Below are positions 1 through 64,000 of a stretch of 64,000 bases of DNA, piece after piece (positions within the stretch are counted from its first letter, which is position 1; each line of letters opens with the position of its first letter). Location: NCBI GenBank assembly GCA_964035545.1, contig OZ037765.1, positions 3,529,001-3,593,000 on the forward strand. The letters run 5' to 3'. Source of the stretch: Bugula neritina (lineage: Eukaryota > Bryozoa > Gymnolaemata > Cheilostomatida > Bugulidae). The notes under the pieces are model-generated. The model ran no database searches. It saw only the letters and a list, made by a program, of their open reading frames with translations, and was not told where the DNA came from. A program made the position numbers and the translations under genes.

Positions 1-835
1 TTACAACTAAATATTAGAACCTGTAGAATATAAGATAGGTCCTATACCAAGTTTCATTCACAATAAATTTAATGGGAATCAGTAGAGATGATGAATTCAA
101 AGTTATTAACACATATTATTGAAAACTATTTATACAAGTCTTGCTCTTTTTGTTGGTAGTCAAATTATATGACTAGCAAGAAGTTTAGATTTGATATTCA
201 CCCATTGCGCGAACAATACTTTTTCTAGCTGCATTATTTTACTTGTAAAATTTTCAAGAGAAACCAGGGAAACCAATTCAGCAACTAGTTTTAAAGTTTG
301 AAAAAAGGCATGTATAGCACCAGTGTTACACTGGTCATCCGTCTCTATAAGAGTAACAATTCAGTTTAATTCCAAATAGACAACCCCCTCCATATAGACG
401 CCAAACAATATATTCTACTTAGACTGCCTATTTAAAAGCGTTAGAAAATGAAAATGGTACTTTTTATAAATAATATGTATTTTGCTGGAAACCCCGAGTA
501 TCTCATGTAAACACAGTTGGAGCAAATACACCAGCTATATAACTGTAGAATGGCTAAATATTTGCACCGATCTAAACAATTCAACTAAAAAGTAGGCATG
601 GATGTGGACATTGTAGCTATTTGGTAATTAGTATAATAGCTTAACAGTGGATTTGCTCTTATCCTTACTAAGTGACAGGCAAAGTAAGAATTTACAAAAT
701 AAAATCTTTTAACAACCTCCTATCCCAATACATAAGGCAAAAACTACTGCAAATTGAAATTAATGATGGGTGTCTTTAGATTGCTTAACTTTTTTGGAGC
801 TACTTACAATTTTCTTTCCTATGTTGAAGAAAACA
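1..835. other. intergenic, no gene seen
   Basis: AT-rich sequence with stops in all frames. I see no exon-like open stretch, RNA gene or clear repeat here. Confidence 0.5.
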
Positions 836-1809
836 CATATAGTTAGCCCGAGTCGATATGATACAGCTTCTGTTGCTCCTCTCACTACAAGCTATAATCA
901 TAATATGATAACAATAAAATCTAGTCATATGATTGGCTGAGTTAGTTTTTATTTTGAAAACCTCACATGACGAATTTACTCAGGAGGTTTGGGAAATTCC
1001 AGTGTCATAGTTGATGATTTACAACAAAAGGCTTTTATTACGCTCAAATGGTTTATCAATACTTTTCAGCTGTGTTATTTTCAAAGTTGTTTTGACTTAA
1101 ATTACTGGCTTATTCAGTAAGCAACTGACAATGTGTCACTCAGTCAGTGTACAATAGCAGTGCCTCTTCATCACAACATCTGGTAACCCAGTGCTTGTCA
1201 CACTACGATCCATGGAATACCCCTTATAACCTACTTATCTATATATGCTGTACAACAGCTTGACTTGGAATCTCAATGATGTATACAAAATACTGGTAGA
1301 TTAAAACCAAACAATTCTAATTACGTGTAAAGTATATTGATTGTATTTCAGGAGCATTAGAGTACCTTGTAAAAAATAATTTCTCCAAACAAATGAAAAA
1401 ATAATTGACATTAACCCAAAAATAGAAGAAATCCATGCAGTCCTATAAAGTATAAAAATTATACAAATAATGTTTTGCATACCATGAAATGTGTGGTTTG
1501 ATAGCTGAATGTTTGTCAGCAAAATAAAAATAAACATTGCATGGGTAATATAATTTTCCTGTTTATATTTGGTTAGGTATCTCGACGCATGCATTTGAAA
1601 ACACCAGGAATAGAAAAAAAATTTTAGTCAATTTTTATTGACACAAGTTACACAGAAAACTGAAGACTATCTGCCCCACCCTAAAGTTCTTCAACTAGCA
1701 AGCCAGCATGCTTTTACCTGGTATATACCCTGTGGGGGCTGTATAGGGGTATTCAGCTTCATGCACATCTCTTACTCTATATGTGTTACCCACCACCATT
1801 TTGCATAAA
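836..1809. repeat. long direct repeat, copy 1
   Basis: This about 970-bp segment recurs in the same orientation at 2248-3191, starting with the shared string CATATAGTTAGC and ending near TTTTGCATAA. The copies match closely over most of their length, with point differences and some indels (for example around 1050-1140 versus 2470-2520). A 90-odd-codon minus-strand open frame inside both copies (1301-1594 and 2683-2970) is shared only because the DNA is duplicated; it resembles no family I know. I see no terminal inverted repeats or transposase. It could be a segmental duplication or two copies of an unrecognised interspersed repeat. Confidence 0.85.
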
Positions 1810-1917
1810 TCTTATGCTAGTGGCTATTAGAGTACGTACAAAGTTGAAGTACATTTTACCGCATAAATTGCTTTTTGAAGTCGAAGTAGCCCGTTTCACT
1901 TAGTCTTCATAAAAAAA

Positions 1918-2150
1918 TCCATTACATAAACAACTACATTAACAGCTACATAAATATTTATGTAAACAACTACATAAACAACAGCTACATAGATAACAAC
2001 TACATAAACAACAACTACATAAACAGCTACATAAATGACTATGTAACCAACTACATAAACAATTATGTAAACAACAACTACATAAACAACAACTACATAA
2101 ACAACTACATAAACAACTACATAACCAACTACATACAGAATATATGCCAT
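1918..2150. repeat. TACATAAACAAC-type minisatellite
   Basis: A degenerate tandem array of units such as ACTACATAAACAAC and ACAGCTACATAAA lies between the two long direct repeats. It creates a low-complexity Tyr-Val open frame on the minus strand (1896-2150) that should not be read as a gene. Confidence 0.85.
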
Positions 2151-2247
2151 GCTAGATAGGTTTATGAAATAGGAGGCATATATAATGATCCTTTTACCTT
2201 ACATTCCGTCGTATCTGAAGCAGTAGCTGCAGGCAGAACTATCGGAC

Positions 2248-3191
2248 CATATAGTTAGCACGAGTCGATATGATACAGCTTCTGTTGCTCCTGTCACTAC
2301 AAGCTATAATCATAATCTGATAACAATATAATCTAGTCATATGATTGGCTGAGTTAGTTTTTATTTTGAAAACCTCACATGACGAATTTACTCAAAAAGT
2401 TTTGGGAAATTCCTTTATGATAGTTAATGATTTACAACAAAAGGCTTTTATTACACTCAAATGGTTTATCAATGTGGTATTGATTGAGCTTATTCAGTAA
2501 GCAACTGACAATATTTTGCTGGTCAGTGTACACTGGCAGTGATGCCTCTCTATTACAATGCATGGTAACCCAGTGCTTGTCACACTACGATCCATGGAAT
2601 ACCTCTTATAACCTACTTATCTATAGATGCTGTACGACAGCTTGACTTGGAATCTCAAAGATGTATACAAAATAATGGTAGATTAAAACCAAACAATTCT
2701 AATTACGTGTAAAGTATATTGATTGTATTTCAGGAGCATTAGAGTATCTTGTAAAAAATAATTTCTCAAAACAAATGAAAAAATAATTGACATTAACCCA
2801 AAAATAGAAGAAATCCATGCAGTCCTATAAAGTATAAAAATTATACAAATAATGTTTTGCATACCATGAAATGTGTGGTTTGATAGCTGAATGTTTGTCA
2901 GCAGAATAAAAATAAACATTGCATGGGTAATATAATTTTCCGGTTTATATTTGGTTAGGCATCTCGACATGCATTTGAAAACACCATGGGAATAGACAAA
3001 TCTTTAGTCAACTTTCATTGACACAAGTTACTCAGAAAACTGAAGACTATCTGCCCCACCCTAAAGTCCTTCAACTAGCAAGCTAGCATGCTTTTACCTG
3101 GTATATACCCTGTGGGGGCTGTATATAGTGGTATTCAGCTTCATTTACATCGTTTAGTCTATGTGTGTTGCCCACCACCATTTTGCATAAT
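2248..3191. repeat. long direct repeat, copy 2
   Basis: Second copy of the segment at 836-1809, about 1412 bp downstream and in the same orientation. Differences such as CCACCACC-flanking substitutions and a shortened block near 2480-2520 show that the copies have diverged slightly. Confidence 0.85.
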
Positions 3192-5030
3192 TAGCAGCAA
3201 TAACACAGTTAGTTTTGATGCCTGCACAATAAAACCACTGTAATTATTAACCTATCCAAGAAGTGAGACAATAGAACTAACTTCAATACTGCGTGTATAA
3301 TAGAAAAACCAATTTCCAATCAATTACGATGTTACGCTTGTAGACCACTATGTTGTGAACTATTGTGAAAAGCTTCCTTGAAACTTATTTCAAATTATAT
3401 CCTTTTTAATTGATGATACCACTTGCTTCAGTCATTATTCTTCAAATACAAAAGGGTGTGCAAGTGTGAGTTTGTAAATCACTTACTGAACTAATGACTT
3501 ACATAATCGGGGCGTATAATCAAAAACTGGTAAATGCCTTTGTAACTCAAATGACAAACAACATAGAGCACAAGTTCCTAGTGTAGCCTGTTCAGACAAT
3601 CTTTATACAATCTATTTGCATGCACAATAAAAATAACACAAGTCAAGTTACAATAACTTATTCAAATGAAGAATGAAACCTGAGGGCTACTCAAAGTCAT
3701 GACTCAACATTTTGTTCACACTTTTATTGAGGCCGGATTGGTCAAAAAATTCACTATTAGAAATTGGAAAGAAAACCTACACGGTATTTGGTAGATGGTT
3801 TGTTTAGCTTGGGTTGCTGCTACCTGATTGCTCAACTAATATCTTGAAGTAGACAGCTATGGAAAGCCAAGTTAACAGCTTCCGTCAGGGTTAAAACAAT
3901 ATTATTGCTTTACTCAAATTCTTACAAAAAGCACTCAAGTAACATAACAGACTACATCATTCAGTTTTATAATTATTTCATTTATATAACTAATAGCTTT
4001 AATAGCACTAAACGTGCAATTCAAATTATGAATAAATAAATCTTATTTGACTTGTGTTAGAACAACAGTGAAACTAACACCTGTTTTGAATAGCCAAGCA
4101 TCAAGCATAGAATATCAACAAGTTTACAAGTCATACCAGCCCTATAACTTATTGTTTGTATTATTAGTACATTATAGACTGAAAACATTGGCTAGCATAC
4201 TTGAATGTCTATACTTCCTAGACAGCAGTTGAAGAAGCTATAAAGTAAACTGCTGATACACATTGTATTGTGTAATCAAATGTCAGTATAACAGTATAAT
4301 TATGATGCAACAAACAGAGTTGACAGCTCCAGTCAATTTTCAAAACATTTGTCTTAAAACAACACTACAATTAACGGAATATCTTAAAATATTTACATAA
4401 ATCTTTGGAAATTGTTTACTTAAATTATATGAAGGAACCAATTATCTTTATTGCTTAGAAAATATCCCCTTTTTAAAAATTTGAAGTTTTATTTTTCCCT
4501 CACTTTTGTTGTGAAACCTAAATAGATTTAAAAAGTATATAGCCTAATATTACTTCACAGTTCACTCGCAGCATGCATTTGGAATTTTAAGTAGCTGTTT
4601 TTGTAGCGCATAAAATAACTTCAGAACCTATAGAATATAGATACAAACTTGCTTTCACATCTTGGCTTAGCTTTTTAAATATTTTACTTTTCTATATATT
4701 TGAAAAATTTCTTTATTATAGCTATTTCTCAAACTAAGGACTGCATTGTAAAGATATTCACTTAAGCATGGGCCCAACATTGTTTTCAAATACCCAAGCA
4801 AAGATAGCTTGGTGTAAAATTTTCTACTGGTGTTTAGTTTTTCAAGCAACTCATTTTCATAAAAATAAAATAATACAGGCAAGTTTTCCTGATTTATTAC
4901 TTAAACATAAGAATTATAGTTCTTCTTTTCATAGCATATGGTTAAAGCAGGTATATATAAGGTCACAAATTAACCATAAGTATAAGGTCTGTGTAAGTTG
5001 CTGTTAACATGAGAAGTCTGCAGACTACTA
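3192..5030. other. intergenic, no gene seen
   Basis: AT-rich DNA. The short open frames here (for example 4047-4232 and 4768-5007) have no splice-compatible context, no recognisable domain and ordinary AT-rich composition. Confidence 0.5.
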
Positions 5031-5302
<272 letters not shown>

Positions 5303-5552
5303 CTAAATACATGTGCTATATAACTAAATATAATATGCAGCATGCATGAAGTCTGTGTTTATATTAATTTTTACAGCTATATTGCAGGCTATTTTTTAAT
5401 ATAATATATTATCTTAACCAATGATATATATTAAAAAGCCATGTATTTATTCATCTCATCTCCTTGTATTGAGATTTGAAATGTTACAAAGCTTAGCAAA
5501 TAGAGATTCTTCTCATACAAATGACCTCTGACCTGTGAAATGTATCATTATT

Positions 5553-5588
5553 ATTGGTCAAATCTTTCATCTTTAAACAGTATAAAAG
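5553..5588 (+). promoter_or_regulatory. core promoter of the C-type lectin gene (TATA box and inverted CCAAT)
   Basis: TATAAAAG at 5581-5588 lies 45 bp before the lectin start codon. ATTGG, the reverse of CCAAT, lies at 5553-5557. With normal spacing, transcription would start around 5612-5618, giving a very short 5' leader. The match to the metazoan TATA consensus is seen in the sequence; its use is inferred. Confidence 0.65.
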
Positions 5589-5632
5589 AAACTGGAAACT
5601 TGGACAATATTATATACTAACATAGCACATAA

Positions 5633-6916
5633 ATGGAGTGGAGAACTTGCGTTATAGTGTTTGCTTTGGCTGGGATGCTTTTCCCAGTGGCTTGTGTAGC
5701 CAGATTTTGCAGTAAGTATTCTGTTCGTAATTAAGTTAATATTCACAGACCAATTTGTATTTCAAATTTGTCTGTGTAATCTGATAATTTTAATATGTAT
5801 AATTGCCCTGTAATAAAATTATGCATTTGTTTTTGCAACAAACCCGTGTGACTGTATGCATAATATATAACAAATTAGCAATGATTTTCCCTTCTTTTAT
5901 TTTTTGTTATATATATATTAATTAAAAACTTCTATATTACACCCTTGTACTATATTTTCTATAATGATGCTACATCTATATGTCCATTTTCCTTGTTTCT
6001 TTTTATAGTGCTAAACCTATAATGGGTCTTTAAAACAATCTTTCAGTTCTTGAACTCCACCACCTCAATATGCTTAGTCAAATATCTCACATGCTCTTTA
6101 TATGCGGAAACTGTTAGAATTCCTGTCTTTTGAAAAGATTTTAAAATATTACTAAGTTTTTTTATCCGTTCTCTTCAATTTATCTTTTTAATCACAGAGC
6201 AAAGTGATTAAACTCTGCTCTCTCTTATACTCTCTTTACCCTGTCTAAGTATATACTCACAGAGCAAAGTGACGCCCTGTTTAACCCCTACACCAGCACC
6301 TGTCTAACCATTGTGAATAAGACGAGCAGCTGGGATGCTGCCAGAGATTATTGTGAGTCAGCAGAGAGTCAGCTCGCAGTGCTGCCAACTCTGGAGAGTA
6401 TTTTCTGGCTCAAACACATGAGAAAGAGTTACTATGGTATAACCTGTTCTGTTTTTAGAGATTATATATATCACTTTTTCTTGATTATTTAATGAGCTAA
6501 ACCACATATGCATCAGATCCCTGTGTAATAACTTGCACTCACCTATAGCATTACTACAGTCTATACACATACGTTTTATATACTGCTAATTGGTACTTTT
6601 TTAAGGTTTTGCTAATTTTAATTGTCTGGTCGGCCAGTTTTTACCAACAGCTCATGTCAAAATGTTACAAAGTTTTCAATTTCATGCTGCAGCATGGAAA
6701 GATTACAGATCAAGCTTCTTGTGGATTGGGGGAATAGAAGTTGACGGCCAGTGGAGATGGAAAGGCATGAAATACGTTGATATCGGCGTCGCTGATTGGG
6801 CAGTCAGACAACCTAGTGGGAATGGAAACTGTTTGCAACTTTTTGGAGAAGACAACTACCAGTGGAATGACCAGAACTGTTCCTTGCCATTCTACTTCCT
6901 GTGTGAATCAAGTTAA
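5633..6916 (+). CDS. secreted single-domain C-type lectin (3 exons)
   Basis: Exons 5633-5711, 6263-6436 and 6693-6916 join in frame (both introns phase 1) to 158 residues. Residues 1-23 form a hydrophobic signal peptide (MEWRTCVIVFALAGML then small residues). The rest is one C-type lectin domain: WDAARDYC at 50-57, WIGG at 95-98, then Q124-P125-S126 where mannose- or galactose-type lectins carry EPN or QPD, and W142-N143-D144, the Ca2+/sugar site-2 motif. Cys57, 131, 147 and 155 are the four canonical cysteines (57-155, 131-147). No transmembrane segment follows, so the product should be secreted; invertebrate lectins of this size commonly act in pathogen or food-particle recognition, but the ligand here is unknown. 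The start is set by the TATA box and signal peptide. Family assignment is firm; sugar binding is uncertain because of the QPS variant. Confidence 0.9.
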
Positions 6917-6990
6917 TTTACAGTTAGAGTAATTATAATTAAATATTGCTTCGTAGATTATATTGTAGCATATATTATACTGCATTACAG

Positions 6991-6996
6991 AATAAA
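6991..6996 (+). terminator. polyadenylation signal of the lectin gene
   Basis: AATAAA lies 75 bp after the lectin stop codon, a normal distance for a metazoan poly(A) signal. Confidence 0.55.
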
Positions 6997-8330
6997 ATAA
7001 TCATAATAACTTGACTTAAGATCATGCACAGTGTTTCATAATACACTTAAACTATTATATTGTTACTTACTAATGTGATGTGTGCCTAAATGAATGCCTA
7101 ATTTGAACATTTTGTATGTTATTTTTACAAAAACAATGACAATCCAGAATTGCTGCTAATTATGAATAAAGTCATTTATTTAATCATAACTTTTCTCATA
7201 AAACGTTTTTTGTGATCCGATGCCAAAAAGTATCAGTTTATATAATACATCACATAATTTATATCATACAGCTCATTGTGTGGTAATTTGTATATTAAAT
7301 AAATAAAACTATATACACACATACGGCATGCAATCATAATAAAATTAGGCTGCTCTATTGTATAATATTTTATGTCCATAAAAACAATTTGCTACGAACA
7401 AAAAGATTGAGAATGCTACAATTAGCATAAAAGTGTTGGAAAATAGGCTGCTAGTTTGATATCAAAACGTTGCATATACTGTCAGCATTTCACAAATTCT
7501 TTAACATATTCTAAAGTATAAACTTTAGCAGCATTCAATTTAATTTAATCATAAATTTATTCTATTGACAAATTTAGGAGTTGTTCTCTATATTTGTTGC
7601 TACCAACTATTATAATATCTGGTTACTATAATATTATAATTATTGTAGGGTGCTAATAATTATTGTAATACAACATGTTACTACTAGCTATAACTATATA
7701 TTATACTATATTATATGTTACTACTAACTACTATATGGTATATATCATACTATATTATGCGTTATAAAGCACGATGGACTAAACAAGTGGTAGGTAAATA
7801 GTTTTATGGCTCGGTGAGTCATATTTTGTTTCCTCTCTATTTTAAAACAGCATTTTCATATTTATGGCATGTTATATAGTATATAAATTGTATCTCTTCA
7901 CCCTCAATTGCTGCTGTTATTCCATGTTAAACACAGTAGATATATTAACAACACATTATGCTAACAGCCAAAGTAATTAACTTTAGTTTAAAGTCCGTGT
8001 GACCTAGTTTATGATAGCTGTACTGTGCATCACCAGTTATGTATTTTGTGGTTAAAATTGCCAGCATAATTGAAGTAATGAAATTATAACTAAAACTAGT
8101 TTGCTAACAATGAAAAACGGAGCAATAATACATACTCAGTGTGTATCATATTATGAAAGTTTGTCAATTAAAAAGCAGTAAAAAGCTAACTGTAAAAAAG
8201 CAGAAAACCTACATATATTATACCTACAAAGCCATGGTAAATGCTAAATCATAAGAATAAGCTCACTAAATTTGTGCTGTGTATTGTATATAATTCTGGA
8301 GAAAAGAGGTTTATTCAGTCATCAAATAGA
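6997..8330. other. intergenic, no gene seen
   Basis: AT-rich DNA with short simple repeats around 7600-7770 (ATTATAATAT-like). No gene, RNA gene or mobile element is recognisable. Confidence 0.5.
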
Positions 8331-8490
8331 AGTCTTTTAGGTGTGGCAGCGGAGAAGTTTCATTAGTCTAAGTTCTATAAGCTTTTTATATATATCTTGA
8401 TTCTCATGAGAACATAACTTCCTTTGCTACATTTTCCATCGAGAACACAAGCTTTTCGGAAATCCATTACATGCACCTTTACGTCCTAGC
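8330..8490. repeat. dispersed repeat family, copy A
   Basis: Shares an ordered set of blocks with 9750-9910 and 50885-51040: TTTAGGTG, then GAGAAA-like, TAGTCTAAGTTCT-like, GAACATAA, CTTTTGCT or CCTTTGCT, and finally AGAACACA followed by CTTTT and AAAT. The collinear order indicates an old interspersed repeat, probably a SINE body. Confidence 0.6.
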
Positions 8491-9749
8491 TCTTGTTTAT
8501 ATCATCATTCTTTATACATAGTATATTAATATATTATGAGGCTTATGAACTATTCTGAGAATATTTATAATATAAATGGGTAACCTTATAAACTGATACT
8601 ACATTCTCACATATTATAATACTCTGACTGGAAGCTACATAGAACTGCAGTATCTGAATGGAGGTAGGAGAGTTTATATTTACTTTTACTAGTTGCCATT
8701 CTATCCATATAAAGTAGCAAATGGTATAACACGCTCAATATACTTGATGTTGTTATAAAGTAACTATGCAAGAGTTGAGACAACCCACAACGCTCCACAT
8801 ATACTTACAACTCTTTAATGGATAAGAAAATTCTCAAAGAGTGCAGTTATGAAGATTTTATACTATATATTCGGTAGCAATCAAGTTAGCTGATGCATAC
8901 AGCACTGTGACTCTTATTTTTAAGATTGTAAATACTATATCACAGCTACAAAAATAATATCATATGACATTCACTTATTTTTTATAAATATCACTATGCT
9001 CTCTATATCGGAGCATAACTACATTTATTACTCATCATTGCACATCTGTTCACATAATGATGCTGGTACCCACAATAAGCCACACATTGTTGGAATATTA
9101 TCTATAAACTAAAGCATTGAATGATACTAACGAGTAGGCTATACATCATACTAAATTTAATAACCACTAGAAACAAATTTGAGCATAAAACCATATATCT
9201 TGACGAAAGCTGTCACGTGATCATGTAAACATTTTATTCATTATAGTCACGGCACAACTAGCACACTGTAGGGTTTGTTGCTTGACATCATGCAATAAGA
9301 GAAGCCACCTGTCTCTTACTGGACATAGTAAAAAGATAATTGAGCTAGTTTATAAAGAATTCTGTGTACCATATGCTGGTGGTGCAGAACTACACACCTC
9401 ACCTGGTCAGGTAACTTCATGGCAAGTAAGATTTATTATGAAAAGTGTTACCTACTAACAAGCCTAATTCTCGGTAGGCTGTACAATGAAGTAATAATAT
9501 GTAGTTTTCTGTGTTAGAATTATAAATATCTTAATTATGGTGTCCAGTTATTTTTCTGGTTGCGGTTTATATAAACAGCCAGTCCTGTATTCTTACTCTG
9601 TTGGTGAGGAAGAAATGGAAACCTGGACTTTTAAAATTACTCCCTTATTGCACCTAGATGAAGAAATGGTGAGGCAAATAATTAATTGAAACTATTTCAG
9701 TACTGATTAGCAGCCTACTAGAAATGTAGTATTTAAAGCCATTAATAAG

Positions 9750-9910
9750 TTTTACATTTAGGTGCAAGAGTGGAGAAATTTTAATAGTTTAAGTTCTTTG
9801 ATTTTGGAACAAAATAACATAAGTCTTTTGCTCCATTTCTAATCTAGAACACAGCTTTTTTCAAATCTTTAACACATACTGCACCAACCTAAGTTTTCTG
9901 AGTAGGCTAA
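9750..9910. repeat. dispersed repeat family, copy B
   Basis: Carries the same ordered blocks as copies A and C (TTTAGGTG, TAGTTTAAGTTCT, CTTTTGCTCCATTT, CTAGAACACA). It is followed within 40 bp by a tRNA-derived SINE end at 9930-10060, which suggests that the two parts form one composite SINE. Confidence 0.6.
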
Positions 9911-9929
9911 AGAAGTAAAAGGAATTTTA

Positions 9930-10060
9930 CTGTGGCACGGGAGCAAATATGATTGGATGCCCTTCCTGACATCATCAACGGTTCCGCTGGGATTCGAACC
10001 GTGACTATTTTGAACAATAGGCCAGTGTTCTAATGTTACAAATCGAGGCTTATCCTTGAA
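9930..10060 (-). mobile_element. tRNA-derived SINE fragment
   Basis: On the minus strand a perfect RNA polymerase III B box (GGTTCGAATCCC, 9989-10000) is followed by AGGAAGGGCATCCAATCAT (about 9949-9967). The second SINE at 11020-11130 has the same arrangement. The A-box part is degenerate, so this is a SINE remnant and not a working tRNA gene. Confidence 0.65.
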
Positions 10061-10621
10061 ATTGTCCTGATTTAATCATAATTAAAATGGTATGAGGTGT
10101 GAGGCAACAGGACACTGGCAAATTAACATACATGTAGAGTGCAGCAAGTATAAGTTACAGCAACAGCACCAGCCCATAATTTCGCAGTGGATCAGCATAA
10201 TTTTCATGTTGCTAAAATATATATAGGAGAGCCTTTCTGTATCACCTTGTGCATTGAATGGATTCGGGTGGGATGCTGGAATTACATTTAATGAAAACTT
10301 ATTCTTCTTATGGTTATAATTTCATTTGATTGACACTATTTTCATGCTTAGAATAAAAAAGTCTATTTCCCTGATCAAAGCGTGGGAATGTTGTAGTATA
10401 TTATGTATATGTCACAACCATATAGTAATTTATATAGACATCATTTCATTGTTATCATGTAGACATGGTCTACGACTCTACGAACAGGGCAAGTTTTACT
10501 TGATGTGTTCTCTAAAAGTGTTGGAAGGCCATGGTTTGGGGATATATTGTAGAATTAATGCATACCAGCAGGCTAATATAGGTTTAATTATATTATTATG
10601 ACTCAAGATATTCTGCTTACA

Positions 10622-10660
10622 GATGAAAGTAAAGGCTAGTGAACACAACTACAGCCTGTA
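10622..10660 (+). promoter_or_regulatory. possible 5' leader with short upstream ORF
   Basis: A 12-codon open frame (ATGAAAGTAAAG to TAA) ends 15 bp before the ROCO-caspase start codon. A splice-acceptor-like CTTACAG lies just before it, so the leader exon may begin at 10622 and exclude or cut this frame. A regulatory role is only a possibility. Confidence 0.25.
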
Positions 10661-10675
10661 ACCAGTGACTACAAG

Positions 10676-13600
10676 ATGGGGCAATGTACCTCTACACCTA
10701 AAAGTGAATCAAGTTAGTAAATAATCTAATTACAGATACTGCAGAATATGGAGCATTGCTAGTTGTATTGTATTATATTATATTATATAATAGTAAATTG
10801 TGTTTAGTATATTATAGTTATTATATTATACTTGTATTATATTGTATTGCATTGAATTATTTTGCTGCCCCTACTATATTATAATACAAACTCTGTTTGA
10901 CCACCATATTATAATTATTATGCTAACTTGTGTGTATATCACATGGGTTTATAGTCATCATTTCTGTGTAAGCCCCTGATGGAAAAGAACTTTTTAAGTT
11001 AGCTATGAACTTGTTTTTATTGTGGCAATGATTGGGTGCCCTTCCTAACATCCCCCTTTGGGTGTAGAACCACTGACCTTGTGGTTACTAAGCTATTGCT
11101 TTAACCATTAGACCACAGCTGTTCCCTTATACCACTATTACGTCTTATAAAAAACAGCAGTGTATTTAAATTAGATATAATCATTATTTATATGGTATTC
11201 TGCTTAAAAACTAGTTTGATAAACTGAATAAAACTTAGAAACGCATTTAGAATGTATCACAGAATTTTAATTTGTTCAACAGTATTTGTGAATATTTACA
11301 ATATAAAACTATGCTGTTTGCGTAACTTTTAGAGACGTATTACAATGCATGGTTCAACAGATCCAGTATAGATAGAGATGATGAATGGATGATGAATAAG
11401 ACTAAATCCTACACTATAGAAGAGATCAATGCTAAAAGTAGACATCATAAAGTTACTCATGCTATACTGAAGTATGACATTCCTCCAGATATTGGCACAC
11501 TGTTACCTCACCTCACCCATCTAAAGCTGTATGAAGTAGGCAGAATAGCTGATTGGGTCAGGTATGGTATTGTTATAAAGTTGTATTCATAGTGACCTAT
11601 TAGTTTGTAGTTAGTGTAGGGGTAACACTGCCCCTACCCGTACTAACATAAAATTGGGCTGCTGGATTTCAGGCACTCAAAATGCCGAATGAATATGGTA
11701 GCAATCCAATTGGCCAATTGATATTTAGCGAGCTCACTTTTCATGTTTCAATTTTCAATTTTCCAATTGCAACTTCACATTAGTAAGAGCACCTAGTGAT
11801 AATTTACAATTCAATACTTTTTATCAGGCAGTAAATTAATTGGCCACTTGAGTTTTGCCACGGCTGGCAATGTATTGTGCGTGGGTAATTCCTGCAGTGG
11901 GTTCCCCCTGGCATGTACTCGAGTTTCAAATTCGGAATTTCCCATTATGTGATTCCAAGCTTATAGTTAAAATATGAAGTAATCTCCCGTATAATAATAC
12001 TAGCTTTAGTAACAACTGTTATATGGGTTTATCTGACTTATAATTGCGTATCAATTTATAATTCAATCTAAAGTTAAGTAATCTCATTCAAGAGTAATAA
12101 TATGCAGTAGTTAAATTGAAATATAACTATGTTTTTTACAGCATATCTTCACTGAAGAATCTTGAGATATTGAATATATCATGGAACAACCTATCTGAAG
12201 GTCTACCAGACAATATGTTCACATCCTTACTATCCTTGAAAAGTTTGAGCATGGTGAACTGTAAACTGCCAACTCTACCCAACAGGTAAGGGTATAATCA
12301 CATATATATTATTTTAAAGTAGGGTTAGCTTAGACTTTACCAACATCACTATAAAATTTCATATAGCATAATTGTTATATTATAGTCAAAGTGTTCTAAG
12401 CAGTACATGTGTACTTATTATTAAGGTGGATGACAATTATCAAAACTTTGTCATCAGTAGAAGGGAATTTTATGTGATGTTCAATGACTTGTATGCTGTA
12501 TTGATATTTATACTGAAATATTTTACGGCATTTTATACCTGTGTGTTATGTTACAGCATAGCTTCACTCAAGAATCTTGAGGTATTGAATATATCAGGGA
12601 ATAGAATCTCTGGTTTACCTGACAATATACTCTCATCCTTACCATTACTGAAAGAGCTGTACATGTCAAACTGTGCACTAGTGACTCTACCAAACAGGTG
12701 TGTGTTGTATTGTATTATCGGTGATACTTTATTAAATAAAAATTATAATTATATCCTTAATACAGATTTGTTGTAGCTTGCAATATATTTGTATAGACTT
12801 GAAGTAATGTATGCTTTACACAACATTTGCATGTTGCATCAAAAATTATATTCATATAAACTAATATTATATACATAGTTTTATTTCTGTGTGTTATGTT
12901 ACAGCATGTCTTTACTGAAGAATCTTGAGGTATTGATCATGTCGGAGAATAGCTTTTCTGAAGGTCTGCCTGAAGATATATTCTCATCCTTACGGTCTTT
13001 AAGAGTGTTGTCCATGCGTTACTGCGATCTATCAACTCTACCAGACAGGTGTGTGTTATATATTTTAGAGTTGTCTGCACTTTAATGAGTCAACTTAACT
13101 TTTTATAAGAACACTACTCTAGTTCAACTAATATGGTTAGGGTATTCACTTTTAGGGTCATTGCTACAAGTAAGTGATGAGTCGTAAAGTTAATAAAAGT
13201 TGTAACATGAAACTCAGTAATAAATGTACTCAGAAAGTAATGTTACAATGAATTGCCATTTATTACTCTAATGAATTCATATCTTTAATAAACTAGTATC
13301 TAATAAATGCCAGTGCTTGACCAATAAAATCCAGTTCCACTATTACTACTGTGTTTGGCATTTTAGCACTTATAAGCTCCACAGTACTCAACATCTGGGA
13401 GATAACTCCTATTTTATACTATATGTTGCACATACATGCGCTGTAAGAGTGTAATGTAAGATATGATGGCATTTTATTATAATCTGTTTGTGTATGAAGC
13501 AGTGTTCAAGACAGCATATTCACATTTTATATTTGTTAGCATGCAGAGTCTACAGAAGTTAGAGAAATTGAAAATATCCTCAAATAACTTCACCAGTTTA

Positions 13601-16600
13601 CCACTTCCGGTGTACACATTGAGTAGTCTGCAGGAACTGGATATATCTGAGAATATTTATCTAACATCCTTTGATCCTAAGATATTACAGTTGACTCATC
13701 TCCATACACTGAATGCTGAAGGTTGCCTTGCTCTTATATCTCCTCCACCTGAAGTATATCAGAGAGGCATAGGTTCGGTTGAACAGTACTACACAGACTT
13801 GGCTGAAGGAGCTGGTAACAACCTGCCATTTGCTACCATAGCTGTGCTAGGTAATACCATGGCTGGAAAAACTAGCTTAATCAAAACATTACAAAATGCT
13901 GACAGAAAGCGAGTTCTGACCGACAGAAGTCCAGATGCTGTGAGAGATGAGACAACAAAGGTGTTTAATCTTGAAGAGGTTGAGGTAGATGGTACAGTAC
14001 TCCGTCTTATCGATTTTGGAGGTCAAGAAGTTTATCACATTACTTATCAACTGACATTGCGCCAAAATTGCCTACCCGTAATAGTAGTCAACATGGAACA
14101 GTATAGCAAAATTTCAAAAGAATCAACACACAGAGAAGCTGTTAGAAGATTAGCCTTTGATTACATGTCTCACCTCTACCTCGCCAACCCAACTCTGGGA
14201 GCACCAAAACTCATTTTTACCCACAAAGACAAGTTTCAAACTACAGAATTTCAAAAGCTTCGAAAAGTTTTCCTGGAAACTTCAAACCAGCTGTGTGAAC
14301 AAATTATTCGAGAAGAAAAAGCATTGGGTGGAGAATTTGCTCAAATTAAACATTTTAATAAATCAGTTAAAGAAGTCTTTCTTCATGGCGACATATACGA
14401 AGTAGGAAGCAATGATAAGTATGAAGTGTTCGACATAGTTAAAAACTCTCTCCTTCAAAGCAGTCAAAACTTTGTGAAACTTTTACCTCTGGTCTGGGAG
14501 GAAGTGAATGAAAAAGTTCTGTCATTTCAATCTGTGTACATCACCTTTGATGAGGTACTGAAAGAGGTACAAACGGAATTTCGACACATTGAGGCAAGCC
14601 AGCTGAACATAATCCTCACATACATGCATGACTGCGGCAAAGTCTTGTGGTATAAAGATATCGGCTCTCTTCGGCCATACATATTCCACAGGATTTCAGA
14701 AGTTACCAAACTTCTATGTGTCTTGTATCATCATGATTCTAACATATGGCAAAGTAGAGTTGATTTGTTTGAGCCATACCTTTCCAAGGATGGAACCCCT
14801 GTTGAAAAAGAAGACTTTGAGAGGTTTGTGAGTCACTTCACCAACACAGGTTTGATGCTGCAATGTCTTCTCACTCATCTGATTAAAAATGAAACATCAT
14901 TTGACGGTGTCAAAAATGAAGAGGTTGCGCTATGCTTGCTTCACACATTCCGTTTGTTATATGGTCCTTTACCTAGTGATTTCAAGGAACCTTGCTTTAT
15001 TGTTCCCCAGTTTGCTAACGATTTCTTCAATACTTCTTACTCATCCCCAAAAAACATGCTTCTTCAAGTTGAAGTGCAATTCAACGGCTTAACTCTACCG
15101 CAATACGTTTACCATCAAATGAATGTTGGCTTGTTAGAACTCTTTCCTGATGGGTTTGCTGTTGTTAAAGTAAAGAAAAATGGAGCAAATGTTTATCAAG
15201 ATGGAATCTACACACAGCTTGTGCATGACTGTAAATCTAGAAAAGTGTTACTCCACGTGTCATCTAATGCTGCTAACATCTACAGCATGTGGCAAAGACT
15301 CATCACAGTCATCAATAACATCCTTAGACATGTTCTGCAAACTTGGACAGCATGTAGACCTGTCACTACATGTTACTGCGCTCACTGCCTTCTGCTGGGA
15401 CTTCCTTGTCCAAAAAAGGTGCTCAATCCTCAGTGGTGTATCCGATCCTTGAAACATCCTACACCAAATATCAAGCTGTGTAATGGATCTTCAACAACTT
15501 TGTGCGATGACGAGGAGATGCCCAGTGCTTTTCTGCATCCATGTATGTGTAAATAAATTATTTCTTTGTATTTTGGCTCCTCAACTTTTATGATTTAAAT
15601 TATCAAATCTAAAAATATTTTATACATGGTAAATGACAGCGTTTTACTCACCAGGTGGCCCTCTGTCTACAGAAGAAGCTGATACAATTAAAGAATGTGT
15701 CAATAAGTTGAGGTCTGCTAAAGAACAGGCCACCTTGACTGCCTCTGGTAAGATCAGTTTCCTTATCATAAACTCGTAGCTGTTGGCAGCATATTTATAT
15801 GTAAACAACAGGAGACAAAGAGCCCAGGTGATCAGTTGGATACTCTACTCTTTTGCAGAAATTTACCATTTCAATTTATTTGTGTCTCTATTAACCAGAA
15901 CACTACAGGTCCAGAAAAATTAGTTTTCGCAAGTTCTTCTAGCCTACAGTCATCCTGATACTTAGTGACGAAATGCAGTACCATATAATATGTTATTTAT
16001 TTTTGAAGCACCCAGAGACAAGAGTCTGCACACTCAGACTATCTCGACCCCTTTTGAAGACGATAACATCAGTGAATGCTCTGATGTCGAAGAGGAAGGA
16101 TTTGCTGATTTCACTGAAGATGACCTTGAACCTTTTTTATTTAACATTGATGGTATGCAGCTGAAACCTACAGAAAATGAAAAAGTTAAACACCTGTTTC
16201 ACAGTCACCATAAGGTAAAACAAATGGATATCTTTTAACGCAATAAGCAATTTTTGGTAATGTTTTGGCTGATTATTTAATTTTGATTGACTTTCAAGTT
16301 AATTTTATTTACCAACTTTTAGTTAAAGAAATTTGAATAATTTACAGGTTTATAAGATGAGTGACCCTGTTAGAGGTCGTGCCATGATTATCAATAATGA
16401 AAGATTTTTTCTGGATGATGGGAGGGAGCTGACTAAGGCAACTCGACATGGTTCATACATCGACTATGTTAACATCAAAACTCTGCTAAAAGACATGGGA
16501 TTTGTTGTAGCCGGTGAAGATGAGCCTCTGTTTGACTTGAGTAAACAGGTTTCTGAATAAATTTTTTATTTCTTATGCAACAAAGGGTGCTAGCTTCAAG

Positions 16601-18656
16601 ATGTTTACACAAATCGCTAATGTATAATAATTAATTAATTTACAGTTTTTATTAGTATTTAGTTTGTTCAGCTATAACAAATTCTGGAGTTGTCACTAGT
16701 CAAATAGAAGATAACTGTATATTTGCATGAAACAAAGAAGCCCTACCGGTGTCAGTTGTTTTGTCTAATAATTCTGTCAGAAATCTTAGTTTCTGTTGGT
16801 TTTCGTTTCGGTTCCAAACTGCCAGTTGTACTTAACAGGCTGGCGTTAGTCTCTGTAATAGTGAAATTTTTAAGCTTTTCATTTGCTAAAATCAGTTGTT
16901 GTGCTTTGCTAAATACTTCATTTACTGCACAGTATCTTTTACAACCCAATATGTATATGTTGATTCAACAGGAAATCATGTCAGAAGTGAAAAAGGAGAC
17001 CACCCGCAAAGACCACCAGCACCTAGGCATGTTTATTCTAGTCATCATGTCACATGGAACCTCTGGAAACATTTTCTATGACAGAGATTGTAAACCTGTC
17101 TTCTTGTCGGAAGTTAGAGACTTGCTCTCAGCTAGCAAATTTCCTGCCATGAGAGGAAAACCCAAACTCATCATATTCCACGCTTGTTCTGGCAGTGAGT
17201 AACACAGATTCATGACTCATGTTACTAAAATTAGCAAATTAAGCTACATTGATCTATATAGCAATAACATCGGTTGTTGACTTCATAAAGTTAATATATT
17301 ATGTTATCTTATATTAGTCTTTTTAAAGTACTTGAATCAGTTAAACTACAATCAAATTTTCACACTAAATCAGAACATTTTTAGGCGTTTTGATTATCGA
17401 TATTATTGAATACAGAAGTAGGCTACACTTCATAATTATATTATTTCTTCTATTTCTAAGTTTGTTTTATAACTCTAAATTACTTAGTAGTGCTGCGTGA
17501 TCTTTTTTCTCATTGTGATTCCAGTCCTAAGTATTCTCATTATGCATCTTATAGCAGGGTCTGCTGTAGGTGATAAGATTTTCGATGAAAAAATCAGACA
17601 TTATTGTTGATCATGCAAGTAAAATGGTAGATATGAACTGTTGAAAATATTGCATTTTTACTTTATCTCACAGGTAGAGCTGACTCTGGTAATGTTATGC
17701 AGTCACAAAACCCTGTCAACTTCTCACCACCAACATCTCCAGCAGAAGCAGGGAGTGAGTCTTCTGTAAGTCAAACTGCGTCTTCAAACATTCCCTTTGA
17801 TAAATTCGCTCACTTGGACGCTGATGACTTCTACATTGTAAAGCCAAGCACAGAAAGTTAGTGTGAAATACATTATATATCTGAATAGACTCAACATCCT
17901 ATTTTAACTAAAACAGTTCACAATTTTTAATCAGTCAGACTTTAGGTATAACTGAAGCACTCACGTGTTACTAGTAACTCCGCCATGTGTTACAGCTTAC
18001 AAGGCTGGTAGAAATGAGAATTATGGTACCTGGTTTATCAGGATACTGGTGGCTACATTCTACAGACACAGCTGTCACAGGGATGTTAGTGAGCTGTTTA
18101 GAATAGTGAGTATTACTTGAAATCTGCGTTATTATACTTGATTAGCCATTATATGGCTGTGACAATTAATGCTAGGAAAATCCAGTGGTATTAAATAGCC
18201 AATATATAGTAAAGGTAGTTTTATAGGCACCAGAGAAACTATCAATTATAGAGTAACACATCATCTTTTGTGTATATAAAGTTAGTAACCTATTATTACA
18301 CAATCTTTTTGCCAGTTATTCTTTCAGTAACTTTAATAGAAAACCTTGTAGAATAACAAAAAATATTAAATACTTAAAAATTAATGTAGTAAATTTCATT
18401 ATTTATATTAATTACATGTAAATTGCTATATATTATTATGAAATACTGAGGAGTTAGTTTTATATTTTATTCGTTGTTTCCCAAATCTACCCTGCAGATA
18501 CAAGACAGAGTTAGAAGAGTCAGTATTGCTTATTGTAAGAAAACAGGAGACGAAACAGCTGGTGGGAATGTACCTAATTGTCAGGAATGTACTTTCACCC
18601 ACCTCAGAAAGCTTTTCTTTTTTCCAAAGTTTCATGGCAGACAACTCCCGCAGTGA
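10676..18656 (+). CDS. LRR-Roc-COR GTPase fused to a caspase (ROCO-caspase)
   Basis: Thirteen exons: 10676-10712, 11333-11561, 12142-12285, 12557-12697, 12905-13048, 13540-15542, 15655-15747, 16009-16214, 16348-16548, 16972-17194, 17674-17856, 17996-18105, 18498-18656. They join in frame to 1290 residues. The protein starts MGQCTS, a myristoylation-plus-palmitoylation motif. Leucine-rich repeats fill about 70-300. The Roc GTPase has P-loop GNTMAGKTS (336-344), DFGGQ (390-394) and THKD (459-462). A COR-like region and a Cys-rich segment run to about 900, then an acidic linker. Residues 1000-1290 are a caspase: YKM start, R1032, H1094 in SHGTSG, C1138 in HACSG, and p10 with R1207 and GTWFIR. 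Known biology: Roc-COR units are nucleotide-switched dimers and caspases cleave after Asp. Inference: one molecule senses, switches and cuts, probably at a membrane. Exon 1 is the least certain part. The fusion rests on phase-matched exons without an intervening stop or promoter. Confidence 0.85.
10740..11332 (+). other. intron 1 of the ROCO-caspase gene, holding a SINE
   Basis: AT-rich TATTATA-type simple sequence occupies 10760-10920 and a tRNA-derived SINE lies at 11020-11130. The intron is bounded by donor GTTAGT at 10713 and an acceptor ending at 11332. Confidence 0.5.
11020..11130 (-). mobile_element. tRNA-derived SINE fragment in intron 1
   Basis: Read on the minus strand: GGGAACAGCTGTGGTCTAAT (tRNA-like start with an A box), a B-box-like GTGGTTCTACACCC, then GGAAGGGCACCCAATCAT. 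The last motif is nearly identical to the tail of the SINE at 9930-10060, so both belong to one family. The B box is mutated and the acceptor stem cannot close, so it is not a tRNA gene. Confidence 0.7.
11562..12141 (+). other. intron 2 of the ROCO-caspase gene
   Basis: Starts with donor GTATGG and ends with TTTTTTACAG. There is no coding content and no recognised repeat. Confidence 0.6.
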
Positions 18657-20773
18657 CTGCGGTCTGCAGCACTTCACTTGCAGCAGAAACAGACCTGCCA
18701 TGTGCACTTGCCCCTCATAGACAGACCTATCATATAAGTCTTTGGTTTTATACAACTAGTTTCTAATTTTGTTAATCAATATAATATTGTGCCTGTTCTG
18801 GTAATTTGAGCGAAAATATGAATATTTTTATTTGTTAAGTTGGCTCGAAGGCTAAAAAATATAATATTTTTATGTCTTTATATATTTTATTTTAGTTTGA
18901 ATAATTGTAAAGGCAATTTTATACAGTAGGTATATAGTGGTTTGTTTACATTATAAAAGATGATTAGGGAAGTTGGTTAGCTACTCAGATTTTTTTTCCA
19001 TCAAAGCATTTTATGTCTCGTCTTGAAATTTGCCAAAACTCCATTCACCCACAAGTAACTTAGTTTTGCTAATAGGACAATCTCAAAGTGACCTAAATGA
19101 TATATGTTGTAGTTATTGCTAGAATTAAAGTCTAGTACACGATTATTTGGTTTGGCAATTATTCAGCTTTTAACAAATGATAAAACTAGCTTGTTTATGT
19201 TATTCCTTAGTAAAAATTACATCTATGATAATACAGCCATGTACAGAAATCTGTGTGTTATAGATAGAAATGTGGGTATTGTAATTTTCACTTTTAATTG
19301 TTTTTTTATACTGCAGGGCCTATTTATTATATGAGAATAATCATAATTTTTTTATTCTGAATGTATAAATCGTCTCTGTACAACTATAGGCAAGCTGCTG
19401 GAAAAGTTTCTTGAAAAGATTATAATTACCCCAATATTTAATCAAAGTGCGGTCAACTTGATGAGTCAAGATATATCACTATCCCTTTAACCTTTTGAAT
19501 TAGCATTGTATTTTGTTTACGCTAGTAGCTGGTGATGAGCACTGTCACATGAAGTTACTGCAGCACTTAGCAGCTAATATGCATGCCACAAACTATTTGC
19601 ATGTTCGACAATAGCTGTGATTTGTGAGTCTAAATCTTCCAGCTTGGCAAAAACATGCTCTGGTGGGGCTATTTCACTGGAGCGCTTCACCTAAATTCGT
19701 AGTTGTCTGCTCTATCATCACTAGGTTATAAGTTATATAAATTCAATTTACTAGTATCAAGCGAAATTCAAGGCTGAAATGAAATTGAGCTGAAGCACGA
19801 GAGGTGCGTCACTCATTTGAAAAAATAAAGGTGTAAGTACCAGTCTAACGTTATTAAAGGTCAAGGTTAGTAACAATGTAAACTACAAGTAAACGTGAAT
19901 TTTCTTTTAATCAGTTGATTGAATACAGTAATAATATCAACCTATTGGTGTTATTAGTTGCTTTTAGTTAACTATATTCACCTTTTGATCTGAATTAATG
20001 CTAATACTAATAGTATTACTAATAGTCTGATTAAAGCTATTCCTATCTGTATGATTATGAGTATGACTCAGTATCGAAGTCAAACTATCAAAATGAAAAT
20101 GAATATCATAAATTTAAAATTAAATAATAATTAATAATATTAATTAGATATTCATATTGAATTTAATAGAAAGTAATAAATTTATTAAAAGTTAAATTAT
20201 TATATTCATATTGATAATGATAATCTATTTTATAACGATAATTATTATCATGATTAATAGGATAATCATTAATTCATTAGGAGTTATGATTTAACAATAA
20301 TTTTACGATGATAAAACAATTGTAGCCGTAACACTGACTTTGACTGTGAGCGTGCAGGCCTGTCCTTTTAACAGTGAGTGCAACTAATTGTAAAACTAAG
20401 CGTAACTGTCTGTAAGTGTAAGATCTAAGTTGTTCATCTTTATATTGAGTTTGACATTGGCATTACTTATAGTTATTCATATTCATATTGGTGATTACTA
20501 TCACTAATACTATTACTATCAGTATCAGACCTCACAGTCTGGTAGTGATAGTATTAGTCCTAATCATAATGATAAATGTTTGTGATAGCCAATAGGCAAT
20601 GGGCGAATATCAAAGATAAATCATGAAATATAATTATAGTTATTCACTGGTAACAAAGGTTTTACAGTTACTACTGAATTCAAAGTCATAAAATACCCCT
20701 TTAGCCTGATTTTTTTCTCAATTTACCTGTTACTGCACCTACCTTAAAACATTAAACTTTGTATTTATTTTCA
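18657..20773. other. 3' flank of ROCO-caspase and intergenic DNA with degenerate AT-rich triplet repeats
   Basis: No gene is seen. From about 19920 to 20620 the sequence is cryptically simple, built from variants of (ATT/AGT/ACT)n with short palindromic runs such as TAGTATTACTAATAG. The region must hold the promoter and probably the first exon of the MPV17L2-like gene, since an excellent splice acceptor (TTTATTTTCAG) ends at 20774. Confidence 0.5.
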
Positions 20774-20790
20774 GTTGGAGTGTCGTATTG

Positions 20791-21917
20791 ATGGTTAAAT
20801 CATTTCTCTGCGTGTTATTCAAGCAAGCCAGAAAGCATGCAACGTATGCAGTCAACAAAGCCTTTTCTGCAAAATATCTCCTGCTGACCAATGGCCTAGT
20901 ATCTGCTGGAATGTCTGGTTCAGCTGATAGTTTAGTACAGAAAGTATGCAGACGGCATAATTTAAACAAGTCCACACCATCCGAGACTAGCAAAGTGTGA
21001 GCATTTTGATGTTACCTTATGTTGTGCATTGCTAAAATATGCTAGCAAGGTTTGGCTGCTTCATATAATTCATCAATATAATGCCCACCTGATTTTCTTT
21101 TGCCATTTGTCCTTGGATAATATTTTGTGTTTTCCTAGGTGTTATTCCTACTTTGCTCCATGTATTATCATTCACTTAAAGGTGTTAGATTTAGTGAGGC
21201 AACATGTGAAAAGCAAACAAAATTTGACATGAATTTTTTACTTGACGGCCTAATACTTGATTAACTTGCATTTTTATATAAGGCTGAATTATTTTGTACA
21301 TTTTAAGTGTGCCCTATATCAAATAGATTCAGTTTTTAAGTAATGATTGCAAAATTTTCACTAAATTGAATCATTGCAAATTAAATTGAATTTTGTAAAT
21401 AATTGAATCAAAATTATACTGCTTATGACACTAAATATCATAACATTCTGCAGAAGTTTCTTTTAAAAAAAGTCAATAATGTTACTGGCAAAAATATCTA
21501 GTTTATCATTTTAGGTGCACATCAATCGACGGTGCTCGAGTATGTAGAATGACTGTAACTGGCATGGTATTGGGAGTTATCGCACACCACTGGTATATAT
21601 TCTTAGACAAGCGATACACAGGAACAACCCTGCGTATGGTCATGAAGAAGACCTTGATAGATCAAATAGTCTTAGGTCCAATATGCCTACTAACATTCTT
21701 GGGTCTTTTATCTATTCTGGAAGGATCCTATTACAAAGGGTTTAAATCCGAGTTGTACAAAAAGGGGCCAGAAATGGTGGCCGTAGACTGGCTTGTGTAT
21801 CCACCCGCCCAATTTATTAACTTCAAGTTTCTACCTTCTAGATTCCGAGTCCTGTACGATTGTTGCATAGCCTTCGCTCTTGACATCTATTATTCTCATA
21901 TCAAATATGAGAGGTAG
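20791..21917 (+). CDS. MPV17L2-like inner-membrane protein (2 coding exons seen)
   Basis: Exons 20791-20996 and 21515-21917 join through a phase-2 intron to 202 residues, close to the usual Mpv17/PMP22 family length. Recognisable family blocks in order: KYLLLTN...SGSADSLVQK (exon 1), DGARVCRMTVTGMVLGVIAH with HHWYIFLDKRY, DQIVLGP, then the C-terminal signature ADW-like VDWLVYPPAQFINFKFLP and FRVLYD...YYSHIKYE. The pattern fits MPV17L2 better than MPV17 or PXMP2. The basic, Asp- and Glu-free N-terminus would serve as a mitochondrial targeting segment. In vertebrates MPV17L2 is linked to mitochondrial ribosome assembly; that function is borrowed from the family. A splice acceptor ends at 20774 and the frame stays open between it and the ATG, so an upstream exon could extend the N-terminus. 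Confidence 0.85.
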
Positions 21918-23112
21918 CAGGAGTTGTCTAACTTATTATAAGTTCAACCTTTTAGCTGGTCACTTCTATTTTTAAATATTTTATTAGTTTGTTGCTCCAG
22001 TCATTGCTATAGTCAATCAACATCTTTCACTTGATATTATAATTCTTAATAATGTCACTATGCAGCCTCGACTGGTAAAAAATTCACTGAAGATCAATTT
22101 ATTTTTGTATTTCCACTAATAAGGAATTGATATTGCTAGTTTTAACAACACCATGCTCATTTATTATTGAGCTTCACAGAGCATTACTTATTTTTTGTGA
22201 CTAATTCAATAGTTTAACAGTTGGCAAGGTCTCTCAAACAAAATACTATTAAGACAACTATCTGGTATTTACACAAGTTGCCTTTATTTCAAATTGCTAC
22301 AAATATAAGTATAATACCAAAACAAATATATAAGAAAATAAAATAATATACTCACTAAATTTGGTCAATTTCCAGGAGAAAAGTGCATTAATGCAATTAA
22401 ATAAACTGATATGCTAGAAAAAACCTTGTTTCACATCATATCATTACAGCTAGCAACTTTGAAATACAAAATGCACAAATATTAGTTCTATTTTTGGAGA
22501 TCAATTTATTCATGCCATCAACTTTGAACAGTTGAGCAAATACTAAAATCTGAAAAGTTTGTTTTCTAGTTAAAGCGAATCAAATGTTGTCAGCATGATT
22601 ATCATTTGCAGTTACCTAATAAGATAATACTGATGAACTTGACCAACACTGTAGCCTCAGCTCCACAGCAGAGCTCTAAACTACACGCAAGAATTAACTT
22701 GCAAATTCAATGGCATCGAAAGGTTTGCAAAAGAAATTACGAACAAAAATATAGCCCATTCCTTAAATGACCAATCAACTATGAGAAGCTCAGAAAATGT
22801 CTGCAGAGAAATTGCACAGCGCTGGAAAGTATTTAAGATAGTAATTATGACTGAGTTTAATATGCTTACATTATAAAAACATCAATTTAATTGGCCAGTA
22901 AGGAACAACCATCAATTTAATTGGCCAGTAAGGAACAACCATCAATTTAATTGGCCAGTAAGGAACGAGAAACTAAGTAACCATCCACCTACTATTAGTT
23001 ACAATCCAATATATTATATGGCTAGGTTTAAATATAACATCAATATAAAACATAAGAGTAATAATACATGTAAAGCTGCCTTGGTTAGCTATTTAGCAGA
23101 GTTTCCTATACT
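21918..23112. other. convergent 3' flanks of the MPV17L2-like and NFAT genes
   Basis: Holds the 3' ends of two tail-to-tail genes. AATAAA on the minus strand (22283-22288) could serve NFAT, and AATAAA near 22336 on the plus strand could serve the MPV17L2-like gene. A three-copy 30-bp repeat lies at 22881-22966. No other gene is seen. Confidence 0.5.
22881..22966. repeat. 30-bp tandem repeat, 3 copies
   Basis: The unit ATCAATTTAATTGGCCAGTA plus AGGAACAACC is repeated almost perfectly three times. It contains the palindrome TTAATTGGCCAGT-like core. It probably lies in the NFAT 3' UTR or just past it. Confidence 0.95.
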
Positions 23113-26100
23113 TCAAGAGTCACTGGGCGAAAAGGTATTATGGTTATCTACAGTCAATGAAGGTCCCGTGTAAAATTTGGCACTGTTAACTAATCCATTG
23201 CCCAAAGTAATGGGCTTGAAATCTGATGAGAAATCTACAAAATAAAAGAAATTATAAACAAACCTTCACCAATGTCAAGGACACATGATAGTGCAAACAT
23301 ACCAAAGTTAATTGAATAAATGTGTTGGCTAAATCATGATGTAACTAAACATGTTCACATTAAAACATGAATGGTACCCCTTGCTATGCATAGCTAAACT
23401 TTTCACAGTATATTATGTTTGGACCTTCATATGTGACAAATTACTGTCTAGTCGTGAATTGTAATCAGTAACATGGGTATCGTGTGCACACTACTCAACA
23501 CTTATAATATTATAATAAATTATTATATATATCAGGAGTGAATGAATTCATTGCACAGCATTATTTCTTTAAAATTGTAAAACTCATCACGCTTACGAAA
23601 ATACTTTCTAAACACAAAATTAGCGAAGAAAACTTATGAAGTATATTTCCAATCTCTATAAAAACAGGATTTTGTTGCTGATAGACATACAACATACAAA
23701 ACTTGCAATTTTTCACTTAAACTCTTCAAAGCAGCTAATTTCAACAGAGTTCAATCTACCAACATCATATAAATATCATCAGGTGGTGAGACAGCTAACC
23801 TGTAGCACCTTTATAGCCATCATTACCACCAGCACCCTCGTCATTGACACCACCACTGTCTTGTGATATAAAGTCTATGCCGTTAGGAATCTGAAAGATC
23901 TTGGAGGAGTTGGTGGAGGATTGCTGCTGTAGCTGTGCCACCAGCTCCAGCGCTTCTGAAAGCATAAAACATACAGACTACATAGCCTCTGAGCATTAAA
24001 AAAAGAGGAAGAATATTTTGGTATGCAGAAGTAAAACCTGCGCTAAAAATAATAATAATTCAAATAAACTATTTTCTTACATCGTCACAACTAAATACTC
24101 GTTTAGCCTCAAGACTTACCAGGAGCCACAATGGACATGGGAGGGGAGTTGTTATTGCTGGCAGACGCACTGGTGGTCATAGGGCTAGTTGTAGCCTGAG
24201 GACTGCCCGACATGGAGGTGCAGCTGGTGGGCGTAGCCGTCTCTTTGGTTGGCTCATCTGAAAGAACACAGTACAAACATCTGATCTCCCTCTACTTGAC
24301 AAACCTGACTGCTCTATTGATATTCCTTTGAAATTGTAAAACATATCTTAGCCTTATTCTCTACAGTATAGCCTGTGCTATCAAGTAAAGAGAGCCATTG
24401 CAATGGAATCTTAAAGCTAACATACACAAAATCTTTAATCCACAATACAGCCTGTGCTACCAAATGAAGTGAGACAATAGAATGGAATATTGGAGAGTTA
24501 CAAATCCTTTACTCTACAATAGACTCTTTCTATACTAATATAACCACATGTATTACATTGTGTTGCGTTGCGGTGGAGATGAACACCTACCTGACTCGTA
24601 GGTGAAAGGTACAGGTTCACTGACACCCCCGCTAGCCATCACTATCACCTGAGCAGTGACAGGGGAGGATAATGCAGACGTCACCTTGTAGGGAGGAACA
24701 GTGCAGATGAAGTGCGTCTGCAAAGAAGAGACAAAGCGTAACTAGCAGAGTTCATCAATATTTTATACATGGCCAGTGTAAATCAGCTGATAGCCTTGCA
24801 GCTAACAGTACGTAGTTGTTGATCACTAGAAATTGTGTGCTTTAATAACAGACGAGAAATAGAGAGAAAGCTCTACGAAGTATGTGTTATTAGATACACA
24901 TATAATCAATGATAGAAACATTGAACCATAACTCCCATTCAGTTTATTGGATAGAAACACCACATAAAGTCATACACTCTAGAGTCTAGTCTCTCAATGA
25001 CAACATATAATATAGACTCCCCCTCCCCGAAAAGGATGTCAAGCTTGTTGGGTTTTAGGCCCATGCACGAGCTAAACAAAAAAACCTAACTTGAAAATTG
25101 ACTGTAAATTAATACAGAATTCATTCAATACACATTTTTATAAACACAACTCATTTACGGGAGGGGTACATAATCTACGTATGCCAAAACTCACCGTATG
25201 TGTGAACTCGTGCTCTATTTCCGCCTCTTGCTCCCATAAGACAACATCCGACTCATCTAACACTTCCTGGAACTTGACCCGGAAACCCTTCACAAAGTTC
25301 TTGCCGATAACAAACAGCGACTGGCCACCGGAGAGGGGAGACTTTTCCAGAGACATTCGACAGACTTCTGGTTGTCCAGCCGGCTGAGCTACAGTCATGA
25401 TAAGATAACTCCTTGCATAGGATACCAAATAGTAATATATATTCAAACTATACCCCGTTACCCGCAGGATTAAAACGTTAAGGTGAGAAGCTGTATCCAG
25501 ATTATAAAATATTACTAGGTGCTGGTTGCTACAGTATATCAAATAAATAACATGGCTGGAAATTTTTGAGAAATAGAATGAAATATAGTTTTACAAAAAT
25601 ATATATAACCAGTTATCTACCAGGTAAAGATTCCCTTCAAGCTGGGAAGAATAATCTAATAAAATCACCACTGCAAAGAAATTGACAAAATACAAGAAAA
25701 CCATTAGAGAGAGACTCGGTATTTCAGGAGGTGACAAATCTAGATTTCAGATGCCATCATAAAATCTATAAGTCAACAGTTGAAGGTTACTAGAAGCCTT
25801 GTGGCCTACTTACTACACGCTATGACTGTGGAGGCCGTCTGCAGTGTGATGTGAGTGCCTGAGGCTAAGCAGAGGTTTACTCTGCATATCAGTCGGCACT
25901 TTGTACTCTTCTTCTTGTTCTTCACCAGACCTATTCGCTTCTCCACGTCCGTGTTCCGCAACTTGAGTATACCGATGCAGTCGATACTACAATGCCACAC
26001 AGTACAAGTATAGAAATGACACTACAATACCACACAGTTCAAGTTTAGAAATGATACAATACTACACAGTATAACACTAGGCAGGTGGTCTGGTTGTATG

Positions 26101-29100
26101 TCCGGAATATTGTGAGCTCTACCATAGAAAACACTGGCTGTCGGAGGAAATACTCATCACATTTCTGGCAGTGTGCCAGAATTCTAGTACGCAGTTGAAA
26201 GTAAAACTCCTTGTATGTTTGTGCTAACTGCACTGTATTTAAAATAGTCAAGTGCCAGAAAATACACATATTTTATGCTGTGGTATGCAGCAGAATTTGT
26301 TAGTCAATAAACAAGGCATTTCAGAGTGAAAAGTCAGCAACTTTCAACTCCTAATGAACAACTATTCAGAGACTCAAGTGGCCGGCAAAGAAAGAATTGA
26401 ATTTGAGCATCAAACGAAAGATTCATTCTTGAACTCATTAGCAACTGTGCAAGTGTCTATTGATAGGGTACAAGAGTACTATATGACAGCAACAGTAATT
26501 CGTGTAGAGATATTATAGAATGTCTCCGCAGATCAACAAACTTCTATTGAAGTATTAGGACCACATAAAAGTATATTTTATCAATTTATAATAGAAAAAC
26601 CAAATGGGAATTACACAAAGAGGACAGTTACAGCTAACAGGATCTGAAGTGTGTTGGGGGCATGTTGTGTTAGCCAGTTTTTACAATCCCAAGTAGTCTT
26701 CGAATACAAGCATCTCTATTGCACAAGAGAAAGTGCACTAGATATTGTGTTCCCAAGGAACTAATAAGTTTCCACTGCCTTCAAGGCAAACATTTCAACA
26801 CTGGGCCAACAAACATAAACATTGGAGTAGCAAATCTAAAGTCAAATTTCACTGATGCCGTTAAAAATCAATAACATTCCAACAGCAAACATTCCAGGAA
26901 TAGTTTATTGATTCTCCACTTATTTTGGCAGCAACTGTATTTAATTTCATGACATTACAGCATACGTTGCATTACTTCTAGCAGAGTGGAAGACCAAGCC
27001 CTGCATGTCACTATACTAATTTATAGTGAAACACCTGCCACTAGCTGTCAAACCTATTCCTGCTTCTTAGAAATAGGAAAATGTGGCATGAGAAAAAGAC
27101 AAACTTGATGAGCTGTAAACTCTATACACATTCTACTCCCACTACTGTGAATTTAACAGAGAGATCAGCCAGACTGCATAGAATTCAGTTGACATGTAAA
27201 TATATTCCATATGTTTCAGACATCTTTCGGCCAGACAATCTCATGTGCTTTTTATTATATTATGTTTTATAAATTAAAAATAAAACTAGCATTTTTCTGT
27301 CAAAAAATAATAGACTTTTAAACAGTTTCTAGACCTGCGACACATCTATAATGACTATCAGCTGCAGTACGTAGCTTATGACAATCACTGATGAATTAAC
27401 TGTTGAGTAAAAGTCATTTCCCTGCACCTATTTTCACCTCATCAACTCAAACAAACCTAACATGATCTCACTAATAGTAAACAGCTTTACTCCTAAATAC
27501 AGTCTAAACTTTTCAAGCAACTGGTGACAGCAGCTATTGGTTAACATAAACAAAAATATTAATTTCTTTTGAATCTGCTGCCCAAGAGAGCTGATGAAGC
27601 TGAGGTGACACTTGATAGGTGCGGCAGCAGCCAACTATAGCAGTAACTTAGCAGCAAAACAATTCCAACTGAATCACATGTTATTTTCTCTCTGGTGCCC
27701 AACCTAATTATACTCTATGTAAACAAGGCAGTGATGATATAACAGTGAGCTAAATGAAGTGTGTCAAATGACATGGTGGGAGAGAATTTTCTACCTCGGA
27801 ACACAGTTGAAATAAAAGCTTCATTTTTCATGCAAATTACGATTCAATTCCAGCATTAATTTCTCCCTTTACAAAAAAAGCAATTATTACACTGTTGGGT
27901 GTAGACCGTAGAGTAATAGAAGTATGTGATGCACCTGAAAAACCTGGTATTTCCAATACTTTCCAAACTGGATGTTTCATATTTGTTGTATTTTGCACAA
28001 TAATGAGATTCTTTGAATACAAATTTGAATTGTAAAAATAATCCTAATAACATCTATTTGAAATTTGCAATATTAAAGAATATGCTTGGATTATGAGTTA
28101 CTGTTAGGGAATTTTTGCAGTGCCTTTAGCCTGAGTGTACATATCTATAGCCTTGGTGCACATACTCTTACACTTTATACATAGTCTGCATCCTTGACCT
28201 TAATATTTTCTTAGCCCGAGCGCACACACTCTAAGCACACGAGAGGTTTGCTGTACCCTTTACTTACGTGGCTGTCATGTGTTTAGTTTTGTCAAACTCC
28301 AGCTCTATGACGTTTGTTCCATCAATTTGTCTCTCACGACTAGACGAGGCGTTCTTCCCGCTGATACGACAGGCCTGGTAGAAGCCGTGGGGCTTCACCT
28401 TGCCGGAGTCTACGCCAATAAACACCTCTAACTTCGCATCGTCGTTCCAGCCCAGCAGCTAAACAAAGACAACCATTGGCACTGCAATTTGAAACTTTCC
28501 TATAGTAAAATATGGTGGATACAAGAAGTTTTTCCCCCTGACTGTAAGAGTGCCAGAAAATAACTATCCCTAGTAACAGTTAGTGATAATAACATGTGTT
28601 TGTGGAGCTAATCACTAAATATTCTACCAATTAGCATATTTTAGCTAGGAGGGTTTCCCAGGTGAACAGAGTTACTGTAAACAAATGAGATCCAACTGTG
28701 CATCTGTACTAACAGCATACAGGCATCTATTTGTGTAGAGTGTAGAGTGTAGAGTGAAGGTGATACTGAACTGACACCAGTAATACCCATAAATCACATG
28801 CTGTCTAACATAATATATGAAACAGTACAATACCAGAATAGCTGGGCTGAAAGTAATTCATAATATATCACTAATGGAACAATAAATATTTACTAAAATA
28901 ATAAATTTATGGCCTCTTAAACTGCAGGGTTGGCAAAATTGGTAGCCATGGTAACTATTACCTGCTGTCAAGTAAATAAACACCTTAAAGCTGCGTAATC
29001 ACATAGACTGTGGCTCAGCCCTTTGTAACATAGTCAGTATACACAACCTGACTAATAGTCTATATTAGGATGACTCACCTGAACAACCGGGTGGCCCTGC

Positions 29101-32100
29101 TGCTCCGTATCCTTGACAGCACCCCTGCTGCCTTCCGTCATGTACCGGGCTCTGTGCTGTGACTCGGGCTGCTTCAGCATCTTCAGGATGATGCCGCCGT
29201 GTCGGTCAGCAAAACTGTGGTTGAGGGGCGGAGATTTGTAGACATGATTTCTTCTTGGACTGAAACAAGTAAACTGACAGTAGAATATATATATTATATA
29301 TAATATGAAGTAAAACATAGTATAATAATTATAATGTATAATATACTATCATCTAGAACATTGTATAATCTAGAACATTGTATAATGTATAACAGAATAT
29401 ATGACATAGTATAATATAATTATATAATGTAGTATAAAGTACAACATAGTATAATGTACCTAATATAGGGAAAATAATACAACGCATAATAGAACATAGT
29501 AAAATATATACATTTTGTATAATGTACCTAATATATAGAATACAGTATAATATACAGAATATAGCCTAACATAAAATAACATAGAACAAGTATAATAGTA
29601 TGCAGACATTCATATGTGATAGAAACAGATGAGGTATAAGGTACAACAACATCCATGCCTGTAATTTTACAAAGATAATTATAATCTAAACAAACTGATA
29701 TAATCTCAATAATATTGTTGGTGCAAGTTGAGAGAGCCAGAAAGCAGTACCTTCGATTAGACCTTGAATGGGGCAAGGGAAATGATGGTGGAGATATTTG
29801 AGGAAGATTTTCTGTAAACTTCATCTCTTTGAGAGAGGTTTTAGGAGAGACGTGGGGGTGGATTTGGATGGGTTGGGAGATGGAGGGAGTGGTTATCATC
29901 TTTTCTGGTTCCTGTCTTGTCTGCTGGCTGAACTGGGAACTAAGGACAGCAAGACACTGTGTATTAGTCAGAACAAACCTACTACATATTCTACAATACT
30001 GGTGGAGGTCTAAATATAACGCATATGTAATGCCTTGTGTCACATTTCCAGTTTTTTGTTTAGTTTTTTTGCCTTTTAATGGCTCTAAGCAAGGAAATCA
30101 GTGTTCTAGAAGACAACTCCCATTGTATGAATATTATGTTTTATAGGAGTCATTGCACACATCTCTAGTCACCCATGCCTGAACCTATGAACATTTTCTT
30201 ACCCCTAACCATAAACTTCCTTATAGTATTCTAGTCATAAGATTTTATACTTCATCAGTTCATAATTGAAACTCATTTCCCTAACAATTATCACACACAA
30301 AACTTCAAGCAGAAAATATATATATAATATTTTTATCCTCATAATATGTGAAACATATGCAATCTTCCCTTTTCTATTATATTTAGTTCAACTGTATTAT
30401 ACAGTACAGTATTACGATGGGCCTTTAAAAATATCCCTTTCCCTTGGAAATTCCTGCTGCAATAGCATGACATTTATTCCATGGCTTGTAAACAAAAACT
30501 ATGACTCATAAACCTATCTTCAGCAAACATTGAGTATTAACATAAAAAAGATGGTTTACCAAAAACTTAATATTTCTAACTTTTAATAAAATTTGAGTGT
30601 TTTACAAACTGCTTCCGTTAGCTAAGATATCAGGTTATGGGTGAATATACTGATTAGATAATATAAAGGAGGTCGCCTAGAGCAAAAGACACCCAAATAA
30701 CTGAGCCATATTTAACAAATTCTTTAAGGAAGTACAGCTAAATGAAAATCAATCATAAAAAGAGCAAATGTTTAAGATGGGAATCAATAGATAATTTCCA
30801 TAAATAAACCAAGTAACTTTTTAAACTGGAAGATGAAAAGAGAAGAAACTTTATTGAACAAGTGGACTAAATGAAAAATACGGCTGCTGCATGTTTCCCA
30901 GGAGGAAGGAAATGAAGTCTGCTGCAACTAGTACTTAATACTAACAAACTATTTGCTCTGGTAATACTGAATCAAAACAAAATCTCAACATATTTAACAA
31001 ATTCTTTAAGGAAGTACAGCTAAATGAAAATCAATCATAAAAAGAGCAAATGTTTAAGATGGGAATCAATAGATAATTTCCATAAATAAACCAAGTAACT
31101 TTTTAAACTGGAAGATGAAAAGAGAAGAAACTTTATTGAACAAGTGGACTAAATGAAAAATACGGCTGCTGCATGTTTCCCAGGAGGAAGGAAATGAAGT
31201 CTGCTGCAACTAGTACTTAATACTAACAAACTATTTGCTCTGGTAATACTGAATCAAAACAAAATCTCAGCATATACTTTATCTAATGGCTAACAGTTAT
31301 CTAAACATTTCATAATAATATGCTGGCCAGTGTGTAGCTCAGTTCAGTAATAAGAATATTGATTTATGAGAGAAGAGTTTACCAGAGGACATCACAAGAC
31401 AACTTCAGAATGTGAGCTAAAACCATGGCAAGGCTTAGTAGTACAAGACTGTCGCAATGCACTGTCACATGCTAGTCACATGACATTTTCACAGCTACAC
31501 AGTACATTATATTGCATGCAGTTTTGTATCTTCTAAAGTTGCAAAGTGTTGAAAATTTGCTGTTCTATGAAGTCAGTGAGAGTTTTTGACTGTGACATTT
31601 TATTGGCAGAGTGAATTTACTGTAATTTGAGGTGGATATATAGTGAGAAAAAACCCAGCCCTGTTCATAGTGAAATAATATATGTAATACTTTTACGCTG
31701 TATAGTGTACCTTTAGCTTCAACAGACAAGTTGTGCCTAGCTCTCAAATACAGTCACTTGGCAAAAATATGTGTTAGCTGACAGGTTATGTTATATAGCA
31801 AACGAAGTAAATTTTTAAAATATTTTCTTTTCTCTAATGATGTTAGATACAATTACTTGCAGTTAATTTCTGCTCCCTTAACACAAAAAGTTCATTTGTT
31901 TTTAGAGGTTTATTTCATGTTTATGTACTTTTAAATTGTTTGTAGCCTTGCTGGTGTGGGTAGTTGCCATGTAGAGATGTATTTGTAAGCACAATAAAAT
32001 AAGCACCAATGAGGATTACCTGCCCACTTCAATATATATAGAGTATGACTGCACATATTCATCAAGGTGATGAGATGAAATGTAGAAAAGTCATTGCGTC

Positions 32101-34801
32101 TGGAATGCTGGAGTAGGAGAAAGAAAACTGAATGATGAGTTACTGGAAAGTTGCTAATTCAAACAGCTTCCAACTTTCCATGAGTTGAGTGAAAATCCCC
32201 CCTCCCAACAGCCAACCACTATATCACAGTTGGAACTCTTTCCATTAACTGAGACAACAGACTGAAATTGTTAGAAGCAGCACCAAGTTGGTGAGCATCG
32301 AGTACAGCAGTTTGTGGTCTCCAGTTTAGAGTTGAGGGTTTGGGTTGGAACTCTGAACCCTACTCTATGCTTGAGACCCCAAACTACTGCACTCAATGCT
32401 CACCAACTCGGTGCTGCTTCTAAATATTTTCTAACAGACTGGTAGAGTGAGACAGTAAAACTAGCAGCTCTCTGTTATACTTGACTATTATAAGCAACTT
32501 GTGAATACTTCTAGAAAATTCTATTCCAAAACAAACAGGAGTGGCAGAAGCTAAGTTCAATGTTTCCTGACAGATCATTCTTTCCAAATGCTTGGCATAG
32601 CTAAATCACTGGCATAACTAACTATGAATTTGAATAACAATTAGAATATTCCATTTTGGCAAATGGTTTTAGTCCACAGAGCTTACATAGTCAAAGTCTA
32701 CTCCAATCAATTTTATTTTATTTTTTGTTTTTCCGACATTTTGGATAATAAAGACACTTTCTATCAGAAAATAGTGACCCACACTAGTGAACACACTGCC
32801 TGCTGTCAGGAAACGAATGTCTAGCAAAGCTGTCAGCGAGTCTCACCTGTTGCTGTCGGAGACGTTTGAAGAGGGCAGCTGGGTTGGACCACCAACATTG
32901 CTGATGTCCATGCCAAACTTCTCAAAAGTAAAGTTTGCATTCGTCACTTGTCCAGAGTTGGCGTCTGCATTGAACAGCTTCTCGTAGTTGACTGATGACT
33001 CATCGCTGTGAGAGCCGACACGACTCATCTTCCGAGGTGACTCGTCGTAATCCCGCTCGCTCTACAACCACCAACAAGACAGCTAGAGTCAGACTGCCAG
33101 CTCCACAGCAGGTCTGTGGCCATGAGGAAGCTAGCTAGACATGAATACGTTACCCAGAGGCCGTGACCTCTCAACAACTTACAATAAACATCTGATCATC
33201 CTTTATATTAATCCTCTGCGAAGGCTCGAGCAAAGCTGAAATGGTAACGGCATCAAAGTCGGCCGCCATCACCGGTCTGGATGGTGAACTTACAAATGCT
33301 ATATCGTCGCCCAACATAGACAAGTCATTCTGCAGTGCAAGGGTGTCTAAAATTTATTTAGCAAACAAAATAACGAGTGGCACCTATTTTCTTTCTCAAT
33401 TTCTGGTAGTCGTGTTGTTGACAGTAGACAGGCATGTAGAACTAGACTCTAGAGCCTTGTGGCTAGAAAACATGGGTCTACATATTTCAACAGTTAATCA
33501 TGTTGTTTTCAAACAGAGGCTATCAAAATAACTTTGTTTTGAAGGATAGAGAGTTGCAGTAGAGCTAAAGTGATGGGATACCATGGCAATGGAACTGGCT
33601 GAGATGTGTAACAACTGAATAACCAGAAAGTAACACCACTTTACTTTAATCCTCCCCCTTCCCCTACGTTCCTTTCTAGCCTACATGCCTGAACACCCCC
33701 TCCGCTGAGTGCAGACAGAGACACCAACAAGACGACTGGTTTGGGCTGTGTATGTCAAGGACAAAGAGAAATATACTCACCAGCATCCATCTCCGTGAAT
33801 GCCATGACACTGGCGTCATCGATCAGGTCTGGAGGATTGTTCCTGTAGTTCGAGGAAGCCGGGATGGTGTTGGTTGGTCGGTACTGCGCTGCCGTCACAC
33901 TCGCTTCGGTCACTCGGATAAAGTTCTGCTGAAAGTGAGGCTGACTGGCTTGTATATCGTGGCCGAGGTTGGAGAGCTGACCGGGGCTATAGTGATGGAC
34001 TAGCGGCAGCGAAGACGTGGTAATGAGAGACTGGGTGGAGGTGGGAGCCTGGGAAGGCAGGTGTGGCTGCTCATCCATAGCGTGTATCTGCTGGAGGTGA
34101 CTAACCGGCTGCTCTTTGTTCGTCTGGTGATGAGACATGGTGTCCTGGTGAAGGGCGACATTGTGCTGAGTCACAGGCGAACCCGAGTGCTGCCCGTGCT
34201 GCTGCTGCCCGTGCTGCTGCTGTCCGTGTTGCTGCTGTCCGTGTTGCTGCTGTCCGTGTTGCTGCTGTCCGTGTTGCTGCTGTCCGTGTTGCTGCTGTCC
34301 GTGTTGCTGCTGTCCGTGTTGCTGCTGCCCGTGCTGCTCAAAGTGATTGTGTAACTGCTGACCTTCAAGATCCAGCCTCGGCATCGCTGCCTGCATGTTC
34401 AGCGAAGAACTCGGCAGCACCTGACTGTCCAACTGACGCTGAGAGTCAATTTGATGCGGCGAGACGGGAACCTGAGACTGAAACATATAGACGTTCTGCT
34501 GCTCCTGGTGCGGACTGTGCTGTTGGTGGGGACCCTGTAGCTGGAGAGGGGTCTGCTGAGAGTGGGGGCTGTGCAGTTGGCCGGAGGTTTCCGGTTGCTG
34601 ACGGAATAGCGGCTGCAGCTGGATGTCATGACGGATACTGGAACCCTGTGGAATGCTGTGGTTGTGTTGGAAGTGTGGGTGGATGCCAGACTCCCCCTGC
34701 TGCTCCTCGCCCAAGATCTGGCAAATCTGCTCCAGCGAGGAGGCATCAGCTGCCTGTACATCTACTTTCCTCATGCCTCTCGCTGAATCCAGTAACTTCA
34801 T
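23113..34801 (-). CDS. NFAT5/TonEBP-like Rel-homology transcription factor (12 exons)
   Basis: Minus-strand exons, 5' to 3': 34801-33781, 33346-33183, 33061-32847, 29939-29751, 29259-29079, 28458-28268, 25986-25814, 25388-25195, 24717-24591, 24257-24120, 23955-23800, 23234-23113. They join in frame to 956 residues. Residues 1-340 are Gln/His-rich, with an HGQQQ repeat. The DNA-recognition loop QHRARYMTEGSRGAVKD (564-580) and KPHGFYQACRISG mark the Rel-homology N-domain. CIGILKLRNTDVEKRIG with KKKST closes it, and an IPT/TIG domain follows (about 715-818: LFVIGKNFVKGFRVKFQE...HFICTVPPYK). A Ser/Thr/Gln-rich tail ends NTFSPSDS. The RARY loop and the absence of an obvious calcineurin-docking PxIxIT favour NFAT5 over NFATc1-4. 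NFAT5 drives osmotic-stress genes in vertebrates; here that is inference. The first coding exon is uncertain: 34801 may be an internal Met. Confidence 0.9.
25389..25813 (-). other. NFAT intron between the two Rel-domain halves
   Basis: Bounded by donor GTAAGT at 25813 and an acceptor ending at 25389. No other feature is seen. The larger NFAT introns (24718-25194, 25987-28267, 28459-29078, 29260-29750, 29940-32846) likewise hold no further gene. Confidence 0.5.
29300..29580. repeat. AT-rich degenerate repeat (ATAATATAGAACATAGT-like) in an NFAT intron
   Basis: Irregular repetition of TATAATGTA, AACATAGTATAAT and CTAGAACATTGTATAAT units. It is low-complexity and not coding. Confidence 0.6.
30707..31270. 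repeat. 282-bp tandem duplication in an NFAT intron
   Basis: The block starting CATATTTAACAAATTC at 30707 is repeated from 30989 with a period of 282 bp. The two copies are almost identical over their whole length. It contains no exon. Confidence 0.95.
32262..32440. repeat. long imperfect inverted repeat (hairpin) in an NFAT intron
   Basis: The left arm (about 32272-32340, starting AGAAGCAGCACCAAGTTGGT) is complementary to the right arm (about 32355-32422, ending ACTCGGTGCTGCTTCT), with a short loop around 32343-32352. The arms are about 70 bp with scattered mismatches. It could be a foldback MITE or encode a long hairpin RNA. Confidence 0.85.
34184..34347 (-). repeat. 15-bp coding repeat encoding HGQQQ in NFAT exon 1
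   Basis: Nine in-frame copies of a 15-bp unit encode the pentapeptide HGQQQ, with most copies identical at the DNA level. The repeat lies within the Gln-rich N-terminal region of the NFAT5-like protein. The opposite-strand open frame (34061-34354, Leu/Val/Ser repeats) is a shadow of it. Confidence 0.95.
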
Positions 34802-34828
34802 GTCTGAAAAAATAACAAATTTATATAA

Positions 34829-36390
34829 CTAGCTTGTATTACAGAGACTACTAGCTTGTATTACACAGACTACTAACTTGTATTATAGAGACTACTAACT
34901 TGTATTACACAGACTACTAGCTTGTATTATAGAGACTACTAACTTGTATTACAGAGACTACTAGCTTGTATTACAGAGACTACTAACTTGTATTACAGAG
35001 ACTACTAACTTGTATTACAGAGACTACTAGCTTGTATTACACAGACTACTAACTTGTATTACAGAGACTACTAACTTGTATTATAGAGACTACTAACTTG
35101 TATTATAGAGACTACTAGCTTGTATTACAGAGACTACTAACTTGTATTACACAGACTACTAGCTTGTATTACAGAGACTACTAGCTTGTATTACAGAGAC
35201 TATTAGCTTGTATTACACAGACTACTAGCTTGTATTACAGAGACTACTAGCTTGTATTACACAGACTACTAACTTGTATTACAGAGACTACTAGCTTGTA
35301 TTACAGAGACTACTAGCTTGTATTACACAGACTACTAACTTGTATTACAGAGACTACCAGCTTGTATTACAGAGACTACTAACTTGTATTACAGAGACTA
35401 CTAACTTGTATTACACAGACTACTAGCTTGTATTACAGAGACTACTAGCTTGTATTACAGAGACTACTAACTTGTATTATAGAGACTACTAACTTGTATT
35501 ACAGAGACTACTAGCTTGTATTACAGAGACTACTAGCTTGTATTACAGAGACTACTAGCTTGTATTACACAGACTACTAACTTGTATTACAGAGACTACC
35601 AGCTTGTATTACAGAGACTACTAACTTGTATTACAGAGACTACTAACTTGTATTACAGAGACTACTAGCTTGTATTATAGAGACTACTAGCTTGTATTAC
35701 AGAGACTACTAGCTTGTATTATAGAGACTACTAGCTTGTATTACAGAGACTACTAACTTGTATTACAGAGACTACTAACTTGTATTACAGAGACTACTAA
35801 CTTGTATTACAGAGACTACTAGCTTGTATTACAGAGACTACTAACTTGTATTACAGAGACTACTAGCTTGTATTACAGAGACTACTAACTTGTATTATAG
35901 AGACTACTAACTTGTATTACAGAGACTACTAGCTTGTATTACACAGACTACTAACTTGTATTACAGAGACTACTAACTTGTATTATAGAGACTACTAACT
36001 TGTATTACAGAGACTACTAGCTTGTATTACACAGACTACTAACTTGTATTACAGAGACTACCAGCTTGTATCACAGAGAATACTAGCTTGTATTACAGAG
36101 ACTACTAACTTGTATTACACAGACTACTAACTTGTATTACAGAGACTACTAACTTGTATTACAGAGACTACTAGCTTGTATTACAGAGACTACTAACTTG
36201 TATTACAGAGACTACTAACTTGTATTACACAGACTACTAACTTGTATTATAGAGACTACTAGCTTGTATTACAGAGACTACTAACTTGTATTACACAGAC
36301 TACTAGCTTGTATTACAGAGACTACTAGCTTGTATTACAGAGACTATTAGCTTGTATTACACAGACTACTAGCTTGTATTACAGAGACTA
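34829..36390. repeat. 22-bp minisatellite, about 71 copies
   Basis: Uninterrupted head-to-tail array of the unit TTGTATTACAGAGACTACTA plus AC or GC. Variants alternate at three sites (AACTTG/AGCTTG, TTACAG/TTATAG, AGAGA/ACAGA). About 1.56 kb long, it starts 25 bp upstream (minus-strand sense) of the acceptor of the large NFAT exon. There are no spacers, so it is not a CRISPR array. Confidence 0.98.
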
Positions 36391-38193
36391 AAACCAGCTC
36401 AAACCAGCTTCCAACTGACATGTCAATAACAACTTTGGAACCAAAAGACAAACAATGCCAAGAACCATGTATTGCATAATACTGGCATAGTGTGTAGAAT
36501 ATAACTGGGTGGTAGAACTCATAGCTAAACAGTGTGCAAGGTACTATAGAAGGTCAAGTTCCCATCTAGAACAAATACTCTAAAGTTTAGAATACAGACA
36601 AACTGCATCCATAGGTCAAGAGGTCAACAAATAGACAGCATAGTATAGCATAGTTTATTGTGGTACTTTAGCTCAAAGTATGACTGTATGATTACATTTA
36701 GGTAGTGTTTAAATACTCTCAAATACGGAGTTGTATCTGTACTAACAGAGTGGTATTTGATTGGCAACTAGTTATATTCTCATGAAATAATTTTGTACCC
36801 TGCAAAGGTTTTACCATAGACATGAAACAATAGAAAAACTACAAACCAGGATTACTCAACATAACACCAAATTCAAACAGGAAAACAGACAGCAAATGAG
36901 CATTATATACTCTACATAACAAATTAGTCACTGAGAGTCACTAAATAATAACAATAAACTTACAATGACAACAATAAAACTCACAATTGGTGGAGGAAAG
37001 GGTCTTTACCACTCAGCAACAAAGTTTACCCTATTCCATAATACATGTAGCCTAGTTGTTGGCATCTGCATGTCAAGAAAGTGCTGCTTGTTTACCCCCA
37101 GCTTGCTGCATTCTCTTATGAATACCCAGAGCTGAGTGTAATGACAAACCAAACCTACAGCTTTAAAGTCTTTTATTTCCTTTACGTAATACAAGATGGC
37201 ATCTGGTTACATAAACTCCATGGAGTTTGATTTTATAGATACTTTGTCTTCAATCAGCTCAGACAACTTCTATATCGCAGGAGAAGTTGGTTCAACTAAG
37301 CTGCTGGGTACACAGCATTGATACTAACTGCTACCTACATCTATGATATATGAATGTGACTAGACAGTCCTGTTTTAAAAGTGATGGTCAAAGGGGTCAC
37401 TTGTTAGAGCAGCTGTGATTGGACAAGCAAGGGAAATACAAGCTATGATTGGCTATAAGTTATATTTACTGGTAAAGGTTCTCCTACTATGACTCAATTT
37501 ACCAATAAAAGCAACTAACACAAAATCAATAATTGGAAACTTCCACAGTTCAAGGACTTGTTGAAAGTATAGGTAACAGCTACCTTAATGCTAAGTAAAC
37601 ATTGAAATTAACAAAAGCTGCATATTTGGATATTGTTTTAGGACTATGGCTTTCATTGTATTAGGTAATGTGTACAAGTGGATTTTAACACACTTTTGGA
37701 AACGTTCCAGGTTTATAAATTAATTCTGAAGCATTTCACAGCATTATAATACCAACACCTCAATGAAAATGCCAGTTATCCATCACCAACTTGTCTGGTA
37801 GCAGACAGTTTTATAAATACAAAAAACTAGCAAATCAATCAGCAAATGGTACTGTAGTTCAATCAGTTAAATGGATGATGGCTGGAAAAAATGCAGCATA
37901 AACACACTCTGCCAAGAAATGCAATCGCAGCAGTGGCAAAGCTATTTTGAAATATCTGCATATGAAATTTTGCTGCTAGGCCAGTAAACTGCATTACCTG
38001 AAGAGAATTAAAACTAACCAAATGTATGCCAATGGAATCAGTGATGTCAAAATTAGAGCCCTGGTAATGCAATGCATCATCAATAAAATCGGTTCACCTA
38101 ACTGGCAGCAATGCAAATTTTAAATTTCTACAAACCATGCAAAAATCAAAGGTAAAACCAACATTATTGCTAAAAATCAATATTAACATACAC
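36391..38193 (-). other. NFAT 5' intron or upstream region
   Basis: AT-rich DNA between the possible 5' exon at 38194-38369 and the minisatellite. A missing small exon must lie in this interval or within the minisatellite if the 38194-38369 exon is joined to the 34803 exon, but I could not identify one with matching phases. Confidence 0.4.
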
Positions 38194-38369
38194 TCAGCCT
38201 CCACCATTTCATCCTCTATCTTCGTGTTCATATGTTGGTTCTCCGTTGGTCGCGAGGGGCAAAAGTTCTCCAAATGAACACCGTTAGTGACTGCCACTGA
38301 GGCAGCGGCTGAGGCAGCGGTTGGAGAGAGTGTTGTTGAAGACGTTGTGGGTTCATTAGACTGCTGCAT
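38194..38369 (-). CDS. possible 5' coding exon of the NFAT5-like gene
   Basis: A minus-strand ATG at 38369 opens 58 codons (MQQSNEPTTSSTTLSPTAAS, then Ala-rich and acidic sequence ending EDEMVEAE) up to a donor GTGTAT at 38193. The Ser/Thr/Gln/Ala composition and good coding character, unlike the surrounding AT-rich DNA, suggest an N-terminal exon of NFAT. It ends in phase 2 while the 34803 exon needs phase 1, so either a small exon is missing between them or these are alternative first exons. Confidence 0.5.
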
Positions 38370-40972
38370 GATTGCTGTCGTTGGTCCATTGGTAAGTAAA
38401 CCAATAGCCTTTAACCGATACAGAAGGTATCAATGCTCTGGAACAAATAGTGAGTGACACTACTGACCAAGTATGAATATGTACTCATATACTTTCATGG
38501 CACGTGATTGCAGGTGCTCTGATGTCACTAATGAAGCAATTTAGTAGCTGTCTGAATAAAACACTACAAATGTTGGAAAAATTTAACAAATAAGAAGTAT
38601 CCATGTAGGTTTGAAGTTTACTCCGTGTTGGTTATACTTTATAATTGAGCGATTTCAGTTAGCACACAGTAGGTAGGCACTTGTAAATTCATGTAAAGCT
38701 TTTTCTCAAAATAAATTAAGTCTGTGTGATCAATCATAATTTTTACCAATAAGTAGTGTAGAAAATGAGACTGCACCATGACATAAAGTGTAATAACCTT
38801 CAGAACTAATGCAGTATGGGCATTTTACTGTGAACAAAGTCCACAATGATTTGGGGTTAATCCTATATCTCCCATCACTTGGGTTACCTCTGTGATGCTA
38901 TATTAGTACAGCAATTTCCACAGTTAACCAATAGTTAGTGGGAATTTCACTTTACAAATGCTGATTACTTGCTAAGTTGCTGTGTAGATAGAAACAGCTG
39001 TTGTAGGGTTATCACTGCATACACGCAACATAAATAGAACATGATAAGGCATGTTTGCTCTGTTAGCCCAAAATTTTGATGTCAAAAATTGGTTAACTTT
39101 AATTCAAGCTACTCGAACTAAATCAACCTAGCCACAATATTCCCCAAATTTTCAACTACAGTTTTTTCGTGTCATTTCAGATATTTCTCGCAACATTTAA
39201 CTTTCACCAAAGTTATTGCAGTAAAACTAAGTTTAGATTTTAGTGTATTGATATGTAAATCGGCACTTGTGATCTTGTAATCAGTATGATCTTGTGATCA
39301 GTACGATCTTGTAGCAGCATGGTTGCACAAATTCAACTGCAACATAGCTAATCCATAGGAAAAAATGAGTAAGTTTAAGTTTACCCATCTCTTAACAGAA
39401 ACTACTATGATTCCTATGTCAACATCTGTTTATATTGAATTTAGTATTTTAATTATAAATATCACTATTAGAATTTATGTTGACATTTGTAGACTGTACT
39501 TATCTCCATTATGTCATATTAAGCTTGTGCTTACTTTCAGCATTCCAGTTTTGTCAAATATTTTATAAGTAGGTACCAAAGTATTCAGCAGCACTCAAAC
39601 TGAAATCATTGATCCACCTAAGAACTAGAAAGCTACAAAGCTACTCTCTAAAAAAGTTGCAAGTTAAAATTAAAGTTACAGAAAATAAATACTACAGACT
39701 GGACTAGCATAATGTTAAAAATGTTCTACTTTTAGTTCAACTGTGACTTCAAGTTAGTTTTACTTTTACTTTAAGCGTAGTTAATTTCACAGCTAAACTT
39801 AAATTTAATAATTATGAAGTTGAACAACATAATCATCAAGTATGATTATCATTATGAATCGCTACGTATTAAATTAAAGAATAATTTCCACTTTCTAATA
39901 GTGATACTATAACTATTATCATTATGACTAATGAGCGTATTCATATCATTTTAACAATTATTGTAAGTATCAGTATCAATATGAATCTCAATACAAAAAC
40001 ATTAACACGACATACTTATAGTTATACTCAGGCCGAGACTGTCACTCATTAATGTGAGTCACTCTGAAATGTCAAATTCACACTGACAATAATTATGGTA
40101 ATATTAAGTAATTAACACTGACAATGCGCACCAGTACTCATAGTCTCAATTTGAGTATCAGAATGAGAAGTATTACTATTTAGATTATCAGAGTGAGTGT
40201 TACACGTACTCTTAGAGTGCTACCATAAGAATAAGAATTCAAAACAATTACAATGTCATTATTATTATATTCAACCAATCGGTATGAGTATCACTAAAAG
40301 CAAATCTAATAACATTGAGTTTTACTAAAACAAAAAGAAAAATAAGTATAATTATAGCTATTAGTATTACCAATGCAGATACCATAACTCCATAATCATT
40401 ATTATTAACTTTAAATGATGATAATAATGATAATCTGATTATGATAGTTTTAATTATACGAAAATACAACTTAAAGTTAAATTTAATAATTACTATATTA
40501 ATATTTATTGTGATCATGATTATCATTATCATTATCAAATACGATTATTATTAGTCTTACTATTACTATTAGTATTAGTATTACTATTACTCAGTATTAG
40601 TATTAGTATGAGTATTACTATTACAGTAATACTATTAGTATTACTATTACTATTAGTATTACATTTACTGTGTATAAATTAATCTATAAGTATAACTAAT
40701 ACAGTAATACTAATAGTAATACTAATAGTAATAGTAAATGTAATACTAATAGTAATACTATAAGTATAACTATAAGTATAACTATAAGTATCACTTATTT
40801 ACTATTAGTATTACTATAAGTATCAGTTATACTGTAAGACTAAGTGTATAACTATAAGTAACTACACGTTATCCATAAATGAAATAATCACTAAAGCTAC
40901 TAACTGCAACACCAAATTAATGTTTTAGTTTAGTCATCACAACACATATTATATCGACTTGCTTTCACTCAC
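38370..40972 (-). other. NFAT 5' intron with triplet-repeat-rich DNA
   Basis: No exon is seen. From about 39780 to 40860 the DNA is a degenerate (ATT/AGT/ACT)n tract with the cleanest TATTACTATTAGTAT array at 40545-40800. Confidence 0.45.
40545..40860. repeat. (ATTACT/ATTAGT)n microsatellite-like tract
   Basis: Dense repetition of TATTACTATTAGTATTACT and its complement-like form AATAGTAATACTAATAGTAA, so the tract contains long imperfect inverted repeats. Confidence 0.9.
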
Positions 40973-41060
40973 CTGTTAGCCAAACTGATAAATTTGTGTC
41001 GCTTTAGCTGTGAACGACGTCTCATATAAAATCGCTAATAAAACGACCGGTTTCGATATT
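40973..41060 (-). other. possible 5' UTR exon of the NFAT5-like gene
   Basis: On the minus strand a strong donor (AACAG then GTGAGTG at 40972) follows a CpG-containing stretch. An ATG at 41025 would open 17 codons (MRRRSQLKRHKFISLAN) to the donor. I could not join this frame to the 38369 exon, so a non-coding leader exon is more likely. The 5' boundary is a guess. Confidence 0.35.
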
Positions 41061-42252
41061 TAACTGACAACAATCTAGATAAACACAACTTATCCTTTTA
41101 CAGTGTCGTTATTTCTTAGATTATGCTTGTTGCCATTGGTGGTACTGGCTAACTGATTGGGCTATGCAGATATCACATGAGACTGTAACTCCCATCTTTG
41201 ACTTTCTATATAATTCTTATAATTTATTATATAATTGTGTCTCGTTTATCTGAATTCTAAAATAATGTTCTAATGCATCTATGCCATTGCATAGTCCCGA
41301 ACTGTATTTTCACAATTAAGAACTCACCCCAAAAACTATGTTGTGAATTGTGATCATACCATATAAGAATATTAAAGTCTGAAACTTTCACATAAATCTT
41401 TTTTGGTGATAAGCTATGTATACAGACAGCGTAATTACAATATTTTATCATAAAATCTTTATTTTATAAAGGCAATCGTTTTTTATCCTAATTTGAGTTG
41501 CTACTTGAAATGCCTGTTCATTAGAAATGTAACTAAATAGAAACTTGGAATTGCAAACAGTCCTACAGTAAGAGTAGAAACTTGTAAAGTTATATATCAC
41601 AATATCGACACACCCTAATTCATGTGATCAAAATATTACAGTACATCTTCAATATTTGAAAGCTTTATAAAACAGTATTTTGTGTTTTTACACTCATGAG
41701 AAGAATATTATTGTTTGGAAACAAATTCTTAGAACCAATTCAATTAGTTATATATATCTATAATAAAACTATTTGTGGTAAAAGCTAGGTCTTCATACAT
41801 GTGTATATACACTTTGAAACCTTCTTTTTCCGTGTACTGACAAAACTAAAAACATATCTGCCATTGTATGTTTTTGAGTGAATGTAAGTGGAGGCTATAC
41901 AATATGTGACAGAACTGCACATGCATGTAGTTCTGTTTCATGCATATGATAAAATTGCATAGTCATGCAATGGTACATTCAAAGGGATGAAATTCTTTTA
42001 AGAATTATCTGCAGCCAGTAAAATAGAATGTTAAACTTTTAAAAATTAGAGGTGGTATATCTGCATAAGCTGTAATTATATTCTATAGCAATAAAATACT
42101 TATATGAACATTTTAGTTTCAATTGGTAATAATTATTATTACCAATGAAGTGTTTTGCTTCTTTCTGGTTTTTATGTATGGGTTGTGCAACTATAAAAGC
42201 AGTGACACTAATAGTAACAGTAACAGTAACAGTGACACCAACAGTAACAGTT
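41061..42252. other. intergenic between NFAT and ESRP, no gene seen
   Basis: AT-rich DNA. It ends in an AGTAACAGTAACAGTGACACC-like simple repeat (about 42195-42252) into which a transposon has inserted. Confidence 0.5.
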
Positions 42253-42260
42253 ACTGTAGC
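42253..42260. repeat. left target-site duplication of the hAT-like element
   Basis: ACTGTAGC, identical to 44052-44059 on the other side of the element. Confidence 0.9.
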
Positions 42261-44051
42261 CAGGGATGTAGTGGTACCCATACGGTCCCATACGCCGTAT
42301 GGCCTAGAAGAAAATAGGCTGTTCTTGGCCATACGCCCGTATGGGCATATTTTTGAAAGTGTTCCTGATGATTAGTGCACAGGATAGTTAGGGCATCCTC
42401 ACTGAGAATATCATAAATTTCGCTCACAATCTAGTTTAAGTTCTTGTTTTGTTAATGCTATGTGGGTGGCATGCGTGTTGCCTACTTGTGATTGTTTAGC
42501 CTGAGATTACACTATGAATAATAAGCAGCTATCAACATTTCATCTTCTCATCTCTACGTATTCACTGAAGCGCGAAGTGCTGTGCATTGGTGATTACTAG
42601 GGAAAAAATATTTCATTTTCGGTGTATAAATCACTAATTTGTAGAAAATCAATGAAGGCTATTGAAAAGATAAAAGTAGCTGTTATGCATAAATTTCTCA
42701 GGATTCCAACAGTGTTTGTTCTATTCAAATACTATGCTTTTCTGCTGAGATATTTAGCAGGGATTGGAAAATAAACTTCAGGTAAAATTGGCCAAAAATA
42801 GTAGATTTTTGTCTATAACCTTGCAAAAAAAAATATTGAAAATTCGAAAAAGCAGGTGCTCTGGGAAATAGGAAGGTCTAAAACATAGTTTTTAAATTTT
42901 AATTCTAGCACAATAAAGTATGGTTTTATTTGGCAGGACTGAATTCTTATAATATACCAATAATGTGGCCTCAGCAATGCAGTGACAGCTAGAAAGTTGC
43001 CCTTATCTATCTTGTGTGGACTTGCATTTTGTCAATAAGCAATGAAATTTGGAAAAAAACCAACATGAAATCCAGAAATAAAATCAAAATGTATTCAGGA
43101 AAGAGTACCAGGTGTGCAGGAGAGGTTAATGAAAATTTATCACTGAGGTCTACAGGTACTATAATATCCACATTTTGGTCGAAAACCTAGCGTTATTGTA
43201 TGGTAATTATTAATGCAATGAGGTTTTGCAAACTGTACACCACCATAAGCAATCTTTTATGTTTGATTGTACCAACTCTGGCTTTACATTTAATCATCTT
43301 CTAGGTTAACACATGTTAAACCTGTCAAATTTGTTCTTTTGGGGTATATTTCCTTGATGTGTTTAGTGAAAGCTCAGGGGTTTAATTTTAAAACCAAGTT
43401 AACATACTCTTCTTTGGTGTGCTTTATTGTGTGTAAGGAGGTGCGGCGGTATCTCCTTATGGATTAGACTAGTATTCTAATAAACTCCAAATAGGTTTTC
43501 AACCAATTTCTGCTTGCCAATGAGTTATCAATTCAAATTGCTTTTTATAAATAACCAACACACATTTTCTGATTTGCAATCTTTTCTGATCTATAATTCT
43601 TTTTCTGTGCACGTCAGTGTATTAGTTATTTAAAGTAATCAGGTTGCATTTGGAGAGAACTTGTTACCTGCCTCTATCCTTCCATCTTTTTGAGATCTTC
43701 AGAAATTTTTCTGTACAGGTTGGACTTAGTGTCTGTTGAGTAAGACTACATTTAAAATTACAGTCAACAGGTATGGGACAATACTGAATATTTATATAGT
43801 TTGCAGCAATGCCCAGTCGTCATGTATAGCTGGTATGGTATGAAAATAATAGTGAGGTGCACATTTCAACACAGATTTTTTTCAGAAGAATTAAAAATCA
43901 AATGGCTTTAAATTGCATAAATTTGCATCAGAAGCGCTCTGAGGGCTTCGGCAGCCGGGGCGCTGCCCCGCACCCCGCCGGGGGCCTGGGCGGCCCCCTG
44001 GACCCCCGGCCTGAGAGTATGGCCTAGAATAATTTTGCCACTACATCCCTG
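42261..44051. mobile_element. non-autonomous hAT-like DNA transposon, 1791 bp
   Basis: The ends are inverted repeats: CAGGGATGTAGTGG at 42261 and CCACTACATCCCTG ending at 44051. They are flanked by a perfect 8-bp direct duplication ACTGTAGC (42253-42260 and 44052-44059). An 8-bp target duplication with CAGGG ends is characteristic of the hAT superfamily. Subterminal sequence repeats CCATACG/CGTATGG (42280-42350), and a 60-bp GC-rich block lies near the right end (43952-44010). No transposase-like open frame exists inside, so movement would need a transposase supplied from elsewhere. The intact ends and duplication suggest a fairly recent insertion. Confidence 0.9.
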
Positions 44052-44059
44052 ACTGTAGC
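44052..44059. repeat. right target-site duplication of the hAT-like element
   Basis: ACTGTAGC, identical to 42253-42260. The AGTAAC-like simple repeat of the left flank resumes immediately after it, confirming that the element split a once continuous sequence. Confidence 0.9.
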
Positions 44060-45316
44060 AGTAACAATTAAACTAAATAGTTGCTGTAACACTAACATCG
44101 ACACCAATAGTGACAACATAGCAGTAGTAACATCAGTTACACTACAACATATACATAGCAATCAGATAAATAGTAGCAATTTGAAAAAAAAATATTTAAT
44201 TTGTGGTCTTTTTATTGCTACCAATGCAATTTACCTATCTTAAAACTGTTTAAATGTTTTAAAAGTAAGTTACATGAAACCCACACATGAATGCTATGAA
44301 AAGTTTTCACTAGATATACAAAAAAATGTGAAAAGTTTGTGAGCTATAAGTCATAGTGTGAGTGATAATGCTACTAAACTGTTGAATTATTTTTTTAAAA
44401 CAAATTGGTTTTTATTTACTTGTACATATGTAAGCATCCAAAATTCAGTTAATAATCATTTTTAAAATAAAATTATCAACTAAAATTATTATGAAATTAA
44501 AACAAAATTAGTATTATACTATATTGTTTGAATAGCTGTTTTAAAGTTATACTAAATTATAAACATTAAATATTTTGTAACTTATATACAGGTATAACCC
44601 ATAAGACTTATTAATACGAGTAACTTATAGTGTACATCTATATTGATATGCAGGTATGATTGTTATACAAACATATAATTATGCATTAGCTTGAAGTCAG
44701 AAGTTGCAATTACCATCAGAACAACTATGCTTTTAGCACAGCATGCTCCATTCTATGACAGATTTCATTCCCAAGTGTTAACACCACACATTGCTTTTGG
44801 ATTTTGTGATATTTCATAACTACTGTATGAATTTCTGATTGTGTACTGCTATGGGACTAGGCTGAATGCAAGCATTATTAAACTGTCTAATAGCTACCTG
44901 CATGCATAAATGCCAATAAAGCTTTAGTCAAATCATATGGTTTACTTATTTTGGCTCTGTTTTATTTGCTGCAAATAGCATGCAAGCTTTTCATAAATAA
45001 CTTTTATTTTTGCGTGAACTCGAATAAAATAGGAGTTGTTTAACCTTGCCCTCCACCTGTTGCACAACTCCTTTCATAAATTAGCCAATAATTGCAAAGG
45101 TCATAGTTCACAAGGGCACATGGCTCAATAAAATAATACTTGTAACAGGTGGTGCGTGACAAGATAGTAGTAGTAGTTAATGTCATGTCATAATTTAGTA
45201 TTGTCATTTTAGTATCTAGTTTTAGTATACCGCTACTGGGCCTTTTTATCAACTATTCTTGTCTAACGAAAGCAAGTAATACCTGGTTCTCTTAGTAAAG
45301 TACTCGTAAAATCACA
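44060..45316. other. upstream region of ESRP, no other gene seen
   Basis: AT-rich DNA. The ESRP promoter and leader must lie towards its end, but I see no TATA box at a convincing position. Confidence 0.45.
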
Positions 45317-48300
45317 ATGGCTGGTCCCCCAACACATCTTACTGTGTTCTATGCAGCTACAGCTGGAAAACAAGGCGAAGAATTGGGTGCAGACGAGTCG
45401 CAACTTGTTAATCTTGTCTACTTGTTGTTTGACCTACTCAACAGCAAGGTAAGCTTTCAATTGCATAAATAGTAAGAGTGAACTTGTTAACTTTAAGTAC
45501 GTGCATGTTGTGTGGTTTGTAATAGTTTACCCTCTGGCTCTAGTCTACGGAAGTGGTATTCATTGTCATAGTCATAGTGAGTATGAGTAATCAATGACTA
45601 AGAGTAAGAGTAAGAAACAGAGTAAAATTATTCATGATTAATGTGCAAATGTATTTGTAATAACCTGGTTAAAGCTTTCAGTTTCAGCCCATATATGAGT
45701 TCCACCATAATGATAAATGGTAACTCTAATCAAGTGTGGGTAATGTAACTTTAAGGTTCAACAGCAACTCCAAATTAGTTTTATGGTCATTCTGACTAGT
45801 GTCCATGTCTGGTTAAGGAATATTATATTTATTATATAAACCCTTAGAGTTTAGAACAAGCCTGGTATAGGCTCACTAGTACCATTAGATTTATAGCTTT
45901 GATCTTGCTATTTTGACCTAAGACTTAAACTTCCAAGTTGGAAATATAATGTTAGTAAAACTTACACTAGTGCAACATTGACAATAAGTATAACAATTGG
46001 CAACCCACCTTCACTTTCATCATCTAACTCTATCATTCTATGCTATTAACTTTAAGTAATAGTATTAAATGTAGATGGTATCACATGAATTATATCACTG
46101 ATATTACCTGAAATTTAATTTATTCTTTTACTAGTCTGTAATAAATGACACTTTAAATTTGCCTAGTGCTAGTAATTGCTATATTGCATTTATTTTATTA
46201 AAATTATTAATTGTGATTGCTGGCAATCACTAACATGCATTAACTATAAATTATTATTAACTCTACAAATAACACTGTGAGTGTGACCTTTCAAAAACTA
46301 AGACTGAAAACATTTAAGTAACAGAAAAATTGAAGAAAGCCTTCATTCTAAATGAAAAATATAACAAAAGTAGTTATGCTCTTATAAGATTTTTAAGACT
46401 GTAGCAGTCATTTAGTATGACTTATTGTCATAGATATCTAATTCATGGAAATTTCAATTATTTGGCAAGTATTAGTAATTAAAAAAATAGTGCATAGCAG
46501 CAATAGAAACATAAAAAAGGTGTTTTTACTGTACGTTTTCCTCTCTGTCAGCGTAAATAGAACTGGGTGTCATGTGCCTATGAGTTGGATATTACACAGG
46601 ACTTCTGTACTTAGGAATTCGTACTGTGGACATGTGCAAAGGTTTGTAATGTCTCATCTAAACCAAGAACAGTAGAGGGTTATAATGATTACACAATAGC
46701 GCACCTCCACATATTATACATGAAATATTTTCATAATAAATCATTATTAATGACATCCTGGATTACTGACAAATTAAATAATGTGTTGAATGGATAATTA
46801 AATTATCTTTAGGGGTGGAGAGACAAGGGAGGTTTTCAGAAACTTGTTTTTAATAGAAATTCAGCTGCCAGGCTATAAAACAAAGTTCAATGAAACCCTT
46901 AAATTGACCTGACTAGATATAATGTCGTCTCAAGCAACTTGCTTTCCAAGCTTCTTACCCCCTGTTGTCATTCTCAGTTGCCACGGTTACATAATATGCT
47001 CTTTGTAAATGAAATTGTTCATTAAAATTAATTAAAATGGCTGATTTCCAGCTTTTTCTAAGTTGAAAAAAGGCAAAAGGTAAATTATATAATGCAAAGC
47101 TTTCAGCCAGATTGGTTTCAAGAAAGTCAACATACCTTCTTGCTAATATTATTACTAGAATTATAAATACTTATGTAACACCTGCAACCATAACATTAAC
47201 TGCATCGTATAGATGCTATGATGTTGCCCTCTGTTCCAACTATTCTCTACTAACCAACTCCAGCTGGTTATCATGTTTTGATGGCAGTGACCAACCATAA
47301 GATTTGGTAACTTGTAAACAAATCAAATTCAGTAATAAACTGACATGGCTTGTGGTTATTTTGCAATCAGCAACCACCACTGGGGTTTGGTATGTGAGCC
47401 CACCACTGCGACGCTACTGGTAGTAGGATCTTAGTGGTGACTGGTATGCCCATCAATTTCTCATCTAGAGTTTCCCACAGGACTACTTTCTGCATAATAT
47501 TATGGTCTCATTGCTTGTACAGTTAGATCACAGCACTGTACTGGTACAGGCATCTTTCTCCCTACAGATATTACATCCGTTCTTATAAAAACCTCAAGCT
47601 GCGAGTTTATAATCTGTAATGCACTATTTGCATATATAAAAACTTCGATTCTTCATAACAGTTTTAACTTTCATATATATGCCTTTGTAAAGCATTGAAT
47701 TATATACAACAAGAAGAGCCTTTTTCCTAGTATTTCCAGCCATCTATTTATAAATAGAAGGATTTTATATTCAGAAACTTAGTAGAAAATGGCGATGCAA
47801 TACTATTGCTACTAGAAAAGATATTTTATTAGTTTAGTATCTGCTTTTAAGTGTGTATTCTATGATGAAGGGTGCGTTAAAGTCAAGCTGTTGTCTTGCT
47901 GGAGAATAACTAACCTTATCTTTGAGTATTTACCAAAAGATAGATATTGGAGGTTCATGTGACGATGTGTTGTAGATAGTGACAGTACAGCAGCATTATG
48001 TGAAGCCTACTATTCACGACTACACAGACAATGTCCTATCTGAAGAGTGTAAACAGTTTACAGGGCTTAACGAAGAGCTCATCAAGAATGCACAACCTCT
48101 AGAGCAAGTTTTAGATGAGGTAAGATTGGCTGAAAGTTGAAATGCTGTTGGAATGTAGCGTGGTGTTAGAATAATGCTATTGTATGTATAGGTGTGTGCA
48201 CTTTCTGACCAGTAAGCCGTAGAAAATGACATGAAAAATGACTTTCTAAATATTTAAAATCCCCAAAAAATTGTCAATATTTTGGTGTTGGGTATTGTAT

Positions 48301-51300
48301 ATGCATTGATGTGTGGTCTTTATGTAAATAAATAGCATTTGGTAGAAGCTATCTAATAGCATGCAGTGAGTGCAGGGTTATTATCCATGGAGCAATGAGC
48401 ACCTATTAGCATCAGGCCTATGAAACGAAATCCCCCATCCTTTCATTCTATTCTCCATCATTACGTTGACATCTGATACAAAATCGTGTTAATAAATTTA
48501 ATAACTTTGAAAAGAAGAAAATGCTTGCCAGCAGTAAGACTATCTCACACTTAGGTTGCCTATTGAATTCTAGTGAGTCAATCCCCTGCATTGTTATTCC
48601 GGAGATATGAAAATGATAACGTGTGTTATTCATGAATAGAGAAGCTGTCCCATTGAGCGTCCCATCTCACTATCATCACTACATGAGCTTGCAGGATTTA
48701 TCGAAAACCTTATTTTGGTTTTAGTTGCACAGTGTTTGCTAAAGATATTATCGTGGATCTCAGATTGTAGATTACATTCTCAAGTATTTGCTAATATTTC
48801 ACTCACTGCTACCTCAAATCTCACATTATTCTCTTATTTATATAAAAAAGTAGAGAAATACTATAATCTATCTCCAGTTCATCTCTTAATATGTAGTTAG
48901 GGGTGTGGTAGAGGGTGCTAAGTAAATGTCTAGTCACCTAATCCACTCCTGTTTGCTATTCAGCTTTCATCTTGCCACAGTAGATGTTCACAATAAACCT
49001 ACTTTACCACCTGAGTATCACTGCATTTCCATGGAAAATTAATTGGAATAATGTGGAGTTTTGCTCCTACTAGTTTGTCACGTTGAATTTGCGTGTTTGA
49101 AAGAAGATTTTAAGATTCATTTCCTTTTTTACTGTAAGCCCACACGTAACACATTATACGCTACTTATTACTAACCCCACTGTGTATCTTTTCCCCTAAA
49201 GTATTCAGCAAATTAAAACCAGACTTCCTAGAAAAGATACTAGAATGCTTGTGTGCCCTTCTCACAGCCCCGCTCTAAGCCTACTTCACTCATGGAGCTT
49301 GTTTATACATCTTTAAAGGTACGTTTTATTTTAGATGGAGAGGTTTTTCAAATCAAAAGGGATTCACCCGGACTATGGCGGGAACCTGTTCTCATTCTGT
49401 GTAGATGGCCCGCAGTTACTCCGACTCTGCCTTCAAGCTGAGGCTATGCAAAAGTCTATTCAATTAAAGTCATATTTTTTCCATTACTTTGATCTCAGAA
49501 AAGAATTCCAGAAGTTGTACAAAAGACCTGCAAACTCCATTGCAGATATGTTAGAGTGTATCCTTTACCACCAACGTCATTACCATACATATACCTTCTA
49601 ATGATCATAAATGTAGAAATATTTAGTGATTTTAAATTTTTTCTCCCAAGACTTTAATAGACAACCCACAAAAATATGCTAATAATATTTCTATTTTTAC
49701 TGCTCTCCGTTTTTAAGCGCTAGTAACAAATATTCCATCAGATTTGAGCCATTTTTTCCAAACAAATTTCCTGTTTTTGCAATTTTCCATATTCAATTTA
49801 AAGCAAAACAATATATGAAGATACAGTTTTGAAATCTGATGGTGCAACACTCTCCATGTTTTCTGGGAATCAAATGGACACTCACTCATTTAGGACACTG
49901 ATACATGTTTTTATTACTTCAACACTCACTGATAGTCATACTATCATTACATACACTAACTACTAAGCTCCAAGTTCACTTCTGTTTGTGTCTTTTGTAT
50001 CTATTTGTTACACAATATTTGCTCTCTCCTTCTATACTTGACACCCTTGTGCTGAAAGGTCATTGGTGTTGTTTAGCTTTAAATGTGTAATGGTTTTGTT
50101 GTTGTTTTCCTTAACTGGTGCCCCAGTCCTCTCTATAGATGCTGATCAATCCATTGACTATGGAGTCAGGCAAGTGCATGAGATGGCCTGCGTTATCAAA
50201 AGACTTATCAATGATGGTACGTGTTTGATACCACACTATCTAAGTTCCATTTATTCACAGGCTATGTAGAAAAATATGTTGAAAGTCAAGTTGAAGGAGT
50301 TTTTGATATTTCTCACGTTTTCTCACAAAATTGAGCTGTGCAGAAATGACACAGCATTTATTTAGCACCAAGTTCTTATTTTGAAAACTTTCCAAATCAG
50401 CCTAGCATTTTTGGTAAATTCTGTTGTATATGAAAACAACTTTTCTGCATAGAAATGAAACTTTGTTTATGGCATGTCGTTTACTTGTGGAAAATATTTA
50501 ATTATTGTGAGTTTTAAGCTGAAATATAATGTGCACTTTGGCAACATAATAGATGGTTATCAAATATTTGCAGTGATTGTAAATCATTGTTTTAGTTAAT
50601 GCGTTGATGATTGATAGAAATGTATTGCCAACTGCAAGATACTGTTTATGTTTCATCCTACCATCATTTTAAACATAAACATAGTTAGTACATATGTGCT
50701 GGCAGCGATGATTAAAGAGTTTCACTTGTTATTATGCAATATTCAAAGCAGCAACATCAGCAGCAGTATAATTCCCTCTTTTGACAATAATTTTTGCCGT
50801 TTTATTGGAATTTTATTCCTGTTCCCCAGGTACCAAGTGGTTACTTTGACAGGGCCTGTGTGTTGGTAGATTTTATGGGGTAAAAGTCATTTAGGTGTTG
50901 TTGTCGAGAAACTGAGATAGCCTAAGATCTCTAGCTTTAATAACAAAATGGTTTGGGGCTGGGAACATAATTTCTTTTGCTAAAATTTCAATTTAGAACA
51001 CAAGGTTTTCTTAAATTCTTCTTTACTGGATCTTCCTTAAAACTAACAGTCAACCAAAGTTAAGTCTATAATCTTTTTAAAAAAAAAGGTTTTCAAGTAT
51101 AACAGCATGTACTTAGTGAATGTTGTGCCGGCAGAATCGTGTTTTTTTAAAAGTGACTGACAGAAAATTATCAGCAGTGAATCTCTATAAGGGATTTCTA
51201 CTTCTATTCATCAGGTTTAAATAGCTGAACTCTCAGCTGATCAAATCACAACAACCAGTGGAATATTCTAGAGTAGAGCACACTAAACAGGAACCCTTTC

Positions 51301-54300
51301 AAACACCAGGTGGCTTAAAAACATAATGGAGGGGTATTACACCACTTGACACCTTGTTATTTGCTGTTACATAGGCATATTATTACACTAAAGGTTGGAA
51401 AATGTTAGCTAAAGATTTGGGGTCACTTGTAGCCACCAGGGTGGGTAGGGGATCCACCCTATACAAACTAGTTCATAGCCTGAATATAGTTTTAGCATAA
51501 ACTGCTTCCACAGTAACTGAAGTCATTTGGTGCTGATGAGAATCCAAGCTACCAACACAGGTGCTGTTTATCTTCTAACAGTTTCAAAATGTCCATTACT
51601 GATAGACCCTGGCAAGTGTTGAACTAGCCAGCTTCTAAGCACTTCTGAGTGGAGAGGAATATATTGCATAACAACTAAGATATGATAAGCTGTGTGTCTT
51701 GTTTCAACACCATTGATGCACGCACCAGCTGTTTAGAATAGCCATGAATCTAATGTTATTTGAGAACACTTCATGGGCTGTGAATTAGATAATAATAAGC
51801 AGCCGACAAAGTTGGCATCGAAACTTATTCTACTTGTCAACATCGCAAAAAGTGGCTGGTGCCATTTTGAGAGCCAAGTAAACTAATGGCTTTATCAGCT
51901 CCACTGGTTGTAGCAAAACACTCTTCATTATTACTCAGTCGGCCAACCATCATTTTATGGTCCAATAAGTTTCTAGTTTCTATATTTAGTATTCTGTACA
52001 GAGTAGAGACTACAACTTTGGCCTAATAACTACCTACATAGACATAGAGCTGAATTATAATTTATAGTATTTTTCTTTGAAGCCGGTTATTAACTGCTGT
52101 GGTTAAAGTAGTCGACACCCATTATTTACAATCCACAAAATGACATGGTTGCTTGCACTTTGATGTCTCGCTATAACCTGGTGTTTTCAATTCAGTAGTG
52201 GGTCACCTGAGTATTGGTTTCGTGTTGCTTTATCCACTTGGCTATTTCAAAAATGTGCAGTAGTTGTTCAAAGCTTTCATCAATCTAACTGAAATTGTTG
52301 GTGAAAACCTACCGCTTTTAAATGGCCCACATTCTTCTCTGATATCACACAGCTACCATGATCTCCACGTAGTGATAGGAAGTCACTATGCTGAGGGTAT
52401 ATTTCCTTCCAGTCAGGGTTGCTGGGCGGCTACAGTTGTTTGCTATACAGATGTTTTCAGATGAGACATAGAAGTTACTTTGAAGAAGAAGCTGGTAGAG
52501 CTAGAGATGATCAGCAAGTAGTATATGTGAAGTGTACCGTCTGTGATAAACAAGATATCTCTTCCAGACAGTCTCTAACCAAGTATATGTATGTATTTTC
52601 AGGTCACCAGTTCACTGAGCCTGAGAGAATTAAAGACAGACTACAGCCAGGCATATGGTAGGTTGGTGTATATTAACTCCCCTCTCACAATATTATCCTC
52701 TCTTCTCATTTCGCTATTTATTTCAACTTTGTTCACCATTTATTCTTTTTATTCTCTTCTATTTTTCTTTTTTGTTTCTTTAGTTTAAGGGTTTTCTTGG
52801 ATATTTCTGTGGAAATTAAAATAATATAATTAGACAATTATTCATTATTACAACCAGTGTGTCTATTCACATGACCTAGAATTAGTTGTTTTATCCAATC
52901 AGAAACACTCATTGAATAAGTGGAACTAACTGTGAATAAACATAATTGAATTTAAACTCCTCATTAATCATAAAACTATAGAAAAATATTTATCTGATGG
53001 CATAGTTACTGCTAAAGTAATATTTTTTCTGTTGGTGTATTAATAACTGTCTAGATGAAAGACATGTTTAGTCACCTACTCAAGTCAAGTGTTGTGTTTA
53101 GTGTTTTCGTTTTAATTAATGCTCAAAATAGTCTTAATTTACAAATATGCAACAGTTGAGAAGAAACACACAGTTGATTATAGTTGTAAAATTAGTCTAC
53201 ACTCTTATATTGTAATCATTTGATGCTCTTTGGTCAAACTCTACATATCAATTTCTTTATTATCAACTGCATTTGGAGTTTGACTGTTATAATTTATCAA
53301 CTGTATTCCAACTCTCCAGTTCCTTTCAGCCAGATTCTAAGTAGATAGTAACTTGTGAATTCCTGGCGTAACTGCAATAAGTTTCAGTGAATAGTTCTGG
53401 GTTAACCAAGTTACCCAACTATGGTGAATAATATCAAAATAAATTGGCTGAAGTATTTGAGTCATCTAAAACACATGCCAGTAGCTTCAGAATGCTGGGG
53501 AATCCATCCAGTGGTTACAGCACTGTGCTTTATTCTTATCAGGCTTCCTATAACATTTAGTTGAATCAATTTTTATATAATTTTGCCATAGGTAGTTGTA
53601 TAAATACTTTAATTTTAGCAATAAATCAGACTACGTGGATGATGACACAGTGGTGAGAGCTCGAGGGTTACCGTGGCAGTCTTCTGATGCGGACATTGCT
53701 AGGTTCTTCACTGGACTCAACATTGCTAAGTAAGTTAATTCACTGAATGTGTAAGTATGTGAAATCACTGAGTGTAAGTACATGCACTTTCAGTAAAATC
53801 ACCTACTTACACTGGGAATGTAAGTGGGTAATTTTACTGAAAGTATATGTAAATTAGTTCACTAAACGTAAGTATTGGAATTGTTGAGAGAGTAAGTAAA
53901 GTAAGTTACTGAGTTTGTGGATGTTAGTTTTCTGAGTGTGTTTGTATGTTAAGTAACTGAGATTGTAAGTAAGTAAGTTCACTGAGGGAGTAAGTTAATT
54001 CACTGAGTGTAAGTAAACTAATTTACTGAGTTACTAAGTTGGTTTACTGAGGGTGTATCTAAGTGAATGTACTGTCACAGTCAGTGTGATCAAACAGAAC
54101 AGCTGCTCAAAGTCAATGTCTCTGTAATGGAGAGATTCTGTGCAGACGTACACCATTAGACTGAGAGTTGATGCTATTGAAGGTCCACTAGGGCTCTCAT
54201 TCATCACCAGCCTGTCATAGCTACTAGCACCAAACTTAAAGCATTTCTACTTGGTACCAGCATGATTTACTCATTGGTCATGAGTTGTTGATGCAACACC

Positions 54301-57300
54301 AGTGGCTAGATTGCAGTTCATCTTCAAATGTACATTCCTAGCAGAAATGAATTTTTTATCTCATCAATATCCAATAAGCAAGGAGTGATATGGTGAGATC
54401 ATTAGGATCTATTTGAAGTGGTTGTCATGACAACCACAGGGTGACATCCTCTAGCCACGTATATAAATACTTATTTTAGAATAATAATCTGCATGATGTA
54501 TGCAGCTACATGACCGTATTACAGCATCCCTAGTCCTATGTTGAACAGCTGCACCATCTGCTAGTAACTGCATTTCCAGCACAGCTGCAGTGGTGAATAC
54601 ATACTTGCTTTCCTATGTTACTTAGGTTTCATAGTAGGCTGGAGCCATTGAAGGTTGCTGAATACAAAGCAAAAAAGGTTTTATTTTTGCCTTTCTAGTT
54701 TCACAGAAAAATCTAGATTGTGGGACAAGCAGCTTTCCTCTACTCTTTGATTAGTAGCTGATTGTTACACAACCTTTCAGTTGAAAAAAGACTTAGCTCT
54801 ATATAAAAGCACTACAGCCACGATGATTGATATAAGAATTACATTCACTGGTTGAATGGCTGTTTCATTATACAAATTCTTGTATGCTGAAGTTCACATT
54901 CTAATGATACCTTGTAGAGGGGGTGTAGCCTTATGTCTAAGTCAACAAGGACGCAGAAATGGCGAGGCGTTGATTAGATTTGAGGATGTAGAGAGTAGAG
55001 ATCTGGCGCTAAAGAAGCACAAGCATCACCTTGGCAACAGATACATAGAAGTGTACAAAGCATCCGGTCGGGACTTTCTCAATGTCGCCGGAGGTTAGTC
55101 ACATGACCTCTCGTCCCAAGGGAATTCTGCTTCTCACCAGACAAGTTGTTGGTAACCTTCTGAACTGAAAACTTGTTTGTGGAAAAACAGCGTATAATTC
55201 CTAATGTGTTAACCTAAAATTTTCCTAAACATATCTGTTTTTGAAGTTAGCAGACTAAAATGTCATAATGATTTTGCATTATTTGATGAGTTTTGATAAA
55301 TATATATACACTGTAAACTTTTGCCCCCCCCCCTCACCTAAAATGAACTGCAGGCCTCTAACTTGCAAGCCAGCGTTGCTAAACATTATGCTAAGGGGTG
55401 GGGGGGGGGGCTGGAGTGTTTTAACACCACATACACATTATTTGTGGTGACCCAGTTAGTGTTATTGAATGAAGAACTAAAAAGAGCCACATGTGGAGTT
55501 GTCAGGACATGTAACTGTTGATTAGGAGGGGAAATGTGTGGAGCATTTCATGACTCTTTTCCCCTACTACCAGATTAGCTGTTGGTTAAAAATTATCATT
55601 GGAGGAAATTCAATAAATTTTTCTATAGTACAAAGAATTATCAAAAGTTAAAATACTGTTCATTACTAACTGAAAAGCTAAGTTTATGGAAATTTAATCT
55701 TTGCTAAAGGTAACAGCTATGCAAGCATTAAGAGTTGTCATTCCATTTCATGTGTTGTTTTAGGAAGTAATAGCGAAGCTCAAGCCTTCCTCTCCCGGGG
55801 AGCTCAATGTATTATACGCATGAGAGGATTGCCTTATACAGCCACAGCTGACCAAGTGGTAATTATCTTCCCTTTTTACCGGTTCATTCATAACTGTGAT
55901 ATTGAGGTTTTTTAAACATTACATTGATTCGTTTAAAAGTTGTCTTTTTTAATAGTGTAGAAATTGGCTAAATTTCAACTGTTTAAATCTACATTTAGTC
56001 AATATTGACCTGTTGTAAAATGATTAATATGATCCCCCCTTTGATATAACTGACTGATGGAGATTATTCACCATAATATAAATACTGTAATATGTAGTCT
56101 ACATACAGTTTAAGTGACTTTATTTAAAATAATTTGCAGAAGATAACTTGAAAATTTATTTTGTTTCAACAGCTCACACCTCGAGGTTCTAGCCTCAGGT
56201 TTACTATGAACTGCTGCTTTCTTTTAGATGTGTTCTGTGTGAATAGGTAGGTTATTGAGACCAGCGTGACCACGGTCTGGGTTAAGGATGTATACTGCAG
56301 AGAGTAGTGGGAATGTGATAATCTAGGTGGTGATAACTTCAAATTATTACATAATTTTATGTCAAGGGAAAGTAATTGATTAGTGTGATAGGTAGAGTGC
56401 TGGCTGCTATTCAGCTGGGCTTTGGGTAATATCGGTGTTTGGGACAAAACGTACCTCCCTCAGGTACAGCATACCTGGCATAATTCTAGTTGCAATGTAT
56501 TTCCTGTATATATTAGATGGTTGCTATGGTGATATGGCACCATTGGATATACAAAGTAAAGCCTTAATATCACGTGATTGGTGTAGTGGTAGCGGGACTT
56601 GTTGCAATTCATTTCACCCACCCCGATTGTGATGGGTCAACAGGTACACTCCACGGCAGCAGGGTACGGGTAGACTAATCTGTAGCCTGGGGTGCTGCCG
56701 CACTTTGCTTTATTAGATGTTACATTGTAGTGTGATTTACACTTCTGCAGCGGCTGTGGTGAAGTAATTATATTTCTGTTGCCTCCTATGTACACGCGCT
56801 GTCGCTGGTTTGGGATTACTGATTGGTAATTTTCTCGATTGGTGTTGTGGTTGGAGATTCGGATTGGTTTCCACTTTATTACATAATTTTACTTTGTATG
56901 ACTTTTTCTGAAAACTCCCTCTGCTACCTTATAATAAAGTTTCACTAAAATCTGTCTGATGATCACTTCAGTGTGAATGCGTGTGAAATGGTCATATCAT
57001 TTCTATTTTTAAATCTGAACTATAAAACAGTTGAACAAATCAAGTTCATTGGAAATTTTTTATTTCAATTTTAAAAGTATCAATGAATTGTTTAATAATA
57101 TGATAAATTATTTAGATAGACTTTTCAATAAGTTAATTTTAAATACATTTTAGAGTTGTATTATTTAGCTGATGCTATGCATTCACTCAACTATTAAACC
57201 AACACTTTCACACTACGCAGGGTAGTCCTTAATCTAAACTCTAAGCAATATAATAGGTGCTACTGTAGCTAAAAGTAAACCTATTGTGACCAAAGGATGT

Positions 57301-60300
57301 TGGTGCTGTAAAAGTTCAAACACCTATAAGACATGCTATCTCACACTTCTGTACTAGACTTTACAAACTAGATTTCTCATTTCATAAGACATTAGATAAT
57401 AAAATAATAATACATTTAAATTGTTTCTTAAAACTTTAATTTAGAAGAATTAAAGGAGTCAATACAATATAACATGTCTTTAGCAGTCAAGTGAATAAAT
57501 AAATAGACTTTGGAATTCATCAGGTTACTGCAGTACACTGCTGGGAAATAAACCTTACTAGCAACTCTACGTTCTTGATAGAACCTCATCCAAGTCTCTT
57601 CTCTCTGCATACTGCGCAGCTTTCATCACACTATTGTGTCATTTAGTCTCAACTGAGAAACTAACAACACATTGCCATTGTCATCACCACACAGCTGTCC
57701 TATCCGGGTGTCATGTTGAAGAGTGCTGTCTGGGTGTGCAAGGCTCGTCTGTGGTGATTGTTTTCCTGTCACCAGCCAGAAGCTGCTGACAGCGTCTATC
57801 TGCTGCTGACAGCGTCTATCTGCTGCTATGTGTAGCTGTCGTCTGCTATTGTTTCAGTTGGAGTTCTTCGCTACTGGCGATAAGTCAGTGGACGTCTTAC
57901 AAGGCAAGGATGGAATTATGTTTGTCCACCAGGTGGATGGTAGAGCTACAGGTGACGCGTTTGTACTGTTTGCCACTGATGAAGACGCCAATGTAGCTCT
58001 GAGTAAGCATAGAAACCTCATTGGTACGCGATACATTGAGCTCTTCAAGAGCACCACTGCTGAGGTGCAACAGGTTAGTACTTGAATTTATTTATTTATT
58101 GTTGATTTTTGATGTAGTTGATGTTTAAATACAGACTGCTTTGGCTATAATGATAGCTGTTGGGGTAGATTGTCATAGATTTTGCACAGAGGGTTTTGCT
58201 GCAATATTTTAAAATTATTTTTGAAATAAATTTTTAGGATTTGTTTCAAAATGAATGAAACTTTTTGAGTTTTGCTCTTCTTGGGAAAAACTAAAACACA
58301 TATTTTAACTTAGTTTTGTTCAGGGTTATCTTCTCTGTAATGTGTTCATACTGCAATTTAATTACATCAAGGAACACGTTGCTTTGCATATTAATTATCA
58401 TCTCAACTTTTTCAACAATATAATCACCAAATGGAGTAGGGAAAAATACCTAAAGTTACAGTAATGTATGTTATAGTAAATTAACAAAAAAAATATTATG
58501 CTGTTTGCTACCATACAACTTTGCTTATTGCTTACATCATTTACATACCTCATCAGTAGAATTTGGTTATTTGTTGTGTAGGTTTTACTCTCCAAACAAT
58601 TTTGACAGGTCTTAAATAGAACGATGGAACCCCAGACACGCAACACACCCCCTACTGGAGAGCAACTTGCCTTTCCACCACTAGGCCTCCCCCAAATGAA
58701 CCCCATCAGTCCACCTCTGATGTCCTTCTTGCCCACCCAGGCAGCAGCTCCCATGCCCCCGACAGGGCTACTGGCAGGGGGCGCTGTCAGGGACTGTATT
58801 CGGCTGAGGGGACTTCTGTTTGAGGCAACCGTGACAGACATTCTAAACTTCCTGGGGGAACATTCTAGAAACATTGTGTACAAGGGAGTTCACATGGTGT
58901 ACAGTGCAGCTGTAAGTCATATTCCTTCACAGCAATTTTACAATTAAATACTTTAATTTAGGTATTTGTTATAAATTTATTTCTGAAGCAACTTTTGCAA
59001 AATAAGTTCAAATAAACATTTTATGTAAATAAATAGTTGTCTTCTCTTTCCACTTGCTGTATAGTCAATACCTCAGCTTACAGCTGCTGTACTTCTTGAA
59101 GGGCACTTTCTCCGGCGAGGCCTTCATACAGATGGACTCTGAACAGGCTGCCGAGGCGGTCGCTGCCAACAGACACAAGAAGTTCATGCTGCTGCCGGGA
59201 CCAACTGGCCCCAGGAAGAGGTACATAGAGGTGTTCCAGTGCTCCAGCGCTGACATGTCTGTCGTTCTGGCCAACCCAGAGCTGCCGACTAACCTGCAGC
59301 TGCCTGCCATGAATCTCTCCCCCCACACTCCTGGATTCAGCGGTGCCCTCCCCCCTGTAGTTAATCTCACACCACCGGGACTCTCGGCTCAAACGTCACC
59401 TCAGCAAGGCTCCCCTCCTATGATGGCTGGAGCACCCCCACCCACACAACCGCCCTCAGCTTTCCTCCCCCAGCTTCAGCAACTGCCACAGTTATTCCAG
59501 CAACCCCAGCCCAGGGCTCAGCTAGTCTCTCATGGTAAGATAGGACAATGTACGGGGGGGGGGGGGTATATTCTATTCAATGTGCTAACCTCTCAGCACC
59601 AAACATGCACTGCCAGTCTTGTTGGCAGAGATGATGCTATATAGTCAGTTCTAGAAATGTTATCGAAGGTGCTAATTGAAACTGGTATATTTGAATTTAA
59701 ATTTGGTGGGGAAATTATTTTAATATATGGAGAAAAGTGACAATAAAATTCCGTCTTTAAAAACCTCACATTTGTTTAAACAAAGCCTTATGATACCCAC
59801 AATATCTACCTAATGTGCAATATGCTTGTATTAAAGTCGAGGTTTGCGGCAAATTATGTTACACTGAGAAAAGTGACGTTAAATATTTACTGTAAAGTTT
59901 TTACTTATGAAAGTTAGTGGTGTTCGCATCTTCCACTTACCTTATTATTACCTTCAAGCACCTTATTCTAATGTATTGTAGGAGGTGCCACTATGCCAAG
60001 TAATACAGGTGCTCTGATGACCACACTAGGTGCTTACCCGCTGCCAGCCGTGTCAACAGCTGCAGCAGCGCAACAACCCGTTCTTCAGCAGCAACTTCTG
60101 GCCCAGTTGGCGCAGCAGCAGTTTCTGTTGGCCAGTCACCAACCCACCTTTCCTCAGATGCCGGCTGGTGTTCAACGCCCGGTTGTCCCGGGACTATTTG
60201 GGGCGTCCCCTATGCTCTACTACTACCCCAGCCCACCCCTGTCTCCCCAGAACTACTTCACCCCAGCAGCTGCTGTGGCTGGTGAGCTAGTATGTTACTT

Positions 60301-60578
60301 CAGCTAATTTCTCGGCACACAGGTTACACTCTTGATATTTGTAATCTCTCACTGAGTCGGCTGCTGCATACAATGTTGTGTAAATATTTGTCGGCTAACC
60401 GTTTCCTGTGTAAATGTGTTTTAACATTTCAATGATGTATAAGTAATGGTGCATCTATAACTCATGAATGATTAGCTGTTAATCGAAAGTCACATTCTCT
60501 AACATTGCGTACAATGATGCAGGTGCAGGCGCCCCAAGAACTGCAGAAACAATAGTGGCCAGTCAAGAAAGGTGGTGA
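45317..60578 (+). CDS. ESRP: epithelial splicing regulatory protein (ESRP/fusilli), 13 exons
   Basis: Exons 45317-45448, 47976-48119, 49335-49557, 50127-50216, 52603-52657, 53619-53729, 54918-55093, 55764-55858, 57858-58073, 58609-58911, 59102-59534, 59982-60281, 60523-60578 join in frame to 777 residues. The N-terminal 210 residues match ESRP ([50 protein letters not shown]). Three hnRNP-F/H-type RRMs follow: RRM1 about 223-307 ([41 protein letters not shown]), RRM2 about 327-412 ([35 protein letters not shown]), RRM3 about 474-560 ([38 protein letters not shown]). A Pro/Gln/Ala-rich tail ends SQERW. In animals ESRPs bind G/U-rich RNA and control epithelial alternative exons in the nucleus. 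The start has a good context (ATCACAATGG) and matches the family N-terminus. Alternative isoforms are likely but not visible. Confidence 0.95.
45449..47975 (+). other. ESRP intron 1
   Basis: A 2.5-kb intron. A short GAGTATGAGTAATCAATGACTAAGAGTAAGAG-type simple stretch lies at about 45570-45620. Open frames at 46445-46675 and 47112-47300 are not supported as exons. Confidence 0.6.
48120..49334 (+). other. ESRP intron 2, nothing further seen
   Basis: Bounded by donor GTAAGA and acceptor TTTTATTTTAG. There is no coding or RNA gene signal. Confidence 0.6.
50217..52602 (+). other. ESRP intron 4 with a dispersed repeat
   Basis: Begins GTACGT and ends TATTTTCAG. It contains copy C of the dispersed repeat family (50885-51040). 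The open frames at 50648-50869, 52264-52464 and 52419-52601 are intronic. Confidence 0.6.
50885..51040. repeat. dispersed repeat family, copy C
   Basis: Same block order as copies at 8330 and 9750: CATTTAGGTG, GAGAAACTGAGATAGCCTAAG, GAACATAATTTCTTTTGCT, TTTAGAACACAAGGTTTTCT, AAATTCTT. Confidence 0.6.
53730..54917 (+). other. ESRP intron 6 with a GTAAGT-rich degenerate repeat
   Basis: The first 340 bp are built from loose repeats of TTCACTGAGTGTAAGTAA, so the consensus 5' splice site GTAAGT occurs about a dozen times, including the true donor at 53730. A perfect 20-bp palindrome lies at 54418-54437. Confidence 0.75.
55320..55412. repeat. C-run/G-run inverted pair, SINE-like
   Basis: A run of Cs (from about 55324) and a run of Gs (from about 55397) bracket about 60 bp. 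On the minus strand this core looks faintly tRNA-like (TTAGCAACGCTGG, CTTGCAAG, GCAGTTCA). It may be a decayed SINE in ESRP intron 7. Confidence 0.35.
55859..57857 (+). other. ESRP intron 8
   Basis: A 2-kb intron with a tRNA-like A box TGGTGTAGTGG at 56579-56589 and a weak B-box-like GGGTCAACAGG at 56634-56644. No tRNA cloverleaf can be closed, so at best it is a decayed SINE. A short direct duplication of CTGCTGACAGCGTCTATCTG occurs at 57781-57825. Confidence 0.5.
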
Positions 60579-63091
60579 AAGAAAGAGATAAATTCCTGAA
60601 TGTTATATATCGGGATTTGTCTTTCTTTTACAACTGAAGTATCGTATGTGGAAACTATTCTCCATTCCTCCATATTGCAACAGAGTAGAGATTTAGTACT
60701 TATTTTAAGTTATCGGCATAACCATTCCTAACATTTATCATATCCGTATTTTATTATATTTAATATATTAATTAGTATTTAGCCTGTGGATGCCTGTGCA
60801 ATCGCATAGATTTATGGGGTGGCAAAGCACCCTACTCCTAGTCAATCTCTACCGCATAGTTACGTTTGCACATAATAGTTGTATCTACTTTCATACTAGT
60901 TATTCTAAAGTCATAAATGCATTTCATTTTTTAAAATATTCTACAATATTTTTTGTCTCCTAATGACAGCTTTTATTTTAATATTTTATTCAAGAGGAAA
61001 GATTTATCATACATGCACATGTATATAATTATAGTTTTTGCTGAAACATTATTTTGCAAAGGTACATCTTCAAGCGTTCTAGTCGCTCGTGAATATTTGT
61101 TGGTGCTTACACACTAAGTATTTTTGCTGCGCATTTTGCTCAATTGTTTATGTTTTACCAGTTTTTGTTGTTGAGTCAGTATGACTAAGCCTGTGCTAAT
61201 TTTAAGACCCGAAACGAAATCTCATGCCACTACTTTTATATTTTTAAAAGTTGTAACTTTTTACCTGCTGAATTAGACGGATTCTATCATCAGCGGCCAT
61301 CTTGGCAGCTGATGATTAATAAAATCTTCAAGTCATGTCAGTTCAGATGGTATTGAGTAAGTGGCCCAGAAGCACGTGGTGACAGCAAACACTTGATTGG
61401 ATGATTGCTCGCTGACTGGTGAGCAGTAATGGTTGCGGCTATGCTGACTGTATTCTCTTCCCACTCGCTGACGTTATCCTAAGCTTTGTTACTGCAGACG
61501 CTGTGCTGATGATTATGTAGTTTAGTGGTGATAGTGCCTAATATTAGCTCTTTTAATACCAACACTTGTATCATATGCTCACTACTGGTTGTTAATAGCT
61601 GCACTTGGGTTGCTCTGCAATGTTTTATAAGCGATATTTTATCAGCTACAAGTATGAGGATGTGATGCCAGTATTTTTATTATTCTCGATGTATTAATGT
61701 TTAGCTATTATTTTATATACATGTATTTTGCTTCTTCCCATGTGCACAATCTAACGTAATAAACCTGAGATAACATATCGATATACTAATCACTGTGCTT
61801 TGGTGGAGGTTTGGCCAGCGTGGTTTACAATAAGGTTGGGGGTGCCTCAATATCCCACATGGACTGCGAAATTGCAATGCACACAAGCTTTTATTTTTCA
61901 CATTTGTTGATTACTTTTAGACTTTAGTATGGTGTGGTTCCTGAAATTAGCATAAATTTAAACTGTAATTGACTTTCCTACGCTATGCCACAAGGTGATG
62001 GATGTGTAACTTGTATTTTGGTGTTGGTGATGTTGTATTAAAAGGCAACGAGTTATTGTGCCAGTAATTGGTAATGGTTGATACATCATAAGCGTATTTT
62101 TCTGTCTGCATGCTATGTGTGCTAAAAACATTAAAACCAAAATGTTGGGCGGGTTTGGGCTTTCCACTTTTAAACGCTTGTGGATCAGTGAGGGAAAATA
62201 TGCTGGTTGCTATAATGTCAAATATTTTCCAAGATCCAAGGCACTTGGCTTCTCTGTAGTTATTTGCCAACAGCTCCACTTCAATTAATTTGTAAAAAAA
62301 GTATTAGCAACTTCTGTTAAATTTTGAACAAAATTTTCCGTTTAGTTGCACTGAGGGAGGGTGCTGATGACTTATTTTTTAATTGCATGGGAGGATGATT
62401 ACTGGTTATACCTAAAAGCCTGGCATGGTTTAACTAATTCAAACATTTTGATTAACCCAGGCAACAAAGACTTTGGACACAAAGGTTTCCATAACAGCAT
62501 AAAATTGCTAGCGGTCACTCTTCCGTAAACCATATATAGTTCAATTTAACACAGAGCTGTACAATGGTTATAATTAGCTGCTCTCCTCATAGAAATGCAT
62601 GAGCAGCTGTGTGGGGGGCTAGCACAGTACACCCCTTCATAGTAACATAGGTACTCGACTTGAAATATTAAGTAAAATTGATTTTACTGGAGAGGGTGGA
62701 TATGTGGGGCTTCAATGGTACCTTGGAGAATAGTTGCAAAAAAATTCAATTTGCTTCTTTAAACATTACTGATAAAACAATGTGATAAAAACATCACTAT
62801 CCAGTGTATGACATATATTTTATCCATTGAATGAAGCCACTGTTGAGATTAAATTACAAATACAAGACTGTTGAAGAAAAGGCAACTGTGATATAAACAA
62901 GTTTTCTATATAAGCCTGCATATTATGACAATGTTATATAATATAAGGCAACAATAACATACAAGTTTACAACTTTACAATTACTCAACTAAAATAAGTA
63001 AAAATAGACTGGCATCAGTAAGAAATATCTTCAGTACACTTGATACAAGGGTAAATCTTTCAAGTAGATGGAACTCAGGCTAGAGTTAATG
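60579..63091. other. 3' flanks of ESRP and the LEMD3-like gene
   Basis: No gene is seen between the two convergent stop codons. Most of it is probably 3' UTR plus short intergenic DNA. Confidence 0.5.
61318..61323 (+). terminator. possible ESRP polyadenylation signal
   Basis: AATAAA about 740 bp past the ESRP stop codon. A second AATAAA lies at 61758-61763. Which is used cannot be told from the sequence. Confidence 0.35.
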
Positions 63092-63529
63092 TCAAGATAG
63101 CGAGGGGTATATGCGAGGAGAGTGTAGTGTCTGCTCAGTGGACTTCTTCACCTGGACTTTAGTAAACTCTGCGTGAGGGAACTTCTGGTGGTACTTGCTT
63201 GACTCCATAAACTTGCACTGCACACAGTCGCCAGTAGCTGCAAACACATGGAAACAATCGCCTTAGTTGAATATCAATTCATCAAACTAAACCTACACAG
63301 CTGTTTATACCAGTTTACTAGAGTGCATTTAGAACCGGCAGGTGAACAACCAAGCAGTGTGAGAGGTGAGCTGTTGGAACGCAGACAAGGAGAAAAAGAT
63401 AGTGCACAAGAATAGTGCCAGAGTAACTGGAAGGTGAAAAGTCTCTTTACCTTCATAGTAAGAACCATTGAGCAGCTGGAAAGCCCTGCCTGCGTGCTTT
63501 CTGGAGGCCAGTTTGATGTAAACACAATT
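63092..63529 (-). CDS. MAN1/LEMD3-like protein, last two exons (partial)
   Basis: Minus-strand exons 63529-63451 and 63237-63092 join through a phase-1 intron to 74 codons plus stop. They read NCVYIKLASRKHAGRAFQLL, NGSYYEATGDCVQCKFMESS, KYHQKFPHAEFTKV and a short Ser/Thr-rich tail ending PSLS. This is the second half of a U2AF-homology-type RRM: the VYIK strand, the A-G-R-A-F helix, the LNGSYY turn, and a K-F...Y-H-Q-K-F-P end. It best resembles the C-terminal RRM of MAN1/LEMD3, an inner nuclear membrane protein that binds SMADs and damps TGF-beta/BMP signalling. The LEM domain and membrane segments would lie beyond the window edge, so the assignment rests on this motif alone; another UHM-type protein is possible. 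Confidence 0.65.
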
Positions 63530-64000
63530 CTGCAAATAGAAGTAAATTAATGTAGCCACTCGGTTAGTCAGTGAAAATAAACTAGAGAGCACAACTCTAA
63601 ACGGGAGAATATATTTTCACTGTCCTGCTTGTTCAGTTTATTTTACTGTAGTTTAAAAAGCAACGTGAGTGGAGACCAGCAGCTGATGAAAAACACGTTT
63701 TCAACAAGACAGGAGTAATTGAATGTAGAAAAAGAAGCTCCTGTAGACACAGGCGATTTTGGAAGAGCAACTCCCATCTTAGCAAGCTTGAAATATTTGT
63801 CCTCTAACAGCTGTCACACTTCCTATGATTTAAGACCCAATAATTCTATCCAACACAGCGTAAAATATACTCTACTATGTAGAAGTACGATATGTTCTAC
63901 TATAAAAACGTATAATAATTTAACCTCCAATAGCCCATCCATAAAGCCCTTTCACCTTCTTATATAGCATGGAAAATAGTTCCCTGATACATGCATCTTT
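63530..64000 (-). other. intron of the LEMD3-like gene running off the window
   Basis: Begins at the acceptor TATTTGCAG (minus strand). No further exon is recognised before the window ends. The plus-strand open frame 63719-63967 has no coding features. Confidence 0.5.

Follow-up and report, generated by a model that had tools for sequence, protein, structure and literature searches.

The window analyzed here, a 64,000-nucleotide stretch of the Bugula neritina genome, holds on its plus strand a predicted gene of 13 exons (10676..18656) with GT donors, AG acceptors, and compatible phases. Rebuilt from the sequence, the gene would encode a protein of 1290 amino acids with no internal stops (stop codon at 18654-18656), in which LRRs, Roc, COR, an acidic linker, and a caspase follow one another. 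The first-pass annotation had claimed that thirteen phase-compatible exons give LRRs, Roc, a COR-like region, and a complete caspase; the rebuilt model is open over its full length, and LRR_8, Roc, and Peptidase_C14 all pass their Pfam cut-offs. The features of the gene are:

10676..10712, + strand: exon 1, 37 bp (MGQCTSTPKSES), putative N-myristoylation/palmitoylation start
11333..11561, + strand: exon 2, N-terminal segment ahead of the LRRs
12142..12285, + strand: exon 3, LRR cassette of 144 bp, two LRRs, phase 2-2
12557..12697, + strand: exon 4, LRR cassette of 141 bp
12905..13048, + strand: exon 5, LRR cassette of 144 bp
13540..15542, + strand: exon 6 (667 complete codons), final LRRs, Roc GTPase, and COR, then a C-terminal tail with Cys
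13850..13876, + strand: P-loop GNTMAGKTS (amino acid 336)
14012..14026, + strand: Switch II DFGGQ (amino acid 390)
14219..14230, + strand: G4-type motif THKD (amino acid 459)
14486..15394, + strand: COR region, limits approximate, from profile alignment (best COR-A stretch from amino acid 548)
15655..15747, + strand: exon 7, linker of 93 bp without Met
16009..16214, + strand: exon 8, acidic linker with SDVEEEGFADF; acceptor unsure
16348..16548, + strand: exon 9, N-terminal part of the caspase large subunit
16972..17194, + strand: exon 10, caspase large subunit; catalytic His at 17053-17055 and Cys at 17185-17187
17674..17856, + strand: exon 11, inter-subunit linker, then start of the small subunit (DADDFYIVKPSTE)
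17996..18105, + strand: exon 12, small subunit; S1-pocket Arg at 18010-18012, GTWF
18498..18656, + strand: exon 13, remainder of the small subunit, with the stop codon

Domains of the window protein

The N terminus is encoded by the weakest exon of the model (exon 1, donor GTTAGT) and carries what we take to be an acylation motif, a putative N-myristoylation/palmitoylation start. Two relatives from the bryozoan Watersipora subatra, P0031 and P0092, begin likewise (MGAKSS and MGCSLS, respectively). Exon 2 has counterparts in the Bugula loci L024, L038, and L040, with 58-61% identity.

The LRR_8 match scores 66.3 bits (cut-off 27) and the Roc match 29.9 bits (cut-off 27), with GNTMAGKTS, DFGGQ, and THKD all present. 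COR-A alone is weak, at 17.1 bits against a cut-off of 35.3, and the COR assignment is therefore based on profile comparison. An alignment of 19 exon 6 relatives was compared by hhalign with 11 LRR-Roc-COR proteins, which are bacterial and metagenome sequences; the match (probability 100, E 2.2e-41) covers 503 columns and extends beyond COR. COR-B exceeds its Pfam cut-off in the relative P0035 (28.4 versus 27), and COR-A does so in sister loci of the same genome that have downstream caspase matches (e.g., C7:7684775 and C1:33011727). A COR domain directly after Roc is thus supported by these profile matches. Of the domains that the first-pass annotation had put forward for a domain search, Roc and Peptidase_C14 were recovered above the Pfam cut-off, while COR-A stayed below it and COR was recognized by hhalign. 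The 19 Pfam families listed for the window protein (E up to 1) include no protein kinase, no NACHT or NB-ARC, and no CARD, DED, or death domain. An AlphaFold model of the exon 6 product, built from five sequences, was poor (mean pLDDT 52, pTM 0.40) and was set aside.

The Peptidase_C14 match scores 96.9 bits (cut-off 21.4) and spans amino acids 1008-1270, or positions 1-227 of the 233 in the profile. Caspase-6 chains align over 5-289 of a 296-amino acid query, with large- and small-subunit regions in order. SHG (amino acid 1093) and HACSG (amino acid 1136) align with SHG and QACRG of caspase-3, as do both S1 Arg residues, the small-subunit stretch being a weak second match. In caspases, two Arg residues and the QACxG Gln make up the S1 pocket for Asp; in the window gene, this Gln is replaced by His.

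A gene family in two cheilostome bryozoans

Sequence comparison indicates that the window gene is one of a large family of predicted genes in at least two cheilostome bryozoans. In the B. neritina genome, another 65 scored matches to exon 6 were found, with clusters on C1 and C6. Leaving aside Ras-like hits to the Roc profile from small contigs, we compiled 92 ROCO loci; in 76 of these, a listed caspase match follows within 8 kb on the same strand. In a separate count, 52 of 66 ROCO exons have a listed caspase match within 10 kb downstream and 1 of 66 has one upstream, while for COR-A matches the figures are 21 of 23 within 6 kb downstream and 0 upstream. Caspase exons were found downstream in all 20 paralogous loci that were fetched and in one C6 locus, that is, in 21 of 21 loci read closely. 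In locus L041, exon queries gave no good match for exons 7, 8, 11, or 13. A chance origin of the arrangement is unlikely, given the caspase exons in 20 of 20 paralogous loci and the fused protein in a second species. The fusion highlighted by the first-pass annotation holds up, but as a member of a large family (92 compiled ROCO loci and the W. subatra relatives) and not as a lone curiosity.

The same architecture is annotated in W. subatra, where 13 of 20 relatives carry a Pfam caspase domain; several relatives bear the annotation MFHAS1-like or MFHAS1 homolog. Both catalytic motifs (His and Cys) occur in 12 of the 20 models. A pattern search matched the acidic linker motif in 17 of 20, with SDVEEEGYCD in P0031 as the counterpart of SDVEEEGFADF in the window; the linker of P0091, a full-length homologue of 1176 amino acids, is a variant (SDISDVDEEGYCAE) and was missed by the pattern. 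Of the seven models without a Pfam caspase domain, four stop just past the linker, P0104 stops soon after the caspase start, P0107 ends ahead of the linker motif, and P0108 leaves the family sequence where the ROCO exon stops.

Comparison of a Roc-COR tree with a caspase tree shows two caspase types (A and B) behind similar Roc-COR modules. The caspase tree omits rows short of caspase sequence and has 30 rows, compared with 40 for Roc-COR; the 20 Bugula rows have the Roc-COR sequences closest to that of the window gene, so their grouping in the Roc-COR tree partly reflects selection. Genome-wide searches gave one NACHT match and four CARD matches, and this scarcity leaves room for a receptor role of the predicted ROCO-caspases. 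Three gasdermin-like matches, candidate caspase substrates, were also found in the genome.

The junction between ROCO and caspase exons

Comparison among paralogues supports the fusion of ROCO and caspase in one gene, in agreement with the earlier view of a single gene rather than two. Exon 7 comprises 30 codons, has no Met in any of the ten loci read, and has a counterpart in type B loci. Across 10 loci, it has a dN/dS of 0.26 in frame with the ROCO exon, indicating purifying selection. The exonwise dN/dS values omit pairs with a dS of 0.02 or less (leaving 35 of 55 pairs for exon 13, whose dN/dS is 0.09 among type A paralogues) and, save in the last four comparisons, type B loci.

The splice sites of exon 7 project onto AG/GT in 9 of 9 type A paralogues, and those of exons 9, 10, 11, and 12 do so in 12 of 12, 10 of 10, 10 of 10, and 10 of 10, respectively. 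Length differences in exons 7 and 9-12 are multiples of three only. This projection was made by nucleotide alignment with no assumption of phase; earlier paralogue models sought phase-keeping splice sites only, so that phase agreement was built into them. Exon 8 is less regular. Its acceptor projects to AG in just 3 of the 12 type A paralogues, with the length in step in 11 of them; its dN/dS is 0.43 ahead of the Met in the shared GMQLKP/GMKLKP; and an early Met, among its first five codons, occurs in 7 of the 13 type A loci. Because of this early Met and the unsure acceptor, the linker argument is clean for exon 7 only.

The locus might instead be split in two, with a ROCO gene that stops after exon 6 next to a caspase gene whose start lies in exons 7-9. 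The large open frame of exon 6 continues ~4 to 30 codons beyond its donor, and a free caspase could start in exon 8, at either the shared or the early Met. Transcripts ending after exon 6 had been named beforehand as a sign of two genes, and P0108, which diverges where its ROCO exon ends, is an annotated model of this kind; it is, however, 1 of 20 W. subatra models, 13 of which carry the caspase domain. Furthermore, the exon 6 donor is conserved in 20 of 20 loci (GTATGT, GTACGT, or GTGAGT), while the frame beyond it varies in length and sequence and is near-identical only in close pairs. The Met-less exon 7 evolves as coding sequence, and exons 7 and 9-12 have conserved splice sites. Selection at the junction, splice-site conservation, and the second species thus rule out two genes as the main reading, and we give it only a very slight chance.

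Proposed receptor function and relation to known systems

LRR cassettes show diversifying change at their exposed positions, as estimated from the paralogous sequences. Exposed β-strand positions, which were set by motif after per-column variability had been viewed, have a dN/dS of 2.42 (bootstrap 1.68-4.20), versus 0.66 at other positions; Roc has a dN/dS of 0.16. The analysis used 42 cassettes under a stricter rule. An earlier set of 43 included LRR-like frames in L021 (2361) and L039 (2997), which were judged spurious and excluded by that rule. A random-column control took every second cassette. The four loci with exon 2 in view have 3, 4, 2, and 2 cassettes, a count that leaves out one non-LRR frame in L024. 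These fast-changing candidate recognition surfaces suggest a large, little-noticed family of immune or self/non-self receptors.

We propose, with a probability of about 0.7, that the family members are single-chain death-switch receptors, with LRRs as the sensor, Roc-COR as a GTPase switch, an acidic linker, and a caspase as the effector. The LRRs would bind variable ligands, whether microbial, symbiont, or allogeneic. Binding would alter the nucleotide state of Roc-COR and its oligomerization, perhaps with an acylated N terminus placing it at a membrane, and this change would pair two caspase domains. Paired caspases would then cleave themselves at linker aspartates and cut downstream substrates, leading to cell death or an inflammatory signal. 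More tentatively, and with somewhat less than even odds, ROCO-caspases might be the chief set of variable intracellular receptors in cheilostome bryozoans, in the place of NLR-inflammasomes and with exchangeable effectors, possibly serving allorecognition between colonies or symbiont control as well as defense. On this view, which draws on at least 92 ROCO loci, mostly followed by a caspase, compared with a single NACHT match, and on diversifying selection in the LRR cassettes, every protein would unite sensor, switch, and executioner.

By analogy, we read the ROCO-caspases as working like NLR-inflammasomes. In the NLR inflammasome, the apoptosome, and the PIDDosome, recognition acts via an NTPase switch, and the caspase is activated by proximity. 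The window protein differs in that NACHT, NB-ARC, CARD, and death domains are absent from its listed families and the caspase lies in the same chain; the CARD/death-domain adaptor step of the inflammasome or PIDDosome would be bypassed. If this is true, it shows that an animal lineage can assemble an inflammasome counterpart in a single protein out of other components, and it gives Bryozoa, a phylum of colonial animals with symbionts, a candidate recognition system. How nucleotide state is coupled to output in ROCO GTPases is disputed, and a natural ROCO with a caspase output would offer a kinase-independent readout, proteolysis. We infer that a nucleotide-gated dimer may be coupled to proteolysis with either direction of gating, because the bacterial ROCO CtRoco is described as a dimer in its nucleotide-free form and as a monomer with GTP (PMC11052575).

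The first-pass annotation knew of no characterized animal ROCO with its own caspase, and we likewise found no description of a ROCO-caspase in the literature searched. LRR-ROCO proteins (MFHAS1 type and bacterial Roco) share the order LRR, Roc, COR with the window protein, as the 503-column profile match reflects, but the window family has a caspase after COR; to our knowledge, MFHAS1 has no caspase-like effector. One review recognizes three ROCO groups (LRR-Roc-COR, kinase-bearing, and DAPK1), and “caspase” is absent from its main text (PMC6337361). Unlike the LRRK and DAPK groups, the window protein has no kinase among its 19 listed Pfam families.

LRRs-caspase and TNFR-caspase fusions with a QACxG motif have already been predicted in amphioxus, where they were suggested to connect recognition directly with apoptosis (PMC2575513). 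Like the window gene, they join a recognition domain to a caspase, and, as presented in that paper's main text, the LRRs-caspase genes are the nearest precedent we found. The bryozoan genes differ in their large family and in the Roc-COR switch in between, “GTPase” occurring nowhere in that main text. Brown algal LRR-ROC-COR genes, described as candidate immune receptors, have LRRs on separate exons, exon shuffling, and diversifying selection (PMC11378527). The bryozoan genes resemble them in LRR motifs on exons of their own and in diversifying selection, but the algal proteins, as described there, keep LRR-ROC-COR only, whereas the bryozoan ones have two LRRs per cassette and an attached protease. 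Actiniarian and Aplysia ROCO genes combine with TIR, death domain, kinase, and other domains (PMC5094078, PMC9334734). Here too, Roc-COR is joined to domains of innate immunity, although the partners named in the passages concerned do not include a caspase.

Tandem duplication of one fused gene, acting mainly as a developmental or apoptotic regulator with no role in recognition, might also explain the growth of the family. The clusters on C1 and C6 and the low dS of exons 10, 11, and 13 fit duplication with gene conversion. However, duplication alone does not predict exposed LRR positions at 2.42 while Roc stays at 0.16, differing cassette numbers (3, 4, 2, and 2), or effector types mixed over Roc-COR, and we therefore consider it unlikely. 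It is still less probable that the caspase is mostly a pseudo-protease, serving as a scaffold or decoy like c-FLIP. This would fit the His for Gln in HACSG and those W. subatra models that end ahead of the caspase. It would also fit the loss of the S1 Arg in 3 of the 5 type B loci with exon 12 (L038, L039, and L040), as judged by position relative to a conserved Gly; given this loss, part of the family may lack activity or have another specificity. Exon 12 of L032 contains a stop. Against a general loss of activity, the S1 Arg is kept in L022, L023, and all 11 type A loci with exon 12, and the His/Cys dyad in 18 of 18 loci with a complete exon 10, as are both motifs in the 12 W. subatra models. 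Exons 9 and 10 have dN/dS values of 0.18 and 0.22, respectively.

Gene structure and the exon 6-9 junction

The 13 phase-compatible exons proposed in the first-pass annotation, joined through GT-AG introns, yield an open frame of 1290 amino acids.

Exons of the ROCO-caspase gene model (GT-AG introns)
10676-10712, +, exon 1
11333-11561, +, exon 2
12142-12285, +, exon 3
12557-12697, +, exon 4
12905-13048, +, exon 5
13540-15542, +, exon 6
15655-15747, +, exon 7
16009-16214, +, exon 8
16348-16548, +, exon 9
16972-17194, +, exon 10
17674-17856, +, exon 11
17996-18105, +, exon 12
18498-18656, +, exon 13

A Pfam search of this protein recovered the annotated LRRs, Roc (29.9 bits; cut-off 27) and caspase (96.9 bits; cut-off 21.4), while the COR-A profile alone stayed under its cut-off (17.1 versus 35.3 bits). 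COR is nonetheless supported, because an alignment of 19 exon-6 relatives matches 11 LRR-Roc-COR proteins (probability 100, E 2.2e-41, 503 columns). In an alignment with caspase-3, the caspase part retains the His, the Cys, and the two S1 arginines, with the small-subunit region appearing as a weak second match only; caspase-6 chains align over 5-289 of its 296 residues. Paralogues L036 and L037 have the Gln of QACxG, which is His in the window gene. The protein starts with MG, which we take to resemble an acylation signal and which would put it at a membrane.

Neither exon 7 nor the beginning of exon 8 corresponds to a known domain. Selection on exon 7, conservation of splice sites, and proteins of Watersipora subatra, a second cheilostome, support the annotated fusion, with ROCO and caspase exons forming one gene rather than two. 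The window gene has no Met in exon 7 or in exon 8 ahead of GMQLKP, and exon 7 lacks Met in all 10 loci where it was read. Among paralogues sharing the window's caspase type (type A), exon 7 has a dN/dS of 0.26 (10 sequences, 30 codons), compared with 0.23, 0.18, and 0.22 for exons 6, 9, and 10. Since the amino acids of exon 7 are under selection, translation must come from the ROCO side. Exon 8 ahead of GMQLKP/GMKLKP (dN/dS 0.43; 13 sequences, ~46 codons) is weaker evidence for fusion, because in 7 of 13 loci a Met lies among the first five codons of this exon and because its acceptor is uncertain: when the window's splice sites were projected onto paralogues through nucleotide alignments, its donor was conserved in 12 of 12 and its acceptor in only 3 of 12. 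The sites of exon 7 project to AG and GT in 9/9 paralogues, those of exon 9 in 12/12, and those of exons 10, 11, and 12 in 10/10 each, and paralogue lengths of exons 7 and 9-12 differ by multiples of three. In 20/20 loci, exon 6 ends at a GTATGT, GTACGT, or GTGAGT donor. Exons 7 and 8 also have counterparts in loci with the other caspase type (type B).

A gene family in two bryozoans

In the B. neritina genome (215.85 Mb, 295 contigs), at least 66 of 142 first-look candidates scored as matches to the exon-6 protein, which is itself one of the 66. Identity to it is 61-81% for the rest, and 64 of the 66 are stop-free. For the caspase, 150 of 295 candidates were scored, yielding 176 matches; the 150 of these that were listed are used hereafter. 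For 52 of the 66 ROCO exons, a listed caspase match lies on the same strand within 10 kb downstream, and for one it lies upstream; for COR-A matches, the counts are 21 of 23 (within 6 kb downstream) and 0 of 23. The merged ROCO anchors amount to 92 loci, of which 76 have a listed caspase match within 8 kb downstream. Caspase exons were found downstream in all 20 paralogous 10-kb loci read, with partial views inside that stretch at L034 (exons 7-9 only) and at L027 and L033 (exons 9 and 10 only). The 20 include L025, L031, and L034, the three loci read among the 14 ROCO exons that had no listed match. One locus read on contig C6 likewise has caspase exons downstream.

Sixty of the 150 listed caspase matches have no associated ROCO anchor. 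A minus-strand cluster of caspase matches 23-44 kb downstream of the window (C1:3616480-3637353), to which no ROCO anchor is tied, perhaps represents free caspases or additional fusions. In exon 12 of L038, L039, and L040, the type B S1-pocket arginine is replaced (SKSH, SKSH, and AKVH, respectively); these caspases may have altered specificity or be inactive. L032, open elsewhere, has an in-frame stop in the small subunit (exon 12) and is a candidate pseudogene or null allele. Mean dS among type A loci is 0.14-0.24 in exons 10, 11, and 13, 0.32 in exon 6, and ~0.54 in exons 8 and 9, a pattern suggestive of gene conversion in the caspase end.

The same architecture occurs among annotated proteins of W. 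subatra. A 1386-amino acid protein named MFHAS1-like matched with 99% query cover and 35% identity, and contains PF00656 (profile search). Its Roc-to-caspase part retrieved 20 proteins, every one from W. subatra: 13 have PF00656, 12 both catalytic motifs, and 17 the linker pattern (SDVEEEGYCD in P0031; SDVEEEGFADF in the window). The Ensembl annotation of this species was built mainly from transcript alignments, according to the available part of its description (PMC12902671); the models used here are NCBI's. P0101, P0103, P0105, and P0106 keep the acidic linker and stop a few residues past it, P0100 and P0104 end shortly after the caspase start, and P0107 ends ahead of the linker motif. P0108 leaves the family sequence where the ROCO exon ends, the kind of pattern that the first-pass annotation named as pointing to two genes, in one of the 20 models. 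These eight models count against a universal fusion; they are truncated models or isoforms lacking the caspase, which for P0101, P0103, P0105, P0106, and P0108 possibly arise by intron retention.

Diversified LRRs and possible caspase exchange

Seventeen of the 20 loci contain 42 LRR cassettes (144 bp), every one different in protein sequence. Eight LxLxxN-type strand positions, which follow the LRR motif but were chosen after per-column variability had been viewed, have a dN/dS of 2.42 (bootstrap over loci 1.68-4.20), compared with 0.66 (0.50-1.03) for the remaining 39 positions. Their dN was reached by 0 of 299 random eight-column sets in a control on every second cassette. Roc has a dN/dS of 0.16. 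In sequence, the family's sensor has diversified, and its switch and protease are conserved.

Type A caspases occur in 13 loci and type B in seven. One split in the caspase tree separates type B and W. subatra P0098, P0099, and P0102 from type A and the other nine W. subatra sequences (support 94/93, just below a star; long branches flagged). The Bugula Roc-COR sequences form one clade (100/100) in which both types intermingle. Their DNA tree needs four label changes versus a shuffled mean of 6.0 (34 of 500 shuffles as low), two of them required by starred branches. Given this mixing and a caspase split that runs across species, the types may predate the Bugula/W. subatra divergence and may have been attached anew to Roc-COR modules; a caveat is that the loci were chosen for their similarity in Roc-COR.

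In the proposed mechanism, a bound ligand would alter the state of Roc-COR, and two caspase domains would come together for mutual processing at linker Asp residues. The available text of PMC11052575 describes CtRoco as dimeric when nucleotide-free and monomeric with GTP. By analogy, activation may follow GTP hydrolysis or nucleotide loss rather than GTP binding.

Related systems and neighboring sequences

Among the matches listed from open-licence PMC literature, we found no paper on a ROCO-caspase; the nearest known systems there, as far as the available texts describe them, are amphioxus LRRs-caspase genes (PMC2575513) and brown algal LRR-ROCO receptors (PMC11378527). A Roco review describes three groups of Roco proteins, and "caspase" is absent from its main text as available (PMC6337361). 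Exon-by-exon searches, which can miss split domains, gave one NACHT, four CARD, 11 death-domain, and three gasdermin matches in the genome (E ≤0.001).

The insect protein P0005 (Anabrus simplex; 1011 amino acids) reads as three tandem caspase-like domains. Some small unplaced contigs, C58, C90, and C99 among them, carry Ras-like GTPase sequences that match the Roc profile and in many cases contain in-frame stops; they possibly come from another eukaryote in the assembly. Within the window, an open frame at 21480-21914 (+) encodes an Mpv17/PMP22 domain (56.9 bits). Another, at 25141-25590 (-), scores 36.4 bits (cut-off 28.3) for a Rel homology dimerisation domain and is predicted to belong to an NF-kB/Rel-like gene close to the ROCO-caspase.
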